DNA from: Shinella lacus
GTDB lineage: Bacteria; Pseudomonadota; Alphaproteobacteria; Rhizobiales; Rhizobiaceae
Assembly: GCF_010994755.1 (NCBI RefSeq)
Contig: NZ_WHSB02000011.1
Span: 117,023-181,022, forward strand
Direction of reading: 5' to 3'
DNA length: 64,000 bases
Position 1 is the first letter of the stretch, and every line of letters starts with the position of its first letter. A program made the position numbers and the translations under genes. Below are positions 1 to 64,000 of the stretch, piece after piece. The notes under the pieces are model-generated. The model did no database searches. It was not told the origin of the DNA and saw nothing but the letters and a program-made list of their open reading frames with translations.

Positions 1-1005
1 TTCCTGATTGTCAGCCAGAAGCTGCCCTTCGCGCTCGCTGCCGGCTGCACCACGGTGGTCAAACCCTCGGAGCTCACCTCCGGCTCGACGTTGGTTCTCG
101 GCGAGATCCTCGTCGAAGCCGGCGTTCCGGCCGGTGTCGTCAACATCCTCACCGGCACCGGCCCCGAAGTCGGCGCGCCGATGACGACGCATCCGGATGT
201 CGACATGGTCTCCTTCACCGGCTCCACCGGCGTCGGCCGCCTGACGATGGCCAATGCCGCGCAGACGCTGAAGAAGGTCTCGCTGGAACTCGGCGGCAAG
301 AACCCGCAGATCGTCTTCCCGGACGCGAATCTCGACGAGTTTATCGACGCCGCCGTCTTCGGCGCCTATTTCAATGCCGGCGAATGCTGCAATGCCGGCT
401 CGCGGCTGATCCTGCACAAGTCGATTGCCGCGGATGTCACCGCCCGCATCGCGGAGCTGGCGAAAAAGGTGAAGGTCGGCGATCCGCTCGATCCGACGAC
501 CCAGGTCGGCGCGATCATTACGCCGCAGCACCTCGAAAAGATCGGCTCCTATGTGGACGGCGCGACCAAGGCCGGCGCTTCGGTCGCGCTTGGCGGCGGC
601 GCGCTCGATCTCGGCCTCGGCCAGTTCATGACGCCGACCATCCTCTCCGGCGTGCTGCCCGACATGACGGTCGCCCGTGAAGAGGTCTTTGGCCCTGTCC
701 TCTCGGTGCTGACCTTCGAGACGACGGAAGAGGCTATTCGCATCGCCAACGCCATCGACTACGGCCTGTCGGCCGGCGTGTGGAGCCGCGATTTCGACAC
801 CTGCCTGACCATCGGCCGCAAGGTGCGCGCCGGCACGGTCTGGATGAACACCTTCATGGACGGCGCCTCGGAACTGCCCTTCGGCGGCTACCGCCAGTCC
901 GGCCTCGGCCGCGAACTCGGACGCCATGCCGTGGAAGACTACACCGAGACCAAGACGCTCAACATGCATATGGGTGCACGCACCGGCTGGTGGATGCCGC
1001 GATGA
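1..1005 (+). CDS. Aldehyde dehydrogenase, 5'-truncated by window edge
   Basis: This is the C-terminal two thirds (334 residues) of an NAD(P)-dependent aldehyde dehydrogenase, which oxidises an aldehyde to the acid. The frame is open from base 1, so the real start and about 150 residues of the NAD-binding domain lie upstream. Visible hallmarks are the PFALAAGCTTVVKPSE segment, the cofactor-site FTGSTGVG, the catalytic Glu in LELGGK and the catalytic Cys in GECCNAG. The C-terminal LPFGGYRQSGLGRELG block is typical of the family. It converges on the LacI gene. Together with the oxidoreductases at 6732-10682 it probably serves a sugar, polyol or alcohol pathway. The substrate cannot be read from sequence. 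Confidence 0.93.
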   Translation, partial: FLIVSQKLPFALAAGCTTVVKPSELTSGSTLVLGEILVEAGVPAGVVNILTGTGPEVGAPMTTHPDVDMVSFTGSTGVGRLTMANAAQTLKKVSLELGGKNPQIVFPDANLDEFIDAAVFGAYFNAGECCNAGSRLILHKSIAADVTARIAELAKKVKVGDPLDPTTQVGAIITPQHLEKIGSYVDGATKAGASVALGGGALDLGLGQFMTPTILSGVLPDMTVAREEVFGPVLSVLTFETTEEAIRIANAIDYGLSAGVWSRDFDTCLTIGRKVRAGTVWMNTFMDGASELPFGGYRQSGLGRELGRHAVEDYTETKTLNMHMGARTGWWMPR

Positions 1006-1052
1006 GCAAATCCTTCCCGACAACCAAGGCAGGGACCGGCTCCGCCGCCCGC

Positions 1053-2105
1053 TCAGGGCGTCGGGAAGCTGAATTGCGGGTTCTGCAGGATCGTCAGGTC
1101 CTCGACCGGCTCGCCGACGATGCGCTGCAGGAGCAACTGCCCCATGGCCTCGCCGGCCGCCTTCAGGTCCTCGTAGATCGTCTCGACCTTGGGCTGGATC
1201 TGGCTCAAGAGCAGCGAGGTCTGCTTGGCGACGATGTCGTATTCCGTGCCCAGCGTAAAACCCTGGTCGCTCATACCGGTGATGGTGGCAAGCGCCGAGA
1301 CTTCGCCGGGACAGGCGAAGCCATCCGGCGCGTCGGGCTCGGCGCTGCGGCGGCGCACATAGTCGCGGATCATGTCGGCGGGACTGTCGAGATCGAGCGT
1401 CTCGGGGATTTCGTAGGCGATGCCCGCCTCGCGCACCGCGGTCATGAAGCCGTGCAGCATGTGCTGGTAGAAGGTGAGACGCTTGGGCGGCAGGATGATC
1501 GTCACCTTGCGCCGGCCCTTGACGATCAGCCGCTTGGCGGCCTCGTAGGCGAAGGCGAAATTGTCGTAGTCGACGAAGGCATGCGGGGTGGAGAATTCCG
1601 TGCGGCCATGCGTGACGAAGGGAAAGCCGTTTTCGAGCAGCAGCCGCACGCGCGGGTCAAAAGGCTCGGTGCGCGAAAAGATCAGGCCATCGGCCATGCC
1701 GTTGCGGATGATGTAGTTGACCGCATCGACATTGCTGCCGTCGAGAAAATTCGGCGTGACGATGAGATGGTAGGGCGTCGCCTGGAGCGCGCGCGCCAGG
1801 CCATGCATGATGGATGTGCCGAAGCCCAGGATTTCCTCGTGCGGGTCGAGCAGCACGGAAATGACATTGGTGCGGCCGGTCTTCAGGCGCTGGGCGGCGC
1901 GGTCCGGCAGGTAGCCGATCTCGGCGGCCACCTCGTGCACGCGCCGACGGGTGTTTTCCGAAATCTGCGGCGCATTGCCGAGCGCGCGGGAGACCGTGGT
2001 GATCGCAAGGCCCGTCAGTTCGGCAATGGTCTTCAGCGTCGGCTTGCCGGCTCGGGGCGGGCTGCGGGCGGGTTCACTGTCGGCGGGCTTTTCGATGCGG
2101 GACAC
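1053..2105 (-). CDS. LacI-family transcriptional regulator
   Basis: A 350-residue LacI/GalR-type repressor. After a 20-residue polar extension comes the helix-turn-helix and hinge helix (TIAELTGLAITTVSRALG, residues about 24-41). A periplasmic-binding-protein-like effector domain runs to the C-terminus, with the usual NVISVLLDP opening. It is divergent from the sugar ABC transporter starting at 2438. The intergenic region carries two near-identical AAAACGTTTT-type sites, so it very likely controls the transporter operon and perhaps itself. The effector is unknown and is presumably the imported sugar or a derivative. Confidence 0.93.
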   Translation of the reverse strand: MSRIEKPADSEPARSPPRAGKPTLKTIAELTGLAITTVSRALGNAPQISENTRRRVHEVAAEIGYLPDRAAQRLKTGRTNVISVLLDPHEEILGFGTSIMHGLARALQATPYHLIVTPNFLDGSNVDAVNYIIRNGMADGLIFSRTEPFDPRVRLLLENGFPFVTHGRTEFSTPHAFVDYDNFAFAYEAAKRLIVKGRRKVTIILPPKRLTFYQHMLHGFMTAVREAGIAYEIPETLDLDSPADMIRDYVRRRSAEPDAPDGFACPGEVSALATITGMSDQGFTLGTEYDIVAKQTSLLLSQIQPKVETIYEDLKAAGEAMGQLLLQRIVGEPVEDLTILQNPQFSFPTP

Positions 2106-2186
2106 GGGTGCGTTTCTTTGGATGGCGGACGTCGATCGGCGGCACCATACCGGCGCACCCCGCCTCTAGCAATCTTGCGCTGCACA

Positions 2187-2206
2187 GAATTTAAAACGTT
2201 TTCCGT
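2187..2206. promoter_or_regulatory. Candidate LacI-family operator 1
   Basis: A 10-bp perfect palindrome AAAACGTTTT (2193-2202) with an A/T-rich left flank. It matches 15 of 20 positions with the site at 2311-2330, whose centre is 124 bp away. LacI-family operators typically are short palindromes with a central CG. The position, just upstream of the LacI gene, fits autoregulation or looping. Confidence 0.6.
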
Positions 2207-2300
2207 GCACTGCAAAAAGCGCCCGGATTTGCGGCAATCGCCTGCACTGCCTGAATTTACCGCATTTGCGAAAGCACATGGCCTCTGCTACCGGAGCGAC

Positions 2301-2329
2301 TTGACTCCGCAAATTTACAACGTTTTAAA
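2301..2329 (+). promoter_or_regulatory. Candidate sigma70 promoter of the sugar transporter operon
   Basis: A TTGACT box (2301-2306) is followed after 17 bp by TTTAAA (2324-2329), about 110 bp upstream of the binding-protein start. Operator 2 covers the -10 element, so a bound LacI protein would block RNA polymerase. Assigned by eye. Confidence 0.45.
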
Positions 2330-2330
2330 T
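2311..2330. promoter_or_regulatory. Candidate LacI-family operator 2
   Basis: A second copy of the AATTTAxAACGTTTT motif, 124 bp from operator 1 (centre to centre) and overlapping the proposed -10 box of the transporter operon. Two phased sites in one divergent region are a common LacI-family arrangement. Confidence 0.6.
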
Positions 2331-2437
2331 TGGCGCGGCACTTTGAGCCGCAAACGGAATTCCGATGCCTTCAAGGGCGTCGGGGAAATCGGCGGGAGGA
2401 GGCTCTCGCCCTCGAACTTGCAAACGGGAGGAATACG

Positions 2438-3691
2438 ATGCGCAAGTTTCTGACAACCACTGCGATCGCCGCGGTGATGATGACCATGGGCGGCATGTCC
2501 GCTACCAAGGCAGCCGAAGGCGTCGAGGTTCTGCACTGGTGGACATCCGGCGGCGAGGCAGCCGCCCTCGACGTCCTGAAGAAGGACCTGGAAGCCAAGG
2601 GCATTTCCTGGACCGACATGCCGGTTGCCGGCGGTGGCGGCACGGAAGCCATGACGGTTCTGCGCGCCCGCGTCACAGGCGGCAATGCGCCGACCGCCGT
2701 GCAGATGCTCGGCTTCGACATTCTCGACTGGGCCAAGGAAGGCGCACTCGGCAATCTCGACGACGTGGCCGCAAAGGAAGGCTGGGACAAGGTCATTCCG
2801 ACCGCGCTCCAGCAGTTCTCGAAGTATGACGGCCACTGGATCGCAGCGCCGGTCAACGTGCACTCCACGAACTGGGTCTGGGTCAACAAGGCAGCCCTCG
2901 ATGCAGCCGGCGGCAAGGAGCCGACGAACTGGGATGAACTCGTCGCCCTTCTCGACAAGTTCAAGGAACAGGGCATCACGCCGGTGGCGCATGGTGGCCA
3001 GCCGTGGCAGGACGCGACGATCTTCGACGCGGTCGTGCTCTCCTTCGGCAACGACTTCTACAAGAAGGCGTTCATCGACCTCGATCCGGAAACGCTGGGC
3101 AGCCCCCAGATGAAGGAAGCCTTCGACCGCATGACGAAGCTGCGTTCCTACGTGGACGACAACTTCTCGGGCCGTGACTGGAACCTCGCGTCCGCCATGG
3201 TCATCGAAGGCAAGGCCGGCGTTCAGTTCATGGGCGACTGGGCGAAGGGCGAATTCATCAAGGCCGGCAAAAAGCCGGGCACGGACTTCGTCTGCATGCG
3301 CTTCCCGGGCACGCAGGGTTCGGTCACCTTCAACTCCGACCAGTTCGCGATGTTCAAGGTTGCCGACGACAAGGTTCCCTCGCAGCTCGTGATGGCATCC
3401 GCCATCGAGAGCCCGGCCTTCCAGTCGGCCTTCAACGTGGTCAAGGGCTCGGCGCCGGCCCGCACCGACGTCTCGGACGAAGCCTTCGACGATTGCGGCA
3501 AGAAGGCCATCAAGGACCTCGCGGAAGCCAACACCAACGGCTCGCTGTTCGGTTCCATGGCACACGGCCACGCCAACCCGGCCTCCGTCAAGAACGCGAT
3601 CTATGACGTCGTGACCCGCCAGTTCAACGGCGAGCTTTCCTCCGAGGAAGCCGTGACGGAACTCAAGGCCGCCGTCGAGGCTGCGAAGTAA
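2438..3691 (+). CDS. Sugar ABC transporter periplasmic binding protein (GtsA-like)
   Basis: A 417-residue family-1 solute-binding protein. The start ATG at 2438 follows GGGAGGAATACG and opens a clean Sec signal peptide ([19 protein letters not shown], cleavage after about residue 24, AxA-like TKA-AEG). An upstream in-frame start at 2330 would bury the signal peptide and is rejected. The mature protein begins [12 protein letters not shown] and contains HGGQPWQD and MGDWAKGEF. These are strongly reminiscent of the glucose/mannose-binding GtsA proteins of Pseudomonas. It would deliver a sugar to the two permeases downstream. A hairpin-rich repeat separates it from the first permease gene, which may keep its transcript in excess. 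Confidence 0.9.
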
Positions 3692-3700
3692 GAGGCTAGC

Positions 3701-3800
3701 CCCTCACCCTACCCTCTCCCCACTGGGGAGAGGGGATTTGAACGTCGCGGCAAAGCCCTTCTCCCCAGCGGGGAGAAGGTGGCGGCAGCCGGATGAGGGG
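3701..3800. repeat. Rhizobial palindromic intergenic repeat (double hairpin)
   Basis: Two hairpins in tandem: CCCTCTCCCC/GGGGAGAGGG (3712-3721 with 3725-3734) and CCTTCTCCCC/GGGGAGAAGG (3757-3766 with 3770-3779). The outer flanks CCCTCACCC and GGATGAGGG are also roughly complementary. This is the familiar rhizobial 'ccctcatccg...ccttctcccc' mosaic repeat. It lies between binding-protein and permease genes and may act as an mRNA-stabilising or attenuating structure. Confidence 0.8.
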
Positions 3801-3844
3801 GCCACGCGCCGCCCTGCAACCCGATTTCAACGGTGGTATCGACC

Positions 3845-4726
3845 ATGGATAGCCGCAGCCGGCTGCAGGAGCTTTTGCCGAAGCTCGTGCTGGCACCCAG
3901 TTTCCTCATCGTGCTCGTCTTCGTCTACGGCTTCATCGCCTATACGGGCTTCCTGTCGCTGACGGACAGCAAGATGCTGCCCTCCTACAACTTCGTGGGA
4001 CTGAGCAACTACACCAAGCTCTGGGCGCTGCCGCACTGGTGGCGGGCGATCTCCAATCTCGCGATCTTCGCCTCGCTCTACATCGTCATCTGCTCGGTGC
4101 TGGGCCTGGGGCTCGCCATCCTGCTCGACCAGAAGATCCGCGCGGAAGGCATCCTGCGGCCGATCTATCTTTACCCGATGGCGCTTTCCTTCATCGTGAC
4201 GGGCACGGCCTGGAAGTGGTTCCTCGATCCCGGCATCGGGCTTGAGAACACCATGCACCTCTGGGGCTGGGAAAGCTTCGCCTTCAACTGGATCAAGGAC
4301 CGCAACTACGCCATCTACTGCGTGGTGATCGCCGCCGTCTGGCAGTCCTCCGGCTTCGTCATGGCCATGTTCCTCGCCGGCCTTCGCGGCGTCGACAACG
4401 AGATCATCAAGGCCGCCCAGATCGACGGCGCCTCGACCACCACCATCTATCGCCGCATCATCATTCCGCTAATGCGCCCGGTCTTCCTGTCGGCCTTCGT
4501 CGTGCTCGCCCACCTCGCCATCAAGGCCTATGACCTCGTCGTTGCCTTGACCGGCGGCGGCCCCGGCCAGGCGACCGAACTGCCCGCAACCTTCATGTAT
4601 TCCTACACCTTCACCCGCAACCAGATGGGCATCGGCGCCTCGTCGGCCATCATCATGCTGGTCATGATCTTCTCGATCATCATCCCCTACCTCTATTCCG
4701 AAATCCGCGGAGGCAAAGGCCGATGA
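3845..4726 (+). CDS. Sugar ABC transporter permease 1 (GtsB-like)
   Basis: A 293-residue inner-membrane permease of the MalF/UgpA class with six predicted hydrophobic helices. The EAA loop IKAAQIDGASTTTIYRRIIIP contacts the ATPase. The ATG at 3845 is preceded by GGTGG at 3832-3836. An in-frame GTG at 3833 would add four residues but has no ribosome-binding site. The gene overlaps the next permease by the ATGA tetranucleotide, so translation is coupled. It forms the import channel with the product of 4723-5604. Confidence 0.93.
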   Translation: MDSRSRLQELLPKLVLAPSFLIVLVFVYGFIAYTGFLSLTDSKMLPSYNFVGLSNYTKLWALPHWWRAISNLAIFASLYIVICSVLGLGLAILLDQKIRAEGILRPIYLYPMALSFIVTGTAWKWFLDPGIGLENTMHLWGWESFAFNWIKDRNYAIYCVVIAAVWQSSGFVMAMFLAGLRGVDNEIIKAAQIDGASTTTIYRRIIIPLMRPVFLSAFVVLAHLAIKAYDLVVALTGGGPGQATELPATFMYSYTFTRNQMGIGASSAIIMLVMIFSIIIPYLYSEIRGGKGR

Positions 4727-5604
4727 GCGCTCAAAATCCCGACAACGTCATCTCGCACAACAAGCTGACGCGCGCGCTGATCTATACCGCGCTCATCCTG
4801 TTCGCCGTCTACTACATGCTGCCGCTCTACGTGATGCTGGTGAACTCGCTGAAGCCGCTGGACGAAATCCGCCAGGGCGGCATGCTGAACCTGCCGCAGG
4901 TCTGGACGATCGAGCCCTGGCTGCAAGCCTGGTCGACCGCGCAGATCGGCGTACAGCCGACGGGCCTTCGCCCCTTCTTCATCAACTCGATCCTGATGGT
5001 CGTTCCGGCCGTGGCGATCTCCACCATCATCGGCGCGCTGAACGGTTACGTGCTCACCAAGTGGCAGTTCAAGGGCTCGAACATCTTCTTCGGCCTGCTG
5101 CTGCTCTCCTGCTTCATCCCGTTCCAGATCGTGCTGATCCCCATGGCGCGCATCCTCGGCATGCTGGGACTAGCTGGTTCGCTCTGGGGCCTCATCCTGG
5201 TGCACATCGTCTACGGCCTCGGCTTCACCACGCTCTACTTCCGCAACTACTACGAAAATTTCCCGACCGAGCTGGTGCGCGCGGCACAGATCGACGGCGC
5301 GAGCTTCTTCCAGATCTTCTACCGCATCCTGCTGCCGTCCTCGGGGCCGATCATCGTCGTCTCCGTCATCTGGCAGTTCACCAATATCTGGAACGACTTC
5401 CTGTTCGGCGCCTCCTTCTCCGGCGCGAACACCACGCCGATGACGGTGGCGCTCAACAACCTCGTCTCGTCCTCGACCGGCGTGAAGGAATACAACGTTC
5501 ACTTCGCAGGCGCGATCCTCGCCGCACTGCCCACCCTTATCGTCTACATCGTCTCCGGACGGTACTTCGTGCGCGGCCTGATGTCCGGCGCCGTGAAAGG
5601 ATAA
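4723..5604 (+). CDS. Sugar ABC transporter permease 2 (GtsC-like)
   Basis: A 293-residue MalG/UgpE-class permease. There is a first transmembrane segment near residues 14-35, a periplasmic loop, four further hydrophobic segments and the EAA motif VRAAQIDGASFFQIFYRILLP. The C-terminal segment YFVRGLMSGAVKG is typical of this family. It starts in the ATGA overlap with the upstream permease and ends four bases before the ATPase gene. It pairs with permease 1 to form the heterodimeric channel. Confidence 0.94.
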   Translation: MSAQNPDNVISHNKLTRALIYTALILFAVYYMLPLYVMLVNSLKPLDEIRQGGMLNLPQVWTIEPWLQAWSTAQIGVQPTGLRPFFINSILMVVPAVAISTIIGALNGYVLTKWQFKGSNIFFGLLLLSCFIPFQIVLIPMARILGMLGLAGSLWGLILVHIVYGLGFTTLYFRNYYENFPTELVRAAQIDGASFFQIFYRILLPSSGPIIVVSVIWQFTNIWNDFLFGASFSGANTTPMTVALNNLVSSSTGVKEYNVHFAGAILAALPTLIVYIVSGRYFVRGLMSGAVKG

Positions 5605-5608
5605 CCTC

Positions 5609-6724
5609 ATGTCGTTCCTCAAGATCAGCAATCTGCGCAAATCCTACGGTTCGCTCGAAATCCTCAAGGACATCAACCTCGAGATCGAGCAGGGTGGCTT
5701 CCTCGTGCTGGTCGGCCCGTCCGGCTGCGGCAAGTCCACGCTGCTCAACACCATCGCCGGCCTGGAGCCGATCACGTCAGGTGACATCGCCATCGACGGC
5801 CGCTCGGTCGCGGGCCTGCATCCCTCGAAGCGCGACATTGCGATGGTGTTCCAGTCCTACGCGCTCTACCCCAACATGACGGTCGGCGGAAACATCGCCT
5901 TCGGCATGGAAATTCGCGGCGTGCCGAAGGAAGAGCGCGACAAGGCGATCAAGCAGGTCGCCGACATGCTCCAGATCGGACATCTGCTGGAGCGCAAGCC
6001 AGGCCAGCTCTCCGGCGGCCAGCGCCAGCGCGTCGCCATGGGCCGCGCGCTGGTGCGCGACCCGAAGCTGTTCCTGTTCGACGAGCCGCTATCGAACCTC
6101 GACGCGAAGCTGCGCGTCGACATGCGCACGGAAATCAAGCGCCTGCATCAGCGCATGAAGACCACCATCGTCTACGTGACGCATGACCAGATCGAGGCGA
6201 TGACGCTCGCCACCAAGATCGCGGTGCTGAAGGACGGCGTGCTGCAACAGTTCGGCTCGCCGGCGGAAATCTACAACAACCCCGCCAACATCTTCGTCGC
6301 CGACTTCATGGGCTCGCCAGCGATGAACCTGCTTTCGGCGAGGATCGAGCAGAACGGCGCCGGCATGGCCGTCTCGCTCGCCCGCCACCAGGCGGAGCCG
6401 CTGGTGCTGTCCGTGCCGAACGCGCCCGGCGGACTGGCCGCCTACAAGGGCAAGGATGTGATCTTCGGCATCCGCCCGGAAGCATTGACCGACCCGGACG
6501 GCGCGGACCGCAATGCCCGCACCGTCGCGGAAGGCGATTGCCTGATCGAGGTGGTGGAGCCCGCCGGCGCCGACACCTTCGCCGTCACCCATCTCGGCGG
6601 CAAGGAAATCGTCGCGCGGCTTCGCGCCGACGTGCGCATCGCCGCCGGCCAGACCGCACGCCTCGCCTTCAACCTCGACAAGGCGGTGTTCTTCGACCCC
6701 GCCAGCCAGCTTCGCATCGCCTGA
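5609..6724 (+). CDS. Sugar ABC transporter ATP-binding protein (MalK/UgpC type)
   Basis: A 371-residue ATPase. The Walker A is GPSGCGKST, the signature LSGGQRQR, the Walker B LFLFDEPLSNLD, and the switch histidine lies in VTHDQ. The nucleotide-binding domain (about 1-235) is followed by a TOBE/OB-fold regulatory domain (FGIRPEAL onward), the MalK/UgpC design used with carbohydrate permeases. It is the energy unit for the preceding permeases. The GMC dehydrogenase gene starts eight bases downstream, so import and oxidation genes are probably co-transcribed. Confidence 0.95.
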   Translation: MSFLKISNLRKSYGSLEILKDINLEIEQGGFLVLVGPSGCGKSTLLNTIAGLEPITSGDIAIDGRSVAGLHPSKRDIAMVFQSYALYPNMTVGGNIAFGMEIRGVPKEERDKAIKQVADMLQIGHLLERKPGQLSGGQRQRVAMGRALVRDPKLFLFDEPLSNLDAKLRVDMRTEIKRLHQRMKTTIVYVTHDQIEAMTLATKIAVLKDGVLQQFGSPAEIYNNPANIFVADFMGSPAMNLLSARIEQNGAGMAVSLARHQAEPLVLSVPNAPGGLAAYKGKDVIFGIRPEALTDPDGADRNARTVAEGDCLIEVVEPAGADTFAVTHLGGKEIVARLRADVRIAAGQTARLAFNLDKAVFFDPASQLRIA

Positions 6725-6731
6725 GTAGACC

Positions 6732-8240
6732 ATGACAACGCAGCCGGACATCGTCATCATCGGATCGGGCATCGGCGGCTCCACCATGGCCGCCGCGCTT
6801 GCCCCGACGGGCGCAAGGATCGTCATCCTGGAAGCGGGCGACCACCTGCCCGATCGTCCGGAAAACCGCGACCAGCGCGCCATCTTCCAGCGCGGCCATT
6901 TCCGCCCGAAGGAGATGTGGTACGAGGCCGACGGCACCGCCTTCAATCCCGGCAACTACTACAATGTCGGCGGCAACTCGAAATTCTACGGGGCGGTGCT
7001 GGTGCGCTACCGCAAGGAAGATTTCGAGGAGATGCGCCACCGCGACGGCGTCTCCCCAGCCTGGCCCTTTCCCTATGAAGAGCTGGAACCGTGGTATTCG
7101 GCGGCGGAAAAGCTCTACAATGTGCGCGGCACGCTCGGCGAGGACCCGAGCGAGCCGCACCATTCCGCGCCCTACCCCTTCCCGCCCGTGCCGGACGAAC
7201 CCGCCATCGCGAAGGTGCGCGCGAAGATGAAGGCAAACGGCCTGCACCCCTATTCGCTGCCGCTCGGCGTCGATATCGACCGCTGGCTCGCCAAGGCGAA
7301 GACGCCGTGGGATGCGCATCCGAACGCCAACGACGGCAAGATGGATGCCGAAAGCACGGCACTCGCCGAAGCCCTCAGGCACCCGAATGTCGAGCTGCGC
7401 ACCAATTGCCGGGTGACCCGGCTCGCCACCGCACCGCATGGCCGCACCATCTCTACAGTGCATTACATGCGCGATGGCGAGGCGCACAGCATCTCGCCAA
7501 AACTGGTCATCCTCTCGGCGGGCGCCGTGCAATCGGCCGTGCTGCTGCTGCGCTCGGCCTCGGAGGCCTTTCCGAAGGGGCTTGCCAACAGCTCCGACCA
7601 GGTCGGCCGCAACTTCATGAACCACAATTCGAGCGCCGTGATCGGCGTCTCGCCCTTCTATAAAAACACATCCGTCTACCAGAAGAGCTTTGGCTTCAAC
7701 GACTACTACCTCTCGGACGGCAATGGCGGCGCGCCGCTCGGCAATGTGCAGCTCCTCGGCCGCGTCTCGGGAAAGATACTCAAGGCCAACATGCCCTCCG
7801 TGCCGGAATGGCTGCTGGAACAGGTCGCCGCCCGCGCTATCGATTTCTACGCAATGAGCGAGGACCTGCCGCATCCGGAAAGCCGCATCACGGTGGACCG
7901 CGACCGCATCGTCATGAAATGGACGCGCACCAACTGGCAGGCCCATCTCGACCTGGTCACCAAGCTGAAGGCCGCGCTGAAGAAGGCCGGTTTCCCCATC
8001 GTGCTCGCCCGCGCCTTCGACAAGCGCACGCCCTCGCATCAATGCGGTACGGTGCGCATCGGCAACGATCCGGCAACGGCGCCGCTCGATATCTGGAGCC
8101 GCGCCTATGACCATCCGAACCTCTTCGTGGTCGACGCCTCCTACCTGCCGACCTCGGCCGCGGTGAACCCGGCGCTGTCCGTTGCCGCCCAGGCGCTGCG
8201 CGTCGCGGACCGCATCAAATCGAGGGATCTCGCCGTATGA
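6732..8240 (+). CDS. GMC-family FAD-dependent oxidoreductase
   Basis: A 502-residue flavoprotein of the glucose-methanol-choline family, which oxidises an alcohol or sugar hydroxyl. The N-terminal dinucleotide fold IVIIGSGIGGS binds FAD with LEAGD as the ribose-binding acid. The C-terminal block has the catalytic histidine region (SHQCGTVRIG) and VVDASYLPTSAAVNPAL, with the conserved His replaced or paired by Asn. This pattern resembles gluconate 2-dehydrogenase large subunits and pyranose dehydrogenases more than choline dehydrogenase. There is no Tat or Sec signal, so it is cytoplasmic or membrane-associated. The SDR gene overlaps it by four bases. Confidence 0.88.
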   Translation: MTTQPDIVIIGSGIGGSTMAAALAPTGARIVILEAGDHLPDRPENRDQRAIFQRGHFRPKEMWYEADGTAFNPGNYYNVGGNSKFYGAVLVRYRKEDFEEMRHRDGVSPAWPFPYEELEPWYSAAEKLYNVRGTLGEDPSEPHHSAPYPFPPVPDEPAIAKVRAKMKANGLHPYSLPLGVDIDRWLAKAKTPWDAHPNANDGKMDAESTALAEALRHPNVELRTNCRVTRLATAPHGRTISTVHYMRDGEAHSISPKLVILSAGAVQSAVLLLRSASEAFPKGLANSSDQVGRNFMNHNSSAVIGVSPFYKNTSVYQKSFGFNDYYLSDGNGGAPLGNVQLLGRVSGKILKANMPSVPEWLLEQVAARAIDFYAMSEDLPHPESRITVDRDRIVMKWTRTNWQAHLDLVTKLKAALKKAGFPIVLARAFDKRTPSHQCGTVRIGNDPATAPLDIWSRAYDHPNLFVVDASYLPTSAAVNPALSVAAQALRVADRIKSRDLAV

Positions 8241-9007
8241 CGACACCAGCACGCCCCGTCGCCATCGTCACCGGCGGCCGCCGCGGCATCGGCCTCGGCA
8301 TCGCAAAAGCGCTCGCGGCGCAGGGCTTCGACATCGCCATCACCGGCATCGGCGACAGCGATGCCGCGACCGACGCCATGCTGGCCGAGTTCGACGGCCG
8401 CGCGATCTATCTCAAGGCCGACCTCGCCGATCTCTCCGGCCACGCAGCCACCGTCAAGGCGATAGAAGACCAACTCGGCGCCATCGGCTGCCTCGTCAAC
8501 AATGCCGGCATCGCCTCCGTCGTGCGCGGCGATTTCCTCGATCTTTCGCCGGAAAATTTCGACACGATCGTCGGCACCAACCTGCGCGGCACGGTGTTCT
8601 TCACGCAAGCCGTGCTGAAGGCGATGCTGCATTCCAAACAGGCGGCCGGCCCGCGCTCGGTCATCAACATCACCTCCGTTTCCGCCTCGCTCGCCTCGCC
8701 GGAACGGCTGGACTACTGCATGACAAAGGCCGGGCTTGCCGCCTTCAGCCAGGGGCTGGCGCTGCGATTGGCTGACACCGGCATTTCCGTCTTCGAAATC
8801 CGCCCCGGCATCATCCGCTCCGACATGACGGCCGGCGTTTCGGGAAAATACGACACGCTGATCGAGGGCGGCCTCGTGCCGATGAAGCGCTGGGGCGAAC
8901 CGGACGACATCGGCTCCGCCGCCGCCGCGCTCGCAACAGGCCAGTTCGCCTTCGCCACCGGCTCGGTGATCAATCTCGACGGCGGGCTCTCGATCGGCCG
9001 GCTCTGA
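8237..9007 (+). CDS. Short-chain dehydrogenase/reductase
   Basis: A 256-residue classical SDR, often annotated as a 3-ketoacyl-ACP reductase-like protein. It has the Rossmann motif TGGRRGIGLGIA (residues about 12-23), NNAGI, the catalytic Ser in NITSVSAS and the Tyr-x-x-x-Lys in YCMTKAG. The C-terminal LDGGLSIGRL ending is normal. It starts in the ATGA overlap with the GMC gene. In context it probably oxidises or reduces a sugar or polyol-derived carbonyl. The exact substrate is not evident. Confidence 0.9.
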   Translation: MTTPARPVAIVTGGRRGIGLGIAKALAAQGFDIAITGIGDSDAATDAMLAEFDGRAIYLKADLADLSGHAATVKAIEDQLGAIGCLVNNAGIASVVRGDFLDLSPENFDTIVGTNLRGTVFFTQAVLKAMLHSKQAAGPRSVINITSVSASLASPERLDYCMTKAGLAAFSQGLALRLADTGISVFEIRPGIIRSDMTAGVSGKYDTLIEGGLVPMKRWGEPDDIGSAAAALATGQFAFATGSVINLDGGLSIGRL

Positions 9008-9026
9008 AAATTCTGAGGACCAAGGC

Positions 9027-10682
9027 ATGACCTACGACTACATCATCACCGGCGCCGGGCCTGCCGGCTGCGTGCTGGCAAACCGCCTTTCGGAAGATCC
9101 GAGCGTGCGCGTGCTGCTGCTGGAAGCCGGCGGCGGGGACTGGAACCCGCTGTTCCACATGCCGGCCGGTTTCGCCAAGATGACCAAGGGTGTTGCGAGC
9201 TGGGGCTGGGAGACCGTGCCGCAAAAACATATGAAGGGCCGCGTGCTACGTTATACGCAGGCGAAAGTTCTCGGCGGCGGCTCCTCGATCAATGCGCAGC
9301 TCTATGCCCGCGGCAATGCCGCCGACTACGACCTCTGGGCCAGCGAAGACGGCTGCGAGGGCTGGAGCTACCGGGAAATCCTGCCCTATTTCAAGCGCGC
9401 CGAAGACAACCAGCGTTTTGCCGACGACTACCATTCCTATGGCGGGCCGCTCGGCGTCTCCATGCCGGTTTCGGCGCTGCCGATCTGCGACGCCTATCTG
9501 CGCGCCGGCCAGGAGCTCGGCATTCCCTACAACCACGATTTCAACGGCCGCCAGCAGGCGGGTGTCGGCTTCTACCAACTGACCCAGCGCAACCGCCGCC
9601 GCTCCTCCGCCTCGCTCGCCTACCTCTCGCCGATCAAGGATCGCAAGAACCTGACGATCCGCACCGGCGCCCGCGTGGCCCGCATTGTGCTGGAAGGCAC
9701 GCGCGCCATCGGCGTCGAGGTTGTCACAACAAAGGGCATGGAGACGATCCGAGCGGAACGCGAGGTGCTCGTCTCCTCCGGCGCGATCGGCTCGCCGAAA
9801 CTGCTCCAGCAATCCGGCATCGGCCCGGCCGACCACCTGAAATCCGTCGGCGTCGCGGTCAAACACGACCTGCCCGGCGTCGGCTCCAACCTGCAGGATC
9901 ATCTCGACCTGTTCGTGATTTCCGAATGCACCGGCGACCACACCTATGACGGCGTCGCCAAGCTGCATCGCACGCTGTGGGCCGGCCTGCAATATGTGCT
10001 GTTCCGCTCCGGCCCCGTCGCCTCCTCGCTCTTCGAGACCGGCGGCTTCTGGTATGCCGATCCGGATGCCCGCTCGCCGGACATCCAGTTCCACCTCGGC
10101 CTCGGCTCCGGCATCGAGGCGGGCGTGGAAAAGCTGAAGAATGCCGGCGTGACGCTGAACTCCGCCTACCTGCATCCGCGCTCACGCGGCACGGTCCGGC
10201 TGTCCTCCGCCGATCCCTCCGCCGCGCCGCTGATCGACCCGAACTATTGGGAAGACCCGCATGACCGGAAAATGTCGATCGAAGGCCTGAAGCTCGCCCG
10301 CGAGATCATGCAGCAGGCCGCGCTGAAACCCTATGTGCTGGCCGAGCGCCTGCCGGGGCCGAAGGCGATGACCGAAGAGGACCTGTTTGCCTACGGCTGC
10401 GCCAATGCCAAGACCGACCACCACCCCGTCGGCACCTGCAAGATGGGCACGGGGGCGGACGCCGTTGTCGGCCTCGATCTGAAGGTGCACGGGCTTGAAG
10501 GCCTGCGCGTCTGCGACAGTTCTGTCATGCCGCGCGTTCCTTCGTCCAACACCAATGCGCCGACCATCATGGTGGGCGAAAAGGGCGCCGACATCATCCG
10601 CGGCCTGCCGGCGCTGCCGGCTCAGGTCTTCCTGCATGAACGCAACGATGCGCGGCCCCGTGCCCGCGCCGACATAAGATAG
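9027..10682 (+). CDS. GMC-family oxidoreductase, choline-dehydrogenase-like
   Basis: A 551-residue GMC flavoprotein distinct from the one at 6732. It has the FAD fold YIITGAGPAGCVLANRL, LLEAGG, the GMC signature 1 region VLGGGSSINAQLYARG, signature 2 (GAIGSPKLLQQSGIGP) and the C-terminal HHPVGTCKMG and MPRVPSSNTNAPTIMVGEKGAD blocks. The catalytic His is in HHPVGTCKMG. The sequence is close in pattern to choline or alcohol dehydrogenases of BetA type, but neighbours (sugar importer, SDR, Dabb protein) argue for a different alcohol. The ATG follows TGAGGACCAAGGC. Confidence 0.9.
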   Translation: MTYDYIITGAGPAGCVLANRLSEDPSVRVLLLEAGGGDWNPLFHMPAGFAKMTKGVASWGWETVPQKHMKGRVLRYTQAKVLGGGSSINAQLYARGNAADYDLWASEDGCEGWSYREILPYFKRAEDNQRFADDYHSYGGPLGVSMPVSALPICDAYLRAGQELGIPYNHDFNGRQQAGVGFYQLTQRNRRRSSASLAYLSPIKDRKNLTIRTGARVARIVLEGTRAIGVEVVTTKGMETIRAEREVLVSSGAIGSPKLLQQSGIGPADHLKSVGVAVKHDLPGVGSNLQDHLDLFVISECTGDHTYDGVAKLHRTLWAGLQYVLFRSGPVASSLFETGGFWYADPDARSPDIQFHLGLGSGIEAGVEKLKNAGVTLNSAYLHPRSRGTVRLSSADPSAAPLIDPNYWEDPHDRKMSIEGLKLAREIMQQAALKPYVLAERLPGPKAMTEEDLFAYGCANAKTDHHPVGTCKMGTGADAVVGLDLKVHGLEGLRVCDSSVMPRVPSSNTNAPTIMVGEKGADIIRGLPALPAQVFLHERNDARPRARADIR

Positions 10683-10690
10683 GGGATACC

Positions 10691-11008
10691 ATGATCCGCC
10701 ACTGCGTCTTCATCCACTTCAAGCCGACCATTTCCGCCCACTACAAGGCCGAGCTCTTCAACGAGATCGACGCCCTGAAGGAGCGCCTGCCGGGCATGCT
10801 CGCCGTGCATATCGGCACGAATGTCAGCCCGGAAGAGGGCATGGACAAGGGCTTTGCCGACGGATTCATCGTCGACTTCGCCGACAGTTTCGCGCGGGAT
10901 GCCTATCTGGAAGACCCGGAGCACAAGCAGACCGGCGGCCGGCTCGTCGCCGCCGCCGAAGGCGGCATCGCGGGCATCCTCGTCTACGACCTCGAAACCG
11001 ACGACTAA
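10691..11008 (+). CDS. Dabb-domain (stress-responsive alpha/beta barrel) protein
   Basis: A 105-residue protein that starts MIRHCVFIHFKP and matches the Dabb fold, a small dimeric ferredoxin-like alpha/beta barrel. It has the typical FADGFIVDFAD core and the DPEHK segment. Members occur in sugar and aromatic catabolic operons, where function is usually unassigned. The ATG follows AGGGGATACC and lies eight bases after the GMC gene, so it is the last gene of the catabolic operon. Confidence 0.85.
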   Translation: MIRHCVFIHFKPTISAHYKAELFNEIDALKERLPGMLAVHIGTNVSPEEGMDKGFADGFIVDFADSFARDAYLEDPEHKQTGGRLVAAAEGGIAGILVYDLETDD

Positions 11009-11009
11009 A

Positions 11010-11109
11010 GCAATTCCAGCAAAAGTGCGCAGCGGTTTTGCGTCCGGAATTGCGTAAAAACAAAGAGATAGAGCGTTTTCGCGATTCGAAGAAAAGCGGA
11101 AATGCTCTA
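11010..11109. repeat. Rhizobial intergenic mosaic repeat overlapping the yehW stop codon
   Basis: Outer palindrome arms GCAATTCC (11010-11017) and GGAATTGC (11046-11053) are followed by TAGAGC (11069-11074) and GCTCTA (11104-11109). The 'gcgtccggaattgcgtaaaaacaaagagatagagc' type sequence is a widespread rhizobial intergenic repeat. The minus-strand stop of yehW (11107-11109) lies inside the last arm. Confidence 0.7.
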
Positions 11110-11850
11110 GACCCGTCCAGCCCGACGCGACAACACCCGCTCGACGGCGGAAAAGGCGTCGTAGATCAACACCGCGAGCACGGCGACGACCAGGCCGCCC
11201 TGCAGCACGAAGGCGAGATTGTTGGATTGCAGGCCAGCGATGATGACCTCGCCGAGCGTCTTGGCCGCCACCGTCGAGCCGATGGTGGCGGTGGCGAGGC
11301 TGATCGTCACCGAGAGACGGATGCCGGCGAGAATGACCGGCAGCGCCAGCGGGAGCTCCACCTTGATCAGCCGCTGCCAGGCCGTCATGCCGGTGCCGCG
11401 CGCGGCCTCGACGATGGCCGGCGGCAGGGTGGAGAGGCCCGTCATGGCATTCTCGAAGATCGGCAGCAGGCCGTAGAGGAACAGCGCGATCAGCGTCGGC
11501 TTCTCGCCGAAACCGACGGCGGGAACGGCGAGCGCCAGCACCGCGACGGGCGGAAAGGTCTGGCCGATATTCACCAGGCTGCGCGACAGCGGCAGGAATT
11601 CCGCGCCGATCGGCCTTGTAACGAGAATGGCAAGCCCGACGGCGACGATGGTCGCGGCGAGCGTCGCGGTGAAGACCGTCGCGAGATGCGAGAGCGTCAG
11701 CGACAGCAGGCTGCCCTGGTTATAGACCGCCGGGGCATTGGCCTGCACGAGCGGCTTCAGCAACGGCTCGAACAGCATGGGCTGCAAGAGGAAGGCGATC
11801 AGGATCACCAGCACCGCCAGACGCAGAAGATTGGGCAGGAGCCGCTTCAT
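11107..11850 (-). CDS. yehW: Osmoprotectant-type ABC permease YehW
   Basis: A 247-residue integral membrane permease of the OpuCB/ProW class. It has about six hydrophobic segments and the cytoplasmic coupling loop EAARGTGMTAWQRLIKVELPLALP. It is the short permease of the pair, matching E. coli YehW in length and gene order (osmF-yehY-yehX-yehW). It overlaps yehX by the ATGA tetranucleotide. In E. coli this system is a low-affinity betaine importer whose role is not settled. Here a glycine-betaine or choline-like solute is likely but not proven. Confidence 0.9.
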   Translation of the reverse strand: MKRLLPNLLRLAVLVILIAFLLQPMLFEPLLKPLVQANAPAVYNQGSLLSLTLSHLATVFTATLAATIVAVGLAILVTRPIGAEFLPLSRSLVNIGQTFPPVAVLALAVPAVGFGEKPTLIALFLYGLLPIFENAMTGLSTLPPAIVEAARGTGMTAWQRLIKVELPLALPVILAGIRLSVTISLATATIGSTVAAKTLGEVIIAGLQSNNLAFVLQGGLVVAVLAVLIYDAFSAVERVLSRRAGRV

Positions 11851-12785
11851 TGCGGCCTCGCGGCACGGCGCGTCAGGGAGGCGAGCGTCACGCGGCCGAG
11901 CGGCGCGCCATCCGCGCCGACGACCGGCAGGGCCTGCCGGCCGGACCAGAGCAGCGCGGAAAGCGCATCGCGCTGGCTGAGCGCTGCGGCGATCGGTTCA
12001 CCGTCCGCCTCGCCGGCCTCCGCGGCATCGGCGACGGTGCCGATCGACAGCAGCCGGAACGGGCGCTCGCCGGCGCCGATCAGTGTCTCGACGAAATCGG
12101 TCGCCGGGTTCACCAGCATGTCCTGGGGCGCGGCATATTGCACGATCTTGCCCTTGTCCATGACGGCGATCTTGTCGGCGAGATGGAAGGCCTCCTCCAT
12201 ATCATGCGTGACGAGCACGATGGTCGTGCCGAAATGTTTCTGGATCGCCAGCAGGTCCTCCTGCGCCTTCGCCCGGATGACCGGGTCCAGCGCGCCAAAA
12301 GGTTCGTCCATCAGCAGGATGTTCGGCTCTGCCGCAAGCGCACGGGCCACCCCGACGCGCTGCTGCTGGCCGCCGGAAAGCTCGTGCGGATAACGCGGGC
12401 CGAAGGCGGCGGGGTCGAGTTGGAACAGCGTCAGCAGTTCCTTGACCTTGGCGTCGATGCGGGATTTGTCCCAGCCGAGCAGCGTCGGCACCGTGGCGAT
12501 GTTTTCCGCGACGGTGCGATGCGGGAAGAGGCCATGGCCCTGGATGGCATAGCCGATGCGGCGGCGCAGCTCGTAGCCGGGGATCGCGCTGTTCGGCTCG
12601 CCGTCGATCAGGATCTTTCCCGACGTCGGCTCGACGAGGCGGTTGATCATGCGCATCAGCGTCGTCTTGCCGGAGCCGGACGTGCCGACGATGACGGTGA
12701 TCGTGCGCGGCGCGATCGTCATCGAGACCGTGTCGACGACGGTCGTCTCGCCGTAACGCTTGGTGATGGTGTCGATCTCGATCAT
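11847..12785 (-). CDS. yehX: Osmoprotectant-type ABC ATP-binding protein YehX
   Basis: A 312-residue ATPase. The start ATG at 12783-12785 (MIEIDTITKRYGE) lies in the overlap with yehY. The frame remains open for another 1.2 kb upstream, but that part is only a shadow of yehY. Motifs are Walker A GTSGSGKTT, signature LSGGQQQR, Walker B ILLMDEPFGALDP and switch VTHDMEE. The C-terminal 70 residues contain a single CBS-like segment (RQALPVVGADGAPLG), the ionic-strength/osmotic sensor seen in OpuA and ProV relatives. It powers the YehY/YehW permeases. Confidence 0.93.
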   Translation of the reverse strand: MIEIDTITKRYGETTVVDTVSMTIAPRTITVIVGTSGSGKTTLMRMINRLVEPTSGKILIDGEPNSAIPGYELRRRIGYAIQGHGLFPHRTVAENIATVPTLLGWDKSRIDAKVKELLTLFQLDPAAFGPRYPHELSGGQQQRVGVARALAAEPNILLMDEPFGALDPVIRAKAQEDLLAIQKHFGTTIVLVTHDMEEAFHLADKIAVMDKGKIVQYAAPQDMLVNPATDFVETLIGAGERPFRLLSIGTVADAAEAGEADGEPIAAALSQRDALSALLWSGRQALPVVGADGAPLGRVTLASLTRRAARPQ

Positions 12786-13942
12786 GCGGCCCTGCCGGGT
12801 TTGTTGCTGGAAAGTTCGGTCGCGGCATCGAGAACGATGGCGGCGGCGAAGGCGAGCGCGACGGTCGGCACCGCGCCGAGCAGCACGAGGTCCATGGCCG
12901 TCTGGCCGATACCCTGGAAGACGAAGACGCCGAACCCGCCGCCGCCGATCAGCGCCGCAATCGTCGCAAGCCCGATATTCTGCACGAGCACGATGCGGAT
13001 GCCGGTGAGGATGACCGGGAAGGCGAGCGGCAGTTCGACGCCGAAGAGCCGCTGGCGATCCGTCATGCCGATGCCGCGCGCGGCATCGTTGGCGTCCCGC
13101 GGCACGCCGGCAAGGCCGACCACCGTATTGGCGACGACCGGCAGCAGCGAATAGAGAAAGAGCGCGACGAAAGCGGGCGCTGCGCCGATGCCGCGAATGC
13201 CGATTGCCGCGGCGCCGGGCACATTGAGCGCGATCCAGCCGAGCGGCGCGATCAGCAGGCCGAACAGCGCGATCGACGGGATCGTCTGGATGATGTTCAG
13301 CACATTGAGCACGCCGGCCCGCAGCGCCTCGACGCGGTGGCAGAGGATGCCGAGCGGCAGGCCGACGAGCACTGCCGCCGCCAGCGAGCCGAGCGCCAGC
13401 ACGACATGCCGGCTCGCCTCCAGCCAGAAGGTTTCGGCGCGGCTGCCATATTCCTTGAGGATCGACAGGCCATCCCAGACACCGGACATCAGCAGTGCTG
13501 CGGCAGCCGCAGCGACGGCGGCGAGCAGCGCGACCCGGGCAAGCGGCGAGAGTTTCAGCCGCGCCAGCGCATCGGTGGTCACCAGGGCGAAGGCGAAGCT
13601 CGTGAGCCAGAAGCCCGAGGCCGGCGAGACGCGGGCATAGGTATTTTCCGGTGGCGTCAGGTGGCCGGCGGCAAGGCCGATGAGGATGGCCAACGCAAGC
13701 AGCGCGACAAGGCCGAGCACCAGCCGGAAGAGGGTCGGCGTCTTCGCCACAATGAGGACGACGGCGACGACAGCAAAGGCGAGGAACGCGGCACCCAGCC
13801 CCGCGGGAAGCGCCTCGATGATCGACCGCGCCTCGCCGGGCACGATGCGGTTTGCGCGAAAATTGGCGAACGGCGCCAGAAACGCGCCATAGGCCAGCAA
13901 TGCGGCGATCACCACGCCGAGCTTGTCGATCCTGAACCGCAT
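12782..13942 (-). CDS. yehY: Osmoprotectant-type ABC permease YehY
   Basis: A 386-residue permease with an extra N-terminal block of hydrophobic helices (roughly residues 10-150) before the OpuCB-type core. This is the feature that marks E. coli YehY (385 residues). The coupling loop is DAARGIGMTDRQRLFGVELPL. I place the start at the ATG 13940-13942, preceded by GAAAGG. A GTG two codons upstream is possible. It overlaps yehX by four bases. Confidence 0.9.
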   Translation of the reverse strand: MRFRIDKLGVVIAALLAYGAFLAPFANFRANRIVPGEARSIIEALPAGLGAAFLAFAVVAVVLIVAKTPTLFRLVLGLVALLALAILIGLAAGHLTPPENTYARVSPASGFWLTSFAFALVTTDALARLKLSPLARVALLAAVAAAAAALLMSGVWDGLSILKEYGSRAETFWLEASRHVVLALGSLAAAVLVGLPLGILCHRVEALRAGVLNVLNIIQTIPSIALFGLLIAPLGWIALNVPGAAAIGIRGIGAAPAFVALFLYSLLPVVANTVVGLAGVPRDANDAARGIGMTDRQRLFGVELPLAFPVILTGIRIVLVQNIGLATIAALIGGGGFGVFVFQGIGQTAMDLVLLGAVPTVALAFAAAIVLDAATELSSNKPGRAA

Positions 13943-13997
13943 GCGCACCTTTCGGGGAGAGACGTCCTCCGCCCGGCCGGGCGGAGGACAAGCGAGC

Positions 13998-14909
13998 TTA
14001 CTTGATGAAGCCGTTCTTCTTCAGGAAGTCCTCGGCAACGGCCTTGGCCGGCTCGCCGCCGACCTGGACGCGGCCGTTAAGATCCTGCAGCGTCACGAGA
14101 TCGAGCTTTTCGAAGACGGGCTTCAGGATTTCCTCGATCTGCGGATTGGCCTTCAGCACCTCCTCGCGGATGATCGGCGACGGCTGGTAGACCGGCTGCA
14201 CGCCCTTGTCGTCTTCCAGAACGACGAGGCCCGACGGCGCGATGCCGCCATCCGTGCCGTAGACCATCGCGGCATTGGCATTGTTGGTCTGGTTTGCGGC
14301 GGCGGCGATCGTGGCAGCCGTGTCACCGCCCGAAAGCGTGATCAGCTGTTCCGGCTTCAGCGTGAAGGCATAGGTCGTCTGGAAGGCCGGAAGGGCCGCA
14401 GCCGAGTTCACGAATTCGGAGGAGGCCGCGAGCACCACCTGGCCACCACCGGCGACATATTTGCCGAAGTCGGTGAGCGTCACGAGCTTGTTCGGCTCGG
14501 CCACATCCTTGCGCAGCGCGATCGCCCAGGTGTTGTTGGCCGGCGACGGCGTCAGCCAGACGATCTTGTTGGCGTCGAAATCGAGCGTCTTGGCGAGCTC
14601 ATAGGCCTTGGCCGCATCCTTCCAGGCCGGGTCGTCGGCCTTCTCGAAGAAGAAGGCCGCGTTGCCGGTATATTCCGGGTAGATGTCGATCTCGCCCGCG
14701 ATGATCGCCTGGCGCACGACCGGGGTCGCACCAAGCTGCACGCGGTCCGTCGTCTCGATGCCGTTGGCATTCAGCACCGCGAGGATGATGTTGCCGAGCA
14801 CACCGCCCTCGGTGTCGATCTTCGACGAGACGACGACCTGGGCCTGGGCGGCACCAGCCATGAGGCCGAGGGCCAGAGCGGCTCCGATGAATTTGACTGC
14901 AGGGCGCAT
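13998..14909 (-). CDS. osmF: Osmoprotectant-type periplasmic binding protein (OsmF/YehZ)
   Basis: A 303-residue OpuAC-family binding protein. The ATG at 14907-14909 opens a clear Sec signal peptide (MRPAVKFIGAALALGLMAG, cleavage after AQA-QVVV). An upstream extension of the frame to 15137 lacks a signal and is rejected. Conserved family segments include KIDTEGGVLGNI, YPEYTGNAAFFF and LEDDKGVQPVYQP. It is the first gene of the osmF-yehY-yehX-yehW operon, and its length matches YehZ (305). It captures a quaternary amine or related solute. Confidence 0.92.
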   Translation of the reverse strand: MRPAVKFIGAALALGLMAGAAQAQVVVSSKIDTEGGVLGNIILAVLNANGIETTDRVQLGATPVVRQAIIAGEIDIYPEYTGNAAFFFEKADDPAWKDAAKAYELAKTLDFDANKIVWLTPSPANNTWAIALRKDVAEPNKLVTLTDFGKYVAGGGQVVLAASSEFVNSAAALPAFQTTYAFTLKPEQLITLSGGDTAATIAAAANQTNNANAAMVYGTDGGIAPSGLVVLEDDKGVQPVYQPSPIIREEVLKANPQIEEILKPVFEKLDLVTLQDLNGRVQVGGEPAKAVAEDFLKKNGFIK

Positions 14910-15238
14910 GAGAAAACCTTTCGTTCTGTGCGGGAACCCGGAGTGGCATTCAGACCACGTTTGGGAACGCTCGTCCGGGCAAAGCATTTCATATATGGCA
15001 GTGAATCGCAAAAAATAGACCGCGCCAGCGAGACTTTGCACGACGTTTGTTGCCGCGTTCAAAGCGCTTTCAAGATTGTGCGACGAGAACGGTTTTGGCA
15101 ACAGAAACGCGTTGCAATTGCCGGTCGCATCCGACACTCTTCGCGAAGGCCCGCTCCCATTTTCAAAGACCGTATTTCATCACCTTGCCGGGGAAACATC
15201 CCGGGCCGATGTCCGGCGCAGATTTCATGAGGGGACAC
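14910..15238. other. Divergent intergenic region, osmF / DUF4126 gene
   Basis: 329 bp with no supported gene. It must hold promoters for the minus-strand osmF operon and the plus-strand 15239 gene. GAAAGG upstream of the osmF ATG and GAGGGG upstream of 15239 are the ribosome-binding sites. I found no convincing palindrome or sigma-factor pair. Confidence 0.6.
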
Positions 15239-15706
15239 ATGAGCATCTATATTCTTGCCTTGCTGATCGGCGTGGTGGCGGGGCTTCGGGCGATGACGGC
15301 ACCGGCCGCCGTCAGCATCGGCGCCACACTCGGCTGGCTGCCGGTTTCCGGCACCTGGGCGGCCTTCATGGGCTATCGCTTCACGCCCTATATCTTCGGC
15401 ATCCTGGCGCTGGTCGAATTCGTCACCGACCAGTTGCCGAGCACGCCGAGCCGCAAGGTACCGCAGCAATTCGGCGCACGCATCGTCAGCGGCGCCTTCT
15501 GCGGCGCGGTCATCGGCACGGCCGGCGGCGCGCTGATCGGCGGCCTCGTTGCCGGCGTCATCGGCGCGGTCATCGGCACGCTCGGCGGCGCGGAAGCCCG
15601 CCAGCGCCTCGTGGCTGCCACCGGCGGCAGGGACCTGCCGATCGCGCTCTTGGAAGATGCCGTCGCCGTGCTGCTCGGTCTCTTCGTCGTCTCGTCGGTC
15701 GTCTGA
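15239..15706 (+). CDS. DUF4126-family membrane protein
   Basis: A 155-residue hydrophobic protein with about four membrane segments. The glycine-rich central stretch (GTAGGALIGGLVAGVIGAVIG) resembles glycine-zipper helices, and the LRAMTAPAAVSIGA opening is characteristic of DUF4126 proteins. ATG 15239 follows GAGGGGACAC. An ATG four codons upstream (15227) overlaps that ribosome-binding site, so I reject it. The stop overlaps the start of the next gene (TGATG), suggesting translational coupling with the flavoprotein. Function unknown. Confidence 0.85.
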   Translation: MSIYILALLIGVVAGLRAMTAPAAVSIGATLGWLPVSGTWAAFMGYRFTPYIFGILALVEFVTDQLPSTPSRKVPQQFGARIVSGAFCGAVIGTAGGALIGGLVAGVIGAVIGTLGGAEARQRLVAATGGRDLPIALLEDAVAVLLGLFVVSSVV

Positions 15707-17079
15707 TGCGCACGTTCGACGCCATCATCATCGGCGCAGGCCAGGCCGGCCCGTCGCTTGCCGGCCGGCTGACGGCTGCCGGCAAGACGGTCGCCCTCAT
15801 CGAGCGAAAACTCGTCGGCGGCACCTGCGTCAACACCGGGTGCATGCCGACCAAGGCCATGGTCGCCAGCGCTTACGCCGCCCACCTCGCCCGCCGCGGC
15901 GCCGAGTATGGCGTGGTGACGGGGGATATCTCGATCGACTTCGCCAAGGTCATGGCCCGCAAGGACAAGGTGCGTTTCGATGCCCGCAAGGGCAACGAGG
16001 ACTGGCTGATGGGCATGGAGGGCCTCACCTTCATCCGTGGCCATGCGCGTTTCGAAAGCCCGACCGAGATCCGCGTCGGCGACGAGCTGCTGTCGGCGAA
16101 ACAGATCTTCCTCAATGTCGGCGGCCGGGCCGTGGTGCCGGATTTCCCGGGCGTCGGTGATGTGCCCTATCTCGACAATGTGTCGATGATGGACCTGGCC
16201 GAGGTGCCGAAACACCTGGTCGTCATCGGCGGCAGTTATATCGGGCTGGAATTCGCCCAGATGTTCCGCCGTTTCGGCTCGGAGGTCACGGTCGTCGAGA
16301 AAGGCCCGCGGCTGATCGCCCGCGAGGACGAGGACGTCAGCGCCGCCGTGCGCGACATTCTCGAACGCGAGGGCATCCATATCCGCACCGGGGCGGAATG
16401 CATCCGTTTCTTCCGGCAGGAGGATGGCGTCGGGGTGGGCGTCGATTGCACGGCCGGCCCGCCGGAGATCGTCGGCTCGCACATCCTGCTTGCAACCGGC
16501 CGGCGGCCGAACACCGACGATCTCGGCCTCGACAAGGCGGGTGTCGCGGTGGACAAACGCGGCTACATCACCGTCGGCGAGCGGCTCGAAACCAACGTGC
16601 CCGGCATCTTCGCCATGGGCGACTGCAACGGCCGCGGCGCCTTCACCCACACGGCCTATAACGACTTCGAAATCGTCGCCGCCAACCTGCTCGACAACGA
16701 GCCGCGCAAGGTCTCGGATCGCATCCAGACCTACGCGCTCTACATCGACCCGCCGCTCGGCCGCGCCGGCATGAGCGAGGCGGAGGCACGCAAGACCGGC
16801 CGCAAGCTGCTCGTCGGCACCCGCCCGATGACACGGGTCGGCCGCGCCAAGGAGAAGGGCGAAACCCTCGGCTTCATGAAGGTGATCGCCGATGCCGAGA
16901 CCAAGGAAATCCTCGGCGCCTCCCTCCTCGGCACCGGCTGCGACGAGGCGGTGCAGAGCATCCTGGACGTCATGTATGCGGGCAAGCCCTACACGACGAT
17001 CACGCATGCGGTGCATATCCACCCGACGGTGGCGGAGCTGATTCCGACGGTGTTCGGGGACATGCAGCCGGTGGAATGA
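15706..17079 (+). CDS. FAD-dependent pyridine nucleotide-disulfide oxidoreductase (mercuric-reductase/Lpd-like)
   Basis: A 457-residue class-I flavoprotein disulfide reductase. It has the FAD fold AIIIGAGQAGPSLAGRL, the redox-active pair in GGTCVNTGCMPTKAM (CxxxxC), the NAD(P)-binding GGSYIGLEFAQ, the second FAD block FAMGDCNGRGAFTH and a dimerisation domain with the active-site HAVHIHPTVAEL. There is no N-terminal HMA metal-binding domain and no Cys pair at the C-terminus, so mercury reduction is unlikely. A general thiol, quinone or lipoamide reductase is more plausible. It starts in TGATG overlap with the membrane-protein gene and is followed directly by a terminator. Confidence 0.9.
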   Translation: MRTFDAIIIGAGQAGPSLAGRLTAAGKTVALIERKLVGGTCVNTGCMPTKAMVASAYAAHLARRGAEYGVVTGDISIDFAKVMARKDKVRFDARKGNEDWLMGMEGLTFIRGHARFESPTEIRVGDELLSAKQIFLNVGGRAVVPDFPGVGDVPYLDNVSMMDLAEVPKHLVVIGGSYIGLEFAQMFRRFGSEVTVVEKGPRLIAREDEDVSAAVRDILEREGIHIRTGAECIRFFRQEDGVGVGVDCTAGPPEIVGSHILLATGRRPNTDDLGLDKAGVAVDKRGYITVGERLETNVPGIFAMGDCNGRGAFTHTAYNDFEIVAANLLDNEPRKVSDRIQTYALYIDPPLGRAGMSEAEARKTGRKLLVGTRPMTRVGRAKEKGETLGFMKVIADAETKEILGASLLGTGCDEAVQSILDVMYAGKPYTTITHAVHIHPTVAELIPTVFGDMQPVE

Positions 17080-17109
17080 AAAAAGCCCGGGGTCGCTCCC
17101 GGGCTTTTT
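17080..17109 (+). terminator. Rho-independent terminator
   Basis: Perfect 12-bp stem AAAAAGCCCGGG (17080-17091) with CCCGGGCTTTTT (17098-17109), a six-base loop and a terminal T5 run, directly after the flavoprotein stop. With its A-run on the other side it could work in both directions, also ending the minus-strand tynA transcript. Confidence 0.9.
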
Positions 17110-17134
17110 ACGTTTGTGAGGGGCAGCGCCGAGG

Positions 17135-19108
17135 CTACTTCCTGATCGTCAGCGCCGGGTTATGGGCGAAGAAGTTGTGCGGCATGATATGCACCGTCTT
17201 CCACTCCGTCGACATGACCGGCCAGTCTTCCATGCGCGGAATGTGGTGGAAGCCGGCGGAGAACCAGGTGACGATGTCCTTGCCCATCAGGCTCTGGTCC
17301 TTCTTCACCCATTCGGCGAGCGTATCGGAGCCATCGCTCTGCATGGCGAACTTGCCGCCGGCATAACGCTGTTCCGGATCGTAGACCGTGTTCCACACCG
17401 AATATTCGATATAGGCGTTGCGCTTCATCGGCGGGTCGTTCTCGAAGTCGAACGGACCATAGGACACGTCGCCGTGGTGGATCATGTAGCCCGGCTCATG
17501 GCCGAGATAGCCTTCACGCGACGGGTCGGAAATGTGGAAGTAGCGCGGCTGCGAGGACGAAAGCTTGTAGCGCGCTTCCATTTCCGTCATCGGCATCTTG
17601 TGCTCGACCGTCCACATCGACTTGCGCGGGCTCGACGCATCGAGCTTCGCCGGCACGATATCCATCGTCGAAAAATGGTTGATCGGCTGGTCGACGTCGA
17701 AGTCGATGCGGAAGTTGAAGTAGTGGTCATGGTTGGCGGCGACCAGGTTCGGCGCGATCAGCGTGCCATAGGCCGTGTCCGCCTTGGCCGTCGCGTCCTT
17801 CATCGAGGTGGAGGCAACGCCCTTCACTGCATCGAGGCCGGTGGCGCCGACATAGATGTTGACCTGGCCGTTCTGCTGCAGGCGGTAGTCGATCAGGTAG
17901 TCATAGTTGCCGACTTCCGAGGCCGTGCGCACCACGAGTTCCGTTGCCGGGCGGCCTTCCGCCGGCACCGGGTTTTCCGGCGTCTGCGCGAAGACTTCGA
18001 AATGGCGCCATGCGGGATCGCCGATATTGCGCTCGAAGACGCAGATCGCATCAGGAATGACGAGCGGCGCGCCCTTGTCGTCGGCAATCGTCGCCGGCAG
18101 GAAGGTCGCGTGCGAGGGGCAATCGATACCGGCGCGCAAGGGGCTCAGGAACAGGCCGAAACCATATTCCCCGCTGTCCATGTACGTGCGCCAGTACCAG
18201 CCTTCCGTCGGGTCCATATAGGGCACGAAGACTTCGGAAAGATGCGCCTGGTAGATGACCGATCGCCAGGTGCCGGCATCGTTGACATCGAGATTGGAGA
18301 CGACGAGGCCGGGGCGCTTGTCGACGCGGAAGTTGAAGCGCCACATGTCCCATTCGATATGGCTGCCATCGATCTTGTAGTTCGGGCCGCCTTCCTGCAC
18401 GAGCTTGACAGGCTTGGTTTCCGGCCTGAGCGGCAGGCGCTTGGCGACCTCCTCTTCCGTATAACCCCAGCCATCCTTCGGCCCTTCGACGACGCCCGTA
18501 TCGATGACGCGCAGCACTTCCTTCTTGCCGATATCGTAGACGGCGAAGAGGCCTTCGACCGGCTTGGCATAGAAATTGGAGCCTTCCGGCACCTGGTAAC
18601 ACGGCACCTTCATCAGGCGGGAATTCTGGTATTCCTCCGTGAAGAAGTTGCCGCCGGTCAGCGGCAGGCAGAAGGCCTGTTCCGGCTTCAGGCCACGCTT
18701 GGCAAGCCCCGCCACCATGTCCGGATGGCCGAGCGCGCCTTCCAGCGCATTCATGAACTCGGTGAAAAGCACCATCGGCTGGCCGGCCGTCTTGGCGTTG
18801 CTCTCGACCGTGCCCTTGGTGATGTTGACGACCGCCTCGCTGAACCCCTCGGCGCTGGTGAAATAGACCGTCGCCTTCCGGTCGAGGCTATCGCCTTCCT
18901 TCCACGCCAGCACGTCGGCCTTAGCGGGCTCCTTCAGCTCGATCAGCGGATAGAGCGTGTTGTCGTCCGCGACCTTCTCACCGCGCAGGATCTGGTTGAT
19001 CTTCTGGTATTCCTCGGCCGTCAGCCCGTCGAGCGGATGCGCGGCCGCGGCACCGGCGGCAAGGCCGAGCGCCAGCGCCGTCGAGGCCAGGTGTTTGAAA
19101 AGTCTCAT
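17135..19108 (-). CDS. tynA: Copper-containing primary amine oxidase (TynA-type)
   Basis: A 657-residue secreted copper/topaquinone amine oxidase. It converts 2-phenylethylamine or tyramine to the aldehyde, releasing ammonia and H2O2 in the periplasm. The start at 19108 (GAGGGAACGATC upstream) opens the signal peptide MRLFKHLASTALALGLAAG, cut after AAA-HPL. The TPQ precursor Tyr is in GNYDYLIDY (codon 17903-17905). Copper ligands are the HDH pair and a His in SAGFHHIPRMEDWP. The catalytic Asp lies in YMDSGEYGFG. The length is shorter than E. coli TynA (about 757) because the N-terminal stalk domain is missing. It is downstream of feaB with a 28-bp gap. Confidence 0.93.
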   Translation of the reverse strand: MRLFKHLASTALALGLAAGAAAAHPLDGLTAEEYQKINQILRGEKVADDNTLYPLIELKEPAKADVLAWKEGDSLDRKATVYFTSAEGFSEAVVNITKGTVESNAKTAGQPMVLFTEFMNALEGALGHPDMVAGLAKRGLKPEQAFCLPLTGGNFFTEEYQNSRLMKVPCYQVPEGSNFYAKPVEGLFAVYDIGKKEVLRVIDTGVVEGPKDGWGYTEEEVAKRLPLRPETKPVKLVQEGGPNYKIDGSHIEWDMWRFNFRVDKRPGLVVSNLDVNDAGTWRSVIYQAHLSEVFVPYMDPTEGWYWRTYMDSGEYGFGLFLSPLRAGIDCPSHATFLPATIADDKGAPLVIPDAICVFERNIGDPAWRHFEVFAQTPENPVPAEGRPATELVVRTASEVGNYDYLIDYRLQQNGQVNIYVGATGLDAVKGVASTSMKDATAKADTAYGTLIAPNLVAANHDHYFNFRIDFDVDQPINHFSTMDIVPAKLDASSPRKSMWTVEHKMPMTEMEARYKLSSSQPRYFHISDPSREGYLGHEPGYMIHHGDVSYGPFDFENDPPMKRNAYIEYSVWNTVYDPEQRYAGGKFAMQSDGSDTLAEWVKKDQSLMGKDIVTWFSAGFHHIPRMEDWPVMSTEWKTVHIMPHNFFAHNPALTIRK

Positions 19109-19136
19109 GATCGTTCCCTCTTCTTGCTTGGTTCTG

Positions 19137-20543
19137 TCAGGCGAAGACCACCTGGATATCGGTGTATTCGGCAAGCCCCTCTTCGGCGAACTCGACGCCG
19201 ATGCCGGAGGCCTTCACGCCGCCGAAGGGCGCATTCGGCTGGATGGCGCCGTGTTTGTTGATCCAGACGGAGCCGCAGGCGAGCCGGCTCGCGACCTTCT
19301 TCGCCGCCGCAATATCCGAGGACCAGACGGAGCCGCCGAGCCCGTTCGGGCTGTCATTGGCAAGCCGGATCGCCTCCTCAACATCGGAGTAGCGGATGAT
19401 CGGCAGCGCCGGGCCGAACTGCTCCTCGTCGACCAGCGCATCGCCGTTGCGAAGGCCGGAAACGATGGTGGGCGGGAAGAACAGGCCCTCGCCCGGCTCG
19501 CCACCGAGCAGCACCTTGCCGCGCCCCTTGGCATCCGCGACGAGGCGCGAAACCTTGTCGAACTGCATACGGTTCTGGATCGGCCCCAAAATGCTTGCCT
19601 CCTCCATGCCGTTGCCGACCGGGATCGCCTTCGCATAGGCGACGAGCGCATCGCAGACGGCGTCATGAATCGAGTCGTGTACATAGAGCCGCTTCATCGC
19701 CGCGCAGGTCTGGCCGTTGTTGATGAAGGCGCCCCAGAACAGGCCCTCGGCGATCTGCTGCGGATCGGCATCCGGCAGCACGATGCCGGCATCGTTGCCG
19801 CCGAGTTCGAGCGTCAGCCGCTTCATGGTCTCGGCGGCGGACTGCATGACCTTCTGCCCCGTGGCGCAGGAGCCGGTGAAGACGATCTTGCGGATATCCG
19901 GATGCGCCGACATGGCACCGCCGAGATTGAACGCCTTGTCGTCACCGGTCACCACATTGACGACACCCGGCGGCAGCACCTCGTTCATGATCTCGACGAG
20001 GCGCAGCGTCGAAAGCGGCGTATAGGGCGAGGGTTTCACGACGACCGTATTGCCGGTGCGCAGCGCCGGAAGAATGTGCCAGACGGCAATCATCACCGGG
20101 AAATTCCACGGCGTGATGGAGCCGACGACGCCGAGCGGCTTGCGCGTGAGCTCGATCCGGCCCTGCTCGTTGTCCTGCAATACCTTGACGGGGATCGAGA
20201 GCCCGGTCGTGTAACCGGCCCAGGCGACGGCGCCGCCGATCTCCCAGCGCGAACCGAGCCCGTTCAGCGGCTTGCCCTGCTCCAGCGTGATGATCTCGGC
20301 GAGTTCCGCCGCATGCTCCTCGATCTTCGCCGTCACGGCGGCGCAGGCGGCCTGCAAGGCCTCGTCGCTCTGCGCCGACCACGTCACGAACGCTGCCTTG
20401 GCGACGGCGACGGCGGCATCGAGTTCCGCTCCGCCCATGTTCGGCGCGCGGCCGACTTCCTCGCCCGTCGCCGGGTTCAGCACGGCAAAGTCCGAGCCGA
20501 CACTGGCCGGCTTGCCGCCAATCGTTGCCTTGAATTCCATCAT
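19137..20543 (-). CDS. feaB: Aldehyde dehydrogenase, probable phenylacetaldehyde dehydrogenase
   Basis: A 468-residue NAD-dependent aldehyde dehydrogenase. ATG 20543 follows GGAGGAGGCGGAA. It has PWNFPVMIAVW, FTGSCATG, the catalytic Glu in LTLELGGND, the catalytic Cys in NNGQTCAAMKRL and the NAPFGGVKASGIG tail. Domain motifs alone do not give substrate specificity. It sits between a FeaR-like regulator and tynA and beside a full paa cluster, so oxidation of phenylacetaldehyde (or its hydroxylated form) to the phenylacetate is the natural job. The symbol is assigned on context. Confidence 0.85.
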   Translation of the reverse strand: MMEFKATIGGKPASVGSDFAVLNPATGEEVGRAPNMGGAELDAAVAVAKAAFVTWSAQSDEALQAACAAVTAKIEEHAAELAEIITLEQGKPLNGLGSRWEIGGAVAWAGYTTGLSIPVKVLQDNEQGRIELTRKPLGVVGSITPWNFPVMIAVWHILPALRTGNTVVVKPSPYTPLSTLRLVEIMNEVLPPGVVNVVTGDDKAFNLGGAMSAHPDIRKIVFTGSCATGQKVMQSAAETMKRLTLELGGNDAGIVLPDADPQQIAEGLFWGAFINNGQTCAAMKRLYVHDSIHDAVCDALVAYAKAIPVGNGMEEASILGPIQNRMQFDKVSRLVADAKGRGKVLLGGEPGEGLFFPPTIVSGLRNGDALVDEEQFGPALPIIRYSDVEEAIRLANDSPNGLGGSVWSSDIAAAKKVASRLACGSVWINKHGAIQPNAPFGGVKASGIGVEFAEEGLAEYTDIQVVFA

Positions 20544-20657
20544 TTCCGCCTCCTCCAAGGAACGGCCCACCTCCGGCGGGCACATCTGGTGGCAGAGAAT
20601 AGGCGTTGGCGGGGCGTCAGACTTGGACGGTGCCGTCCCGCCTTTTGGACAAAAGCG

Positions 20658-21584
20658 TCAATGGCAGCGCGCGACCGCACCCGGCGTCGTGCCGTATTTC
20701 TTGCGGAACTCGCGGTAGAAATAGGAAAGGTCGTTGAAGCCGCAATCGAAGGCGACGGCCGTCACCCCTTCGGCCGGCTGATCCCCCTTGCGGGTGGAAA
20801 GCCGCGCATGGGCAAGCTCCAGCCGGCGGTTCAGCAGCCGGTGCCCGGGCGTCTCGCCGAGCGGCCGGAAATGCCGCTGCAAGGTGCGCTCCGGCACGTT
20901 GAGGCGAGAGGCCAGTTCGCGCGGGCCGAAAGCCGGGTCCGCACGGTGGCGATCGATCATCGCAAGCGCTCGTGACAGCAGCGTCTCGGCCGGGCTGGCG
21001 GCGCCCATCACGCGCGTCGAATGCAGGTAGGCGCCCATCAGGCAGAGGAACGCTTCGCCAAGCTGCGCCTGCGCGCCCTCCTCCATCAGCATCTTGGCGA
21101 TGACGGCACGCATGGCGAGCCAGAGCGGATCATCACGCGAGATCGAAAGCCCGCCGGTGCAGGCATTGCCGAAGCGGTGCACCATCTCGTCGCGCGGAAT
21201 GTGCAGCGACACCTGGTTCGAGCGCTCGCCGCGATAGAGGAAGGTCGAGGGTTTGACGGAATCGACGAGGAACATGTCGCCGGGCGAGAGCTCCGCGACA
21301 TGATCGCCCTGCTCGACGCGACACTGGCCGGCATCCTGCACCAGCAGGAAGAAATATTCGCCGGGGTCCTGCCGGATAGAGCGGGTGTTGCGCGCCACCT
21401 CGGAGGCATCGAGCGCCACGATCGCCGTATCGAACGGCCCGACGCGCCGCGTGGTGACGTCGCCATTGACGACACCGCCCCGCCGCATCGGCTCCAGGTC
21501 GAAGGAGCCGCAGACCCGGCGGATCTCGGCCTCCAGAATTTCCACCGCCACCGGCTTGTGTCCCGGCGTCATCAGCGACTGCAT
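20658..21584 (-). CDS. feaR: AraC-family activator, FeaR-like
   Basis: A 308-residue AraC-family regulator. The N-terminal domain (about 1-190) is of the AraC-binding type seen in FeaR and NphR (SPGDMFLVDSVKPSTF). The C-terminal domain carries two helix-turn-helix units (FGPRELASRLNVPERTLQRHF and VAFDCGFNDLSYFYREFRKKYG). ATG 21584 follows GGGGAGGG. It lies immediately upstream of feaB-tynA in the same orientation, matching FeaR's role as activator of phenylethylamine catabolism in E. coli. The specific target is inferred from position. Confidence 0.85.
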   Translation of the reverse strand: MQSLMTPGHKPVAVEILEAEIRRVCGSFDLEPMRRGGVVNGDVTTRRVGPFDTAIVALDASEVARNTRSIRQDPGEYFFLLVQDAGQCRVEQGDHVAELSPGDMFLVDSVKPSTFLYRGERSNQVSLHIPRDEMVHRFGNACTGGLSISRDDPLWLAMRAVIAKMLMEEGAQAQLGEAFLCLMGAYLHSTRVMGAASPAETLLSRALAMIDRHRADPAFGPRELASRLNVPERTLQRHFRPLGETPGHRLLNRRLELAHARLSTRKGDQPAEGVTAVAFDCGFNDLSYFYREFRKKYGTTPGAVARCH

Positions 21585-21663
21585 CGCGCCCTCCCCGGCT
21601 CCAGCAGAATGCCCACACTCCCAAACTATCTCATCACAGTCCGCAGCGCTTGCCTATCGTTCT

Positions 21664-23724
21664 CTATTTCGCAAGCGCTGAAAAACTGCCGGCTTCCGCC
21701 GCCCGGCGCAGGCCTGCGCAAGGTGGATCGGCAAGGCCGTCCGAAGCGAGCCGGTCGAGCACCGCCACAACCTCGGAAAGCCCACGCGCTTCGGCATAAT
21801 GCATCGGCCCGCCGCGCCAGCGCGGAAAACCATAGCCGTGGATTTTCACGAGATCGATGTCGGCCGCGCGCAGCGCCACGCGCTCCTCCAGAATGCGCGT
21901 CGCCTCGTTGACCATCGGCAGCAAGATGGCGTCGGCGATATCGGCCTCGTTCCACACGCGCTGCGGCTGGCCCGCCGCCTCTTCGGCGATGATCGCCGCC
22001 ACCGCTTCCGACGGTTGTGGCGCACGGTCGCCCGGCTGATAATCGTACCAGCCGCCGCTGGATTTCTGGCCGAAACGCTCGATGGCGCAAAGCCGTTCGG
22101 CAACGGGCGCGAAGGGCGTTTCACCGCGTGCGCGGGCGGCCTTGCGCTGGAAGGCGGCGATGTCGAGACCGCCGAGATCTTGCGCCTCGAACGGCCCCAT
22201 CGGCAGGCCGAAGGCGCGCATGGCGGCGTCGACGGCAGAGGGCGTCGCGCCGGAAAGCAGCAGCCGCTCGGCCTGCGCGCGTGTGACCTTCAGGATGCGG
22301 TTGCCGATAAAGCCATCGCAGATGCCGGCGCGGACGGGGATTTTTCCCAGGAGGCGGACGAGCGCGAAGCCGGTTGCCAGAACGTCCAGTGCCGTCGTTT
22401 CCGTCGGTACGATCTCCAGCAGCTTCATGATATGTGCCGGGCTGAAGAAATGCAGGCCGAGGAAGCGTTCGGGATGGCTTACGCCTTCGCTGATCGCATT
22501 CGGATCGAGATAGGAAGTGTTGGTGGCCAGCACCGCATCCGGCCGGCAGACCGACGAGAGTTTTTCGAAGACGGCGCGCTTGACGGCGAGGTCCTCGAAC
22601 ACCGCCTCTATCACGAGATCCGTATCGGCCAGCAGGCCATAATCGTCACCACCGGTGACGCTGGCCATGCGCTCATCAGCGACCGCCTGCGTCATACGCC
22701 CGCGCTTCACCGACCCCTCGTAGATGGCCCGCACATTGGCAAGCCCGCGCTCGACCGCCGCCGCATCCCGCTCGATGAGAACCACAGGCAAGCCGGCGTC
22801 GCGCAGCGCGGCTGCGATACCCGCGCCCATCGTCCCGCCACCGATGACCGCCGCAGAGCGGGTGTCGCGCGGCGTGACCCCGGCAAGCTCCGGCGGGCGC
22901 GGCGCGGCACGCTCGGCGAAGAAGACATGGCGCAGCGCCGCCGCCTGTTTGGAACCGCGCAAATCCAAAAAGGTCTCGCGCTCGAAGGCCATGGCATCGT
23001 CAAAATCCGTTTCGCTCGCCTTGCGCACGGAAGCGAGCGCCCTGAGCGGCGCAATTTCGCGCCTGGCCTTGGCGGCGACCGCCTTCTCCGCGCTTTCCCA
23101 GAAACCCGCTTCGACCGGCGGCACCTCGCGGCTGGAGATCGGTTGCGGCAAGGGTTTTTCCGCCACGTCCCCGGCGAAGGCGATCGCGCCGGCCCTGAGA
23201 TCGCCGTCAAGAACCGCATCGATGAGGCCGAGCCCTTCGGCCTTCCTGGCGCCGACCGGGCTGCCGCCCGTCACAAGATCGACGGCCGCTGCGGGGCCGA
23301 TCAGCCGCGGCAGGCGCACCGTGCCACCGGCACCAGGAATGATACCGAGCTTCACTTCCGGCAGGCCGAGGCTGGCGGAGGCAATCGCCACGCGATAGGC
23401 GCAGCCGAGCGCCACTTCCAGCCCGCCGCCAAGCGCGCTGCCATGGATCGCCGCGACCCAGGGCTTTTTCGCCGCCTCGATGCGCGCGACCACATCCGGC
23501 AGATGCGGCGGCTGCGGCGGCTTGCCGAATTCGCTGACATCCGCCCCCGCGATGAAGGTGCGTCCGGCGCAGATGAGCACGACGGCCTTGACCGTCGCGT
23601 CCGCATCCAGCTCTGCAACCGCCTCGACGAGCGCCTGCCGCAGCGCCTGCGACAGGGCGTTGACGGGCGGGTTGTCGACGGTGACGACGGCGATGGCGTT
23701 TTCGCGGGCGATGGTGACGGTCAT
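21664..23724 (-). CDS. Fused enoyl-CoA hydratase / 3-hydroxyacyl-CoA dehydrogenase
   Basis: A 686-residue bifunctional FadB/FadJ-type protein. The N-terminal crotonase domain (about 1-190) has the oxyanion region HGSALGGGLEVALGC and both acid residues (GLEVAL, LPEVKLGIIPG). A linker leads to the NAD-binding 3HCDH_N domain (AVIGGGTMGAGIAAAL, from about 288) and two C-terminal 3HCDH repeats, with the catalytic HFFSPAHIMKLLEI. No separate paaF or paaH is present in the cluster. This fusion most likely does both steps, hydrating 2,3-dehydroadipyl-CoA and oxidising 3-hydroxyadipyl-CoA. General fatty-acid beta-oxidation is the alternative. livF starts four bases upstream of it. Confidence 0.9.
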   Translation of the reverse strand: MTVTIARENAIAVVTVDNPPVNALSQALRQALVEAVAELDADATVKAVVLICAGRTFIAGADVSEFGKPPQPPHLPDVVARIEAAKKPWVAAIHGSALGGGLEVALGCAYRVAIASASLGLPEVKLGIIPGAGGTVRLPRLIGPAAAVDLVTGGSPVGARKAEGLGLIDAVLDGDLRAGAIAFAGDVAEKPLPQPISSREVPPVEAGFWESAEKAVAAKARREIAPLRALASVRKASETDFDDAMAFERETFLDLRGSKQAAALRHVFFAERAAPRPPELAGVTPRDTRSAAVIGGGTMGAGIAAALRDAGLPVVLIERDAAAVERGLANVRAIYEGSVKRGRMTQAVADERMASVTGGDDYGLLADTDLVIEAVFEDLAVKRAVFEKLSSVCRPDAVLATNTSYLDPNAISEGVSHPERFLGLHFFSPAHIMKLLEIVPTETTALDVLATGFALVRLLGKIPVRAGICDGFIGNRILKVTRAQAERLLLSGATPSAVDAAMRAFGLPMGPFEAQDLGGLDIAAFQRKAARARGETPFAPVAERLCAIERFGQKSSGGWYDYQPGDRAPQPSEAVAAIIAEEAAGQPQRVWNEADIADAILLPMVNEATRILEERVALRAADIDLVKIHGYGFPRWRGGPMHYAEARGLSEVVAVLDRLASDGLADPPCAGLRRAAEAGSFSALAK

Positions 23725-23728
23725 GGTG

Positions 23729-24430
23729 TCATATTCCCAGGTAAGCGGCGCGGATGCGTTCGTCCGCGATCAGTGCGGCGGCGGGGCCGGCCATGGTGAT
23801 GCGCCCCGTCTCCATGACATAACCGCGATCGGCGACCGAAAGCGCGCCAAAAGCGTTCTGCTCGACGAGAAGCACGGTGACGTCGAGCGCCTTCAGGCTC
23901 TTCACCACGTCAAAGATCTGCGCGACGAGGATGGGGGCGAGGCCCATGCTCGGCTCGTCGAGCAGCAGGCAGGAGGGGCGCGCCATCAGCGCGCGGGCAA
24001 TTGCCAGCATCTGCTGCTGGCCGCCGGAAAGGCCACCCGCCGCAAGGTTCTTCTTCTCCTTGAGGATCGGGAACATGGCGAAGGCGTCCTGCATGTCGCG
24101 CTCCACCTTGTCATCGGCGAAGAGGTAAGCGCCGAGCCGGAGATTTTCCTCCACCGTCAGGTTGGTGAAGATCTGCCGTCCCTCCGGCGACTGGGCGAGG
24201 CCACGCCGCACGCGGGCATGCGCCGGCACGGTCGTCAGCGCCTCGCCACGGAAGACGATGGAGCCCGAAGACACCGGCTGGATGCCGGAGAGGCATTTCA
24301 GCAAGGTCGTTTTGCCCGCGCCGTTCGCGCCGACCACGGTGACGATCTCGCCGGAGGCGACGTCGAGATCGATGCCGTGCAGCACCTCGATGCGGCCGTA
24401 GCGTGAACGCAGTCCCTCAACCGTCAGCAT
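23729..24430 (-). CDS. livF: Branched-chain-type ABC ATP-binding protein LivF
   Basis: A 233-residue ATPase: Walker A GANGAGKTT, signature LSGGQQQM, Walker B LLLDEPSMGLAP. The ATG at 24428-24430 (MLTVEGLRSRYG) is chosen because upstream in-frame sequence is arginine-rich shadow. The gene overlaps livG by 14 bases. It is the short LivF type without the C-terminal LivG tail. In a phenylacetate island the LivKHMGF system probably imports an aromatic acid rather than leucine, an inference from context. Confidence 0.92.
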   Translation of the reverse strand: MLTVEGLRSRYGRIEVLHGIDLDVASGEIVTVVGANGAGKTTLLKCLSGIQPVSSGSIVFRGEALTTVPAHARVRRGLAQSPEGRQIFTNLTVEENLRLGAYLFADDKVERDMQDAFAMFPILKEKKNLAAGGLSGGQQQMLAIARALMARPSCLLLDEPSMGLAPILVAQIFDVVKSLKALDVTVLLVEQNAFGALSVADRGYVMETGRITMAGPAAALIADERIRAAYLGI

Positions 24431-25202
24431 TCTGGACCTCCGTCGCCTGGGCGCCGAGATAGGCTTCGATGACGCGCGGATTGCGCGAGATCGCCGCGGG
24501 TTCGCCCTCTGCGATTTTCTCACCGTGATCGAGCACCACGATATGGTTGGAAATGCGCATGACCATCTTCATGTCATGCTCCACCAGCAGGATCGACACG
24601 CCCTCGGCCGCGACCTTGGCGATCAGATGATCGATCTCCTCCGTCTCGACGGCATTGCAGCCGGCGGCGGGCTCATCGAGCAACAGCACGCGCGGTTTCA
24701 GCGCCAGCGCACGCGCAATCTCCAGCCGCTTCAGCGCGCCGTATGAGAGCGAGCCCGCCTCCTGCTCGGCAGCACGGCCGAGGCCTACGCGGTCGAGCAG
24801 CGTGCGGGCGCTGTCCTCCGATGCCTTGCTGCGGCGGCGCGCGGCGGGCAGCGAGAAGAGGTCGGCGAAGACCGAGCCGCGCTCGTGCAGGTGATGGCCG
24901 GCGACGGCGTTTTCGAGCACGCTCATCGACTGGAAGATCTGCAAATTCTGGAAGGTGCGCGAAAGGCCGCGCCGCGCCAGAAGGTGCGGCGGTATGCGGG
25001 TGACGTCCTCGCCATCCAGCACGACGCGGCCACGCGCCGGGGCATAGACGCCGGAGATCATGTTGAACAGCGTCGTCTTGCCGGCGCCGTTCGGGCCGAT
25101 GACGGAGACGATCTCGCCGGGTTTCAAGGAGAAGCCGACATCGTGGACGGCGCGCAGGCCGCCGAAATCGATGCCCAAACCTTCGATCTGAAGCAGGCTC
25201 AT
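24417..25202 (-). CDS. livG: Branched-chain-type ABC ATP-binding protein LivG
   Basis: A 261-residue ATPase: Walker A GPNGAGKTT, signature LSYGALKRLEIARAL (the LivG-type LSYG variant), Walker B VLLLDEPAAGCN, and the C-terminal extension RVIEAYLGAQA that is diagnostic for LivG. It overlaps livM by the ATGA tetranucleotide and livF by 14 bases. It forms the ATPase heterodimer with LivF. Confidence 0.94.
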   Translation of the reverse strand: MSLLQIEGLGIDFGGLRAVHDVGFSLKPGEIVSVIGPNGAGKTTLFNMISGVYAPARGRVVLDGEDVTRIPPHLLARRGLSRTFQNLQIFQSMSVLENAVAGHHLHERGSVFADLFSLPAARRRSKASEDSARTLLDRVGLGRAAEQEAGSLSYGALKRLEIARALALKPRVLLLDEPAAGCNAVETEEIDHLIAKVAAEGVSILLVEHDMKMVMRISNHIVVLDHGEKIAEGEPAAISRNPRVIEAYLGAQATEVQNADG

Positions 25203-26161
25203 TCTGCTCTCCCCCGGATGCGGCGCGCGATGGAGGGCAACAGGCCCGCGCGCATGAAGATCATGACCAGCATCATCACGAGGCCGAGCATGAGCTGTTC
25301 ATATTGCTGGAAGACCGTCAGAACCTGCGGCAGCGTCGTGAGGATCGCCGCCCCCAGGATGGCGCCGAGCACCGAACCGGCGCCGCCGAGCACCGCCATG
25401 GTGACCATCTCAATCGAATGCATGAAGCCCGCGACGTCAGGCGTGATGAACTTGTTCTGCAATGCCAGGAGCGAGCCGGACACAGAGGCATAGACCGCGG
25501 AGATGACGAAGGCGACGAGCTTGTAATGCGCGACATCGACGCCGACCGTGCGGGCGGCGACCTCCGACCCATGCAGCGCACGCAGCGCCCGGCCGGTCGG
25601 GCTGTGGTAGAGATTGAGCGCCAGCCAGGCGCCGATCACCAGCACGAGGCCGGAGAAGGCATACCAGAATTCGGTGTTCGACAGGTCGATGCCGATGGCC
25701 TTCAGCACGGCGCGCAGGCCCAGTTCCGGCACCGCCATGCCATCCGGCCCGCCGGTCAACTGCGCCTCGTTCGAGAGCACCATGGAAACGAGGATGCCGA
25801 AGCCGAGGCTGGCCACGGCGAGATAATAGCCCTTGAGCCGCAGGATCGGCCGGCCGACGAGGAAGGCGATGGCGGCGGAGAGAAGCGCGCCGAGCACGGC
25901 GGCAAGCGCCGGATGCAGGCCGAGATGCACGGGCGCCAGCGCGCAGGCATAGGCGCCGATGCCGGCGAAACCGGCGTGGCCGAGGCTGATCTGACCGGCA
26001 TAGCCGATGAGGATGACGAGGCCCGTCACCGCCAGGCCGTTGACGAAGATCAGCGAGCCGACACGGAAATAATAGGACGACGGAAAGAACACCGGCGCGA
26101 TCGCGATGACCGCTGCGAGGATGAGGAGCGTGGTTGCCTTGCTGGAGAGCCGCATGGTCAC
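25199..26161 (-). CDS. livM: Branched-chain-type ABC permease LivM
   Basis: A 320-residue LivM permease with roughly eight to nine hydrophobic segments and the family motif GLVILIGYAGQISLGHAGFAGIGAY. The start is either GTG at 26161, overlapping the livH stop as GTGA, or ATG at 26155 two codons later. The overlap favours coupled translation from the GTG. It pairs with LivH. Confidence 0.92.
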   Translation of the reverse strand: MTMRLSSKATTLLILAAVIAIAPVFFPSSYYFRVGSLIFVNGLAVTGLVILIGYAGQISLGHAGFAGIGAYACALAPVHLGLHPALAAVLGALLSAAIAFLVGRPILRLKGYYLAVASLGFGILVSMVLSNEAQLTGGPDGMAVPELGLRAVLKAIGIDLSNTEFWYAFSGLVLVIGAWLALNLYHSPTGRALRALHGSEVAARTVGVDVAHYKLVAFVISAVYASVSGSLLALQNKFITPDVAGFMHSIEMVTMAVLGGAGSVLGAILGAAILTTLPQVLTVFQQYEQLMLGLVMMLVMIFMRAGLLPSIARRIRGRAE

Positions 26162-27030
26162 ACCCGATCCGTCGACTTGCGGCCGAACAGGCCCTGCGGC
26201 ATGGCGAAGAGCACCGCGAGAATGACGACGAACGCGGCCGCGTCCTTATACTGCGAGCTGATATAGCCGGCCGTCATCGCCTCAAGAATGCCGAGCAGCA
26301 GGCCGCCGACCAGCGCGCCCTTGGGGTTACCCATGCCGCCGAGCATGGCGGCGGCAAACCCTTTGAGCGCCAGCGCGAGGCCGACATCGTAGCTCGTCAG
26401 CGTGATCGGCGTCACCAGCACGCCAGCGAGCGCCCCGATGGCGGCGGACATGGCGAAGGAGAGCGTCATCACATAATTCGTGTTGATGCCGACGAGCTGC
26501 GCGGCGACGCGGTTGTTCGCCGTCGCCAGCACGGCGCGGCCGATCAGCGTGCGCGTGAAGAACAGCCAGAGACAGACGAAGACGGCGAGCGCGCCGGCGA
26601 TGACCCACAGGCTCTGCGGCAGGATGGTCGCGCCGCCGATGAGGATCGGCTGGTCGCCGGAGAAGGCCGGGAAGCGATGGATCTGCTTGTCGAAGACGAG
26701 CTGCGTCGCGCCGCGAATGAAGATGGAAGCACCGATAGTGATGATGATGAGCGAGACGACCGGCGCGCCGCGCGCGGGCTCGATGGCGAGCTTGTTGAGC
26801 GCCACGCCGATGCCCGCCGTCACGATGATGGCGATGAGTGCGGCAAGCGGCAGCGGCAGGCCGGCGGCATGCGCGAAGAAGGTGATCATGCCGCCGAGCA
26901 TGACGAACTCGCCCTGGGCGAAGTTCACGACGTCGGAAGCGTTGTAGATGATCGTGAAGCCGAGGGCGACCAGCGCATAGACCGCGCCGACCGTGATCCC
27001 GGACAGAAGGAATTGCAGGAGTTCGGGCAT
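26158..27030 (-). CDS. livH: Branched-chain-type ABC permease LivH
   Basis: A 290-residue LivH permease. The sequence GITVGAVYALVALGFTIIYNASDVVNFAQGEF near the start is the LivH hallmark, and AMLGGMGNPKGALVGGLLLG lies near the C-terminus. ATG 27030 is preceded by GCGGAGGCATCC. It overlaps livM by four bases and lies 69 bp downstream of the binding-protein gene. Confidence 0.94.
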   Translation of the reverse strand: MPELLQFLLSGITVGAVYALVALGFTIIYNASDVVNFAQGEFVMLGGMITFFAHAAGLPLPLAALIAIIVTAGIGVALNKLAIEPARGAPVVSLIIITIGASIFIRGATQLVFDKQIHRFPAFSGDQPILIGGATILPQSLWVIAGALAVFVCLWLFFTRTLIGRAVLATANNRVAAQLVGINTNYVMTLSFAMSAAIGALAGVLVTPITLTSYDVGLALALKGFAAAMLGGMGNPKGALVGGLLLGILEAMTAGYISSQYKDAAAFVVILAVLFAMPQGLFGRKSTDRV

Positions 27031-27099
27031 GGATGCCTCCGCGGTCCGCGCGATGGTTCCGCCGGCCGCACCATCGTGCAGGCCGGTGGCACGAGAGGA

Positions 27100-28239
27100 T
27101 TATTCGACGATCTTCCAGCCGCCCTTTTCGATCTGCAGCATGCGGAACGCCGAGAGATCGAGGCCGAGGTGATCCTCCGCCGACATGGTCACCGTGCCCG
27201 TCGTGCCGACGAGGCCGGACGTGCCTTCGATCGCATCGCGGATCGCCGACGGCTCGGCGCTGCCCGCCCGCTTGATCGCATCGACGAGGATGCGCAGCGC
27301 ATCATGGGCATAACCGCCGAAGGTCGAGACCGGCTTGCCGGTCGCCTTCTCATAGGCTTCCTTATAGGCGACGACCACGGCGCGCTGCGGGTCGCTTTCC
27401 GGCAGCAGGCCGGCGACGAGCAGCGCCGTGCCCGGCAGGCGAACGCCTTCCGCGGCCTCGGCCCCGGCAAGCTCGATGAAACCATCCGAAGCGACGCCAT
27501 GCGACTGGTAGAGCGGCAGGCCGACGGCAAGCTGGGCATAGTTGCGCGTGACGATCGCCGGCCCCTGGCCGAAGCCCGGGTTCAGCACGGCCTGGATGCC
27601 CTCCTTGCCCTTGATGTTGGTGAGCTGCGGCGTCATGTCGGCGTCGGTCGGGCCATAGGTCTCGTCAGCCAGAACCTCGATGCCGTAGTCGCCGATGATC
27701 GCGAGGCACTGCTTGTGCATCGAGGCGCCAAAACCGTCGGAGCCGGAGATCATGCCGATGTTGCTGATGCCGGCCTTCTTCATGTCTTCGAAGATTTTCG
27801 CACAGGCCATGCGGTCCGTGTGCGGCGTCTTGAAGGTATAGGGTTTGACGGGATCGATGATCTCGATGGCGCCGGCAAGCGAGATGAAGGGCACTTCCGC
27901 ATCTTCGAAGACCGGGATGATGGCCATGGAGGTGCCGGTCGTCGTGCCGCCGATCACGGCGACCACTTCGTCGTCCTCGACGAGGCGGGTGGCGAAGGTG
28001 CGCGCCTTGTTCGGGTCGCCGCCGTCGTCATAGATGACGAGTTCCAGCTTCTCGCCGTTGACGCCGCCGGCCGCATTGATCTCCTCGACCAGCATCTTCA
28101 GCGTTTTCGCCTCCGGATCGCCGAGGAAGGAGGCGGGGCCGGTTTCGGAAATGGTGGCGCCGATCTTGATATCGGCAAGGGCCGGCGCGGCAAGGCCGAG
28201 CACGAGAGCAAGCGCAGTTGTGGTGAGCGAAAGTTTCAT
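27100..28239 (-). CDS. LivK-type periplasmic binding protein, probably aromatic-acid importer
   Basis: A 379-residue type-I periplasmic binding protein. ATG 28239 follows GGGAGGAGAAACCGAC and opens the signal peptide MKLSLTTTALALVLGLAAP, cut after ALA-DIKIG. The mature fold (IGATISETGPASFLGDPE, VIGGTTTGTSMAI) matches the LivK/aromatic-compound-binding group. It lies between paaN and livHMGF. Phenylacetate or a related aromatic acid is the likely ligand because every flanking gene is phenylacetate catabolic. Branched-chain amino acids remain possible. Confidence 0.88.
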   Translation of the reverse strand: MKLSLTTTALALVLGLAAPALADIKIGATISETGPASFLGDPEAKTLKMLVEEINAAGGVNGEKLELVIYDDGGDPNKARTFATRLVEDDEVVAVIGGTTTGTSMAIIPVFEDAEVPFISLAGAIEIIDPVKPYTFKTPHTDRMACAKIFEDMKKAGISNIGMISGSDGFGASMHKQCLAIIGDYGIEVLADETYGPTDADMTPQLTNIKGKEGIQAVLNPGFGQGPAIVTRNYAQLAVGLPLYQSHGVASDGFIELAGAEAAEGVRLPGTALLVAGLLPESDPQRAVVVAYKEAYEKATGKPVSTFGGYAHDALRILVDAIKRAGSAEPSAIRDAIEGTSGLVGTTGTVTMSAEDHLGLDLSAFRMLQIEKGGWKIVE

Positions 28240-28270
28240 GTCGGTTTCTCCTCCCAACAAAGACAAAGGT

Positions 28271-29932
28271 TTACGCCGCCGCGGGGCGACGCCACATCAC
28301 CACGCGGAACCGGTTGGCGACGAAAGCCGCATCCGTCAGGCTGGCATTGCCCGCGGGGTTCGCACCGGTGACGTGGAAATCGCTGAAGGCGGCGCTCTGG
28401 TTCACATAGATGCCGCCGGTCAGGTTGACCGAAAGATTGACGCCCGCCGTTGCGAAACGATCGGCGGCGGCGAGGATATGCGCCTCGTCCGTCTCGTAGA
28501 GGGCAGCAGTAATGGCGCCCTTGCGCTCGGCGAGGTCAGCGGCGCGGTTCACACCGTCGGTCACGTCATCGACCGCGACGACGAAGGCTATCGGCCCGAA
28601 ACGCTCCTCCCCATAGGCCTCCGCATCCGCCGCATCGACGGCGAGGATCAGCGGGGTCGCGGTGCGCGCATCGTCCAGGCCTTCCACGGACCCCGAGTCG
28701 CGCACGATGCGGCCAAGCGGCCGGCTCGTGGCAATGCGGGCGAGCGTCGCCGGGTTGGCGATGGCCCCGCAGACGCCGGCGGCGCGCGCCGGATCGGCCA
28801 ACAAGCCATCGACTGCAGCGGCGATTCCGGCCGCGACCTCGTTAAAACTCTTGTGGCCCTCATCCGTCTCGATGCCGCCGCGGGGCACGAAAATATCCTG
28901 CGGCGCGGTGCACATCTGACCGCTATAGAGCGACAGCGAAAAGGCGATGTTGCCGCACATGCCGGCGAAATTGTCGGTGGCGCCGATCACGATGGAATTG
29001 ACGCCGGCTTCCTCCGTATAGACATCGGCGCCGCCGGCGTTTTCACGCACCCAGCTGCCAAAGCTGTTGGAGCCAGTGTAGTCGACGATGGCGACCGCCG
29101 GATGCTGCACGAGGTCCTTGGTGATTTCGGCACTGGGCGCATCGGCGGCGAGCAGCACGATATCGGCGGCAAAACCCTCCTCCACCAGCACCTGTCGGGC
29201 GATCTCGACGGTGATGGCGAGCGGCAGGATCGCGGCCGGATGCGGCTTGACGATGACGGTGTTGCCGGTGGCAAGGCTGGCGAAAAGGCCGGGATAGCTG
29301 TTCCAGGTCGGGAAGGTGTTGCAGCCGATGACAAGCGAAACGCCGCGCGGCAGGATACGCCAGTGTTTTTCCATGACGATCGGCTCGCCCCTGCCCTGCG
29401 GCTTGGTCCAGGTCGCCTGCGCCGGTATGCGACTCATCTCGGCATAGGCATAGGCCACGGCTTCGAGGCCGCGGTCCTGTGCATGCGGCCCGCCAGCCTG
29501 AAAGGCCATGGCGAAGGCCTGGCCGGTTGTGTGCATGACGGCATTCGCCATCTCGAAACTGCGGGCATTGAGGCGGGCAAGGATTTCGAGACAGATGCCG
29601 GTGCGCACCTCCGGCGCGGCGGCGGCCCATTGCGGCGCGGCGGCGCGCGAGGCCATGATCAGCATGTCGGCGGAAGCGGCGGGATAGGTGGTGCCGAGGG
29701 ACGATCCGTAAGGCGAGACTTCCGCACCGACCATGCCTTCCGACGGATGGTCGGGCAGCTCGAAGGCTTTGCCGAGCCGCGCCTCATAGGCAGCGAGGCC
29801 GTCGTCCTTGGCGGTCTCGCCATAGATCTTGCCGCTCGGGACTTCGGGATAGGCGGACCAGAAGTCACGCTTGACGGCGGCAGCAAGGGCCGCTTGCAGC
29901 GTCGGGCGATGGCGCTCGAAAAGTCCGGTCAT
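28271..29932 (-). CDS. paaN: Phenylacetic acid degradation protein PaaN
   Basis: A 553-residue aldehyde-dehydrogenase-superfamily protein of the PaaN type. It has GVSLVIGCNTFPTWNSYPGL, VDYTGSNSFGSW, the Cys-containing LYSGQMCTAPQDIFVP segment and FHVTGANPAGNASLTD near the end. PaaN proteins are linked to the ring-cleavage aldehyde step but lack the PaaZ hydratase domain. This genome has both. It is the first gene of the paaN-livK-livHMGF-hydratase run and is divergent from paaG. ATG 29932 follows TGGGAGGAGCCAGAG. Confidence 0.88.
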   Translation of the reverse strand: MTGLFERHRPTLQAALAAAVKRDFWSAYPEVPSGKIYGETAKDDGLAAYEARLGKAFELPDHPSEGMVGAEVSPYGSSLGTTYPAASADMLIMASRAAAPQWAAAAPEVRTGICLEILARLNARSFEMANAVMHTTGQAFAMAFQAGGPHAQDRGLEAVAYAYAEMSRIPAQATWTKPQGRGEPIVMEKHWRILPRGVSLVIGCNTFPTWNSYPGLFASLATGNTVIVKPHPAAILPLAITVEIARQVLVEEGFAADIVLLAADAPSAEITKDLVQHPAVAIVDYTGSNSFGSWVRENAGGADVYTEEAGVNSIVIGATDNFAGMCGNIAFSLSLYSGQMCTAPQDIFVPRGGIETDEGHKSFNEVAAGIAAAVDGLLADPARAAGVCGAIANPATLARIATSRPLGRIVRDSGSVEGLDDARTATPLILAVDAADAEAYGEERFGPIAFVVAVDDVTDGVNRAADLAERKGAITAALYETDEAHILAAADRFATAGVNLSVNLTGGIYVNQSAAFSDFHVTGANPAGNASLTDAAFVANRFRVVMWRRPAAA

Positions 29933-29959
29933 CTCTGGCTCCTCCCAGTCAGTGCTTTT

Positions 29960-29988
29960 ATAATTGACTGACCGGTCGGTTTATGCAA
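29960..29988 (-). promoter_or_regulatory. Candidate paaN promoter
   Basis: On the minus strand TTGCAT (29983-29988) and AATTAT (29960-29965) are separated by 17 bp. The candidate TetR operator fills the spacer, which is a classical repression geometry. Assigned by eye. Confidence 0.45.
29967..29984. promoter_or_regulatory. Candidate PaaR (TetR) operator A
   Basis: Contains GACCGGTCGGTT (29970-29981), identical in 11 of 12 positions to GACCGATCGGTT at 41666-41677 in front of paaJ. ACCGACCGRTCGGT-like palindromes are known operators of TetR-type PaaR regulators. The site is in the paaN/paaG divergent region and could control both directions. Confidence 0.65.
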
Positions 29989-30033
29989 GAGTTTTTTTAC
30001 GGTCGCCGCTGGGAAGGGCGACAGGGAGGAAAA

Positions 30034-30822
30034 ATGTCTCAATCCGACACCATTCTGTCGGCGCTCGCCGATGGCGTCCTCAGCCTCACGCTGAACCGCC
30101 CGGACAAGCTCAACGCCTTCAACGAAGAGATGCACCTTGCACTGCGCGCCGGCTTCGAGCAGGCGCATGCGGACGAGAGCGTGCGCGCCGTGCTGCTGAC
30201 CGGCGCCGGCCGCGGGTTTTGCGCAGGCCAGGATCTTGGCGACCGCGACCCGAAGAAGGGCGTACCCGACCTCGGCCACACGATCGAGACCTATTACAAT
30301 CCCCTGCTGCGCCTCATCCGCAGCCTCGAAAAGCCGGTGATCTGCGCCGTCAACGGCGTCGCCGCCGGGGCCGGCGCCAACATCGCCTTTGCCTGCGACA
30401 TCACGCTCGCCGCCAGCTCCGCCCGCTTCATCCAGGCCTTCGCCAAGATCGGCCTCGTGCCGGATTCCGGCGGCACCTGGAGCCTGCCGCGCCTCATCGG
30501 CGAGGCCCGCGCCAAGGCGCTGACGCTGACCGCCGAACCGCTAGGCGCCGATACCGCCGCCGACTGGGGCCTCATCTGGCGTGCCGTCGACGACGACAAG
30601 CTGATGGAAGAGGCAACCGCACTCGCCACCCGCCTCGCCGCGGGCCCGACCCGCGGCCTCGGCATGACGAAGCGCGCCATCCAGGCCGCCGCCACGAATT
30701 CGCTCGACGAACAGCTCGACCTTGAACGCGACCTGCAACGCGAGGCCGGCCGCAGCGCCGACTATGCGGAAGGCGTCTCCGCCTTCCTCGAAAAGCGCAA
30801 GCCGGAGTTCAAGGGCAAATGA
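30034..30822 (+). CDS. paaG: PaaG, ring-1,2-epoxyphenylacetyl-CoA isomerase
   Basis: A 262-residue crotonase-fold enzyme with the same length as E. coli PaaG. It isomerises the epoxide of phenylacetyl-CoA to oxepin-CoA. The oxyanion hole is AGQDLGDRD with NGVAAGAGANIAFACD. The catalytic Asp is in GLVPDSGGTW, characteristic of PaaG rather than a plain hydratase, which has Glu there. ATG 30034 is preceded by CAGGGAGGAAAA. An upstream in-frame start at 29983 is rejected. paaI overlaps its stop. Confidence 0.93.
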   Translation: MSQSDTILSALADGVLSLTLNRPDKLNAFNEEMHLALRAGFEQAHADESVRAVLLTGAGRGFCAGQDLGDRDPKKGVPDLGHTIETYYNPLLRLIRSLEKPVICAVNGVAAGAGANIAFACDITLAASSARFIQAFAKIGLVPDSGGTWSLPRLIGEARAKALTLTAEPLGADTAADWGLIWRAVDDDKLMEEATALATRLAAGPTRGLGMTKRAIQAAATNSLDEQLDLERDLQREAGRSADYAEGVSAFLEKRKPEFKGK

Positions 30823-31259
30823 GCGCCGCCGGCCTTTCCCCGCAGGCGCTGGCCGAAGCCTGCGCAAAAGCCATGTGGGACGACGACAACGCCACCCGCC
30901 ATCTCGGCATGGAGCTCGTCTCCGTCGCCCCCGGCGAGGCGACGATCACCATGACGATTGCGCAAACCATGACCAACGGCCACGGCACCTGCCATGGCGG
31001 CTACATGTTCACGCTGGCGGATTCCGCCTTTGCCTTTGCCTGCAACACCTACAACCAGCGCACCGTCGCCCAGCACTGTTCGGTAACGTTCCTCGCACCG
31101 GCTTTCCGGGGCGACCGGCTGACGGCGACGGCGCGGGAAGTGTCGCGCCGCGGGCGGGGCGGCATCTACGATATCCGCATCACCAATCAGGAGGGCGAGC
31201 ACGTCGCGGAATTCCGCGGCCACTCGCGAACAGTCAAGGGCACCCATCTGCCGGAGTGA
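30819..31259 (+). CDS. paaI: PaaI hydroxyphenylacetyl-CoA thioesterase
   Basis: A 146-residue hotdog-fold thioesterase. The motif HGTCHGGYMFTLADSAFAFACN contains the catalytic Asp and active-site Gly of PaaI. It rescues CoA from dead-end aryl-CoA intermediates. It starts in the ATGA overlap with paaG, so translation is coupled, and is followed by paaK after 34 bp. Confidence 0.93.
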   Translation: MSAAGLSPQALAEACAKAMWDDDNATRHLGMELVSVAPGEATITMTIAQTMTNGHGTCHGGYMFTLADSAFAFACNTYNQRTVAQHCSVTFLAPAFRGDRLTATAREVSRRGRGGIYDIRITNQEGEHVAEFRGHSRTVKGTHLPE

Positions 31260-31293
31260 GGCAGACCATCCCGCATTCTCGGAGGAGATTTCC

Positions 31294-32604
31294 ATGGAAG
31301 ACCTGTCCCCCCGCCCCGGCGAGCTCGAAGCCATCGAGACGGCGTCGCGCGACGAGATTTCCGCGCTGCAGCTTGAGCGCATGAAATGGTCGCTGACCCA
31401 CGCCTACGAGAATTCCCCCTTCTACCGTCAGCGCTTCGACGAGGCCGGCGCACACCCCTCCGACCTCAAGACCCTGTCGGACCTCGCGAAATTCCCCTTC
31501 ACCACCAAGAAGGACCTGCGCGACACCTATCCCTTCGGCATGTTCGCCGTGCCGCGCGAAAAGCTCGCCCGCATCCACGCCTCCTCCGGCACGACCGGCA
31601 AGCCGACCGTCGTCGGCTACACGGCCAAGGACATCGACACCTGGGCGACCGTCGTCGCCCGCTCGATCCGCGCTTCGGGCGGCCGGGCCGGCGATATCGT
31701 GCATGTCGCCTATGGCTACGGCCTCTTCACCGGCGGCCTCGGCGCGCACTATGGCGCAGAGAAGCTCGGCTGCACCGTGGTGCCGATTTCCGGCGGCATG
31801 ACGGAGCGCCAGGTCACGCTGATGCAGGATTTCAAGCCGCGCATCATCATGGTCACCCCCTCCTACATGCTCTCCATCCTCGACGAATTCCGCAAGCATG
31901 GCATCGACCCGCGCGAAAGCTCGCTCGCGGTCGGCATTTTCGGCGCCGAGCCCTGGACGAACGCTATGCGCGAAGAGATCGAGCAGGCCTTCGACATGCA
32001 CGCCGTCGACATCTACGGGCTTTCGGAAGTCATGGGTCCGGGCGTCGCCAACGAATGCGTCGAGACGAAGGACGGGCTGCACATCTGGGAAGACCATTTC
32101 TACCCCGAGATCATCGACCCTGTGACGGGCGACGTGCTGCCGGATGGCGAGATGGGCGAACTGGTCTTCACCACGCTCACCAAGGAAGGCCTGCCCATCA
32201 TCCGCTACCGCACGCGCGACCTGACGCGGCTCCTGCCCGGCACCGCCCGCGCCATGCGCCGCATGGAAAAGATCACCGGCCGCTCCGACGACATGATGAT
32301 CCTGCGCGGTGTCAACGTCTTCCCGACACAGATCGAGGAGCAGATCCTGAAATGTCGCGGGCTGGCACCGCATTTCCAGATCGAGCTGACCCGCACCGGC
32401 CGTATGGACAATATGACGGTCCATGTCGAATGTACGCTGGACGCGACCGACGAAGGCGCGCGGGCGGGATCGGCCAAGGAACTCGCCCACCACATCAAGA
32501 GCGTGGTCGGCGTCTCCACCAAGATCCTCGTGCACGAGCCGGGCGGCGTGGCGCGCTCCGAGGGCAAGGCAAAACGTGTGGTCGATAACCGCCCGAAAGA
32601 ATGA
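31294..32604 (+). CDS. paaK: Phenylacetate-CoA ligase PaaK
   Basis: A 436-residue AMP-forming ligase that activates phenylacetate to phenylacetyl-CoA, the entry step. The P-loop is HASSGTTGKPTVVGYT, the adenine-binding region YGLSEVMGPGVA and the hinge YRTRDLTRL. The C-terminal domain holds RGVNVFPTQIE and the catalytic Lys in SEGKAKRV. ATG 31294 follows GGAGGAGATTTCC. It is the third gene of paaG-paaI-paaK. Confidence 0.96.
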   Translation: MEDLSPRPGELEAIETASRDEISALQLERMKWSLTHAYENSPFYRQRFDEAGAHPSDLKTLSDLAKFPFTTKKDLRDTYPFGMFAVPREKLARIHASSGTTGKPTVVGYTAKDIDTWATVVARSIRASGGRAGDIVHVAYGYGLFTGGLGAHYGAEKLGCTVVPISGGMTERQVTLMQDFKPRIIMVTPSYMLSILDEFRKHGIDPRESSLAVGIFGAEPWTNAMREEIEQAFDMHAVDIYGLSEVMGPGVANECVETKDGLHIWEDHFYPEIIDPVTGDVLPDGEMGELVFTTLTKEGLPIIRYRTRDLTRLLPGTARAMRRMEKITGRSDDMMILRGVNVFPTQIEEQILKCRGLAPHFQIELTRTGRMDNMTVHVECTLDATDEGARAGSAKELAHHIKSVVGVSTKILVHEPGGVARSEGKAKRVVDNRPKE

Positions 32605-32642
32605 AACGCCGGGATAGCCCGGCACCGGCTTGACTGTGTATA

Positions 32643-32662
32643 GGAAGGGCGGCCGCCCTTCC
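32643..32662. promoter_or_regulatory. 20-bp perfect palindrome between paaK and the TetR gene
   Basis: GGAAGGGCGG followed directly by CCGCCCTTCC: a loopless, perfect dyad. There is no T-run, so it is a poor intrinsic terminator. It is 40 bp upstream of the TetR start and could be a regulatory site or a transcript-stalling hairpin. It does not resemble the GACCGRTCGGTT motif. Confidence 0.5.
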
Positions 32663-32701
32663 CGCGACCCAATCAGCCTGGAATAAGCAGAGCAGGACGA
32701 C

Positions 32702-33298
32702 ATGGCACGCACGCGCGCAGTGGATTTCGAGGAAAAACAGCGGGGCATTCTGTCGAGTGCCGCGGCGGTCTTCGCCGAGATGGGCATGGAGAAGGCCTCC
32801 ATGTCGCTGATCGCCTCGCACAGCAACGTCTCCAAGGCCCTGCTCTACCACTATTACCCGAGCAAGGACGCGCTGATCTTCGACATCGTGCGCACGCACC
32901 TTTCGGAACTGGAAAGCGCAATCGAAGCCGCCGACCGCCCCGACGTCGCGCCGCAGGAGCGGCTGCGCCTGCTAGTCAAGGCCGTGCTGGCGAATTACGA
33001 GGGCCGCGACAACGAGCACAAGGTTCAGCTCAACGGCACCAGCGCGTTGTCCGAAGCGCAACTCGCCGAATTGCAGGCGATCGAGCGGCAGATCGTGAAA
33101 CGCTTCTCCGGCGTCATCCGCGACATCAACCCGGACCTCAACAAGGACCGCCCGCTGCTGATGCCCGTCACCATGTCGCTCTTTGGCATGATGAACTGGG
33201 TCTACATGTGGTTCCGCCCGAACGGGCCGATCACGCGGGACGAATATGCGGATATCGCGACGACGCTGATCCTTGAGGGCGTCAAGGCCGTTACGTAA
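32702..33298 (+). CDS. paaR: TetR-family regulator, PaaR-like
   Basis: A 198-residue TetR repressor. The N-terminal helix-turn-helix is AAAVFAEMGMEKASMSLIASHSNVSKALLYHYYPSKDAL, written here only as its landmarks MEKASMSLIA and ALLYHYY. The C-terminal ligand-binding domain carries GMMNWVYMWFRPNGPIT, shared with PaaR proteins. It is downstream of paaK in the same direction and convergent with the thioesterase. Phenylacetyl-CoA is the usual inducer of this group. The shared 12-mer at the paaJ and paaN promoters is the likely operator. Confidence 0.82.
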   Translation: MARTRAVDFEEKQRGILSSAAAVFAEMGMEKASMSLIASHSNVSKALLYHYYPSKDALIFDIVRTHLSELESAIEAADRPDVAPQERLRLLVKAVLANYEGRDNEHKVQLNGTSALSEAQLAELQAIERQIVKRFSGVIRDINPDLNKDRPLLMPVTMSLFGMMNWVYMWFRPNGPITRDEYADIATTLILEGVKAVT

Positions 33299-33305
33299 GC
33301 CTTAC

Positions 33306-33824
33306 CTAACCGTCCTCCGACCGCTCGACATCCTTGCCCGTCGCGGCGACCGATTCCAGCCGCTCTGCGAACTCGCGCCGCAGCGTGCGCCGCAACTCCG
33401 CCGCCTTGTAGCGCCGGATATCGACCGTGCTCTTCGGCTCCAGCTCCGGCACGCGCACCGGCCTCCCGGCCTCGTCGACCGCGACCATCGTGAAATAACA
33501 GGAATTGGTGTGACGGCGATGGCCGGTGCGGATGTTTTCCGCCTCGACGCGGATGCCGACCTCCATGGAGGTGCGCCCCGTATGGTTGATCGATGCGCGG
33601 AAGGTGACGAGTTCACCGACATTGATCGGTTCCTTGAACATCACCTGGTCGACCGAAAGCGTCACCGCATATTGCTGCGAAAAGCGCGACGCGCAGGAGA
33701 AAGCGACGCGATCGAGCAGGTTGAGCAGCGCGCCGCCGTGAACCTTTCCGGAAAAATTCGCCATGTCGGGCGTCATCAACACGGTCATTTCCAGGCGGCG
33801 CGGGTCCTGCTCGATCGGCGTCAT
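33306..33824 (-). CDS. Acyl-CoA thioesterase, hotdog fold (YciA/BFIT type)
   Basis: A 172-residue acyl-CoA hydrolase. The N-terminal MANFSGKVHGGALLNLLDRVAF is the acyl-CoA hydrolase dimerisation and active-site region, with Asn, His, Gly and Asp in the expected order. The start at 33824 lies four bases after the paaZ stop, so it is the last gene of the paaJ-to-paaZ operon. It probably releases CoA from stalled pathway intermediates, adding to PaaI. This is an inference. Confidence 0.87.
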   Translation of the reverse strand: MTPIEQDPRRLEMTVLMTPDMANFSGKVHGGALLNLLDRVAFSCASRFSQQYAVTLSVDQVMFKEPINVGELVTFRASINHTGRTSMEVGIRVEAENIRTGHRRHTNSCYFTMVAVDEAGRPVRVPELEPKSTVDIRRYKAAELRRTLRREFAERLESVAATGKDVERSEDG

Positions 33825-33828
33825 GCGG

Positions 33829-35886
33829 TCACTCTCTCGTTTTGGCCACCATCGTCAGAACATCGTATTGCGCGACGGTGGCGCCCGTCTGGTTCGTCAC
33901 GTTGCAATCCCAGCGCACTTCGCCGTGTTCGGCATTGGCGCGCGGATTGATCTCCTTGCAGGTGAGCTGCACCTTCAGCGTATCACCCGGATTGACCGGT
34001 GTCAGGAAGCGCAGGTTATCGACGCCGTAATTGGCGAGAACCGGGCCGGGCGCAGGATCGACGAAGAGGCCGGCGGCGAAGGAGACGATGAGATAGCCAT
34101 GCGCCACGCGCCCGTCGAAGAACGGGTTCGCCTTGGCGGCTTCCTCGTCCATATGGGCGTAGAATGTATCGCCGGTGAAATTCGCGAAATGCTCGATATC
34201 GTCGAGCGTCACCGTGCGCGTCGCTGTGATGAGCTGGTCGCCGATCTTGAGCTCGGCCAGCGACTTGCGGAACGGGTGTTCGCCGCCCGCCCGCGCCTCG
34301 GCCCCCGGAAGCCAGCGGCCGGTGACGGCGGAAAGCAGGGTCGGCGCGCCCTGGATGGCGGTGCGCTGCATGTAGTGCTTGACGCCGCGCATGCCGCCCA
34401 GTTCCTCGCCGCCACCCGCGCGGCCGGGGCCGCCATGAACGAGGCCCGGCAGCGGCGAACCGTGACCGGTGGACGACTTGGCGCTGACGCGGTTGCCGAT
34501 CATCACGCGGCCGTGGAACGGCGCAAGGCCCAGGACGACCTCTTCAGCAAAGGCCGGATCATTGGTGAAGACCGAGGCGACGAGGCTGCCCTTGCCGCGT
34601 CGGGCGAGGTCCACCGCTTCTTCCGCGGTGTCATAGGGCATCACGGTGCTGACCGGGCCAAAAGCCTCGACATCGTGGATAGCGCGGGCAGAACCCGGCT
34701 TGTCGCAATAGAGCAGCACCGGGTTGAGGAAGGCGCCGGCCGTCGAATCGCCGGATGTGATGCTCGGATTGTCCGGATTGCCGGCAACGATTTCCGCATC
34801 GGCGGAGAGATCGCGAATGCGGGCGCGAACCTCCTCGCGCTGGTCGAGGCTGGCGAGCGGACCCATGCGGACGGCCTCGTCCGCCGGATTGCCGAGCGCC
34901 GTCTTGCCGAGACGGGCGCGCAGGCTTTCGATGAGCGCCTCGCTAAAAGCGCGCGGCGCGATGACGCGGCGGATCGCGGTGCACTTCTGCCCCGCTTTCA
35001 CCGTCATCTCGCGCGCGACTTCCTTGACGAAGAGGTCGAACTCCTCCGTGCCGGGCGCGGCGTCGAGGCCAAGCACGGCGGCATTGAGGCTGTCGGCCTC
35101 CATGGTGAAGCGCACGGAGTTTTCGACGATCGCCTTGTGCGTCTTGAGACGTTGGCCGGTCGAGGCCGATCCGGTGAAGGTCACGGCATCCTGGCCTTCG
35201 ACATGGTCGAGCAGATCGCCGACCGAACCGCAGACGAGCTGCAAGGCACCTTCCGGCAAAATACGGGTTTCGACGATACGGCGAACCATGAGTTCGGTGA
35301 GATAGGCTGTCTGGCTCGCCGGCTTGACGATGGCCGGGACCCCGGCGAGCAGCGTCGGCGCCAGCTTTTCCAGCATGCCCCAGCAGGGGAAGTTGAAGGC
35401 GTTGATATGCACTGCTACGCCCTGTAACGGGCTCAGGATATGCTGCGCGGAAAAGGTGCCATCCTTGGAAAGCAGCTCCACATCGCCGTCAAGCAGCACG
35501 CGGGTGTTCGGCAATTCGCGCCGGCCCTTGGAAGCGTAGGACAGCAGCGTGCCGATACCGCCTTCGATGTCGACCCAGCTGTCGGCGCGGGTGGCGCCGG
35601 TGGCGGTCGAAAGCGCATAAAACTCTTCCTTCCGTTCCATCAGGGCCTGGCCGAGCGCCTTCAGCATGGCGGCACGTTCGTGGAAGGAGAGGCGCCGCAG
35701 CGCCGGGCCACCTTTTTCGCGGCCATAGGCGAGCGCCGCCTTGAAATCCACGCCGGTGGAATCGATGAAGGCCACCGGGGCGCCCGTCGAGGCATCCAGC
35801 AGCGGCACGCCTTCCTTCGCACCGGCGACCCAATGGCCGCCGACATAGCTTTCGAGCCGGCGCGGCCGGTTTGCCATGACATTCAT
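33829..35886 (-). CDS. paaZ: PaaZ bifunctional oxepin-CoA hydrolase / semialdehyde dehydrogenase
   Basis: A 685-residue fusion (E. coli PaaZ 681). The N-terminal aldehyde dehydrogenase (about 1-510) has INAFNFPCWGML, FTGSASTG, catalytic Glu263 (FTMEADS) and Cys302 (GQKCTAI). The C-terminal hotdog R-hydratase (about 535-685) has the catalytic Asp and His in GDTFYAHMDEEA. It opens the oxepin-CoA ring and oxidises the resulting aldehyde. Both active sites look intact. ATG 35886 follows GAGAGGATAATGAG. Confidence 0.95.
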   Translation of the reverse strand: MNVMANRPRRLESYVGGHWVAGAKEGVPLLDASTGAPVAFIDSTGVDFKAALAYGREKGGPALRRLSFHERAAMLKALGQALMERKEEFYALSTATGATRADSWVDIEGGIGTLLSYASKGRRELPNTRVLLDGDVELLSKDGTFSAQHILSPLQGVAVHINAFNFPCWGMLEKLAPTLLAGVPAIVKPASQTAYLTELMVRRIVETRILPEGALQLVCGSVGDLLDHVEGQDAVTFTGSASTGQRLKTHKAIVENSVRFTMEADSLNAAVLGLDAAPGTEEFDLFVKEVAREMTVKAGQKCTAIRRVIAPRAFSEALIESLRARLGKTALGNPADEAVRMGPLASLDQREEVRARIRDLSADAEIVAGNPDNPSITSGDSTAGAFLNPVLLYCDKPGSARAIHDVEAFGPVSTVMPYDTAEEAVDLARRGKGSLVASVFTNDPAFAEEVVLGLAPFHGRVMIGNRVSAKSSTGHGSPLPGLVHGGPGRAGGGEELGGMRGVKHYMQRTAIQGAPTLLSAVTGRWLPGAEARAGGEHPFRKSLAELKIGDQLITATRTVTLDDIEHFANFTGDTFYAHMDEEAAKANPFFDGRVAHGYLIVSFAAGLFVDPAPGPVLANYGVDNLRFLTPVNPGDTLKVQLTCKEINPRANAEHGEVRWDCNVTNQTGATVAQYDVLTMVAKTRE

Positions 35887-35898
35887 CTCATTATCCTC

Positions 35899-36654
35899 TC
35901 ACTTCAGTCCGAGCGCAGAAAGCTGCGCGTCGACCTCCGCCCGCCATTCGGCAAGCAGGGTCTCGTTGGGTGTGTGCCGCAGGCCGAAACGCGACTGCGT
36001 CTCGAAGCGGGCCGAGCCGGAATGGCCAAAACTGGCGGCGACGTGCGGATACCAGTAGGCGACGGAGGCCTTGGCCTTTGCGCGGCCTTCCACATCATCG
36101 ACGATACGGATGAGGCCCGCGAGGCCGAGTTCCGCATGCCGCGTCTCGCGCGGCAGGATGGCGCGAAAAACCTCGGCGAGCGGCTGGTAGGAGACGCGCG
36201 ACAATTCCTTGAGCTGCACGACGCTCGCCCGGCCCATCAGCACGTTCATGACCACGGCATCCACCCAGCCTTCCAGCGGATAGTGGAAGACGGAAAGGCG
36301 CATGTCGCCACCCTGTCGCGCCGCGCCGATATCCGCCTCGCGGGCGAGCCGCACGGCCCAGGGATGATGCACGGCATAACGCCCGCCATCCGCGCCAAAG
36401 GTTTCCATCACCCGCAGCACCTTGCCGGCGTGATCGGCCTTTTCCAGCACGATACGGGCGGCGGAGATGCGCTCCTGGATGCCCGGCGCATCGTTGATCG
36501 TATCGGCAAAACCAGCGGAACCCGCAAGCTCGCTGTCGACGAAACTCGCCATCAGGCGCAGCAGCTCGCCACGATAGCGCGGCGGCACATTGGCCGGCGA
36601 CGACAGCACGCCGCCTTGCGCCAGATAATCCTCGATCGGCATCGTATCGGACAT
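35899..36654 (-). CDS. Extra PaaA/PaaC-family protein
   Basis: A 251-residue ferritin-like protein of the phenylacetic acid catabolic (PaaA_PaaC) family, separate from the paaA and paaC genes of this operon. ATG 36654 follows AAGGGGAACGCGC. Visible helix landmarks are FVDSELAGSAGF, IVLEKADHAGKVLR, GWVDAVVMNVL and PRETRHAELGL. The last is a normal ExxH diiron motif. The earlier one reads E-K-A-D-H, so the residue three before the His is Lys where PaaA has Glu. It lies 11 bases downstream of paaE and 12 upstream of paaZ. It may be an accessory or degenerate oxygenase subunit. Confidence 0.85.
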   Translation of the reverse strand: MSDTMPIEDYLAQGGVLSSPANVPPRYRGELLRLMASFVDSELAGSAGFADTINDAPGIQERISAARIVLEKADHAGKVLRVMETFGADGGRYAVHHPWAVRLAREADIGAARQGGDMRLSVFHYPLEGWVDAVVMNVLMGRASVVQLKELSRVSYQPLAEVFRAILPRETRHAELGLAGLIRIVDDVEGRAKAKASVAYWYPHVAASFGHSGSARFETQSRFGLRHTPNETLLAEWRAEVDAQLSALGLK

Positions 36655-36665
36655 GCGCGTTCCCC

Positions 36666-37742
36666 TTACTGGTCGTAGCTGACGACGATGCGGTCGGTGA
36701 GCGGATAGCACTGGCAGGTCAGCACATAACCCTGGCGCACCTCGTAATCTTCCAGCGCGTGGTTGGTCTCCATCTCGACTTCACCTTCCAGAACCTTGGC
36801 GCGGCAGGTGGAACAGACACCGGCCTTGCAGGCGTAAGGCGCGTCCATGGCGTTTTCGAGCGCTGCGTCGAGCAGGCTCTGGCCGTGCTTGGGGAACTTG
36901 AAGATGCGGGTTGCGCCATCGAGCGTGACGGTCGCCTCGCAGGCGGCGGCGTGATCAGCACCGTTGACCTGCTCCACCTTGCGCTGCGCGCGCCCGGGCT
37001 GCGAGGAGGCGAAGAGTTCGAACTTGATCTGGTCGTCGCGCAGGCCGTGCTCGCGCAGCGCTGCGGCAATCGCCAGCATCATTGGCTCCGGGCCGCAGAT
37101 GAAGGCCGTCGTCACCGACCTGGGGTCGATCCAGTTCTTGAACAGCGCCGCGCATTTCGCGCCATCGATGCGGCCGGTGAAGAGGTCGATATCCTGCGCC
37201 TCGCTCTCCAGCACATGCAGCACGGAGAGGCGGCCGAGATAGATGTTCTTCAGGTCCTCCAGCTCCTCGCGGAACATGATCGAGCTGATCTGCCGGTTGG
37301 CATAGACCAGCGTGAAGCGGGCGCGCGGCTCGCGCGACAGCACCGTCTTGATGATCGAGAGCACGGGCGTGATGCCGCTGCCGCCGGCAAAGCCGAGATA
37401 GTGTTTGGCCGTTTCGGGCTCCAGCGCCGTGAAGAAGGCGCCCATCGGCGGCATGGCTTCCAGCGTGTCGCCGGGCTTCAGGTTTTCGTTGACCCAGGTG
37501 GAGAAGCAGCCGCCATCGACGCGCTTGATGCCGACCTTCAGCACGCCTTCATCCTTGCCGGCGCAGATCGAGTAGGAGCGGCGCAGCTCCTCGTCCTCGA
37601 ATTTGCGGCGGAAGGTCAGGTACTGGCCTTGCGTGAAATCGAAGACGGCGCGGTCCTCGTCGGCGGGCCTAAGCGTGACCACGACCGCATCGCGCGTCTC
37701 GCGGCGAACATCGGTTACGGTCAGGGGATGAAAACGTGCCAT
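36666..37742 (-). CDS. paaE: PaaE, phenylacetyl-CoA epoxidase reductase subunit
   Basis: A 358-residue reductase that passes NADPH electrons to the PaaABC diiron oxygenase. The FAD-binding RRSYSICAG and the NAD(P) domain GGSGITPVLSII precede a C-terminal plant-type [2Fe-2S] ferredoxin. The cluster cysteines are in CKAGVCSTCRAKV and, about 30 residues later, LTCQCYP. ATG 37742 follows GGGAGAGGG. Its position after paaD matches the standard paaABCDE order. Confidence 0.96.
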   Translation of the reverse strand: MARFHPLTVTDVRRETRDAVVVTLRPADEDRAVFDFTQGQYLTFRRKFEDEELRRSYSICAGKDEGVLKVGIKRVDGGCFSTWVNENLKPGDTLEAMPPMGAFFTALEPETAKHYLGFAGGSGITPVLSIIKTVLSREPRARFTLVYANRQISSIMFREELEDLKNIYLGRLSVLHVLESEAQDIDLFTGRIDGAKCAALFKNWIDPRSVTTAFICGPEPMMLAIAAALREHGLRDDQIKFELFASSQPGRAQRKVEQVNGADHAAACEATVTLDGATRIFKFPKHGQSLLDAALENAMDAPYACKAGVCSTCRAKVLEGEVEMETNHALEDYEVRQGYVLTCQCYPLTDRIVVSYDQ

Positions 37743-37764
37743 GCGTAGGCCCTCTCCCTATGGG

Positions 37765-38289
37765 TCAGATGCACTTAAAATAGTCGAACGGTTCCAGGCA
37801 GTCGGTGCAGCGATAGCTCGCCTTGCAGGGCGTCGAGCCGAACTGGCTGATCTTTTCGGTGTTCGTCGATCCGCAGCGCGGACAGGCGATCGTCAGGTTC
37901 GAGCGGCCCGAAAGCCGGTCGACGCGTTTCATCAGCACGCCATCGGCCGCCGTGCCGTCGATCGGCGGGGCGATGCCGTAGTCGCGCAGTTTTTCGCGAC
38001 CCTCGGCGCTGATCCAGTCGGTCGTCCAGGCGGGCGAGAGCTGGCGTTCCAGCCGCACCTTCGAAAGACCTTTTTCGGCCAGCGCCGTCTCGATATCGAG
38101 ATTGATGATCGTCGTGGCGGGACAGCCGGAATAGGTCGGCGTCACCGTCACCACCAGCGTATCGTCCCGCCAGACGACATCGCGGATGATGCCGAGGTCG
38201 GTGAGCGAGATCACCGGGATTTCCGGATCCGGCACTTCAGCCAGCCAGTGCCAGACCTCATCGATCGAGGGACGGAGCGCCGGGTCCAT
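37765..38289 (-). CDS. paaD: PaaD, phenylacetyl-CoA epoxidase maturation factor
   Basis: A 174-residue protein. The N-terminal MIP18/DUF59 domain has DPEIPVISLTDLGI and TYSGCPAT. The C-terminal zinc- or iron-binding part has ACPRCGS and YRCTDCLEPFDYFKC. PaaD is needed for active oxygenase and is thought to help Fe-S or diiron assembly. It lies nine bases after paaC. Confidence 0.94.
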   Translation of the reverse strand: MDPALRPSIDEVWHWLAEVPDPEIPVISLTDLGIIRDVVWRDDTLVVTVTPTYSGCPATTIINLDIETALAEKGLSKVRLERQLSPAWTTDWISAEGREKLRDYGIAPPIDGTAADGVLMKRVDRLSGRSNLTIACPRCGSTNTEKISQFGSTPCKASYRCTDCLEPFDYFKCI

Positions 38290-38298
38290 GGCCGCCCC

Positions 38299-39084
38299 CT
38301 ACCAGGTGGCGCCCGGATAGGCGCGCTGGAGGAACTGCATCTCCGACAGGATGAAACCGAGATGCTCCGTGTGCACGCCGCGCCGGCCGCCCTTGTGCAT
38401 GTAGCCGTCAGCGGGCTTCTTCAGCGTGCCTTCGGTCAGTGCTTCGGCCACGATCTCGTCCCAGCCGGCCTTCAGGCTCTGCGGTTCGGGGATGACGCCG
38501 GCTTCCACGAGGGCCGCATCCACCGCGTCGGCGGCGAACATCTCGCCCGTATAGGGCCAGAGGTCGTCCAGCGCCTCCTGCATGCGACGGTGGCTTTCCG
38601 CCGTGCCGTCGCCGAGGCGGATGACGAGGTCGCGGCTGCGGTCGAGATGGTAGGAGACCTCCTTGAAGGCCTTTTCCGCGATCTCGGCGATGCGTTTCTC
38701 GGTCAAACCTTTCAGCGCCTTCAGCAGCAGATAATGCCAGGCATCGAACAGGAACTGCCGCATCAGCGTCTTGCCGAAATCGCCGTTCGGGCGCTCGACG
38801 AGCAGGATGTTGCGGAAGTCGTAGCCATCGCGCAGATAGGCGAGGTCGTCCGCCGAGCGGCCCTTGCCCTCCACCTCGCCGGCAAGGCCGAGCCAGAGCT
38901 GCGTCTGGCCGATCAGGTCGAGTGCGGTGTTGGCGAGCGCGATATCCTCTTCCAGCGCGGGCGAATGCCCGCACCATTCGGAAACGCGATGGCCGAGGAT
39001 CAGCGCATTGTCGCCGATGCGCAGCAGGAATTCGAGAAGCGCGGCCCGATCGACCGCCGGTTCAAGCGCCGCGGTCGCCATCAC
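38299..39084 (-). CDS. paaC: PaaC, phenylacetyl-CoA epoxidase structural subunit
   Basis: A 261-residue ferritin-like subunit that packs with the catalytic PaaA. Landmarks are RIGDNALILGHRVSEWCG, EEDIALANTALDLIGQTQ and KEVSYHLDRSRDL, typical PaaC sequences. It starts in the ATGA overlap with paaB, ensuring equal synthesis. In known structures PaaC is structural and lacks a working metal centre. Confidence 0.95.
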   Translation of the reverse strand: MMATAALEPAVDRAALLEFLLRIGDNALILGHRVSEWCGHSPALEEDIALANTALDLIGQTQLWLGLAGEVEGKGRSADDLAYLRDGYDFRNILLVERPNGDFGKTLMRQFLFDAWHYLLLKALKGLTEKRIAEIAEKAFKEVSYHLDRSRDLVIRLGDGTAESHRRMQEALDDLWPYTGEMFAADAVDAALVEAGVIPEPQSLKAGWDEIVAEALTEGTLKKPADGYMHKGGRRGVHTEHLGFILSEMQFLQRAYPGATW

Positions 39085-39365
39085 ATGTGCCCCACTTCAT
39101 CCGGAATGTCGAAGAAGGTCGGGTGACGGTAGACTTTGGAATTCGACGGGTCGAACAGCGGACCTTTTTCCGAGGGCGCGCTGGCGGTGATCTCGGACGA
39201 CCGCACCACCCAGATGCTGACACCCTCGTTGCGACGCGTATAGACGTCGCGCGCATTGTTGATCGCCATTTCGGCATCGGGCGCGTGCAGGCTGCCGACA
39301 TGGCGATGGTTGAGGCCGTGCTGACCCCGGATGAAGACTTCCCAAAGCGGCCATTCGCTGGACAT
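39081..39365 (-). CDS. paaB: PaaB, phenylacetyl-CoA epoxidase small subunit
   Basis: A 94-residue protein (E. coli PaaB 95). The start at 39365 (MSSEWPLWEVF, after GGGAGAGAGCACG) and the blocks RGQHGLNHRHVGSLHAPD and VYTRRNEGVSIWVV are PaaB signatures. It bridges PaaAC heterodimers. An upstream in-frame start at 39431 is rejected because its extra 22 residues are unlike the family. Confidence 0.95.
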   Translation of the reverse strand: MSSEWPLWEVFIRGQHGLNHRHVGSLHAPDAEMAINNARDVYTRRNEGVSIWVVRSSEITASAPSEKGPLFDPSNSKVYRHPTFFDIPDEVGHM

Positions 39366-39378
39366 CGTGCTCTCTCCC

Positions 39379-40383
39379 TTACTCGGCGGCGATTTTTGCG
39401 GCGGCGCGGCGGTCCGCGGCCTTTTCGGCATGGGCCGTCAGGCCGTCGCGGAACCAGGCGCCGTCATTCCAGGCCTTCTTGCGGGCGTCGAGGCGCTCCG
39501 CATTGCAGGGACCGTTGCCGGCGATCACGTTGAAGAATTCTTCCCAGTCCGGCTCGCCGAAATCGTGGCCGCCCTTTTCCTCGTTCCACTTGAGGTCCGG
39601 GTCCGGCACGGTGAGGCCGAGATATTTGGCCTGCGGCACGGTCTGGTCCACGAATTTCTGGCGCAGCTCATCGTTGGAATTCTGCTTGATCTTCCAGGCC
39701 ATCGACTGGGCCGAATGCACGGAGGCATCGTCCGAGGGGCCGAACATCATCAAGGACGGCCACCACCAGCGGTTCAGTGCGTCCTGCACCATCGCCTTCT
39801 GGGCCGGCGTGCCCTTCACCATGCGCATCAGGGCGTCATAACCCTGGCGCTGGTGAAAGCTTTCTTCCTTGCAGATGCGCACCATGGCCCGCGCATAGGG
39901 GCCGTAGGAACAGCGCTGCAACGGCACCTGGTTCATGATCGCCGCACCATCGACCAGCCAGCCGATCGCGCCGATATCGGCCCAAGTGAGCGTCGGATAG
40001 TTGAAGATCGAGGAATATTTCGCCTTGCCGGAATGCAGCTGCTCGTACATCTGGTCGCGGCTGATGCCGAGCGTTTCGGCGGCGCAGTAGAGGTAGAGGC
40101 CGTGGCCCGCCTCGTCCTGCACTTTAGCAAGCAGGATCGCCTTGCGCTCCAGGGTTGGCGCGCGGGAAATCCAGTTGCCTTCCGGCAGCTGGCCGACGAT
40201 TTCCGAATGGGCGTGCTGGCTGATCTGGCGCACCAGCGTCTTGCGATAACCTTCCGGCATCCACTCCTTCGGCTCGATCTTCTGGCCGGCGTCGACGCGC
40301 TCCTGGAAGGCGCGCTCCACGGGATCCATCTCGTCGAGGGACCGGACGCGGGCCGCGTCAGTCTTTACCATCTGTGCATACAT
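39379..40383 (-). CDS. paaA: PaaA, catalytic subunit of phenylacetyl-CoA epoxidase
   Basis: A 334-residue diiron subunit that inserts oxygen into the ring of phenylacetyl-CoA to give the 1,2-epoxide. Diiron ligands are visible as [18 protein letters not shown] (ExxH) and [10 protein letters not shown] (ExxH). The start at 40383 follows GAGGAGAAGACC. It is the second gene after paaJ, with the operon order paaJ-paaA-B-C-D-E. Confidence 0.97.
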
Positions 40384-40407
40384 GGTCTTCTCCTCAGGCT
40401 GTGCGCG

Positions 40408-41613
<1,206 letters not shown>

Positions 41614-41662
41614 GCGGTTTCCTCCCTGTACCGAGGGCCGGCTTGCCTCTCCCGAAACATTC

Positions 41663-41680
41663 GCCGACCGATCGGTTGGT
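41663..41680. promoter_or_regulatory. Candidate PaaR (TetR) operator B
   Basis: GACCGATCGGTT (41666-41677) with a perfect ACCGATCGGT core palindrome. It starts immediately downstream of the proposed paaJ -10 box, so repressor binding would block transcription start. It matches operator A with one transition. Confidence 0.7.
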
Positions 41681-41709
41681 TATTTACCACCCAATGCGTC
41701 ACAAATCAA
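41681..41709 (-). promoter_or_regulatory. Candidate paaJ operon promoter
   Basis: On the minus strand TTGATT (41704-41709) and TAAATA (41681-41686) are spaced by exactly 17 bp. The -35 box lies within the inverted repeat at 41699-41733 and the -10 abuts operator B, giving two regulators access to one promoter. Confidence 0.55.
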
Positions 41710-41733
41710 TGGCAATTTCTCCAGATTCTGTGA
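41699..41733. promoter_or_regulatory. Candidate PaaX operator (spaced inverted repeat)
   Basis: TCACAAATC (41699-41707) and GATTCTGTGA (41724-41733) form an imperfect inverted repeat with 16 bp between arms. E. coli PaaX binds spaced TGATTC/GAATCA-like arms. This is similar in kind, not identical. It lies between paaX and paaJ. Confidence 0.4.
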
Positions 41734-41793
41734 TGTTTCATTCCAGCAGCTGACATCATAGCACAAACGGTGTTTTTCCGTGTGAAAACTGCC

Positions 41794-42684
41794 TCAGATG
41801 GCGTCGCGCAACAGCGAAAGACGGCGCAGCGTCGCCTCGCTCGCCTCGGGCAACGCACCATCCGCCGTCACGAAATGGTGCGCCACATGCAGGTCCGCCT
41901 CGGGCGAAAGGCGAAGGTAGAGATCGTTGAACAGCCGCCGCGCCTCTTCGCCCGGCCAGTCCGCCGGCAGCGCTGCCTGCGGCAGGCGCGGATCACGCAG
42001 CACAACGAGGCGGAACTGATGCACCAGCACCAGCCGGGCGGCAAGGCTGTCGGCCGCACCCAGCCGCGCGCCGCCACCGAGCAAATCGGCAAGCCGCCTG
42101 AACCTTCCGATGAAGCCGCGATAGGCATCCGCATGCTGCGCAAGGTTCCAGTGGTCGGCCGCAAAGGCGCCGAGGTCGCCTTCACCGCTCACGACCTCCG
42201 CCCGAAAAAGCACGGCCGGCTGTTTCAAGGACGGCATAGGTCGTGCGCCGACGGCAAGCCTCGGCCCCAGCCGCGCATGGCCGGCGCGCTCCAGCGCCTG
42301 CATCGCCTCGTCCGGCGCCGAACCCGTCAACTGCACGAAATGCCAGTCCGCCACCTCCGGCGGGCCGAAGAGCATGCGGGCGGCGGCGGCAAATTCGGTG
42401 CGCGCCGGTGCTGCCAGCCGATAGAAGCTGCGGCGCCCCTCCCGCTCGCCGGACAATTGCCCGGCGGCGACAAGCCGCGAGACGGCGGTGCGCACCAGCG
42501 TTTCACTGATGCCGACATCGGCGCAGGTCTCGATCAGGTTGCCGGTCCACACGACGCCGCCGCGCGGCTCTACCACGTCGCCATAGATGGTGACGATGAA
42601 GCCGGCGGCCTTCAGCGGGCTTTCCTCGATGATCGCCCGGATGAGCGCGCCGAATGCGCTTTCCGCCCTGTCGTTCTCCGGCAA
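41794..42684 (-). CDS. paaX: PaaX-family repressor
   Basis: A 296-residue PaaX-like regulator. It has an N-terminal winged helix (LIRAIIEESPLKAAGFIVTIYGD and SETLVRTAVSRLVAAGQL), a middle domain and a C-terminal PaaX domain (DLYLRLSPEADLHVAHHF). It normally represses phenylacetate genes until phenylacetyl-CoA binds. The start codon is TTG at 42684, with AGGGGGCAGG upstream. I see no in-frame ATG in the N-terminal region. It is upstream of paaJ, in the same direction, with its own 180-bp gap. Confidence 0.92.
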   Translation of the reverse strand: MPENDRAESAFGALIRAIIEESPLKAAGFIVTIYGDVVEPRGGVVWTGNLIETCADVGISETLVRTAVSRLVAAGQLSGEREGRRSFYRLAAPARTEFAAAARMLFGPPEVADWHFVQLTGSAPDEAMQALERAGHARLGPRLAVGARPMPSLKQPAVLFRAEVVSGEGDLGAFAADHWNLAQHADAYRGFIGRFRRLADLLGGGARLGAADSLAARLVLVHQFRLVVLRDPRLPQAALPADWPGEEARRLFNDLYLRLSPEADLHVAHHFVTADGALPEASEATLRRLSLLRDAI

Positions 42685-42887
42685 ACCTGCCCCCTGTGAT
42701 TTCGATTGCGCCGAGGACTACCCCAGAATGGCCCCGCCGGCAAAGCCCGTTGGACAAGATAGGGCCATCCCGCAACCTGGCCGCAGAGGCACGCCTCTCG
42801 TCAGTAAATATTAAGCTGCATCTGCAATGGTCTCCCGATAGCCAAAAATCCCGCCCGAAAACCCCGAATGGAGACGAACGGACCGCG

Positions 42888-45557
42888 ATGAACGACCGGA
42901 ATGCGCAACTATCCTTCCGGGGGTTGGGATACTACGTCCCCGCCATCGTCGTTGCGTTCGCCGTGTTGATCGCCGTTCTGCTGGCCGATGCGCAGAAGCG
43001 CCGGCTGGAGGAGGAGTATCTGCGCTCCTTCACCACGGAACAGCTCGGCCTGCTCCGCTCCCGCCTGCAAGGCAATATCCTCGGCGACGTCAAGCTGGTT
43101 CAGGGCCTGGTTGCGACGGTGTCGACCGAACCCGACATGTCGCCGGAGCGTTATGCGGACCTCGCGGGACGCCTTTTCCGCGAAGAGACGCAGCTGCGCA
43201 GCGTGGCCATCGCTCCGGATTTCGTCGTCTCTCTCGTCTACCCGGTCAAGGGCAACGAGCGCAGCATTGGCCTCGACTATCGCAAGAACGAGCGCCAGCG
43301 CGCCGCGGCGTTGCAGGTGCAGGAGCTCGACCGCATGGTCGTCACCGGCCCCGTCGATCTCGTTCAGGGCGGGCGCGGCGTGATCGCGCGCTATCCGATC
43401 CATGCCGGCAAGGACAATGGCTTCATCGGCATCGCGTCTGCTGTCATCGACCTCGACAAGCTGCTTGAGAAAAGCGGTTTCAAGAGCGCGCTGAAGATCG
43501 CCGTATCGCTTTCCAGCGGGGCGCATGACGGCAGCGAGAACAAGGTCTTCTTCAATTCCGCGGCCGCCGTCGATGCAGACCCGGTCGTGATGACCATCGA
43601 CATCGGCCACGAGGCCTGGACCCTGTCGGCCGCGCCGCTCAAGGGTTGGCAGCAGCCCTCCGCCGATCTCGGCCTCTTCCGCGGCGGGCTTCTGGCGATC
43701 GCCCTCATCATCGTCGTGCCGATCTTCTGGGCCGGTTACCTGATGAAGGACCGCCACCGGCATATCCTGGCGCTCCAGGATCGGGAAGACCGGCTCGAAA
43801 TCGTCTCGCAGCGGCTGCAACTGGCGCTCGACGCCTCGCGGGTCGGCGTGTGGGAATATGACACGCAGCATGACACGCTCACCTGGGATGCCCGGATGCG
43901 CGAGATCTACAACGTGCCGCCGAAGCAGCTGATCTGCGGCTATGCGGATTGGCGCAAGGCCCTGCATCCCGACGATATCGAGGAAGCCGAACGGGTCTTC
44001 GCAAGCGCCATCGAAACCGAAGAGCCTTACATCACCGAGTTTCGCGTCCTGACGCCCAGCGGCGCGGCACGCCACATTCGTGCGCACGGCATGACCTACC
44101 ACGCCTCCTCCGGCGCAAAACGCATCGTCGGCGCCAACTGGGATGTGACCGAAGACATCCGGTTGCAAGCCGAGCTGCTGCAGGCCAAGCTCAACGCCGA
44201 GGCGCAGAACCGCGCGCTCGAAGACGCCCGCCTGGTGCTGGAGCACAATTCGCTGCACGACGCGCTGACGCGGCTTCCCAACCGGCGCTTCCTCGACCAG
44301 CAGCTCGCCCTGGCCGGTGCCGTCGGCGATGGGCGCCCGCTGACCCTGCTCCACATCGACCTCGACCGCTTCAAGGACATCAACGACACGCTCGGCCACG
44401 CCGCCGGCGACGAGGTGCTGAAACAGGCGGCTGGCGTGCTGCGCGCCCACGTTCCGGCCGCGGATTTCATCGCCCGCATCGGCGGCGACGAGTTCGTTCT
44501 GCTGTCACGCCGGGACCCGGCGGAGGCCGATTTCAGCGCGCTTTCCGCCCGCCTCATCGAGGCGATCAGCGAGCCGATGACGATCGAGGGCCATGATTGT
44601 CGCATCGGCGCGAGCATCGGCATCGCCACGCGCAACGAGGCGGAAGAATCCGCCGAACAGCTGCTCGTCAATGCCGATATCGCGCTCTACGAGGCCAAGC
44701 GCCGCGGCCGCAACCGCGTCGAGGCCTTCAACGACGAGCTGCGCCTGCGCACCGTGGAGGTGAAGCGGCTCAGCGACGATATTCTGCGCGGCCTGGAACG
44801 GGGCGAATTCCATCCGTTCTTCCAGCCGCAGTTCGATGCGGAAACGCTGGAGATCGTCGGCGTCGAGGCGCTGGCGCGCTGGAACCACCCGACGCGCGGC
44901 TTCATCGCGCCGGATACCTTCCTGCCGGTCGCCGAAAGCCTCAATGTCGTCGCCCGAATCGATGAGGCAATCCTCGGCCAGGCGCTGTTCCAGGCAATGC
45001 GCTGGGAGGGCCACGGGCTCGGCATTCCGCGCGTCTCGGTCAACGTCTCCTGCCAGCGCCTGCGCGACGAAAACCTGATCGCCAAGCTCAAGGCGATGAA
45101 CATCAGGCCCGGCACGCTAACCTTCGAACTCCTGGAATCGATCTCATTCGATACGGCGGACGATGGGCTGAAACAGGCGATCGAGGAGATCAAGGCGCTC
45201 GGCATCGACATCGAGATCGACGATTTTGGCACCGGCCATGCCTCCATCATCAGCCTGCTCGAACTGTCGCCGAAGCGGCTGAAGATCGATCGCCGGCTGG
45301 TGCAGCCGCTTCTGGAATCGACCGCGCAGCAGAGCCTGGTGCGCTCTATCATCGAGATCGGCAAGGTGCGCGATATCGAGACGGTGGCGGAAGGCGTCGA
45401 GACGCTCGCCCATGCCGAGCTGCTGCGCCGCCTCGGCTGCCATACGCTGCAGGGTTACGCCTTTGCGCGGCCGATGGGGGCGGAGGATTTCCTCGCCTTC
45501 GCCAAGGCGCGCGCATGGATGCCGAAAACTAAGCCGACGGCGGTAAAAGCGAGCTGA
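42888..45557 (+). CDS. CHASE-PAS-GGDEF-EAL cyclic-di-GMP signalling protein
   Basis: An 889-residue membrane protein. There is a first transmembrane helix (about 14-32), a periplasmic CHASE sensor domain (about 45-270), a second helix (LLAIALIIVVPIFWAGYLM), a PAS domain (about 315-430), GGDEF and EAL. The diguanylate cyclase active site reads IGGDEF. The phosphodiesterase domain has EALARWNHP, IDDFGTG, LKIDRR and AEGVET, so both catalytic centres look intact. ATG 42888 has only a weak ribosome-binding site. It is divergent from paaX and converges with the next gene, overlapping it by 29 bases. Confidence 0.93.
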   Translation: MNDRNAQLSFRGLGYYVPAIVVAFAVLIAVLLADAQKRRLEEEYLRSFTTEQLGLLRSRLQGNILGDVKLVQGLVATVSTEPDMSPERYADLAGRLFREETQLRSVAIAPDFVVSLVYPVKGNERSIGLDYRKNERQRAAALQVQELDRMVVTGPVDLVQGGRGVIARYPIHAGKDNGFIGIASAVIDLDKLLEKSGFKSALKIAVSLSSGAHDGSENKVFFNSAAAVDADPVVMTIDIGHEAWTLSAAPLKGWQQPSADLGLFRGGLLAIALIIVVPIFWAGYLMKDRHRHILALQDREDRLEIVSQRLQLALDASRVGVWEYDTQHDTLTWDARMREIYNVPPKQLICGYADWRKALHPDDIEEAERVFASAIETEEPYITEFRVLTPSGAARHIRAHGMTYHASSGAKRIVGANWDVTEDIRLQAELLQAKLNAEAQNRALEDARLVLEHNSLHDALTRLPNRRFLDQQLALAGAVGDGRPLTLLHIDLDRFKDINDTLGHAAGDEVLKQAAGVLRAHVPAADFIARIGGDEFVLLSRRDPAEADFSALSARLIEAISEPMTIEGHDCRIGASIGIATRNEAEESAEQLLVNADIALYEAKRRGRNRVEAFNDELRLRTVEVKRLSDDILRGLERGEFHPFFQPQFDAETLEIVGVEALARWNHPTRGFIAPDTFLPVAESLNVVARIDEAILGQALFQAMRWEGHGLGIPRVSVNVSCQRLRDENLIAKLKAMNIRPGTLTFELLESISFDTADDGLKQAIEEIKALGIDIEIDDFGTGHASIISLLELSPKRLKIDRRLVQPLLESTAQQSLVRSIIEIGKVRDIETVAEGVETLAHAELLRRLGCHTLQGYAFARPMGAEDFLAFAKARAWMPKTKPTAVKAS

Positions 45558-46677
45558 GCACGTCCGCGACCGTGCGGCCATCGTGCTGGCCGCGTTGCCA
45601 AGGGTCCTCGAACTCCCCGATCAGCACCTCGGCACCAAGCCGGGTGCCCACATCCTCCAGCGCGCCGTTGCCGAGATAGGCAAAGGGACCGACGGTCTTT
45701 TCGAAGGGCAGCAGCTGGCGGTTCGCCAACACATGGGTGAACGGCCGCACATCCGCCCCGCCCCGCGCGCGCCAAACCTCGGCCGCCGCCTCCAGCATGC
45801 GGGCCACGTCCATCCCGCGCGTCTCACGGCATTGCAGGATATTGCCGATGAAGATCCGGCGGGCATGGACGTTGCGCGCCATGGCTGGCACGATGTCCTC
45901 GACGAAGAAATGCGGCAGCACGCTGGTGAAGAAACTGCCCGGACCGAAGACGATGGCATCGGCACTTTCCAGGCTCTCGATCACTGCCTCGTTGGCCGGC
46001 ACGCCCGCCCCGTCCTTGCCGGACAGCACGATCTCGCGAATGCCGACGTCGCTTTCCACGTCGTCAAGCGCCGTCACGCGATGCTGACCATCGACGCGGG
46101 TGCCGTCGTTCAGCACGGCCGAGAGGTCGACGCCATCGGCCGCCGTTGACGGCCAGACATGGCCCTCTATGTCGCACAGCTTGCGGAAGACGAAGATCGC
46201 GGTGTTGATGTCGCTGTTGTGGGCGAGATGCGCGCCGGTGAGGATGAAATTGCCGATGCTGCCGTTGCGGAAATCGAAATCCGGCCCGATCGCCGCGCGG
46301 AACGTGCGCAGATAGTTGAGGATCGCGCCGCGCAGGCCCGGCTCCATGCGCTCCAGAAGCGGATGCACGCCCTCGGCATAGAGCGCGAATTCCGTGCGGG
46401 CATCCTCCTCCGTGCCGCTGGTCATGCGGGCGTTGCAGACCTTGACGACGTCGCCCGCCCGGCCCTCGCCGTGGGCCATGGTCATCAGCGCCTGGCGGAT
46501 ATCGCCGACGGCGAGCACGCCGAGGCTTTCGCGGATGACCTTGGAACTGCCACCGCTGTCCCAGGCTGGCACGATGCGCGTCAGCCGCACCGGCTTGGAC
46601 AGCAGCGCCAGGTTTGTCGAACGGCACGCGGTGCCGCCCGAAAAGAGCACGATATGCGGCAAGCGGCTCTCGGCCAT
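45529..46677 (-). CDS. CofD/YvcK-like protein
   Basis: A 382-residue protein of the 2-phospho-L-lactate transferase/YvcK (GlmR) family. Family landmarks are FSGGTACRSTNLALL, WDSGGSSKVIRESLGVLAVGDIR, NGSIGNFILTG and FGPGSFFTSVLPHF. YvcK-like proteins bind UDP-sugars and affect cell-wall and carbon metabolism. The CofD side makes F420. The F420 pathway genes are absent here, so a YvcK-like role is more likely. The 3' end overlaps the GGDEF-EAL gene on the opposite strand by 29 bases. Confidence 0.85.
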   Translation of the reverse strand: MAESRLPHIVLFSGGTACRSTNLALLSKPVRLTRIVPAWDSGGSSKVIRESLGVLAVGDIRQALMTMAHGEGRAGDVVKVCNARMTSGTEEDARTEFALYAEGVHPLLERMEPGLRGAILNYLRTFRAAIGPDFDFRNGSIGNFILTGAHLAHNSDINTAIFVFRKLCDIEGHVWPSTAADGVDLSAVLNDGTRVDGQHRVTALDDVESDVGIREIVLSGKDGAGVPANEAVIESLESADAIVFGPGSFFTSVLPHFFVEDIVPAMARNVHARRIFIGNILQCRETRGMDVARMLEAAAEVWRARGGADVRPFTHVLANRQLLPFEKTVGPFAYLGNGALEDVGTRLGAEVLIGEFEDPWQRGQHDGRTVADVLSSLLPPSA

Positions 46678-46690
46678 CGATCCCCCTGGA

Positions 46691-48307
<1,617 letters not shown>

Positions 48308-48308
48308 G

Positions 48309-49439
48309 TCAGCGGTCCTTCGGGTCGAATGCGTCACGCAGGCCATCGCCGACGAAGTTCAGCGAGAAGAGCGTGAGGACGAAGAAGATGGCGGGGAAGA
48401 TGAGCAGCCACGGCGCCGACTGGATATTGTTGGCGCCTTCCGCAATCAGCGACCCCCAGCTCGTCAGCGGCGCCTGGACGCCGAGGCCGAGGAAGGAGAG
48501 GAAGCTTTCGAGCAGGATGACCTTCGGCACGATGACCGTCACGAAGATGACGACGGGCCCGATCGTGTTGGGGATGACGTGCCGGCGGATGATCTGCCAG
48601 TCGGTCATGCCCAGGGCTTCCGCTGCGCCGATGAATTCGCGACGTTTGAGCGACAGCGTCTGGCCGCGCACGATGCGGGCCATGTCCAGCCATTCCACCG
48701 CACCGATGACGATGAAGATCAGCACGAAGCTGCGCCCGAAAAACACAACGAGCACCACAACGAGGAAGACGAAGGGCAGCGAATAGAGGATCTCGACGAA
48801 GCGCATCATGACGTTGTCGACGCGCCCGCCCATATAGCCCGAGATCGCGCCGTATACGACGCCGATGCCGAGCGAGACGAGGCTGGCGAGCAGGCCGACG
48901 GCAATCGAGATCTGCCCGCCGAGCATGACGCGCGCCATCAGGTCGCGGCCGTTGGTATCGGTGCCGAACAGGAAATATTCCCGGTCGACGACGCCGGCCA
49001 GCGTCAACTTGCGGCCATCGTCCTCGGTCGCGGTGACCGCGGTCTTGTCGAATTCGTTGGCGCGGTCGAAGTAGCGCGTGGTGCGCGGATCGATCGGTTC
49101 GGCAGCCGTGATGACGGCCGTGAAGGTCTCGCCCTCGACGGAGAAGGACTGGAGCTCGACGCGGGCGCGCGTCGCGACACCGTTCATCGCCTCTTCCAGC
49201 GAATCCTCGCCCGGCCGCGGCTCGAGGCTCGGCGGGATGGTCACGTAGGAAGAGAAGACCTGGTCATAGCTGTGGCTGATGAAAAACGGCCCGAAATAGG
49301 AGAAACACGCGATCAGCACCAGCATGACGCAACCTGCCATGGCGGGGCGGTTGCGGCGGAAGCGCATGACGGCGAGCTGGAAGAGGCTGCGCCCCTTCAC
49401 CTCGCTGTCGGGAACGGGGGAAATGACGGCATCAGTCAT
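48309..49439 (-). CDS. oppC: Oligopeptide ABC permease OppC
   Basis: A 376-residue permease. The N-terminal cytoplasmic tail and first helix (MAGCVMLVLIACFSYFGPFF) are OppC-like. A large periplasmic loop of about 110 residues precedes the core, which ends in the EAA-type loop IGAAEALGMTDWQIIRRHVIPN. ATG 49439 overlaps the oppB stop by eight bases. The loop is longer than in DppC, which supports OppC or YejE over DppC. Confidence 0.9.
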   Translation of the reverse strand: MTDAVISPVPDSEVKGRSLFQLAVMRFRRNRPAMAGCVMLVLIACFSYFGPFFISHSYDQVFSSYVTIPPSLEPRPGEDSLEEAMNGVATRARVELQSFSVEGETFTAVITAAEPIDPRTTRYFDRANEFDKTAVTATEDDGRKLTLAGVVDREYFLFGTDTNGRDLMARVMLGGQISIAVGLLASLVSLGIGVVYGAISGYMGGRVDNVMMRFVEILYSLPFVFLVVVLVVFFGRSFVLIFIVIGAVEWLDMARIVRGQTLSLKRREFIGAAEALGMTDWQIIRRHVIPNTIGPVVIFVTVIVPKVILLESFLSFLGLGVQAPLTSWGSLIAEGANNIQSAPWLLIFPAIFFVLTLFSLNFVGDGLRDAFDPKDR

Positions 49440-50355
49440 GGCGAACCCTCGGATCGAGCAGGCCATAGAGGATGTCGACAGCCAGGTTGAAGACGATGAC
49501 GAAGATCGCGATCAGCACGACGGTGCCCATGACGAGCGTATAGTCGCGGTTGATCGCGCCGAGGACGAAATAACGCCCGACGCCGGGGATGGTGAAGATC
49601 GTCTCGACGACCGCCGAGCCGGTGAGAAGTGCGGCCGCACAGGGTGCCAGATAGGACACCACCGGCAGCATGGCGCCGCGCATGGCGTGCGTGATCACCA
49701 CCGATTTCGCCGGCAGGCCATAGGCCCTCGCGGTGCGGATATGGTCGGTGCGCAAGGCCTCGATCATCGAGCCGCGCGTGAGCCGCGCGAAGACGGCGAG
49801 CTGCGGCAGCGCCAGTGCGATCATCGGCAGGATGAGGAAGCGCAGCGACCCGTCGCCCCACCCTCCGGCCGGAAGCCAGGCGAGCACGATGGCGAAGATC
49901 AGCGTCAGCACGGGGCCGACGACGAAATTCGGCACCGTGACGCCGACGGTGGCGACCGACATGACCGCGAAATCCAGCACGCTGTTCTGGCGAAGGGCAG
50001 CGATCGTGCCGACGGTGACGCCGCCGATCAGCGCCAGCAGCAGCGCGTAGAAGCCGAGTTCGATCGAGTAGGGCAGGCCCTTGCCGATGAGCTCGGCGAC
50101 GGAATTGTCCTTGTAGATGTAGCTCGGACCGAAATCGCCGGTGACGGCATTGCCGATATAGGTGAGATATTGTCGCCAGAGCGGCTGATCGAGCTGATAA
50201 GCCCGCATCAGGTTTTCCATCGTGGCGGGCGGAAGGGGGCGTTCGAGGTTGAACGGTCCGCCGGGCGCAAAGCGCATCAGGAAGAACGAAATTGTGACGA
50301 CGATGAATAGCGTCGGCACGGCGCTAGCGAGGCGCCGTAGAACGAAAGCAAGCAT
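49432..50355 (-). CDS. oppB: Oligopeptide ABC permease OppB
   Basis: A 307-residue permease (E. coli OppB 306). The opening LAFVLRRLASAVPTLFIVVTISFFLMRFAPGGPF is the family signature. The coupling loop is RTARAYGLPAKSVVITHAMRGAMLP. I start it at ATG 50355 because upstream in-frame sequence is not family-like. It lies 59 bp after the binding-protein gene and overlaps oppC. Confidence 0.92.
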   Translation of the reverse strand: MLAFVLRRLASAVPTLFIVVTISFFLMRFAPGGPFNLERPLPPATMENLMRAYQLDQPLWRQYLTYIGNAVTGDFGPSYIYKDNSVAELIGKGLPYSIELGFYALLLALIGGVTVGTIAALRQNSVLDFAVMSVATVGVTVPNFVVGPVLTLIFAIVLAWLPAGGWGDGSLRFLILPMIALALPQLAVFARLTRGSMIEALRTDHIRTARAYGLPAKSVVITHAMRGAMLPVVSYLAPCAAALLTGSAVVETIFTIPGVGRYFVLGAINRDYTLVMGTVVLIAIFVIVFNLAVDILYGLLDPRVRHD

Positions 50356-50414
50356 GGCCAAGACTCCCGAGCAAACGGTGCGCGGCTCGCTGGAGCCGCG
50401 CACCCGTCAGCGGA

Positions 50415-52010
50415 TCATTCCGAAACGCTGAGGAAGCGGCTCAGGTGCTGGTTGGCGGCATTGTCCTGCCAGCCCTGGACCTTGCTCGAAACGAGCCAGA
50501 GGTCGGCCTGCGTGAGGAACGGCGCGATCGGCTGTTCCTTCATGAGAAGGGCTTCGGCCTCATGCAGAACCTTGGCGCGGGCCGCCTGGTCACGCTCTTC
50601 ATACGACTTCTTCATGAGCGCGTCGTAGTCGGCATTGTTGAACTTGCCGTAGTTGAAGGTCTTGTTGGTGCTGACGCTCAGCGCCAGGAAGTTCTCGGCA
50701 TCCGCATAGTCGGCGACCCAGCCGGCACGCGCCACGTTGAACGCGCCGCCTTCCTGCAGGTAGGCGTAGTGCGAGGACACGTCGAGATTGACCAGCGACA
50801 CTTCCGCGCCAAACGTGTTCTTCCACATGTCGGCCACCGCCGTCGCCACGCGCTCGTGGTTCGGGTTGGTATTGTAGCGGATTTCTATCTTGAGCGGCTT
50901 GCCGCCCTCGCCGTAGCCGGCGGCCTTCATCAGTTCGAGCGCCTTGTCTTCGCGGTCGAGTTGCGAGAGCGAGCCAAAATCGGCCATTGCCGGCTCGTAG
51001 CCTTCCATGCCCGGGGGCACCATGGAATAGGCCGGGAGCTGCGAGCCCGAATAGATTTCCTTGGCCAGGAAGTCTCGGTCGACGGCCATGGAGAGCGCGC
51101 GGCGCACGTTGACGTCGCTATAGGGCTCCGTGCGGGTGTCGAAGGCATAATAGTAAGTCGCAAGCGTCGGCGAAACGTGGACCTGTTCGCCATAGCTCGT
51201 CTTCAGGCGGTCGATCTGGTCGGCCGAGAAATTGTAGACGAGGTCCATTTCCTTAGCTTCGAAGCGGCGCACGGAGGCAGCCTGGTCGTCGATCGGGTAG
51301 AAGATCACCTTGTCGAGCTTGACGTTGGCGGCGTCCCAATGGTTCGGGTTCTTTTCCATTACCAGATTGTCGTTCGGCACATGGCTGACGAGCTTGAACG
51401 CGCCGTTGGACACCATCACGCCGGGCTTGACGAAGTCTGCGCCGTTCTTCTCGACGCTGGCCTTGGAGACCGGCAGCGCCGTCTGGTGCGCGAGCAGTTC
51501 GAGGAAGAAGGGCGTCGGGCGCTCCAGCGTCACTTCCAGCGTCTTGGCGTCGACGGCCTTGAGGCCGAGCTGGTCGAGGCCGACCTCGCCCTTGTTGGCC
51601 TTTTCGGCATTCTTGATCGGGTAAAGGATGTTGGCGTAGCCAGCCGCCGTCTTCGGGTCCTCGACACGGGCGAAGGAGAAGACGAAGTCTTCCGCCGTCA
51701 CCGGCGAGCCGTCCGACCATTTCGCGTTTTCGCGCAGCTTGAACGTGTAGACCGTGCCGTCGTCGGACACGGTCCAGCTCTCGGCGGCACCGGGAACGAT
51801 CTTGCCGGCGGCGTCATAAATCGTCAGGCCCTCATAGAGGTCCTTGAGGATGAATTCCTCGATATTGATGGAGGTGTGCGCCTGGTCGAGCGTCTGCGGC
51901 TCGCCGGCATTACCGCGGTGAAGCACCGTTTCTGCAAGCGTCGGACCTGCGCCAAGCAGGATCGCACCGGCCAGAAGCGCTGCACGAAAGCCAATCAGTC
52001 TGTTTGCCAT
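50415..52010 (-). CDS. oppA: Oligopeptide ABC binding protein OppA
   Basis: A 531-residue family-5 solute-binding protein. ATG 52010 follows GGGGAAGGAAAACAAAAA and opens the signal peptide MANRLIGFRAALLAGAILL, cut after LAE-TVL or nearby. Landmarks are EPQTLDQAHTSINIEEFILKDLYEGL, ESWTVSDDGTVYTFKLRENAKWSDG and GWVADYADAENFLAL. It delivers peptides to OppBC. An upstream extension of the frame to 52049 is not supported. Confidence 0.93.
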   Translation of the reverse strand: MANRLIGFRAALLAGAILLGAGPTLAETVLHRGNAGEPQTLDQAHTSINIEEFILKDLYEGLTIYDAAGKIVPGAAESWTVSDDGTVYTFKLRENAKWSDGSPVTAEDFVFSFARVEDPKTAAGYANILYPIKNAEKANKGEVGLDQLGLKAVDAKTLEVTLERPTPFFLELLAHQTALPVSKASVEKNGADFVKPGVMVSNGAFKLVSHVPNDNLVMEKNPNHWDAANVKLDKVIFYPIDDQAASVRRFEAKEMDLVYNFSADQIDRLKTSYGEQVHVSPTLATYYYAFDTRTEPYSDVNVRRALSMAVDRDFLAKEIYSGSQLPAYSMVPPGMEGYEPAMADFGSLSQLDREDKALELMKAAGYGEGGKPLKIEIRYNTNPNHERVATAVADMWKNTFGAEVSLVNLDVSSHYAYLQEGGAFNVARAGWVADYADAENFLALSVSTNKTFNYGKFNNADYDALMKKSYEERDQAARAKVLHEAEALLMKEQPIAPFLTQADLWLVSSKVQGWQDNAANQHLSRFLSVSE

Positions 52011-52254
52011 TTTTTGTTTTCCTTCCCCGTTGTTTTTTTGGGTGCCCAATCAATTGTCCCTGTTTTCGCGCTTGGCAAGTCCCCAAAAACAGGAAATGCA
52101 CACCCGCGGCTCAACTCCCGCGCGGCCCGCCAAACCGGGCAAAACGAGGGCCTCAAGCCCGATCCGACAAAAAAATTGAGAAGAATATTTCAAATCGCCG
52201 AATTTATTCGCAGTTTTCTGCCCATCGTTTTGCACGGATTTCTGCGATCAATCG

Positions 52255-52293
52255 CCCAATCGAATTCACGCAGAACCCAATCGAATTCACGCA
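52255..52293. repeat. Tandem 21-bp repeat upstream of the amino-acid importer
   Basis: CCCAATCGAATTCACGCA occurs at 52255-52272 and again at 52276-52293, a 21-bp period (two helical turns), ending 16 bp before the binding-protein ATG. It looks like a pair of regulator sites or a local duplication. Confidence 0.7.
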
Positions 52294-52309
52294 AAAACGG
52301 AGTCCCAAG

Positions 52310-53083
52310 ATGAACTGGTTGAAGACCATCGCCGCCGCCGCGGCTCTCCAGGTCGCAATCCTCGCCCCCGCGCATGCCGGCGAAAACCTCGCCGCCATCC
52401 AGGCTGCCGGCGCGCTGAAGATCGGCACCGAAGGCACCTACGCACCCTTCACCTTCCATGACACCGACGGCAAGCTGGTCGGCTTCGACGTCGAGATTGG
52501 CGAGGCGATCGCCAAGAAGCTCGGCGTCAAGGCCGAGTTCCTGGAAGGCAAGTGGGACGGCCTGATCGCCGGCCTCGACGCCAACCGCTACGACGCCGTG
52601 ATCAACCAGGTCGGCATCACCGATGCGCGCAAGCAGAAGTATGACTTTTCCGAGCCATACATCGCCTCCAAGGCTGTGCTGATCGTGCGCGCCGACGATG
52701 ACAGCATCAAGGGTTTCGCCGACCTCAAGGGCAAGAAATCCGCCCAGTCGCTGACGAGCAACTTCGGCAAAATCGCGGAACGCGCCGGCGCCGAGCTCGT
52801 CGGCACCGACGGCTTCGACCAGTCGATCCAGCTCGTTTTGACCGGCCGCGCCGATGCCACGATCAACGACAGCCTGTCCTTCCTCGACTTCAAGAAGCAC
52901 AAGCCTGACGCCAACGTGAAGATCGCCGCCGAACAGGCCGATGCCGACTATTCCGGCGTGATCATCCGCAAGGGCGAGCCGGAACTGCTCGAAGCCATCA
53001 ACAAGGCGCTGACCGAGATCAAGGCCGACGGCACCTACAAGGCGATCGCGGACAAGTATTTCGGACAGGACGTCTCGAAGTAA
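52310..53083 (+). CDS. Polar amino acid ABC binding protein (cystine-type)
   Basis: A 257-residue family-3 binding protein. ATG 52310 follows CGGAG (52297-52301) and starts the signal peptide MNWLKTIAAAAALQVAILA, cut after AHA-GEN. The mature part begins LKIGTEGTYAPFTFHD, followed by GFDVEIGEAIAKKLG and TDARKQKYDFSEPYI, closest in pattern to cystine-binding TcyJ/TcyA/FliY. The ligand is inferred. Divergent from oppA, it heads the importer operon with permease and ATPase. Confidence 0.9.
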   Translation: MNWLKTIAAAAALQVAILAPAHAGENLAAIQAAGALKIGTEGTYAPFTFHDTDGKLVGFDVEIGEAIAKKLGVKAEFLEGKWDGLIAGLDANRYDAVINQVGITDARKQKYDFSEPYIASKAVLIVRADDDSIKGFADLKGKKSAQSLTSNFGKIAERAGAELVGTDGFDQSIQLVLTGRADATINDSLSFLDFKKHKPDANVKIAAEQADADYSGVIIRKGEPELLEAINKALTEIKADGTYKAIADKYFGQDVSK

Positions 53084-53095
53084 TTCTTGCCTCAA

Positions 53096-53168
53096 GGGCC
53101 GCTTCGCGGCGGCCCGTTCCTCGCATATAGATAAACGCATCAACTGGCCGGGGATCGCCCCCGGCCAG
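53096..53168 (+). promoter_or_regulatory. Two hairpins between binding-protein and permease genes
   Basis: GGGCCGC/GCGGCCC (53096-53102 with 53109-53115) and the longer CTGGCCGGGG/CCCCGGCCAG (53144-53153 with 53159-53168). Neither is followed by a T-run. They probably cause partial termination or protect the 3' end, keeping the binding-protein transcript in excess over the permease. Confidence 0.65.
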
Positions 53169-53190
53169 CCGCATTTCCGGAGGTTTGCCC

Positions 53191-53871
53191 GTGCCGCCGT
53201 GGCTTCAACTGATGCTGGACTCGCTTGTGCCGCTCCTTTGGGCCGCACTCGTCTTCACCATTCCGCTCACCCTCTTGTCCTTCGCGCTCGGCCTGGCACT
53301 CGGCCTCGTCACCGCCGTCGTTCGGCTGTTCGGGCCGCGGCCGCTCTCCGCCATCGCGCGCTTCTACGTCTGGGTGATCCGCGGCACGCCGCTCCTGGTG
53401 CAGCTCTTCGTCATCTTCTACGGCCTGCCGAGCCTCGGCATCCTGCTCGATGCCTTCCCCGCCGCCCTCATCGGCTTCACGCTGAATGTCGGCGCCTATA
53501 CGTCGGAGATCATCCGCGCCGTCATCGCCTCGGTCCCGCGCGGGCAATGGGAGGCAGCCTATTCGATCGGCATGAGCTGGTCGCAGGCCATGCGCCGCAC
53601 CATCCTGCCGCAAGCGTCCCGCGTCGCCGTGCCGCCGCTCTCCAACACCTTTATCTCACTGGTGAAGGACACCTCGCTTGCCGCCGCCGTCACCGTGCCG
53701 GAACTGTTCCAGACCGCGCAGCGCATCGTCGCCACGACCTATGAGCCGCTGATCCTCTATATCGAGGCCGCACTCATCTATCTGGCGCTGAGTTCGGTGC
53801 TCTCGGCGCTGCAGGTCAGGCTCGAAAAGCGCTTCGCCCGCTATGGCGGCTTCCTGGAGGCACGCACATGA
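53191..53871 (+). CDS. Polar amino acid ABC permease
   Basis: A 226-residue HisM/TcyB-type permease with about five hydrophobic segments. RGTPLLVQLFVIFYGLP and the EAA loop WEAAYSIGMSWSQAMRRTILPQA are diagnostic. GTG 53191 is preferred because CCGGAGG ends eight bases upstream. A TTG at 53185 would sit against the Shine-Dalgarno. It overlaps the ATPase gene by ATGA. Confidence 0.92.
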   Translation: MPPWLQLMLDSLVPLLWAALVFTIPLTLLSFALGLALGLVTAVVRLFGPRPLSAIARFYVWVIRGTPLLVQLFVIFYGLPSLGILLDAFPAALIGFTLNVGAYTSEIIRAVIASVPRGQWEAAYSIGMSWSQAMRRTILPQASRVAVPPLSNTFISLVKDTSLAAAVTVPELFQTAQRIVATTYEPLILYIEAALIYLALSSVLSALQVRLEKRFARYGGFLEART

Positions 53872-54629
53872 TCGAGCTCAGCCATATCGAAAAGCGTTTC
53901 GGCGACAATCACGTCCTGCGCGATATCAGCCTGACGCTCGCCGAGGGCACCGTCACGGCGCTGGTCGGCCCCTCCGGCGGCGGCAAGAGCACGCTTCTGC
54001 GCTGCATCAACCTGCTCGAAACGCCGACATCGGGCTCGATCAAGCTCGGCGACGAAAAGATCGATTTCGCGCCCGGCCGCAAGGTCGGCTGGCCGGCGAT
54101 CCAGAAGCTGCGCCGCCAGACCGGCATGGTCTTCCAGAATTTCCAGCTCTTCCCGCATCAGACGGCGATCGCCAACGTGATGGAAGGCCTCGTCACCGTG
54201 CTGAAATGGCCGGCCGACAAGGCGCATGCCCGCGCGCTGGAACTGCTCGAAAAGGTCGGCATGGCGCACAAGGCCGATGCCTGGCCGGCGACACTTTCCG
54301 GCGGCCAGCAGCAGCGTGTGGCGATCGCCCGCGCACTCGCCCCCTCGCCCCGCGTGCTGCTCTGCGACGAGCCGACATCGGCTCTCGACCCAGAGCTTGC
54401 CGAAGAGGTGGTCGAGGTTCTGAGCCGGCTTGCCCGCGAGGGCACGACCATGGTGATGGCGACGCACGACCTGCGCCTGGCCTCCCGCGTCGCCGATACC
54501 GTCGTCTTCCTCGATGGCGGCGTGATCGTTGAACAGGGACCGCCGCGCGCCATCTTCTCGACGCCGGAGCGCGACCGCACGAAAAAATTCATCGCCTCGC
54601 TCAGCGCGCCGCACAGCTACGATATCTAG
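53868..54629 (+). CDS. Polar amino acid ABC ATP-binding protein
   Basis: A 253-residue GlnQ/TcyC-type ATPase: Walker A GPSGGGKST, Q-loop VFQNFQLFPH, signature LSGGQQQRV, Walker B VLLCDEPTSALDPE, switch MATHDLRLA. The four-base overlap with the permease shows coupled translation. It completes the three-gene importer with 52310 and 53191. Confidence 0.94.
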   Translation: MIELSHIEKRFGDNHVLRDISLTLAEGTVTALVGPSGGGKSTLLRCINLLETPTSGSIKLGDEKIDFAPGRKVGWPAIQKLRRQTGMVFQNFQLFPHQTAIANVMEGLVTVLKWPADKAHARALELLEKVGMAHKADAWPATLSGGQQQRVAIARALAPSPRVLLCDEPTSALDPELAEEVVEVLSRLAREGTTMVMATHDLRLASRVADTVVFLDGGVIVEQGPPRAIFSTPERDRTKKFIASLSAPHSYDI

Positions 54630-54775
54630 GATACCCGCGGAATACCCTCCGGTTCACGCTACGGTAGCGATGAAATGTGCTTCCCGGCAGTTGCATCGCA
54701 CCGGCGATTCAAGCAGAGTGAAGAGATACCAGTGCCTCGCCATGCCCCGGCATGTCCTATAGGGGAGAAAGCCTC

Positions 54776-55222
54776 ATGATCAAGAAAACACCGAATCCGA
54801 TCGACGTCTTCGTCGGTTCCCGCGTTCGCCTGCGCAGGCTGATGGTCGGCATGAGCCAGGAGGCGCTTGCCGATCGGCTGGGTGTCACCTTCCAGCAGGT
54901 GCAGAAATACGAGAAGGGCACCAACCGCATCAGCGCGAGCCGCCTCCAGGCGATCTCGGAAGTCTTCCGCGTGCCGCCGAGCTTCTTCTTCCAGGACGAA
55001 GACAGCGCCATGCCATCCGCCGGTGCCGGCCACGAAACGGGCGACGTCTCGACCTTCGTATCCTCCAAGGAAGGTCTCGACCTCAACCGCGCCTTCCTGA
55101 AGATCGAGGATGCGGGTGTTCGCAAGTCGATCATCTCGCTCGCAACCGCGCTTTCCAAGGCAAGTGCCGCCGCCGCAGAGGCGAACGAACGCGCAGACAA
55201 CGCACCGGAACTACGGATCTGA
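54776..55222 (+). CDS. XRE-family HTH regulator, PraR-like
   Basis: A 148-residue regulator with an N-terminal HTH_3 domain: NPIDVFVGSRVRLRRLM, MSQEALADRLGVTFQQVQKYEKG, NRISASRLQ. This is the SinR/PraR-like type common in Rhizobiaceae. PraR controls quorum sensing and biofilm there. The C-terminal half is alanine-rich and divergent. ATG 54776 follows AGGGGAGAAAGCC. It is six bases upstream of the SARP-TPR gene and probably opens the operon leading to the YcaO-TfuA genes. Whether it regulates them is inference. Confidence 0.85.
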   Translation: MIKKTPNPIDVFVGSRVRLRRLMVGMSQEALADRLGVTFQQVQKYEKGTNRISASRLQAISEVFRVPPSFFFQDEDSAMPSAGAGHETGDVSTFVSSKEGLDLNRAFLKIEDAGVRKSIISLATALSKASAAAAEANERADNAPELRI

Positions 55223-55228
55223 CCCCAA

Positions 55229-57037
55229 ATGCCGGCACGGCTGCAGACGCTTGGACATCTGCGCCTGCTCGACGAGGGCGGTGAGGAGATCGCCTTTCCT
55301 GAAAAGGCGCTGCTGATCCTTTGTTATCTCCAGACGCGCGGCGTGCCGGACATGCCGCGTGCCGACGCGGCGAACCTCTTCTGGGACGACGCCAACAGCG
55401 CGGCCTCCTTCGCGAGCCTGCGCCAGACCATCTCCCGCGTGCAGAAACGCCAGCGGGAGCTCGACCGGACCTACCTCACCTTCACCGACACGACGATCGC
55501 CCGCGGGCCGGAGCCCATCGAAAGCGATGTCGACAAGGTGCGCGATGGCGCAAGCCTCGATGTGCTCGCCGACCTCCTGACCGACGATTTCCTCAAACAC
55601 GTCAAGCCGGGCAACCGCGTGCTTTCAAGCTGGATCGCCCTGCAGCGGGCGGGCCACGCGGCCCTGTTGCGCCGCGCTTTGCTGGACAGCCAGGCGCCAG
55701 GCACCGGAATGCGGGCCGCCCGCGCCACCGCCGCCCTTCGCCTGCTCGAAGGCAATCCCGATGACGATGAGGTGCGCGCCGTGCTGACCGGCCGCGCAGC
55801 CGCAACCACCAGCTTGATGGCCCTCCATCCGCCCGCCCGAGTGCTATTGCCGGAGGAGATGGATATCGCGTCCGCGCAGCAGACCCCACCGCGTGTCGTG
55901 CTATTGCCACCGGTCACCACGCTCACCCAACGCAACGCCGCGCTTTTTTCCGAAGCACTGATCGAGGACGTGACGATCGGGCTCTGCGCACTGCGCTCCA
56001 TCTCGATCATCGCGCCGCACACCGCTGCACAGATATCGCTTCAAGCCGATCGGGCCACGACCTACGAGCGTCACAAGATCAGCTATATCCTCGAGACGCG
56101 GCTGCGCGACGAGGGCGCCAGCCATACGCTGTTCGCCCAGCTCATCTTCTTCGGCAGCGACGAGGTGATCTGGGCCGAGCGTTTTCCGCTGTCGGCGGAA
56201 GGCCTTGCCCGCTCGCGACAGATGATCGCCCACCAGATCGCCGGTGCGATTGCCACGCAGATCGAAATGAACGAATTCGTTCGCAACGACTACGAGCTTG
56301 AAGCCGGCTCCTATCGAAGCTTTCTGGTCGGACAGGGTCTCCTCAAGAAACTCGACTTGCGTGACATCCGCCGAGCCCGCAAAAGCTTTCGCGACTCCTT
56401 GCAGTCAAGAGTCGATTTCGCGCCGGCAATGAGCGGGCTGTCGCGCAGCTATTTCCTCGAATGGTTGGTCACGGCGCGCGGCGATGCAGACCTCCTGAAA
56501 AAGGCCGAGCAACAGGCAGAAGAAACCATCCGCACAGACGAGCGCCTTGCCTCCGGCCATCGCGAGCTGGGCGTCGCAAAGCTCTATTCCCGCCAGTTCG
56601 ACGAAAGCGCCGAGCATTTGGAACGGGCCGAAACGTTGAGCCCGAACCACGCGAACGTTGTTGCGAGTTATGCTGATACGCTGGTTCAGGGATCGCGGCC
56701 GGATCTTGGCCTTAGGAAGATTCAGCGGGCGATCGATCTCAATCCGCTGCCACCGGATGATTATTTCTGGATCGCTGCCGGCGCCAGCTACTCCATAGGC
56801 CAATACGAACAGGCCCTAGACTATATCGCGCGCATGAAAGACCGCCTCCCGACAGATCGCCTAGCGGCGGCGAGTTGGGGCATGCTGGGCGATACAAAGA
56901 AGGCTCGGCAGTTCATACGCCGCACCTACGATGTCCATCCCAACTTCGATCTCGATAGCTGGATGGCGATTGTCCCCTTCAAGGAGGAATGGCAGCGCCA
57001 GCATTATTATGAGGGATTGAAGAAGGCCGGTTTCTGA
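55229..57037 (+). CDS. SARP-type regulator with TolB-like and TPR regions
   Basis: A 602-residue putative transcriptional regulator. The N-terminus (1-90) is a winged helix of SARP/OmpR kind (LGHLRLLDEGGEEIAFPEKA, SLRQTISRVQKRQREL). A BTAD-like helical region follows (about 95-190). Then comes a TolB/adenylate-cyclase-associated segment (VLLPPVTTLTQRNAALFSEAL, about 225-330), and TPR-like repeats (ASGHRELGVAKLYSRQFDES and YEQALDYIARM) run to the end. There is no cyclase catalytic domain. It sits immediately before the two peptide genes. The 3' half uses visibly more A/T-rich codons. It is the likely cluster-specific activator. Confidence 0.75.
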   Translation: MPARLQTLGHLRLLDEGGEEIAFPEKALLILCYLQTRGVPDMPRADAANLFWDDANSAASFASLRQTISRVQKRQRELDRTYLTFTDTTIARGPEPIESDVDKVRDGASLDVLADLLTDDFLKHVKPGNRVLSSWIALQRAGHAALLRRALLDSQAPGTGMRAARATAALRLLEGNPDDDEVRAVLTGRAAATTSLMALHPPARVLLPEEMDIASAQQTPPRVVLLPPVTTLTQRNAALFSEALIEDVTIGLCALRSISIIAPHTAAQISLQADRATTYERHKISYILETRLRDEGASHTLFAQLIFFGSDEVIWAERFPLSAEGLARSRQMIAHQIAGAIATQIEMNEFVRNDYELEAGSYRSFLVGQGLLKKLDLRDIRRARKSFRDSLQSRVDFAPAMSGLSRSYFLEWLVTARGDADLLKKAEQQAEETIRTDERLASGHRELGVAKLYSRQFDESAEHLERAETLSPNHANVVASYADTLVQGSRPDLGLRKIQRAIDLNPLPPDDYFWIAAGASYSIGQYEQALDYIARMKDRLPTDRLAAASWGMLGDTKKARQFIRRTYDVHPNFDLDSWMAIVPFKEEWQRQHYYEGLKKAGF

Positions 57038-57068
57038 TCATCAACTCTCCATCGAAAGGAATGACAAC

Positions 57069-57329
57069 ATGGCAAGAATCGTTGTGCTGGGCGTGCAAGG
57101 TGAAGAAGGCCTTTGGCTAGCCGATCTCGATGCCGGCACCGTGGCAGCGCTTCCGGTACCATCAACGGGCGCGCTAAAGACGGCGGATGACCTCCGCAAG
57201 GCAGGCGCAACCATCACCAAAGGCGTCAACCTTGCCGCACTCGCGACATCGATCGATGCCGCTTCCGGTGGCTACATGGATGCCAGTGGCGGCTATATGG
57301 ACGCCGATGGCGGATACATGGACAAATAA
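57069..57329 (+). CDS. Candidate RiPP precursor peptide 1 with triple C-terminal repeat
   Basis: An 86-residue peptide with no recognised family. The N-terminal part MARIVVLGVQGEEGLWLADL and AGTV are shared with the next peptide, as are ADDLRKAG and KGVNLA. The C-terminus is three heptads at residues 66-72, 73-79 and 80-86, reading SGGYMDA, SGGYMDA and DGGYMDK. It has no Cys and no signal peptide. ATG 57069 follows AAAGGAATGACAAC, 31 bp after the SARP gene. A leader-like N-terminus, a repeated Gly-rich C-terminus, a paralogue and adjacent YcaO and TfuA together suggest a modified-peptide precursor. The function is inferred. Confidence 0.75.
   Translation: MARIVVLGVQGEEGLWLADLDAGTVAALPVPSTGALKTADDLRKAGATITKGVNLAALATSIDAASGGYMDASGGYMDADGGYMDK
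57264..57326 (+). repeat. Three in-frame 21-bp repeats encoding SGGYMD heptads
   Basis: Codons 66-86 of precursor 1 form three 21-nt units. The peptide units are near identical while third bases vary (GGT GGC TAC ATG, GGC GGC TAT ATG, GGC GGA TAC ATG). This suggests selection on the peptide rather than a fresh DNA duplication. Confidence 0.85.
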
Positions 57330-57372
57330 ACGTACGTTCAGATCACGAAGCTTCAACCAGAGGAGAAGTAAA

Positions 57373-57573
57373 ATGTCGAAAGTCGTTGTTCTTGGACTCG
57401 AAGGTGAAAACGGGCTTTGGGTCGCAGACCTGAAGGCGGGCACGGTTACGGCCGTTGCAGCGAATGTTGCAGATGATCTGCGCAAAGCCGGCGAGTTTGC
57501 GCCGCGCGGTGTCAGTTTTGCAACGGTCGCCCAGACAGCGGACGAGCTCTCCGGCGGCTTTTACGACAAGTGA
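57373..57573 (+). CDS. Candidate RiPP precursor peptide 2
   Basis: A 66-residue paralogue of precursor 1. VVVLG, GE, GLWVADL, AGTV, VADDLRKAG and RGVSFA are conserved. It then ends with only one copy of the terminal motif, SGGFYDK, against SGGYMDA/DGGYMDK. ATG 57373 follows AGGAGAAGTAA. It is 43 bp after precursor 1 and 19 bp before the YcaO gene. Conserved N-termini with variable C-termini are what is expected of leader and core regions. There is no Cys and no signal peptide. Confidence 0.75.
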   Translation: MSKVVVLGLEGENGLWVADLKAGTVTAVAANVADDLRKAGEFAPRGVSFATVAQTADELSGGFYDK

Positions 57574-57592
57574 GCGCCTGGTGGCTTGAAGC

Positions 57593-58777
57593 GTGACGAC
57601 CTATTCGGACCGTATCTGCGGCCCTGAACAGACCTGGAGCCGGATCGAGGCGCTTCTGCCCCGGTTCGGCATCACGCGGCTTTCGCGCCTGACGTGGTTG
57701 GACCGCATCGGCATCCCTGTCTGGAACGCCGTCAGTCCCAATGCCCGCTCGATCGTCATCAATCAGGGCAAGGGCATCACCGATATCGACGCAAAGGTCT
57801 CCGCCGCCATGGAGGCGCTGGAACGGGCCATTGCGGGCGAACCACTCGTGCCGGTGCGCTACGCATCGCGACGCGATTTTGCAGATGCCGGCGAGCAATG
57901 TCTGCCCCTCGACATCTTCGTTGCGGCTGGACAGGCGTTCCTCGCCGAGGAGGAAAAGCTCGACTGGTTCGCCGGCCGGGATGTCATGACCGGCGAGCGC
58001 GTCTGGGTGCCGCGCGACGCGATCTGCCTTGACAGGACCGATCGTGCACCGCGCTTCTGGCAGTCCTCCGACGGCCTCGCCTCCGGCAATTCCGAGACCG
58101 AGGCGACCCTGCACGGTCTTCTGGAACGCATCGAGCGCGATGCCGACCGGCTCTGGCGCCTGCTGCCCCGCGACAAACGTCTTACAACCGCCATCGACCC
58201 CGCCGGCTTCAATGATCCGGTCGTCGATACGCTCGTTGGCCGTTTTCGCGAAGCCAAGCTGGAGCTGCGCTTCTTTGATATCACCAGCGATCTCGCCATC
58301 CCGACCTATGCTGCCGTGCTAGGCGATACCGGCATCCTCGACAAGAGGGAGCCGCTCTTCCACGATGCCACGGTCGGCTACGGCACCCATCCCGTCGCCG
58401 CGCGCGCCATCATCCGCGCGCTCACCGAGGTCGCGCAATCGCGCCTCACCTATATCAGCGGCGCGCGGGACGATCTTTTCGCCGAAACCTTCACCCGGCC
58501 GCTGGCGCCGGAAACGCTCGCCCTCTTCGAGGCCCGGCCCGGCCCGCTAAGAACCCACCCCGCCCCTTCGGGCGACGCCGCGGCCTTGCTCGCCCATTGC
58601 CTGGAGGTGCTCGCCACATCGGGCATAACACCCGTCGTCGCTGTGCCGTTGACCGACGCCTCGCTTCCCATATCCGTGGTCAAGATGGTCGTGCCCACCC
58701 TGGAAAACCCGGAGGGCGCGCGCCGCCATGCCGTCGGCTCCCGCGCACTCTCCCGCATGCTGTTCGGAACCTCATGA
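57593..58777 (+). CDS. YcaO-domain cyclodehydratase/thioamidase-type enzyme
   Basis: A 394-residue YcaO protein. YcaO enzymes use ATP to activate peptide-backbone amides. With TfuA they are linked to thioamide formation. Family motifs are GITDIDAKVSAAMEALERA (about 61-79), SSDGLASGNSETEATLHGLLERIERDA landmarks GLASGNSETE (161-170) and LLERIERDA (176-184), and QSRLTYISGARDDL (282-295). The C-terminus (ALSRMLFGTS) has no PxPxP motif, unlike azoline-forming YcaOs. The start is GTG 57593, after GGTGGCTTGAA. It overlaps tfuA by ATGA, indicating a paired complex. Confidence 0.92.
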   Translation: MTTYSDRICGPEQTWSRIEALLPRFGITRLSRLTWLDRIGIPVWNAVSPNARSIVINQGKGITDIDAKVSAAMEALERAIAGEPLVPVRYASRRDFADAGEQCLPLDIFVAAGQAFLAEEEKLDWFAGRDVMTGERVWVPRDAICLDRTDRAPRFWQSSDGLASGNSETEATLHGLLERIERDADRLWRLLPRDKRLTTAIDPAGFNDPVVDTLVGRFREAKLELRFFDITSDLAIPTYAAVLGDTGILDKREPLFHDATVGYGTHPVAARAIIRALTEVAQSRLTYISGARDDLFAETFTRPLAPETLALFEARPGPLRTHPAPSGDAAALLAHCLEVLATSGITPVVAVPLTDASLPISVVKMVVPTLENPEGARRHAVGSRALSRMLFGTS

Positions 58778-59490
58778 AAATCCTCTTCGCCGGTCCCAGC
58801 CTGCCCGATGCCGCGAAGCTCTGCGGCGACGCCATCCGCGTCCGTCCGCCGGCGGCGCATGGCGATGTGCTGGCCGCGGTGCGCGAAGGCGCCAAGGCAA
58901 TCGGCATTATCGACGGCAATTTCGAGCATGTGGCGCCCGTCTGGCACAAGGAGATCCTCCATGCACTCGACCAGGGCTTGGCCGTCTTCGGCGCGGCCAG
59001 CATGGGGGCGTTGCGCGCCGCTGAATGCGATGCCTTCGGCATGGTCGGCGTCGGTTCCATCTATGAGGACTATGCCAGCGGCCGCCGCGTCGACGACGCC
59101 GATGTCGCGCTGCTGCACGGTCCGGCCGAACTCGGCTACCCCGCCCTCTCGCTGCCGCTCGTCAATGTCGACGCGACGCTCGATCGACTGGAGACTGGCG
59201 AGGCCCTTGATAAACCGAATATTTCACGCTTTCGAGATGTTGCGCGGCAGCTCTTTTACAAAGACAGAACGTGGTCTGCGATCATCGAAGCGGCCGGCAA
59301 GGCCGGGGAGCGGCAACACCTCCTGCAACTTCTCCACGCAACAACCGTGAACCAAAAGCGTAAGGACGCCCTCGCGCTGGTGCGAATCCTGACCGATTTC
59401 GCCCCGCAAAGCCCTGCAAAACGGGGAAACTGGGTCTTTCGGGCGACGACGCTATGGCGGACCGTCGCAGATCAACCTGAAACCTCATAA
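58774..59490 (+). CDS. TfuA-like core-domain protein
   Basis: A 238-residue TfuA-like protein. The core (about 1-130) contains FAGPSLPDAAKL, IDGNFEHVAPVWHKEILHAL, VFGAASMGALRAAEC and GVGSIYEDYASG, typical of TfuA from the trifolitoxin system of Rhizobium. TfuA partners of YcaO are thought to deliver sulfur for backbone thioamidation. The last 100 residues are less conserved and use more A/T-rich codons. It starts in the ATGA overlap with the YcaO gene and ends the operon. No protease, dehydrogenase or exporter follows. Confidence 0.9.
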   Translation: MKILFAGPSLPDAAKLCGDAIRVRPPAAHGDVLAAVREGAKAIGIIDGNFEHVAPVWHKEILHALDQGLAVFGAASMGALRAAECDAFGMVGVGSIYEDYASGRRVDDADVALLHGPAELGYPALSLPLVNVDATLDRLETGEALDKPNISRFRDVARQLFYKDRTWSAIIEAAGKAGERQHLLQLLHATTVNQKRKDALALVRILTDFAPQSPAKRGNWVFRATTLWRTVADQPETS

Positions 59491-59516
59491 AACGTGCAGT
59501 TTCCCATTCCGCGTGT

Positions 59517-59554
59517 GTCACGCTGGAGTCACGCGCACCATCCCGATGTCACGC
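59517..59554. repeat. Three direct GTCACGC repeats upstream of the small protein gene
   Basis: GTCACGC at 59517-59523, 59528-59534 and 59548-59554, spaced 11 and 20 bp (one and two helical turns). TATACT follows at 59556-59561 as a possible -10 box. This looks like an activator-binding array for the gene at 59607. Confidence 0.5.
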
Positions 59555-59606
59555 CTATACTGCGACGCAGGGGCTGAGAGTGAGCGTTGCTCCGGGGGCA
59601 TAGAAC

Positions 59607-59831
59607 ATGGAAATCGAAACCACAGAAATTGAAGACCGCGGCACGGAAATGATGGCGCTTGCACGGCTCGTCGCTTTCGCGCTGGAATCTGCAAGATCAA
59701 TGGATGCCGAGGTGGTGGAATTCTGCCTGGAAAAGGCGCTGCGTGCCGTGCTGGACCAGATCGACGAGCCGTCGCGCATGACGCTGACGTCGAGCGACAT
59801 CATGCTGATGAACCGGTCGGCGCTCTGCTGA
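59607..59831 (+). CDS. Small hypothetical protein
   Basis: A 74-residue acidic protein (MEIETTEIEDRGTEMMAL). The middle is likely a single helix (LARLVAFALESARSMDAEVVEFCLEKA), and it ends in Cys. No family is recognised. Its codon use fits the genome, and a repeat array and -10-like box precede it, so I think it is real. It follows the tfuA gene by 116 bp and is not clearly in that operon. The ribosome-binding site is weak. Confidence 0.55.
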   Translation: MEIETTEIEDRGTEMMALARLVAFALESARSMDAEVVEFCLEKALRAVLDQIDEPSRMTLTSSDIMLMNRSALC

Positions 59832-60072
59832 CCGGAGAGGAATCGACCGGCCTGCCAGTCACCTGGCTGGCCCGCCTGTCGAACCATAGCCGCCGTCCTC
59901 CTCCGCGGCGCTGATCGCGCGGCCGGCCCGGACCTGCGGGCCGCCGCCGATCTTCCTGGATTTCTCCAATTGCGAAACGAAAACACACGGTTGCGCTGAT
60001 CGCGGAACTCTGAAAAGTTCTTCTCCGAAAACGCCCGGCAAACGGGGCGAAAACACGGGAGAGGAGAACAGC

Positions 60073-61209
60073 ATGCGGACGTTCCTGACGAGCAGCGTGA
60101 CAGCCCTTGCGTTGATGACGGCGGGCGCAGCGCAGGCCGAGCCGGTAAAGATCGGCGTCATCACCACGCTTTCCGGCGGCGGCGCCAGCCTCGGCGTCGA
60201 TATGCGCGATGCCTTCACGCTCGCGATCAAACAATCCGGCAACAGCGAGATCGAGCTCGTCGTCGAGGACGACGCGCAGAAGCCGGAACTCGCCGTCCAG
60301 ATCGCCGAAAAGATGATCCAGAGCGACAAGGTCGACCTGATGACGGGGATCATCTGGTCGAACCTCGCCATGGCGGTCATTCCGAACGCGATAGCGCAGG
60401 ATATCATCTACCTGTCGCCGAATGCCGGTCCCTCGGCGCTGGCCGGCGCAAACTGCAACCCGAACTATTTCAACGTCGCCTACCAGAACGACAATTTCCA
60501 CGAGGCGATGGGCGAATATGACAACAAGGACTACAAGAACACCTTCATCCTCGCGCCGAACTACCCCGCCGGCAAGGATGCGCTGACCGGCTTCAAGCGC
60601 TACTACAAGGGGGCGCTCGCCGGCGAGGTCTACACGCAGGTCGGCCAGACCGACTATGCTGCCGAGATTGCCGAAATCCGCGCGTCCGGCGCCGATTCCG
60701 TTTATTTCTTCCTGCCTGGCGGCATGGGCATCGCCTTTATGAAACAATATGCCCAGTCGGGCGTGAACATTCCCGTCACCGGCCCCGGTTTCTCCTTCAG
60801 CCAGGACGTGCTGCCGGCGATCGGCGATGCCGCACTCGGCGTCAAGAATTCCGGCACCTGGGCGAAGGATCTCGACAACCCGGCCAACAAGGCCTTCGTC
60901 GAAGCCTTCCAGAAGGAATATAAGCGCCTGCCGTCGATCTATGCGGCACAGAGCTGGGATACCGCAAACCTCATCCTCTCGGCACTCGGCAAGGCGAGCG
61001 TCAAGGACAAGGCGGCCTTTCGCGCGGCGCTGAAGGAGGCGGATTTCGCCTCGGTGCGCGGGAAATTCAAGTTCAACAAGAACAACCATCCGATCCAGGA
61101 CATCTACGTGACCGAGGTCGTGAAGGAAGGCGACGTCCTGACCAATAAGATCATCGCCACGGCCTTCACCGACCACGGCGACGCCTACGCCGACAAGTGC
61201 GCGATGTAA
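60073..61209 (+). CDS. Orphan LivK-like periplasmic binding protein
   Basis: A 378-residue type-I binding protein. ATG 60073 after GGGAGAGGAGAACAGC opens the signal peptide MRTFLTSSVTALALMTAGA, cut after AQA-EPV. The mature region has IGVITTLSGGGASLGVDM and GIIWSNLAMAVIPNA, typical of the Peripla_BP_6 group. No permease or ATPase is beside it, so it must feed an importer encoded elsewhere. A hairpin closes the gene. The ligand is unknown. Confidence 0.88.
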   Translation: MRTFLTSSVTALALMTAGAAQAEPVKIGVITTLSGGGASLGVDMRDAFTLAIKQSGNSEIELVVEDDAQKPELAVQIAEKMIQSDKVDLMTGIIWSNLAMAVIPNAIAQDIIYLSPNAGPSALAGANCNPNYFNVAYQNDNFHEAMGEYDNKDYKNTFILAPNYPAGKDALTGFKRYYKGALAGEVYTQVGQTDYAAEIAEIRASGADSVYFFLPGGMGIAFMKQYAQSGVNIPVTGPGFSFSQDVLPAIGDAALGVKNSGTWAKDLDNPANKAFVEAFQKEYKRLPSIYAAQSWDTANLILSALGKASVKDKAAFRAALKEADFASVRGKFKFNKNNHPIQDIYVTEVVKEGDVLTNKIIATAFTDHGDAYADKCAM

Positions 61210-61221
61210 TCCGCGAGCAAA

Positions 61222-61242
61222 CACCCGCCCCCAAGGCGGGTG
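61222..61242 (+). terminator. Hairpin after the orphan binding protein
   Basis: CACCCGCC (61222-61229) pairs with GGCGGGTG (61235-61242) across a five-base loop, 13 bp after the stop codon. There is no following T-run, so it is a weak intrinsic terminator or a 3'-end stabiliser. Confidence 0.55.
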
Positions 61243-61290
61243 CCCTCCCTGACCTTCCGGACCGGTTGCCTTGCCCCTAGCCCATACCCC

Positions 61291-61728
61291 ATGAGCACGC
61301 TCGCAGCCTATGGCGGCCTATTCCTGGCCGCGCTCATTGCCGCGACCATCCTTCCCGCCCAGTCGGAAGCGGTGCTGGCCGGCTTGCTGGCGACCGAAAC
61401 CTATTCGCCGGCGCTGCTCATCCTCGTCGCCGGCATCGGCAATGTGCTCGGCTCCGTCATCAACTGGCTGCTCGGCCGCGGCGTGGAGCGTTTTCGCGAG
61501 GCGCGCTGGTTCCCCGTCAACGCCAAGAACCTCGACCGTGCCGGGCGCTGGTACCGCAAATATGGCTGGTGGAGCCTGCTTTTAAGCTGGATGCCGATCA
61601 TCGGCGATCCGCTGACGGTCGCCGCCGGCATCATGCGCGAACCGTTTCCGCGGTTCCTGCTCGTGGTCGCAATCGCGAAGTTCGGCCGCTACATCGTTCT
61701 GGCCGCCCTCGTGCTGCACTGGCTGTGA
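61291..61728 (+). CDS. YqaA-family (DedA-like) membrane protein
   Basis: A 145-residue inner-membrane protein with about four hydrophobic segments. ILPAQSEAVLAGLL, GNVLGSVINWLLGRG and SWMPIIGDPLTVAAGIMR are family landmarks (DedA/SNARE-associated). ATG 61291 is preferred. An in-frame GTG at 61240 would add 17 residues with no hydrophobic content and would overlap the upstream hairpin. Its length matches E. coli YqaA. Function unknown, possibly lipid transport. Confidence 0.85.
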   Translation: MSTLAAYGGLFLAALIAATILPAQSEAVLAGLLATETYSPALLILVAGIGNVLGSVINWLLGRGVERFREARWFPVNAKNLDRAGRWYRKYGWWSLLLSWMPIIGDPLTVAAGIMREPFPRFLLVVAIAKFGRYIVLAALVLHWL

Positions 61729-61747
61729 ACTTTTTTATGCCGGCGAT

Positions 61748-61775
61748 GGAATGAGGATCGTTCGGCTCTCGTATA
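61748..61775 (+). promoter_or_regulatory. Candidate ECF-type promoter of the sigma-factor gene
   Basis: GGAAT (61748-61752), 17 bp, then CGTATA (61770-61775). GGAA plus CGT is the usual ECF sigma recognition pair. The predicted start would be near 61781-61783, at or next to the ATG, so the message could be leaderless. TATACT (61772-61777) might alternatively serve as a sigma70 -10. Confidence 0.45.
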
Positions 61776-61782
61776 CTGGATC

Positions 61783-62328
61783 ATGAACGGAAAGACACCC
61801 GGCTTCAACGTGATCGGACAGCTTGCAGCGCTCAGGCGCTATGCGCTGTCGCTCGTCCGCAATCCGGACGATGCCGAAGACCTCGTGCACGATGCGCTGG
61901 TGAAGGCCTACGAGCGCCAGTCGACCTTCCGCACCGGCGCCAATGTGCGCAACTGGCTGATGTCGATCCTGCACAATGCCCATGTCGACCGCCTGCGCCA
62001 GCGCCGCTCGCAACAGCGCCGCCACGACGCGGCCGCGGAACTGGGCGAGACCTCCGTGCCGGCGAACCAGGATCATTCGGTGCGCCTCACGCAACTGCGC
62101 AACGCCTTCTTCGCGCTGTCGGAAGAGCAGCGCGCCGCACTCCATCTCGTCGCGATCGAGGAACTTTCCTACCAGGAGGCGGCCGATACGCTCGGCATTC
62201 CCGTGGGCACGCTGATGTCGCGCGTCGCCCGCGCCCGGGAGCGCCTGCGCGCCTTTGAACAGAACGGTGCTACCGCGACCGTCCCCCATCTCAGAATCGT
62301 CGGAGGCACTGGCGATGACCAGCAATGA
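61783..62328 (+). CDS. ECF-family RNA polymerase sigma factor
   Basis: A 181-residue sigma-70 factor with region 2 (ALSLVRNPDDAEDLVHDALVKAYER, ANVRNWLMSILHNAHVDRLR) and region 4 (FALSEEQRAALHLVAIEELSYQEAADTLGIPVGTLMSRVARARERL). There is no region 3, as usual for ECF factors. ATG 61783 lacks a clear ribosome-binding site. The 14-base overlap with the following gene pairs it with its anti-sigma factor. The GGAAT/CGTATA element upstream would allow autoregulation. Confidence 0.92.
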   Translation: MNGKTPGFNVIGQLAALRRYALSLVRNPDDAEDLVHDALVKAYERQSTFRTGANVRNWLMSILHNAHVDRLRQRRSQQRRHDAAAELGETSVPANQDHSVRLTQLRNAFFALSEEQRAALHLVAIEELSYQEAADTLGIPVGTLMSRVARARERLRAFEQNGATATVPHLRIVGGTGDDQQ

Positions 62329-63088
62329 CCCGATCCTCGAATCCGATCTCAATGCCTATGTCGACGACCAGCTCGCCGTCGGTCGGCGCATCGAGGTCGA
62401 GGCCTATCTATCGGAACGGCCGGAGATCGCCGCCCAGATCATGAAGGACCTGCGCGTGCGCGACGAACTGCGCCTGGCGCTCGCCGATCACCGCGCGGTG
62501 ACGCGGCAGGCGACGCGGGACGCCGCGCGCCTGCTGGAGCGCTCGCTCGCCCACCGCCGCATCTTCTCCGTCTTCCGCCGCGCCGCTGCCATCGCCCTGT
62601 TCGTCGCCGCCGGCTGGACCGCGCATGCCGTGCTCGGCCCCTTCGGCGCGACCGAGGTCATCGCTTCCACCCCGCCGCCAGCCTTCGTGGAAGAGGCCGT
62701 GCGGGCGCACAAGACCACCCTTATCCGCGATGCGATGAGCTCGCAGCCGGAAGCCGCCGTCTTCGATCCGGCCGAAATCCGCTCCGCGACGGCGATCGTC
62801 CTGCCGGACCTGCCGAAGGGCTGGGCCGTGGTCGACACGCAGGTCTTCCCCTCGGCCTATGGCCCGAGCGTCGAGCTGGTGCTGGAGCCGAAGAAGGACG
62901 AACGCCTGTCGCTCTTCGCCGTGCGGCCGGGCTCGTTCGGCGTGCAGCACGTCCTCCTCTTCCACGCCGACAATGCCCGTGCCGCCTACTGGCAGATCGG
63001 CGACGTCGCCTATGCGCTGGTGTCGGAAAGCCGCAAGGCCGACGACCTGGCAGAGACCGCGCGGGACCTCTCGCGCACCCTTTACTGA
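62315..63088 (+). CDS. Membrane-bound anti-sigma factor
   Basis: A 257-residue anti-sigma factor. The N-terminal zinc-finger-like region (ESDLNAYVDDQLAVGRRIEVEAYL) lacks the HxxxCxxC motif, so it is of the non-zinc type. A single transmembrane helix (AAAIALFVAAGWTAHAVLG, near 110-128) follows, then a periplasmic domain with FPSAYGPSVELVLEPKKDE. ATG 62315 follows CGGAGGCACTGGC inside the sigma gene. The arrangement is the standard sigma/anti-sigma pair. Confidence 0.88.
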   Translation: MTSNDPILESDLNAYVDDQLAVGRRIEVEAYLSERPEIAAQIMKDLRVRDELRLALADHRAVTRQATRDAARLLERSLAHRRIFSVFRRAAAIALFVAAGWTAHAVLGPFGATEVIASTPPPAFVEEAVRAHKTTLIRDAMSSQPEAAVFDPAEIRSATAIVLPDLPKGWAVVDTQVFPSAYGPSVELVLEPKKDERLSLFAVRPGSFGVQHVLLFHADNARAAYWQIGDVAYALVSESRKADDLAETARDLSRTLY

Positions 63089-63113
63089 TCAACCGTTCCA
63101 CCGAAGGAGACCC

Positions 63114-63833
63114 ATGATGGAACCCGTACAACAGCGATTTGGCTATGGCGCGCAGGCGCAGTCGGCCGCCCTCTTCGACGAGGGCCTGCGCAAGCACATG
63201 CTGCGCGTCTACAACTACATGGGCGCAGGCCTGGTCATCACCGGCCTCATCGCCTTCTTCGTCGGCTCGACGCCGGCGCTTTACGTGCCGATCTTCTCCT
63301 CCCCGCTCAAGTGGGTGGTGATGCTGGCGCCGCTCGCCTTCGTCTTCTTCTTCTCGTTCAAGATTCAGACGATGTCAGCCAGCACCGCACAAGCGACCTT
63401 CTGGGCCTTCTGCGCCGTCATGGGCCTGTCGCTCGCCTCGGTGTTCCTCGTCTTCACCGGCATGAGCATCGCGCGCACCTTCTTCATCGCCGCGACGATG
63501 TTCGGCACGACGAGCCTCTACGGCTACGTCACGAAGCGTGACCTGTCGAAGTTCGGCTCGTTCCTGATCATGGGCCTGATCGGCGTGGTCATCGCCTCGA
63601 TCGTCAACATCTTCCTCGGCTCCACCGCCCTGCAGTTCGCGATCTCGGTGATCGGCATCGTCGTGTTCGTCGGCCTCACCGCCTGGGACACGCAGAACAT
63701 CAAGGAGCAGTATGCCGAAAACATCGACCAGGAATCGCAGCAGAAAATGGCCGTGTTCGGTGCGCTTTCGCTCTACCTGAACTTCGTCAACATCTTCCAG
63801 CTGCTGCTGAACTTCACCGGCGAACGCGAATAG
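63114..63833 (+). CDS. Bax inhibitor-1 / YccA-family membrane protein
   Basis: A 239-residue protein with seven hydrophobic segments after a polar head (MMEPVQQRFGYGAQAQSA). TSLYGYVTKRDLSKFGSFLIMGLIG and the ending LTAWDTQNIKE are the BI-1 signature. ATG at 63114 or 63117 follows GAAGGAG. The second gives the better spacing. Family members form pH-sensitive calcium leak channels or inhibit FtsH. It is 25 bp after the anti-sigma gene and is followed by a terminator. Confidence 0.9.
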   Translation: MMEPVQQRFGYGAQAQSAALFDEGLRKHMLRVYNYMGAGLVITGLIAFFVGSTPALYVPIFSSPLKWVVMLAPLAFVFFFSFKIQTMSASTAQATFWAFCAVMGLSLASVFLVFTGMSIARTFFIAATMFGTTSLYGYVTKRDLSKFGSFLIMGLIGVVIASIVNIFLGSTALQFAISVIGIVVFVGLTAWDTQNIKEQYAENIDQESQQKMAVFGALSLYLNFVNIFQLLLNFTGERE

Positions 63834-63856
63834 TTTTCGCGAATGATTTCAAAGGG

Positions 63857-63889
63857 AACGGCGGGGCAAAACCCCGCCGTTTTCTTTTG
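63857..63889 (+). terminator. Rho-independent terminator after the BI-1 gene
   Basis: AACGGCGGGG (63857-63866) and CCCCGCCGTT (63872-63881) form a perfect 10-bp stem with a CAAAA loop, followed by TTTCTTTT. Confidence 0.9.
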
Positions 63890-63923
63890 TCGGAAGCCTG
63901 TGCTCCCCTCCCCCCGGCGTCAT

Positions 63924-63987
63924 CCTCGGGCTTGACCCGAGGATCCATGCCGCGGGTGCCGTGTGGATCCTCGGGTCAAGCCCGAGG
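63924..63987. repeat. Perfect 24-bp inverted repeat (alphaproteobacterial palindrome)
   Basis: The arm CCTCGGGCTTGACCCGAGGA-TCCA (63924-63947) has its exact reverse complement at 63964-63987, 16 bp apart. The 'cctcgggcttgacccgagg' sequence is itself palindromic and is a repetitive intergenic element seen widely in alphaproteobacteria. No gene is visible from 63890 to the window end. Confidence 0.8.
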
Positions 63988-64000
63988 TCCCGGAGCCGCC

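Follow-up and report, generated by a model that had tools for sequence, protein, structure and literature searches.

Two small peptides encoded in a six-gene operon of Shinella lacus are well supported by sequence comparison as leader-core precursors of an uncharacterised YcaO-TfuA modification operon. We consider it probable (about 0.6) that YcaO and TfuA would thioamidate the glycine of a C-terminal G-x-x-[DE] module, likely also in related peptides encoded elsewhere in the genome. The operon lies in the window, the whole stretch of 64,000 nucleotides that was analysed, taken from a genome of 7.04 Mb in 53 contigs with one YcaO. If this reading is true, backbone thioamidation would be a near-universal trait of the genus Rhizobium, in which 112 of 120 genomes encode the peptide, and it would serve small peptides whose genes stay linked to that of a regulator, not to those of the enzymes. 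Precursor mining only beside YcaO-TfuA would miss the unlinked peptides. A precise substrate motif becomes testable, with orphan peptides and split genomes as controls, and the same holds for what the founder gene family, tfuA, does in rhizobia.

Gene order and encoded proteins

Order and strand (forward) of the six genes were as described in the earlier note, and recomputed intergenic gaps were 6, 31, 43, 19 and -4 bases. The first gene (54776..55222) encodes a regulator of 148 amino acids, whose designation as an HTH protein was borne out by a match to HTH_3 of Pfam (1.1e-15), placing it in the XRE family. The second (55229..57037) encodes a SARP/BTAD-like TPR regulator of 602 amino acids. 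From its former label, SARP-TPR, the second half was confirmed by TPR_2 (1.6e-6, Pfam), but the window's own protein stayed below the Pfam threshold for SARP, and BTAD passed in two of four homologues scanned. The structure model of this regulator (mean pLDDT 80.5) presents a winged-helix-like N-terminus, a helical part, a CadC/TolB-like alpha/beta part and a TPR superhelix; Foldseek matched it to TPR proteins and CadC. Two peptide genes follow: PA1 with 86 codons for amino acids (57069..57329), characterised by translation, homologues, alignment, model and repeats, and its paralogue PA2 with 66 (57373..57573), characterised by translation and alignment. The order regulator-peptide-YcaO-TfuA was found again in Shinella, Ensifer, Rhizobium and Phyllobacterium, and since it recurs in four genera, the gene set is more than chance. 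The genes close by in the window encode an amino-acid ABC transporter, a sigma-70 factor and a Bax1-I protein.

YcaO (57593..58777, 394 amino acids, GTG start) matched PF02624 over its full length (1.4e-64) and has the ATP-binding domain of the family; it is an ATP-dependent backbone-modifying enzyme predicted to form thioamides. TfuA (58774..59490, 238 amino acids) overlaps it by four bases, matched PF07812 (2.3e-42) and is the predicted sulphur-delivering partner. The nearest NCBIfam model for YcaO was that of the McrA-glycine thioamidation protein (TIGR03266, 209.9 bits, cut-off 365), and TfuA scored 175.4 bits against NF033432 (cut-off 235.2). With both scores under the cut-off, the two enzymes are of the McrA-thioamidation kind, yet of another subfamily. 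The closest solved chains were 6pe3 (MJ1094, 1.7e-38) for YcaO and the solved TfuA 6xp8 (6.2e-30) for TfuA. A leader-core precursor beside these enzymes is the arrangement of a YcaO-TfuA thioamidated RiPP.

A seventh small ORF of 74 amino acids (59607..59831, forward strand), without a match in Pfam or NCBIfam, was recognised by its homologues after the enzymes in related loci. Such a homologue was present in all 34 Rhizobiaceae loci that encode both the peptide and YcaO, in none of 14 Phyllobacterium-group loci, in none of the eight loci of the 56-locus set that have a peptide without YcaO (orphan loci), and in two of eight further orphan loci (L146, and L173 on the other strand). By its distribution this ORF travels with the enzyme half of the set. 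A dedicated exporter, protease or immunity gene was not found in the conserved set by Pfam, locus comparison, flanks or window neighbours. The flanks of 15 loci, compared over 2.3 to 8 kb per locus and for ORFs of at least 90 codons only, had no gene common to three or more loci except ABC ATPases at varying places.

The peptide family and its terminal module

The peptides had been described as paralogues with conserved N-termini and variable, glycine-rich C-termini, resembling no known RiPP precursor. PA1 and PA2 are indeed paralogous (51-53% identical), and the alignments showed an N-terminus kept across genera. Neither matched a Pfam family at E<=1. In a search of 5.8 billion proteins 72 relatives of PA1 were obtained, all at E<=8.5e-9 and none with a Pfam domain; those with names belong to Shinella, Pararhizobium, Neorhizobium and Rhizobium. 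Thus no known family was matched, but the peptides are no local oddity, their family being present in 112 of 120 Rhizobium genomes. The tandem arrangement of two precursors, while present here, is not typical: among 13 Shinella loci only the window and L009 have it. In the structure model, the N-terminal half of PA1 adopts a beta-beta-beta-alpha fold (pLDDT of 68-85 by tens of residues up to residue 50), followed by a tail with pLDDT <50 that is predicted to be disordered.

PA1 ends in SGGYMDASGGYMDADGGYMDK, PA2 in the single module SGGFYDK. Three tandem core modules of PA1, SGGYMDA, SGGYMDA and DGGYMD and following (codons 65-85, 57261..57323, forward strand), were delimited by sequence and codon comparison, with the glycine before tyrosine as the predicted thioamidation site. 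The C-terminus is glycine-rich, as had been claimed, but beyond that it is built as a conserved module. Of 54 Rhizobiaceae-type peptides, 53 terminate in x-[GS]-x-x-[DE], 51 of these with G, although the search pattern itself fixed those positions; the set leaves out 28 rows of the Phyllobacterium group and the frame-disrupted rows of L056. Because the pattern had been imposed, tails were shuffled as a control: for G only, 43 of 46 tails were observed to match, whereas 1000 shuffles gave 3.6 on average and never more than 11. The two positions after the motif glycine are mostly H/F/Y/L, then M/F/L/V/Y. The proposed Gly-Gly-Tyr site was consequently too narrow, the motif being G-[HFYLVR]-[MFLVY]-[DE]. 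All 13 orphan peptides have kept the G-x-x-[DE] module, and Shinella peptides contain one to three copies. The Phyllobacterium cores are of another kind, with repeated RSDPSERAYSFDG; since they do not fit the G-x-x-[DE] module, a glycine site does not hold throughout the leader family. Other lineages have repeats of their own, GLHE in L051 and FSGxYK-like in L044 and L176. Cysteine occurs once in all 54 tails, and cysteine, serine and threonine are all absent from 11 terminal modules. A Cys/Ser/Thr residue at a conserved core position, as in azoline-forming (TOMM) clusters, was not observed.

The copies of GG[YF][ML]D within one peptide were compared for 12 Shinella peptides, leaving out L009, which has no such repeats. 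Fifty silent, no replacing and 90 identical codon pairs were counted, with a repeat pattern that allowed only Y/F and M/L replacements; when first modules were compared across species, 84 of 330 codon pairs differed silently and 52 by replacement. The copies have drifted in DNA without replacement, so that each peptide is all-Tyr or all-Phe and all-Met or all-Leu. In eight Shinella peptides of 86 amino acids the ratio of replaced to silent codons was 0.59 for residues 1-56 and 0.77 for the repeats. Hence the core as a whole is no better conserved than the leader; nor do these ratios bear out, within Shinella, the earlier view of a variable core.

Co-occurrence and splitting of the operon

Among 297 Rhizobiaceae genomes, the peptide was detected in 49, TfuA in 86 and YcaO in 105. 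All 49 peptide-bearing genomes had both YcaO and TfuA, and TfuA was present in 37 of 248 peptide-free genomes (Fisher 8e-33, ignoring kinship). The complete coincidence is partly trivial because of linked copies, and it is the unlinked copies that matter. Eight of 57 peptide places were >5 kb from TfuA. Three genomes (G045, G138, G257) have kept YcaO with the peptide, whereas their TfuA lies elsewhere, adjoining an XRE gene; at the five other places neither enzyme is nearby. Of 120 Rhizobium genomes 112 had the peptide and 114 TfuA, distributed as 112 with both, none with the peptide only, two with TfuA only and six with neither (Fisher 7.7e-9, ignoring kinship); YcaO was absent from all six. 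The two Rhizobium genomes G320 and G343 have TfuA and YcaO without the peptide, and together with the 37 of 86 TfuA genomes of the wider draw that lack it, they indicate that the enzymes also serve other substrates. Peptides without YcaO or TfuA nearby, which the earlier note had named as evidence against its proposal, thus occur locally but not at the level of the genome, TfuA being present in 49/49 and 112/112 peptide-bearing genomes.

In Rhizobium at least 100 of 148 peptide places were within 5 kb of TfuA and at most 48 were unlinked. Forty-two of the 112 peptide-bearing genomes had at least one peptide not near TfuA among the matches listed, so the local linkage is loose. Twenty of the genomes had no peptide near TfuA among the matches listed (in six of the 20 every TfuA was listed), and all 20 contained TfuA and YcaO. 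For 15 of these 20 genomes with unlinked peptides only, 16 TfuA loci were inspected. None of the 16 had a peptide or a full regulator; YcaO was beside TfuA in 14, a regulator remnant was present in four and an XRE gene in ten. The enzyme locus of G029 has a decayed regulator start and an apparent decayed peptide, and an intact regulator-peptide pair is on another contig (L130). In G331 and G351 all three parts are separated: YcaO stands by itself on C1, TfuA by itself at another place, and the regulator-peptide pair at yet another (L055 in G331; located by search only in G351). By sequence comparison, the operon has come apart more than once into two halves, one with the enzymes and one with regulator and peptide, and both were retained.

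In 70 of 72 clusters the TPR regulator immediately precedes the peptide, a figure composed of 56 of 57 (56 loci, in each of which it stands before the first peptide copy, and the second L044 cluster), 10/10, 4/4 and 0/1; within these 72, L148 and L171 repeat L015 and L060, and the second cluster of L044 has no TPR regulator upstream of its peptide. The eight orphan loci among the 56 are L042, L045, L048, L049, L050, L052, L055 and L060; the orphan peptide of L042 belongs to the same genome as the window. An XRE gene is beside TfuA alone in L043, L135, L138 and L141. Where the operon was split, the XRE gene thus goes with the enzyme half and the TPR regulator with the peptide. In the regulator tree, at least four changes are needed to place 12 orphan pairs; one clade holds eight of them, and the tree has several long branches. 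TPR regulators of this kind were also found beside YcaO-TfuA with other peptides (L016, L017, L029, L031, L033). The orphan regulator of the own genome aligns only to model positions 250-638, without the DNA-binding part.

Candidate modification and role of the peptides

The gene order, established from sequence, is TPR regulator, directly followed by the small peptide, then YcaO, TfuA and the 74-aa ORF. The N-terminal half of the peptide is predicted to be folded, with the core modules on a disordered tail. From its family, YcaO would activate the backbone amide with ATP, and TfuA would supply sulphide from a carrier. The thioamide site would be the motif glycine, because the motif is conserved and resembles the thioglycine site of McrA (Gly465-Phe-Asp). 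We infer a thioamide as the modification from the TfuA partner, the absence of cysteine, the modules without serine and threonine, and the likeness of G-[FY]-x-D to McrA. As the conserved set has no dedicated protease, exporter or immunity gene, short thioamidated modules may be freed by general peptidases, as proposed for thiovarsolins. YcaO-TfuA presumably act in trans, for peptide, YcaO and TfuA have been kept together in each genome after the operon was split. In the simplest view, one YcaO-TfuA machine per genome would modify every peptide with this leader.

An azoline product instead of a thioamide is highly improbable. YcaO proteins of other clusters do act in this way on Cys, Ser or Thr, and some cores here have serine; but TfuA is in every peptide-bearing genome, among NCBIfam models that of the McrA-glycine thioamidation protein comes nearest, and the 54 tails have one cysteine, with 11 modules free of Cys, Ser and Thr. 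We regard as very unlikely, too, that the peptides are small folded proteins with no relation to YcaO-TfuA, adjacent by accident of a shared regulator. In favour are the predicted fold of the N-terminal half and the many unlinked copies; against this stand the exact co-occurrence at genome level, the loss of the local peptide while it is kept elsewhere, and tails that are conserved, repeated and disordered. An unlikely product is a secreted, bacteriocin-like thioamidated peptide with antimicrobial or cytotoxic activity, for which the TPR protein would be the ordinary activator of the pathway. This would agree with the plasmid location in many rhizobia and with the characterised bacterial YcaO-TfuA products, which are bioactive RiPPs (PMC8120280, PMC6511847). 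However, the conserved set has no dedicated exporter, protease or immunity gene, and a peptide found in 112 of 120 Rhizobium genomes is more suggestive of a core function than of a strain-specific weapon.

The neighbouring regulator makes a further reading possible, though we hold it only tentatively: the peptide may be a signal whose thioamidated tail binds the upstream TPR regulator, each pair being autoregulatory and YcaO-TfuA a shared maturation. In favour are the position of the regulator immediately before the peptide in 70 of 72 clusters, the two-gene orphan pairs, for which the regulator tree implies at least four origins (eight pairs fall in a single clade), and the flanks of 15 loci, which share no gene in three or more loci bar ABC ATPases at differing places. 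The TPR superhelix, whose best structural matches include peptide-binding TPR proteins, and the bond of the regulator to the peptide, not to the enzymes, make a ligand role plausible from the model. However, likeness to TPR proteins shows no ligand, pathway regulators often adjoin their target in biosynthetic clusters, and such regulators also adjoin YcaO-TfuA with other peptides. The truncated own-genome orphan regulator (positions 250-638 only) and the lack of an encoded exporter or importer also argue against a signal. In its widest form, which we consider rather doubtful, rhizobia would have a dispersed signalling network of several TPR-regulator/peptide pairs, spread over chromosome and plasmids and matured in trans by one shared YcaO-TfuA; the thioamidated G-x-x-[DE] tail would act on the regulator next door as its ligand, either inside the cell or after exchange between cells. 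TPR regulators of this arrangement are the peptide-sensing RRNPP proteins of Gram-positive bacteria, in which a DNA-binding TPR protein adjoins a small peptide gene, as observed here in the 70 of 72 clusters. Unlike these, the regulator described here belongs to alpha-proteobacteria, has a SARP/BTAD-like winged helix and is accompanied by modification enzymes with the peptide, and its sensing is putative. A fusion of HTH_3 to TPR was not detected in it, the HTH_3 protein being a separate gene.

For the preferred reading, glycine thioamidation, several characterised or catalogued systems offer comparison. A literature search, in which PMC8120280 was available in part, found no description of this leader family, of the pairing of regulator and peptide, or of a system split in this way. 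In that partly available survey more than 500 TfuA-related clusters were counted in Rhizobium (Malit et al. 2021, PMC8120280), so clusters like that of the window are probably in bulk lists already; the accessible part contains no Shinella, TPR regulator-peptide pair, G-x-x-[DE] module, split operon or trans peptides. E. coli YcaO thioamidates the ribosomal protein uL16 (PMC13063428), likewise a YcaO-dependent backbone thioamide in Pseudomonadota, here predicted; in contrast, that system lacks TfuA and acts on a folded ribosomal protein. The thiovarsolins of Streptomyces varsoviensis (VarA/VarY/VarT), in the accessible text of their account, also combine a YcaO-TfuA pair with a tandem repeated core and no dedicated protease, endogenous peptidases being proposed (PMC6511847). 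Their core is APR/GPR with the thioamide at Pro-Arg, in contrast to the GGYMD or G-x-x-[DE] module here, and TPR regulator-peptide pairs or trans peptides are absent from that text; the repeated core is shared by the three modules of PA1. In Methanosarcina, YcaO and TfuA are both needed for the thioglycine at Gly465 of McrA, within LGFFGFDLQDQ (PMC5589413). There the substrate is a large enzyme, here small peptides, and both enzymes score below the cut-offs of the McrA models; shared are YcaO with TfuA, and a glycine followed by an aromatic residue and aspartate.

Peptides of the Phyllobacterium group and other peptide types

All 14 peptide-bearing loci of the Phyllobacterium group (L018-L036), whose cores are unlike the G-x-x-[DE] module, encode two peptides each, and in many loci of this group the second peptide has a long repeat core with units RSDPSERAYSFDG or RSNPSERAHSAGPVV. 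A different type of small peptide was observed between the TPR regulator and YcaO-TfuA (L031:6601-6729 and L029:6573-6716), with the C-termini IVHALKFR and VVHAMKFR in Rhizobium altiplani and Aureimonas ureilytica, respectively. A further peptide, 73 aa long and containing the repeat AAHVLYR twice, precedes YcaO-TfuA in a metagenome-assembled genome of an alphaproteobacterium (L017:953-1171).

The enzyme half and its incomplete or possibly disrupted loci

The conserved 74-aa ORF (59607-59831 in the window), which matches no Pfam or NCBIfam family, mostly accompanies the enzyme half of the system. Sinorhizobium meliloti 1021 carries on pSymB the XRE gene and TfuA; YcaO, regulator and peptide were absent from the 12.7 kb fetched (L043). 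In Neorhizobium galegae VafX2, matches to YcaO and TfuA are spread over several frames (L057:5239-7059), reflecting either broken genes or sequencing errors, while the reading frames of the preceding regulator and peptide are apparently open.

Orphan regulator-peptide pairs

The window's own genome contains on contig C24 a second regulator-peptide pair without YcaO or TfuA (L042:4460-5994), the regulator match lacking the N-terminal DNA-binding part. Upstream of another orphan pair, on a plasmid of Rhizobium leguminosarum Gr 12/7, are genes for a putative HEXXH peptide modification protein and a ThiF-like adenylyltransferase (L052:142-2681), together with an S8 peptidase truncated by the locus edge.
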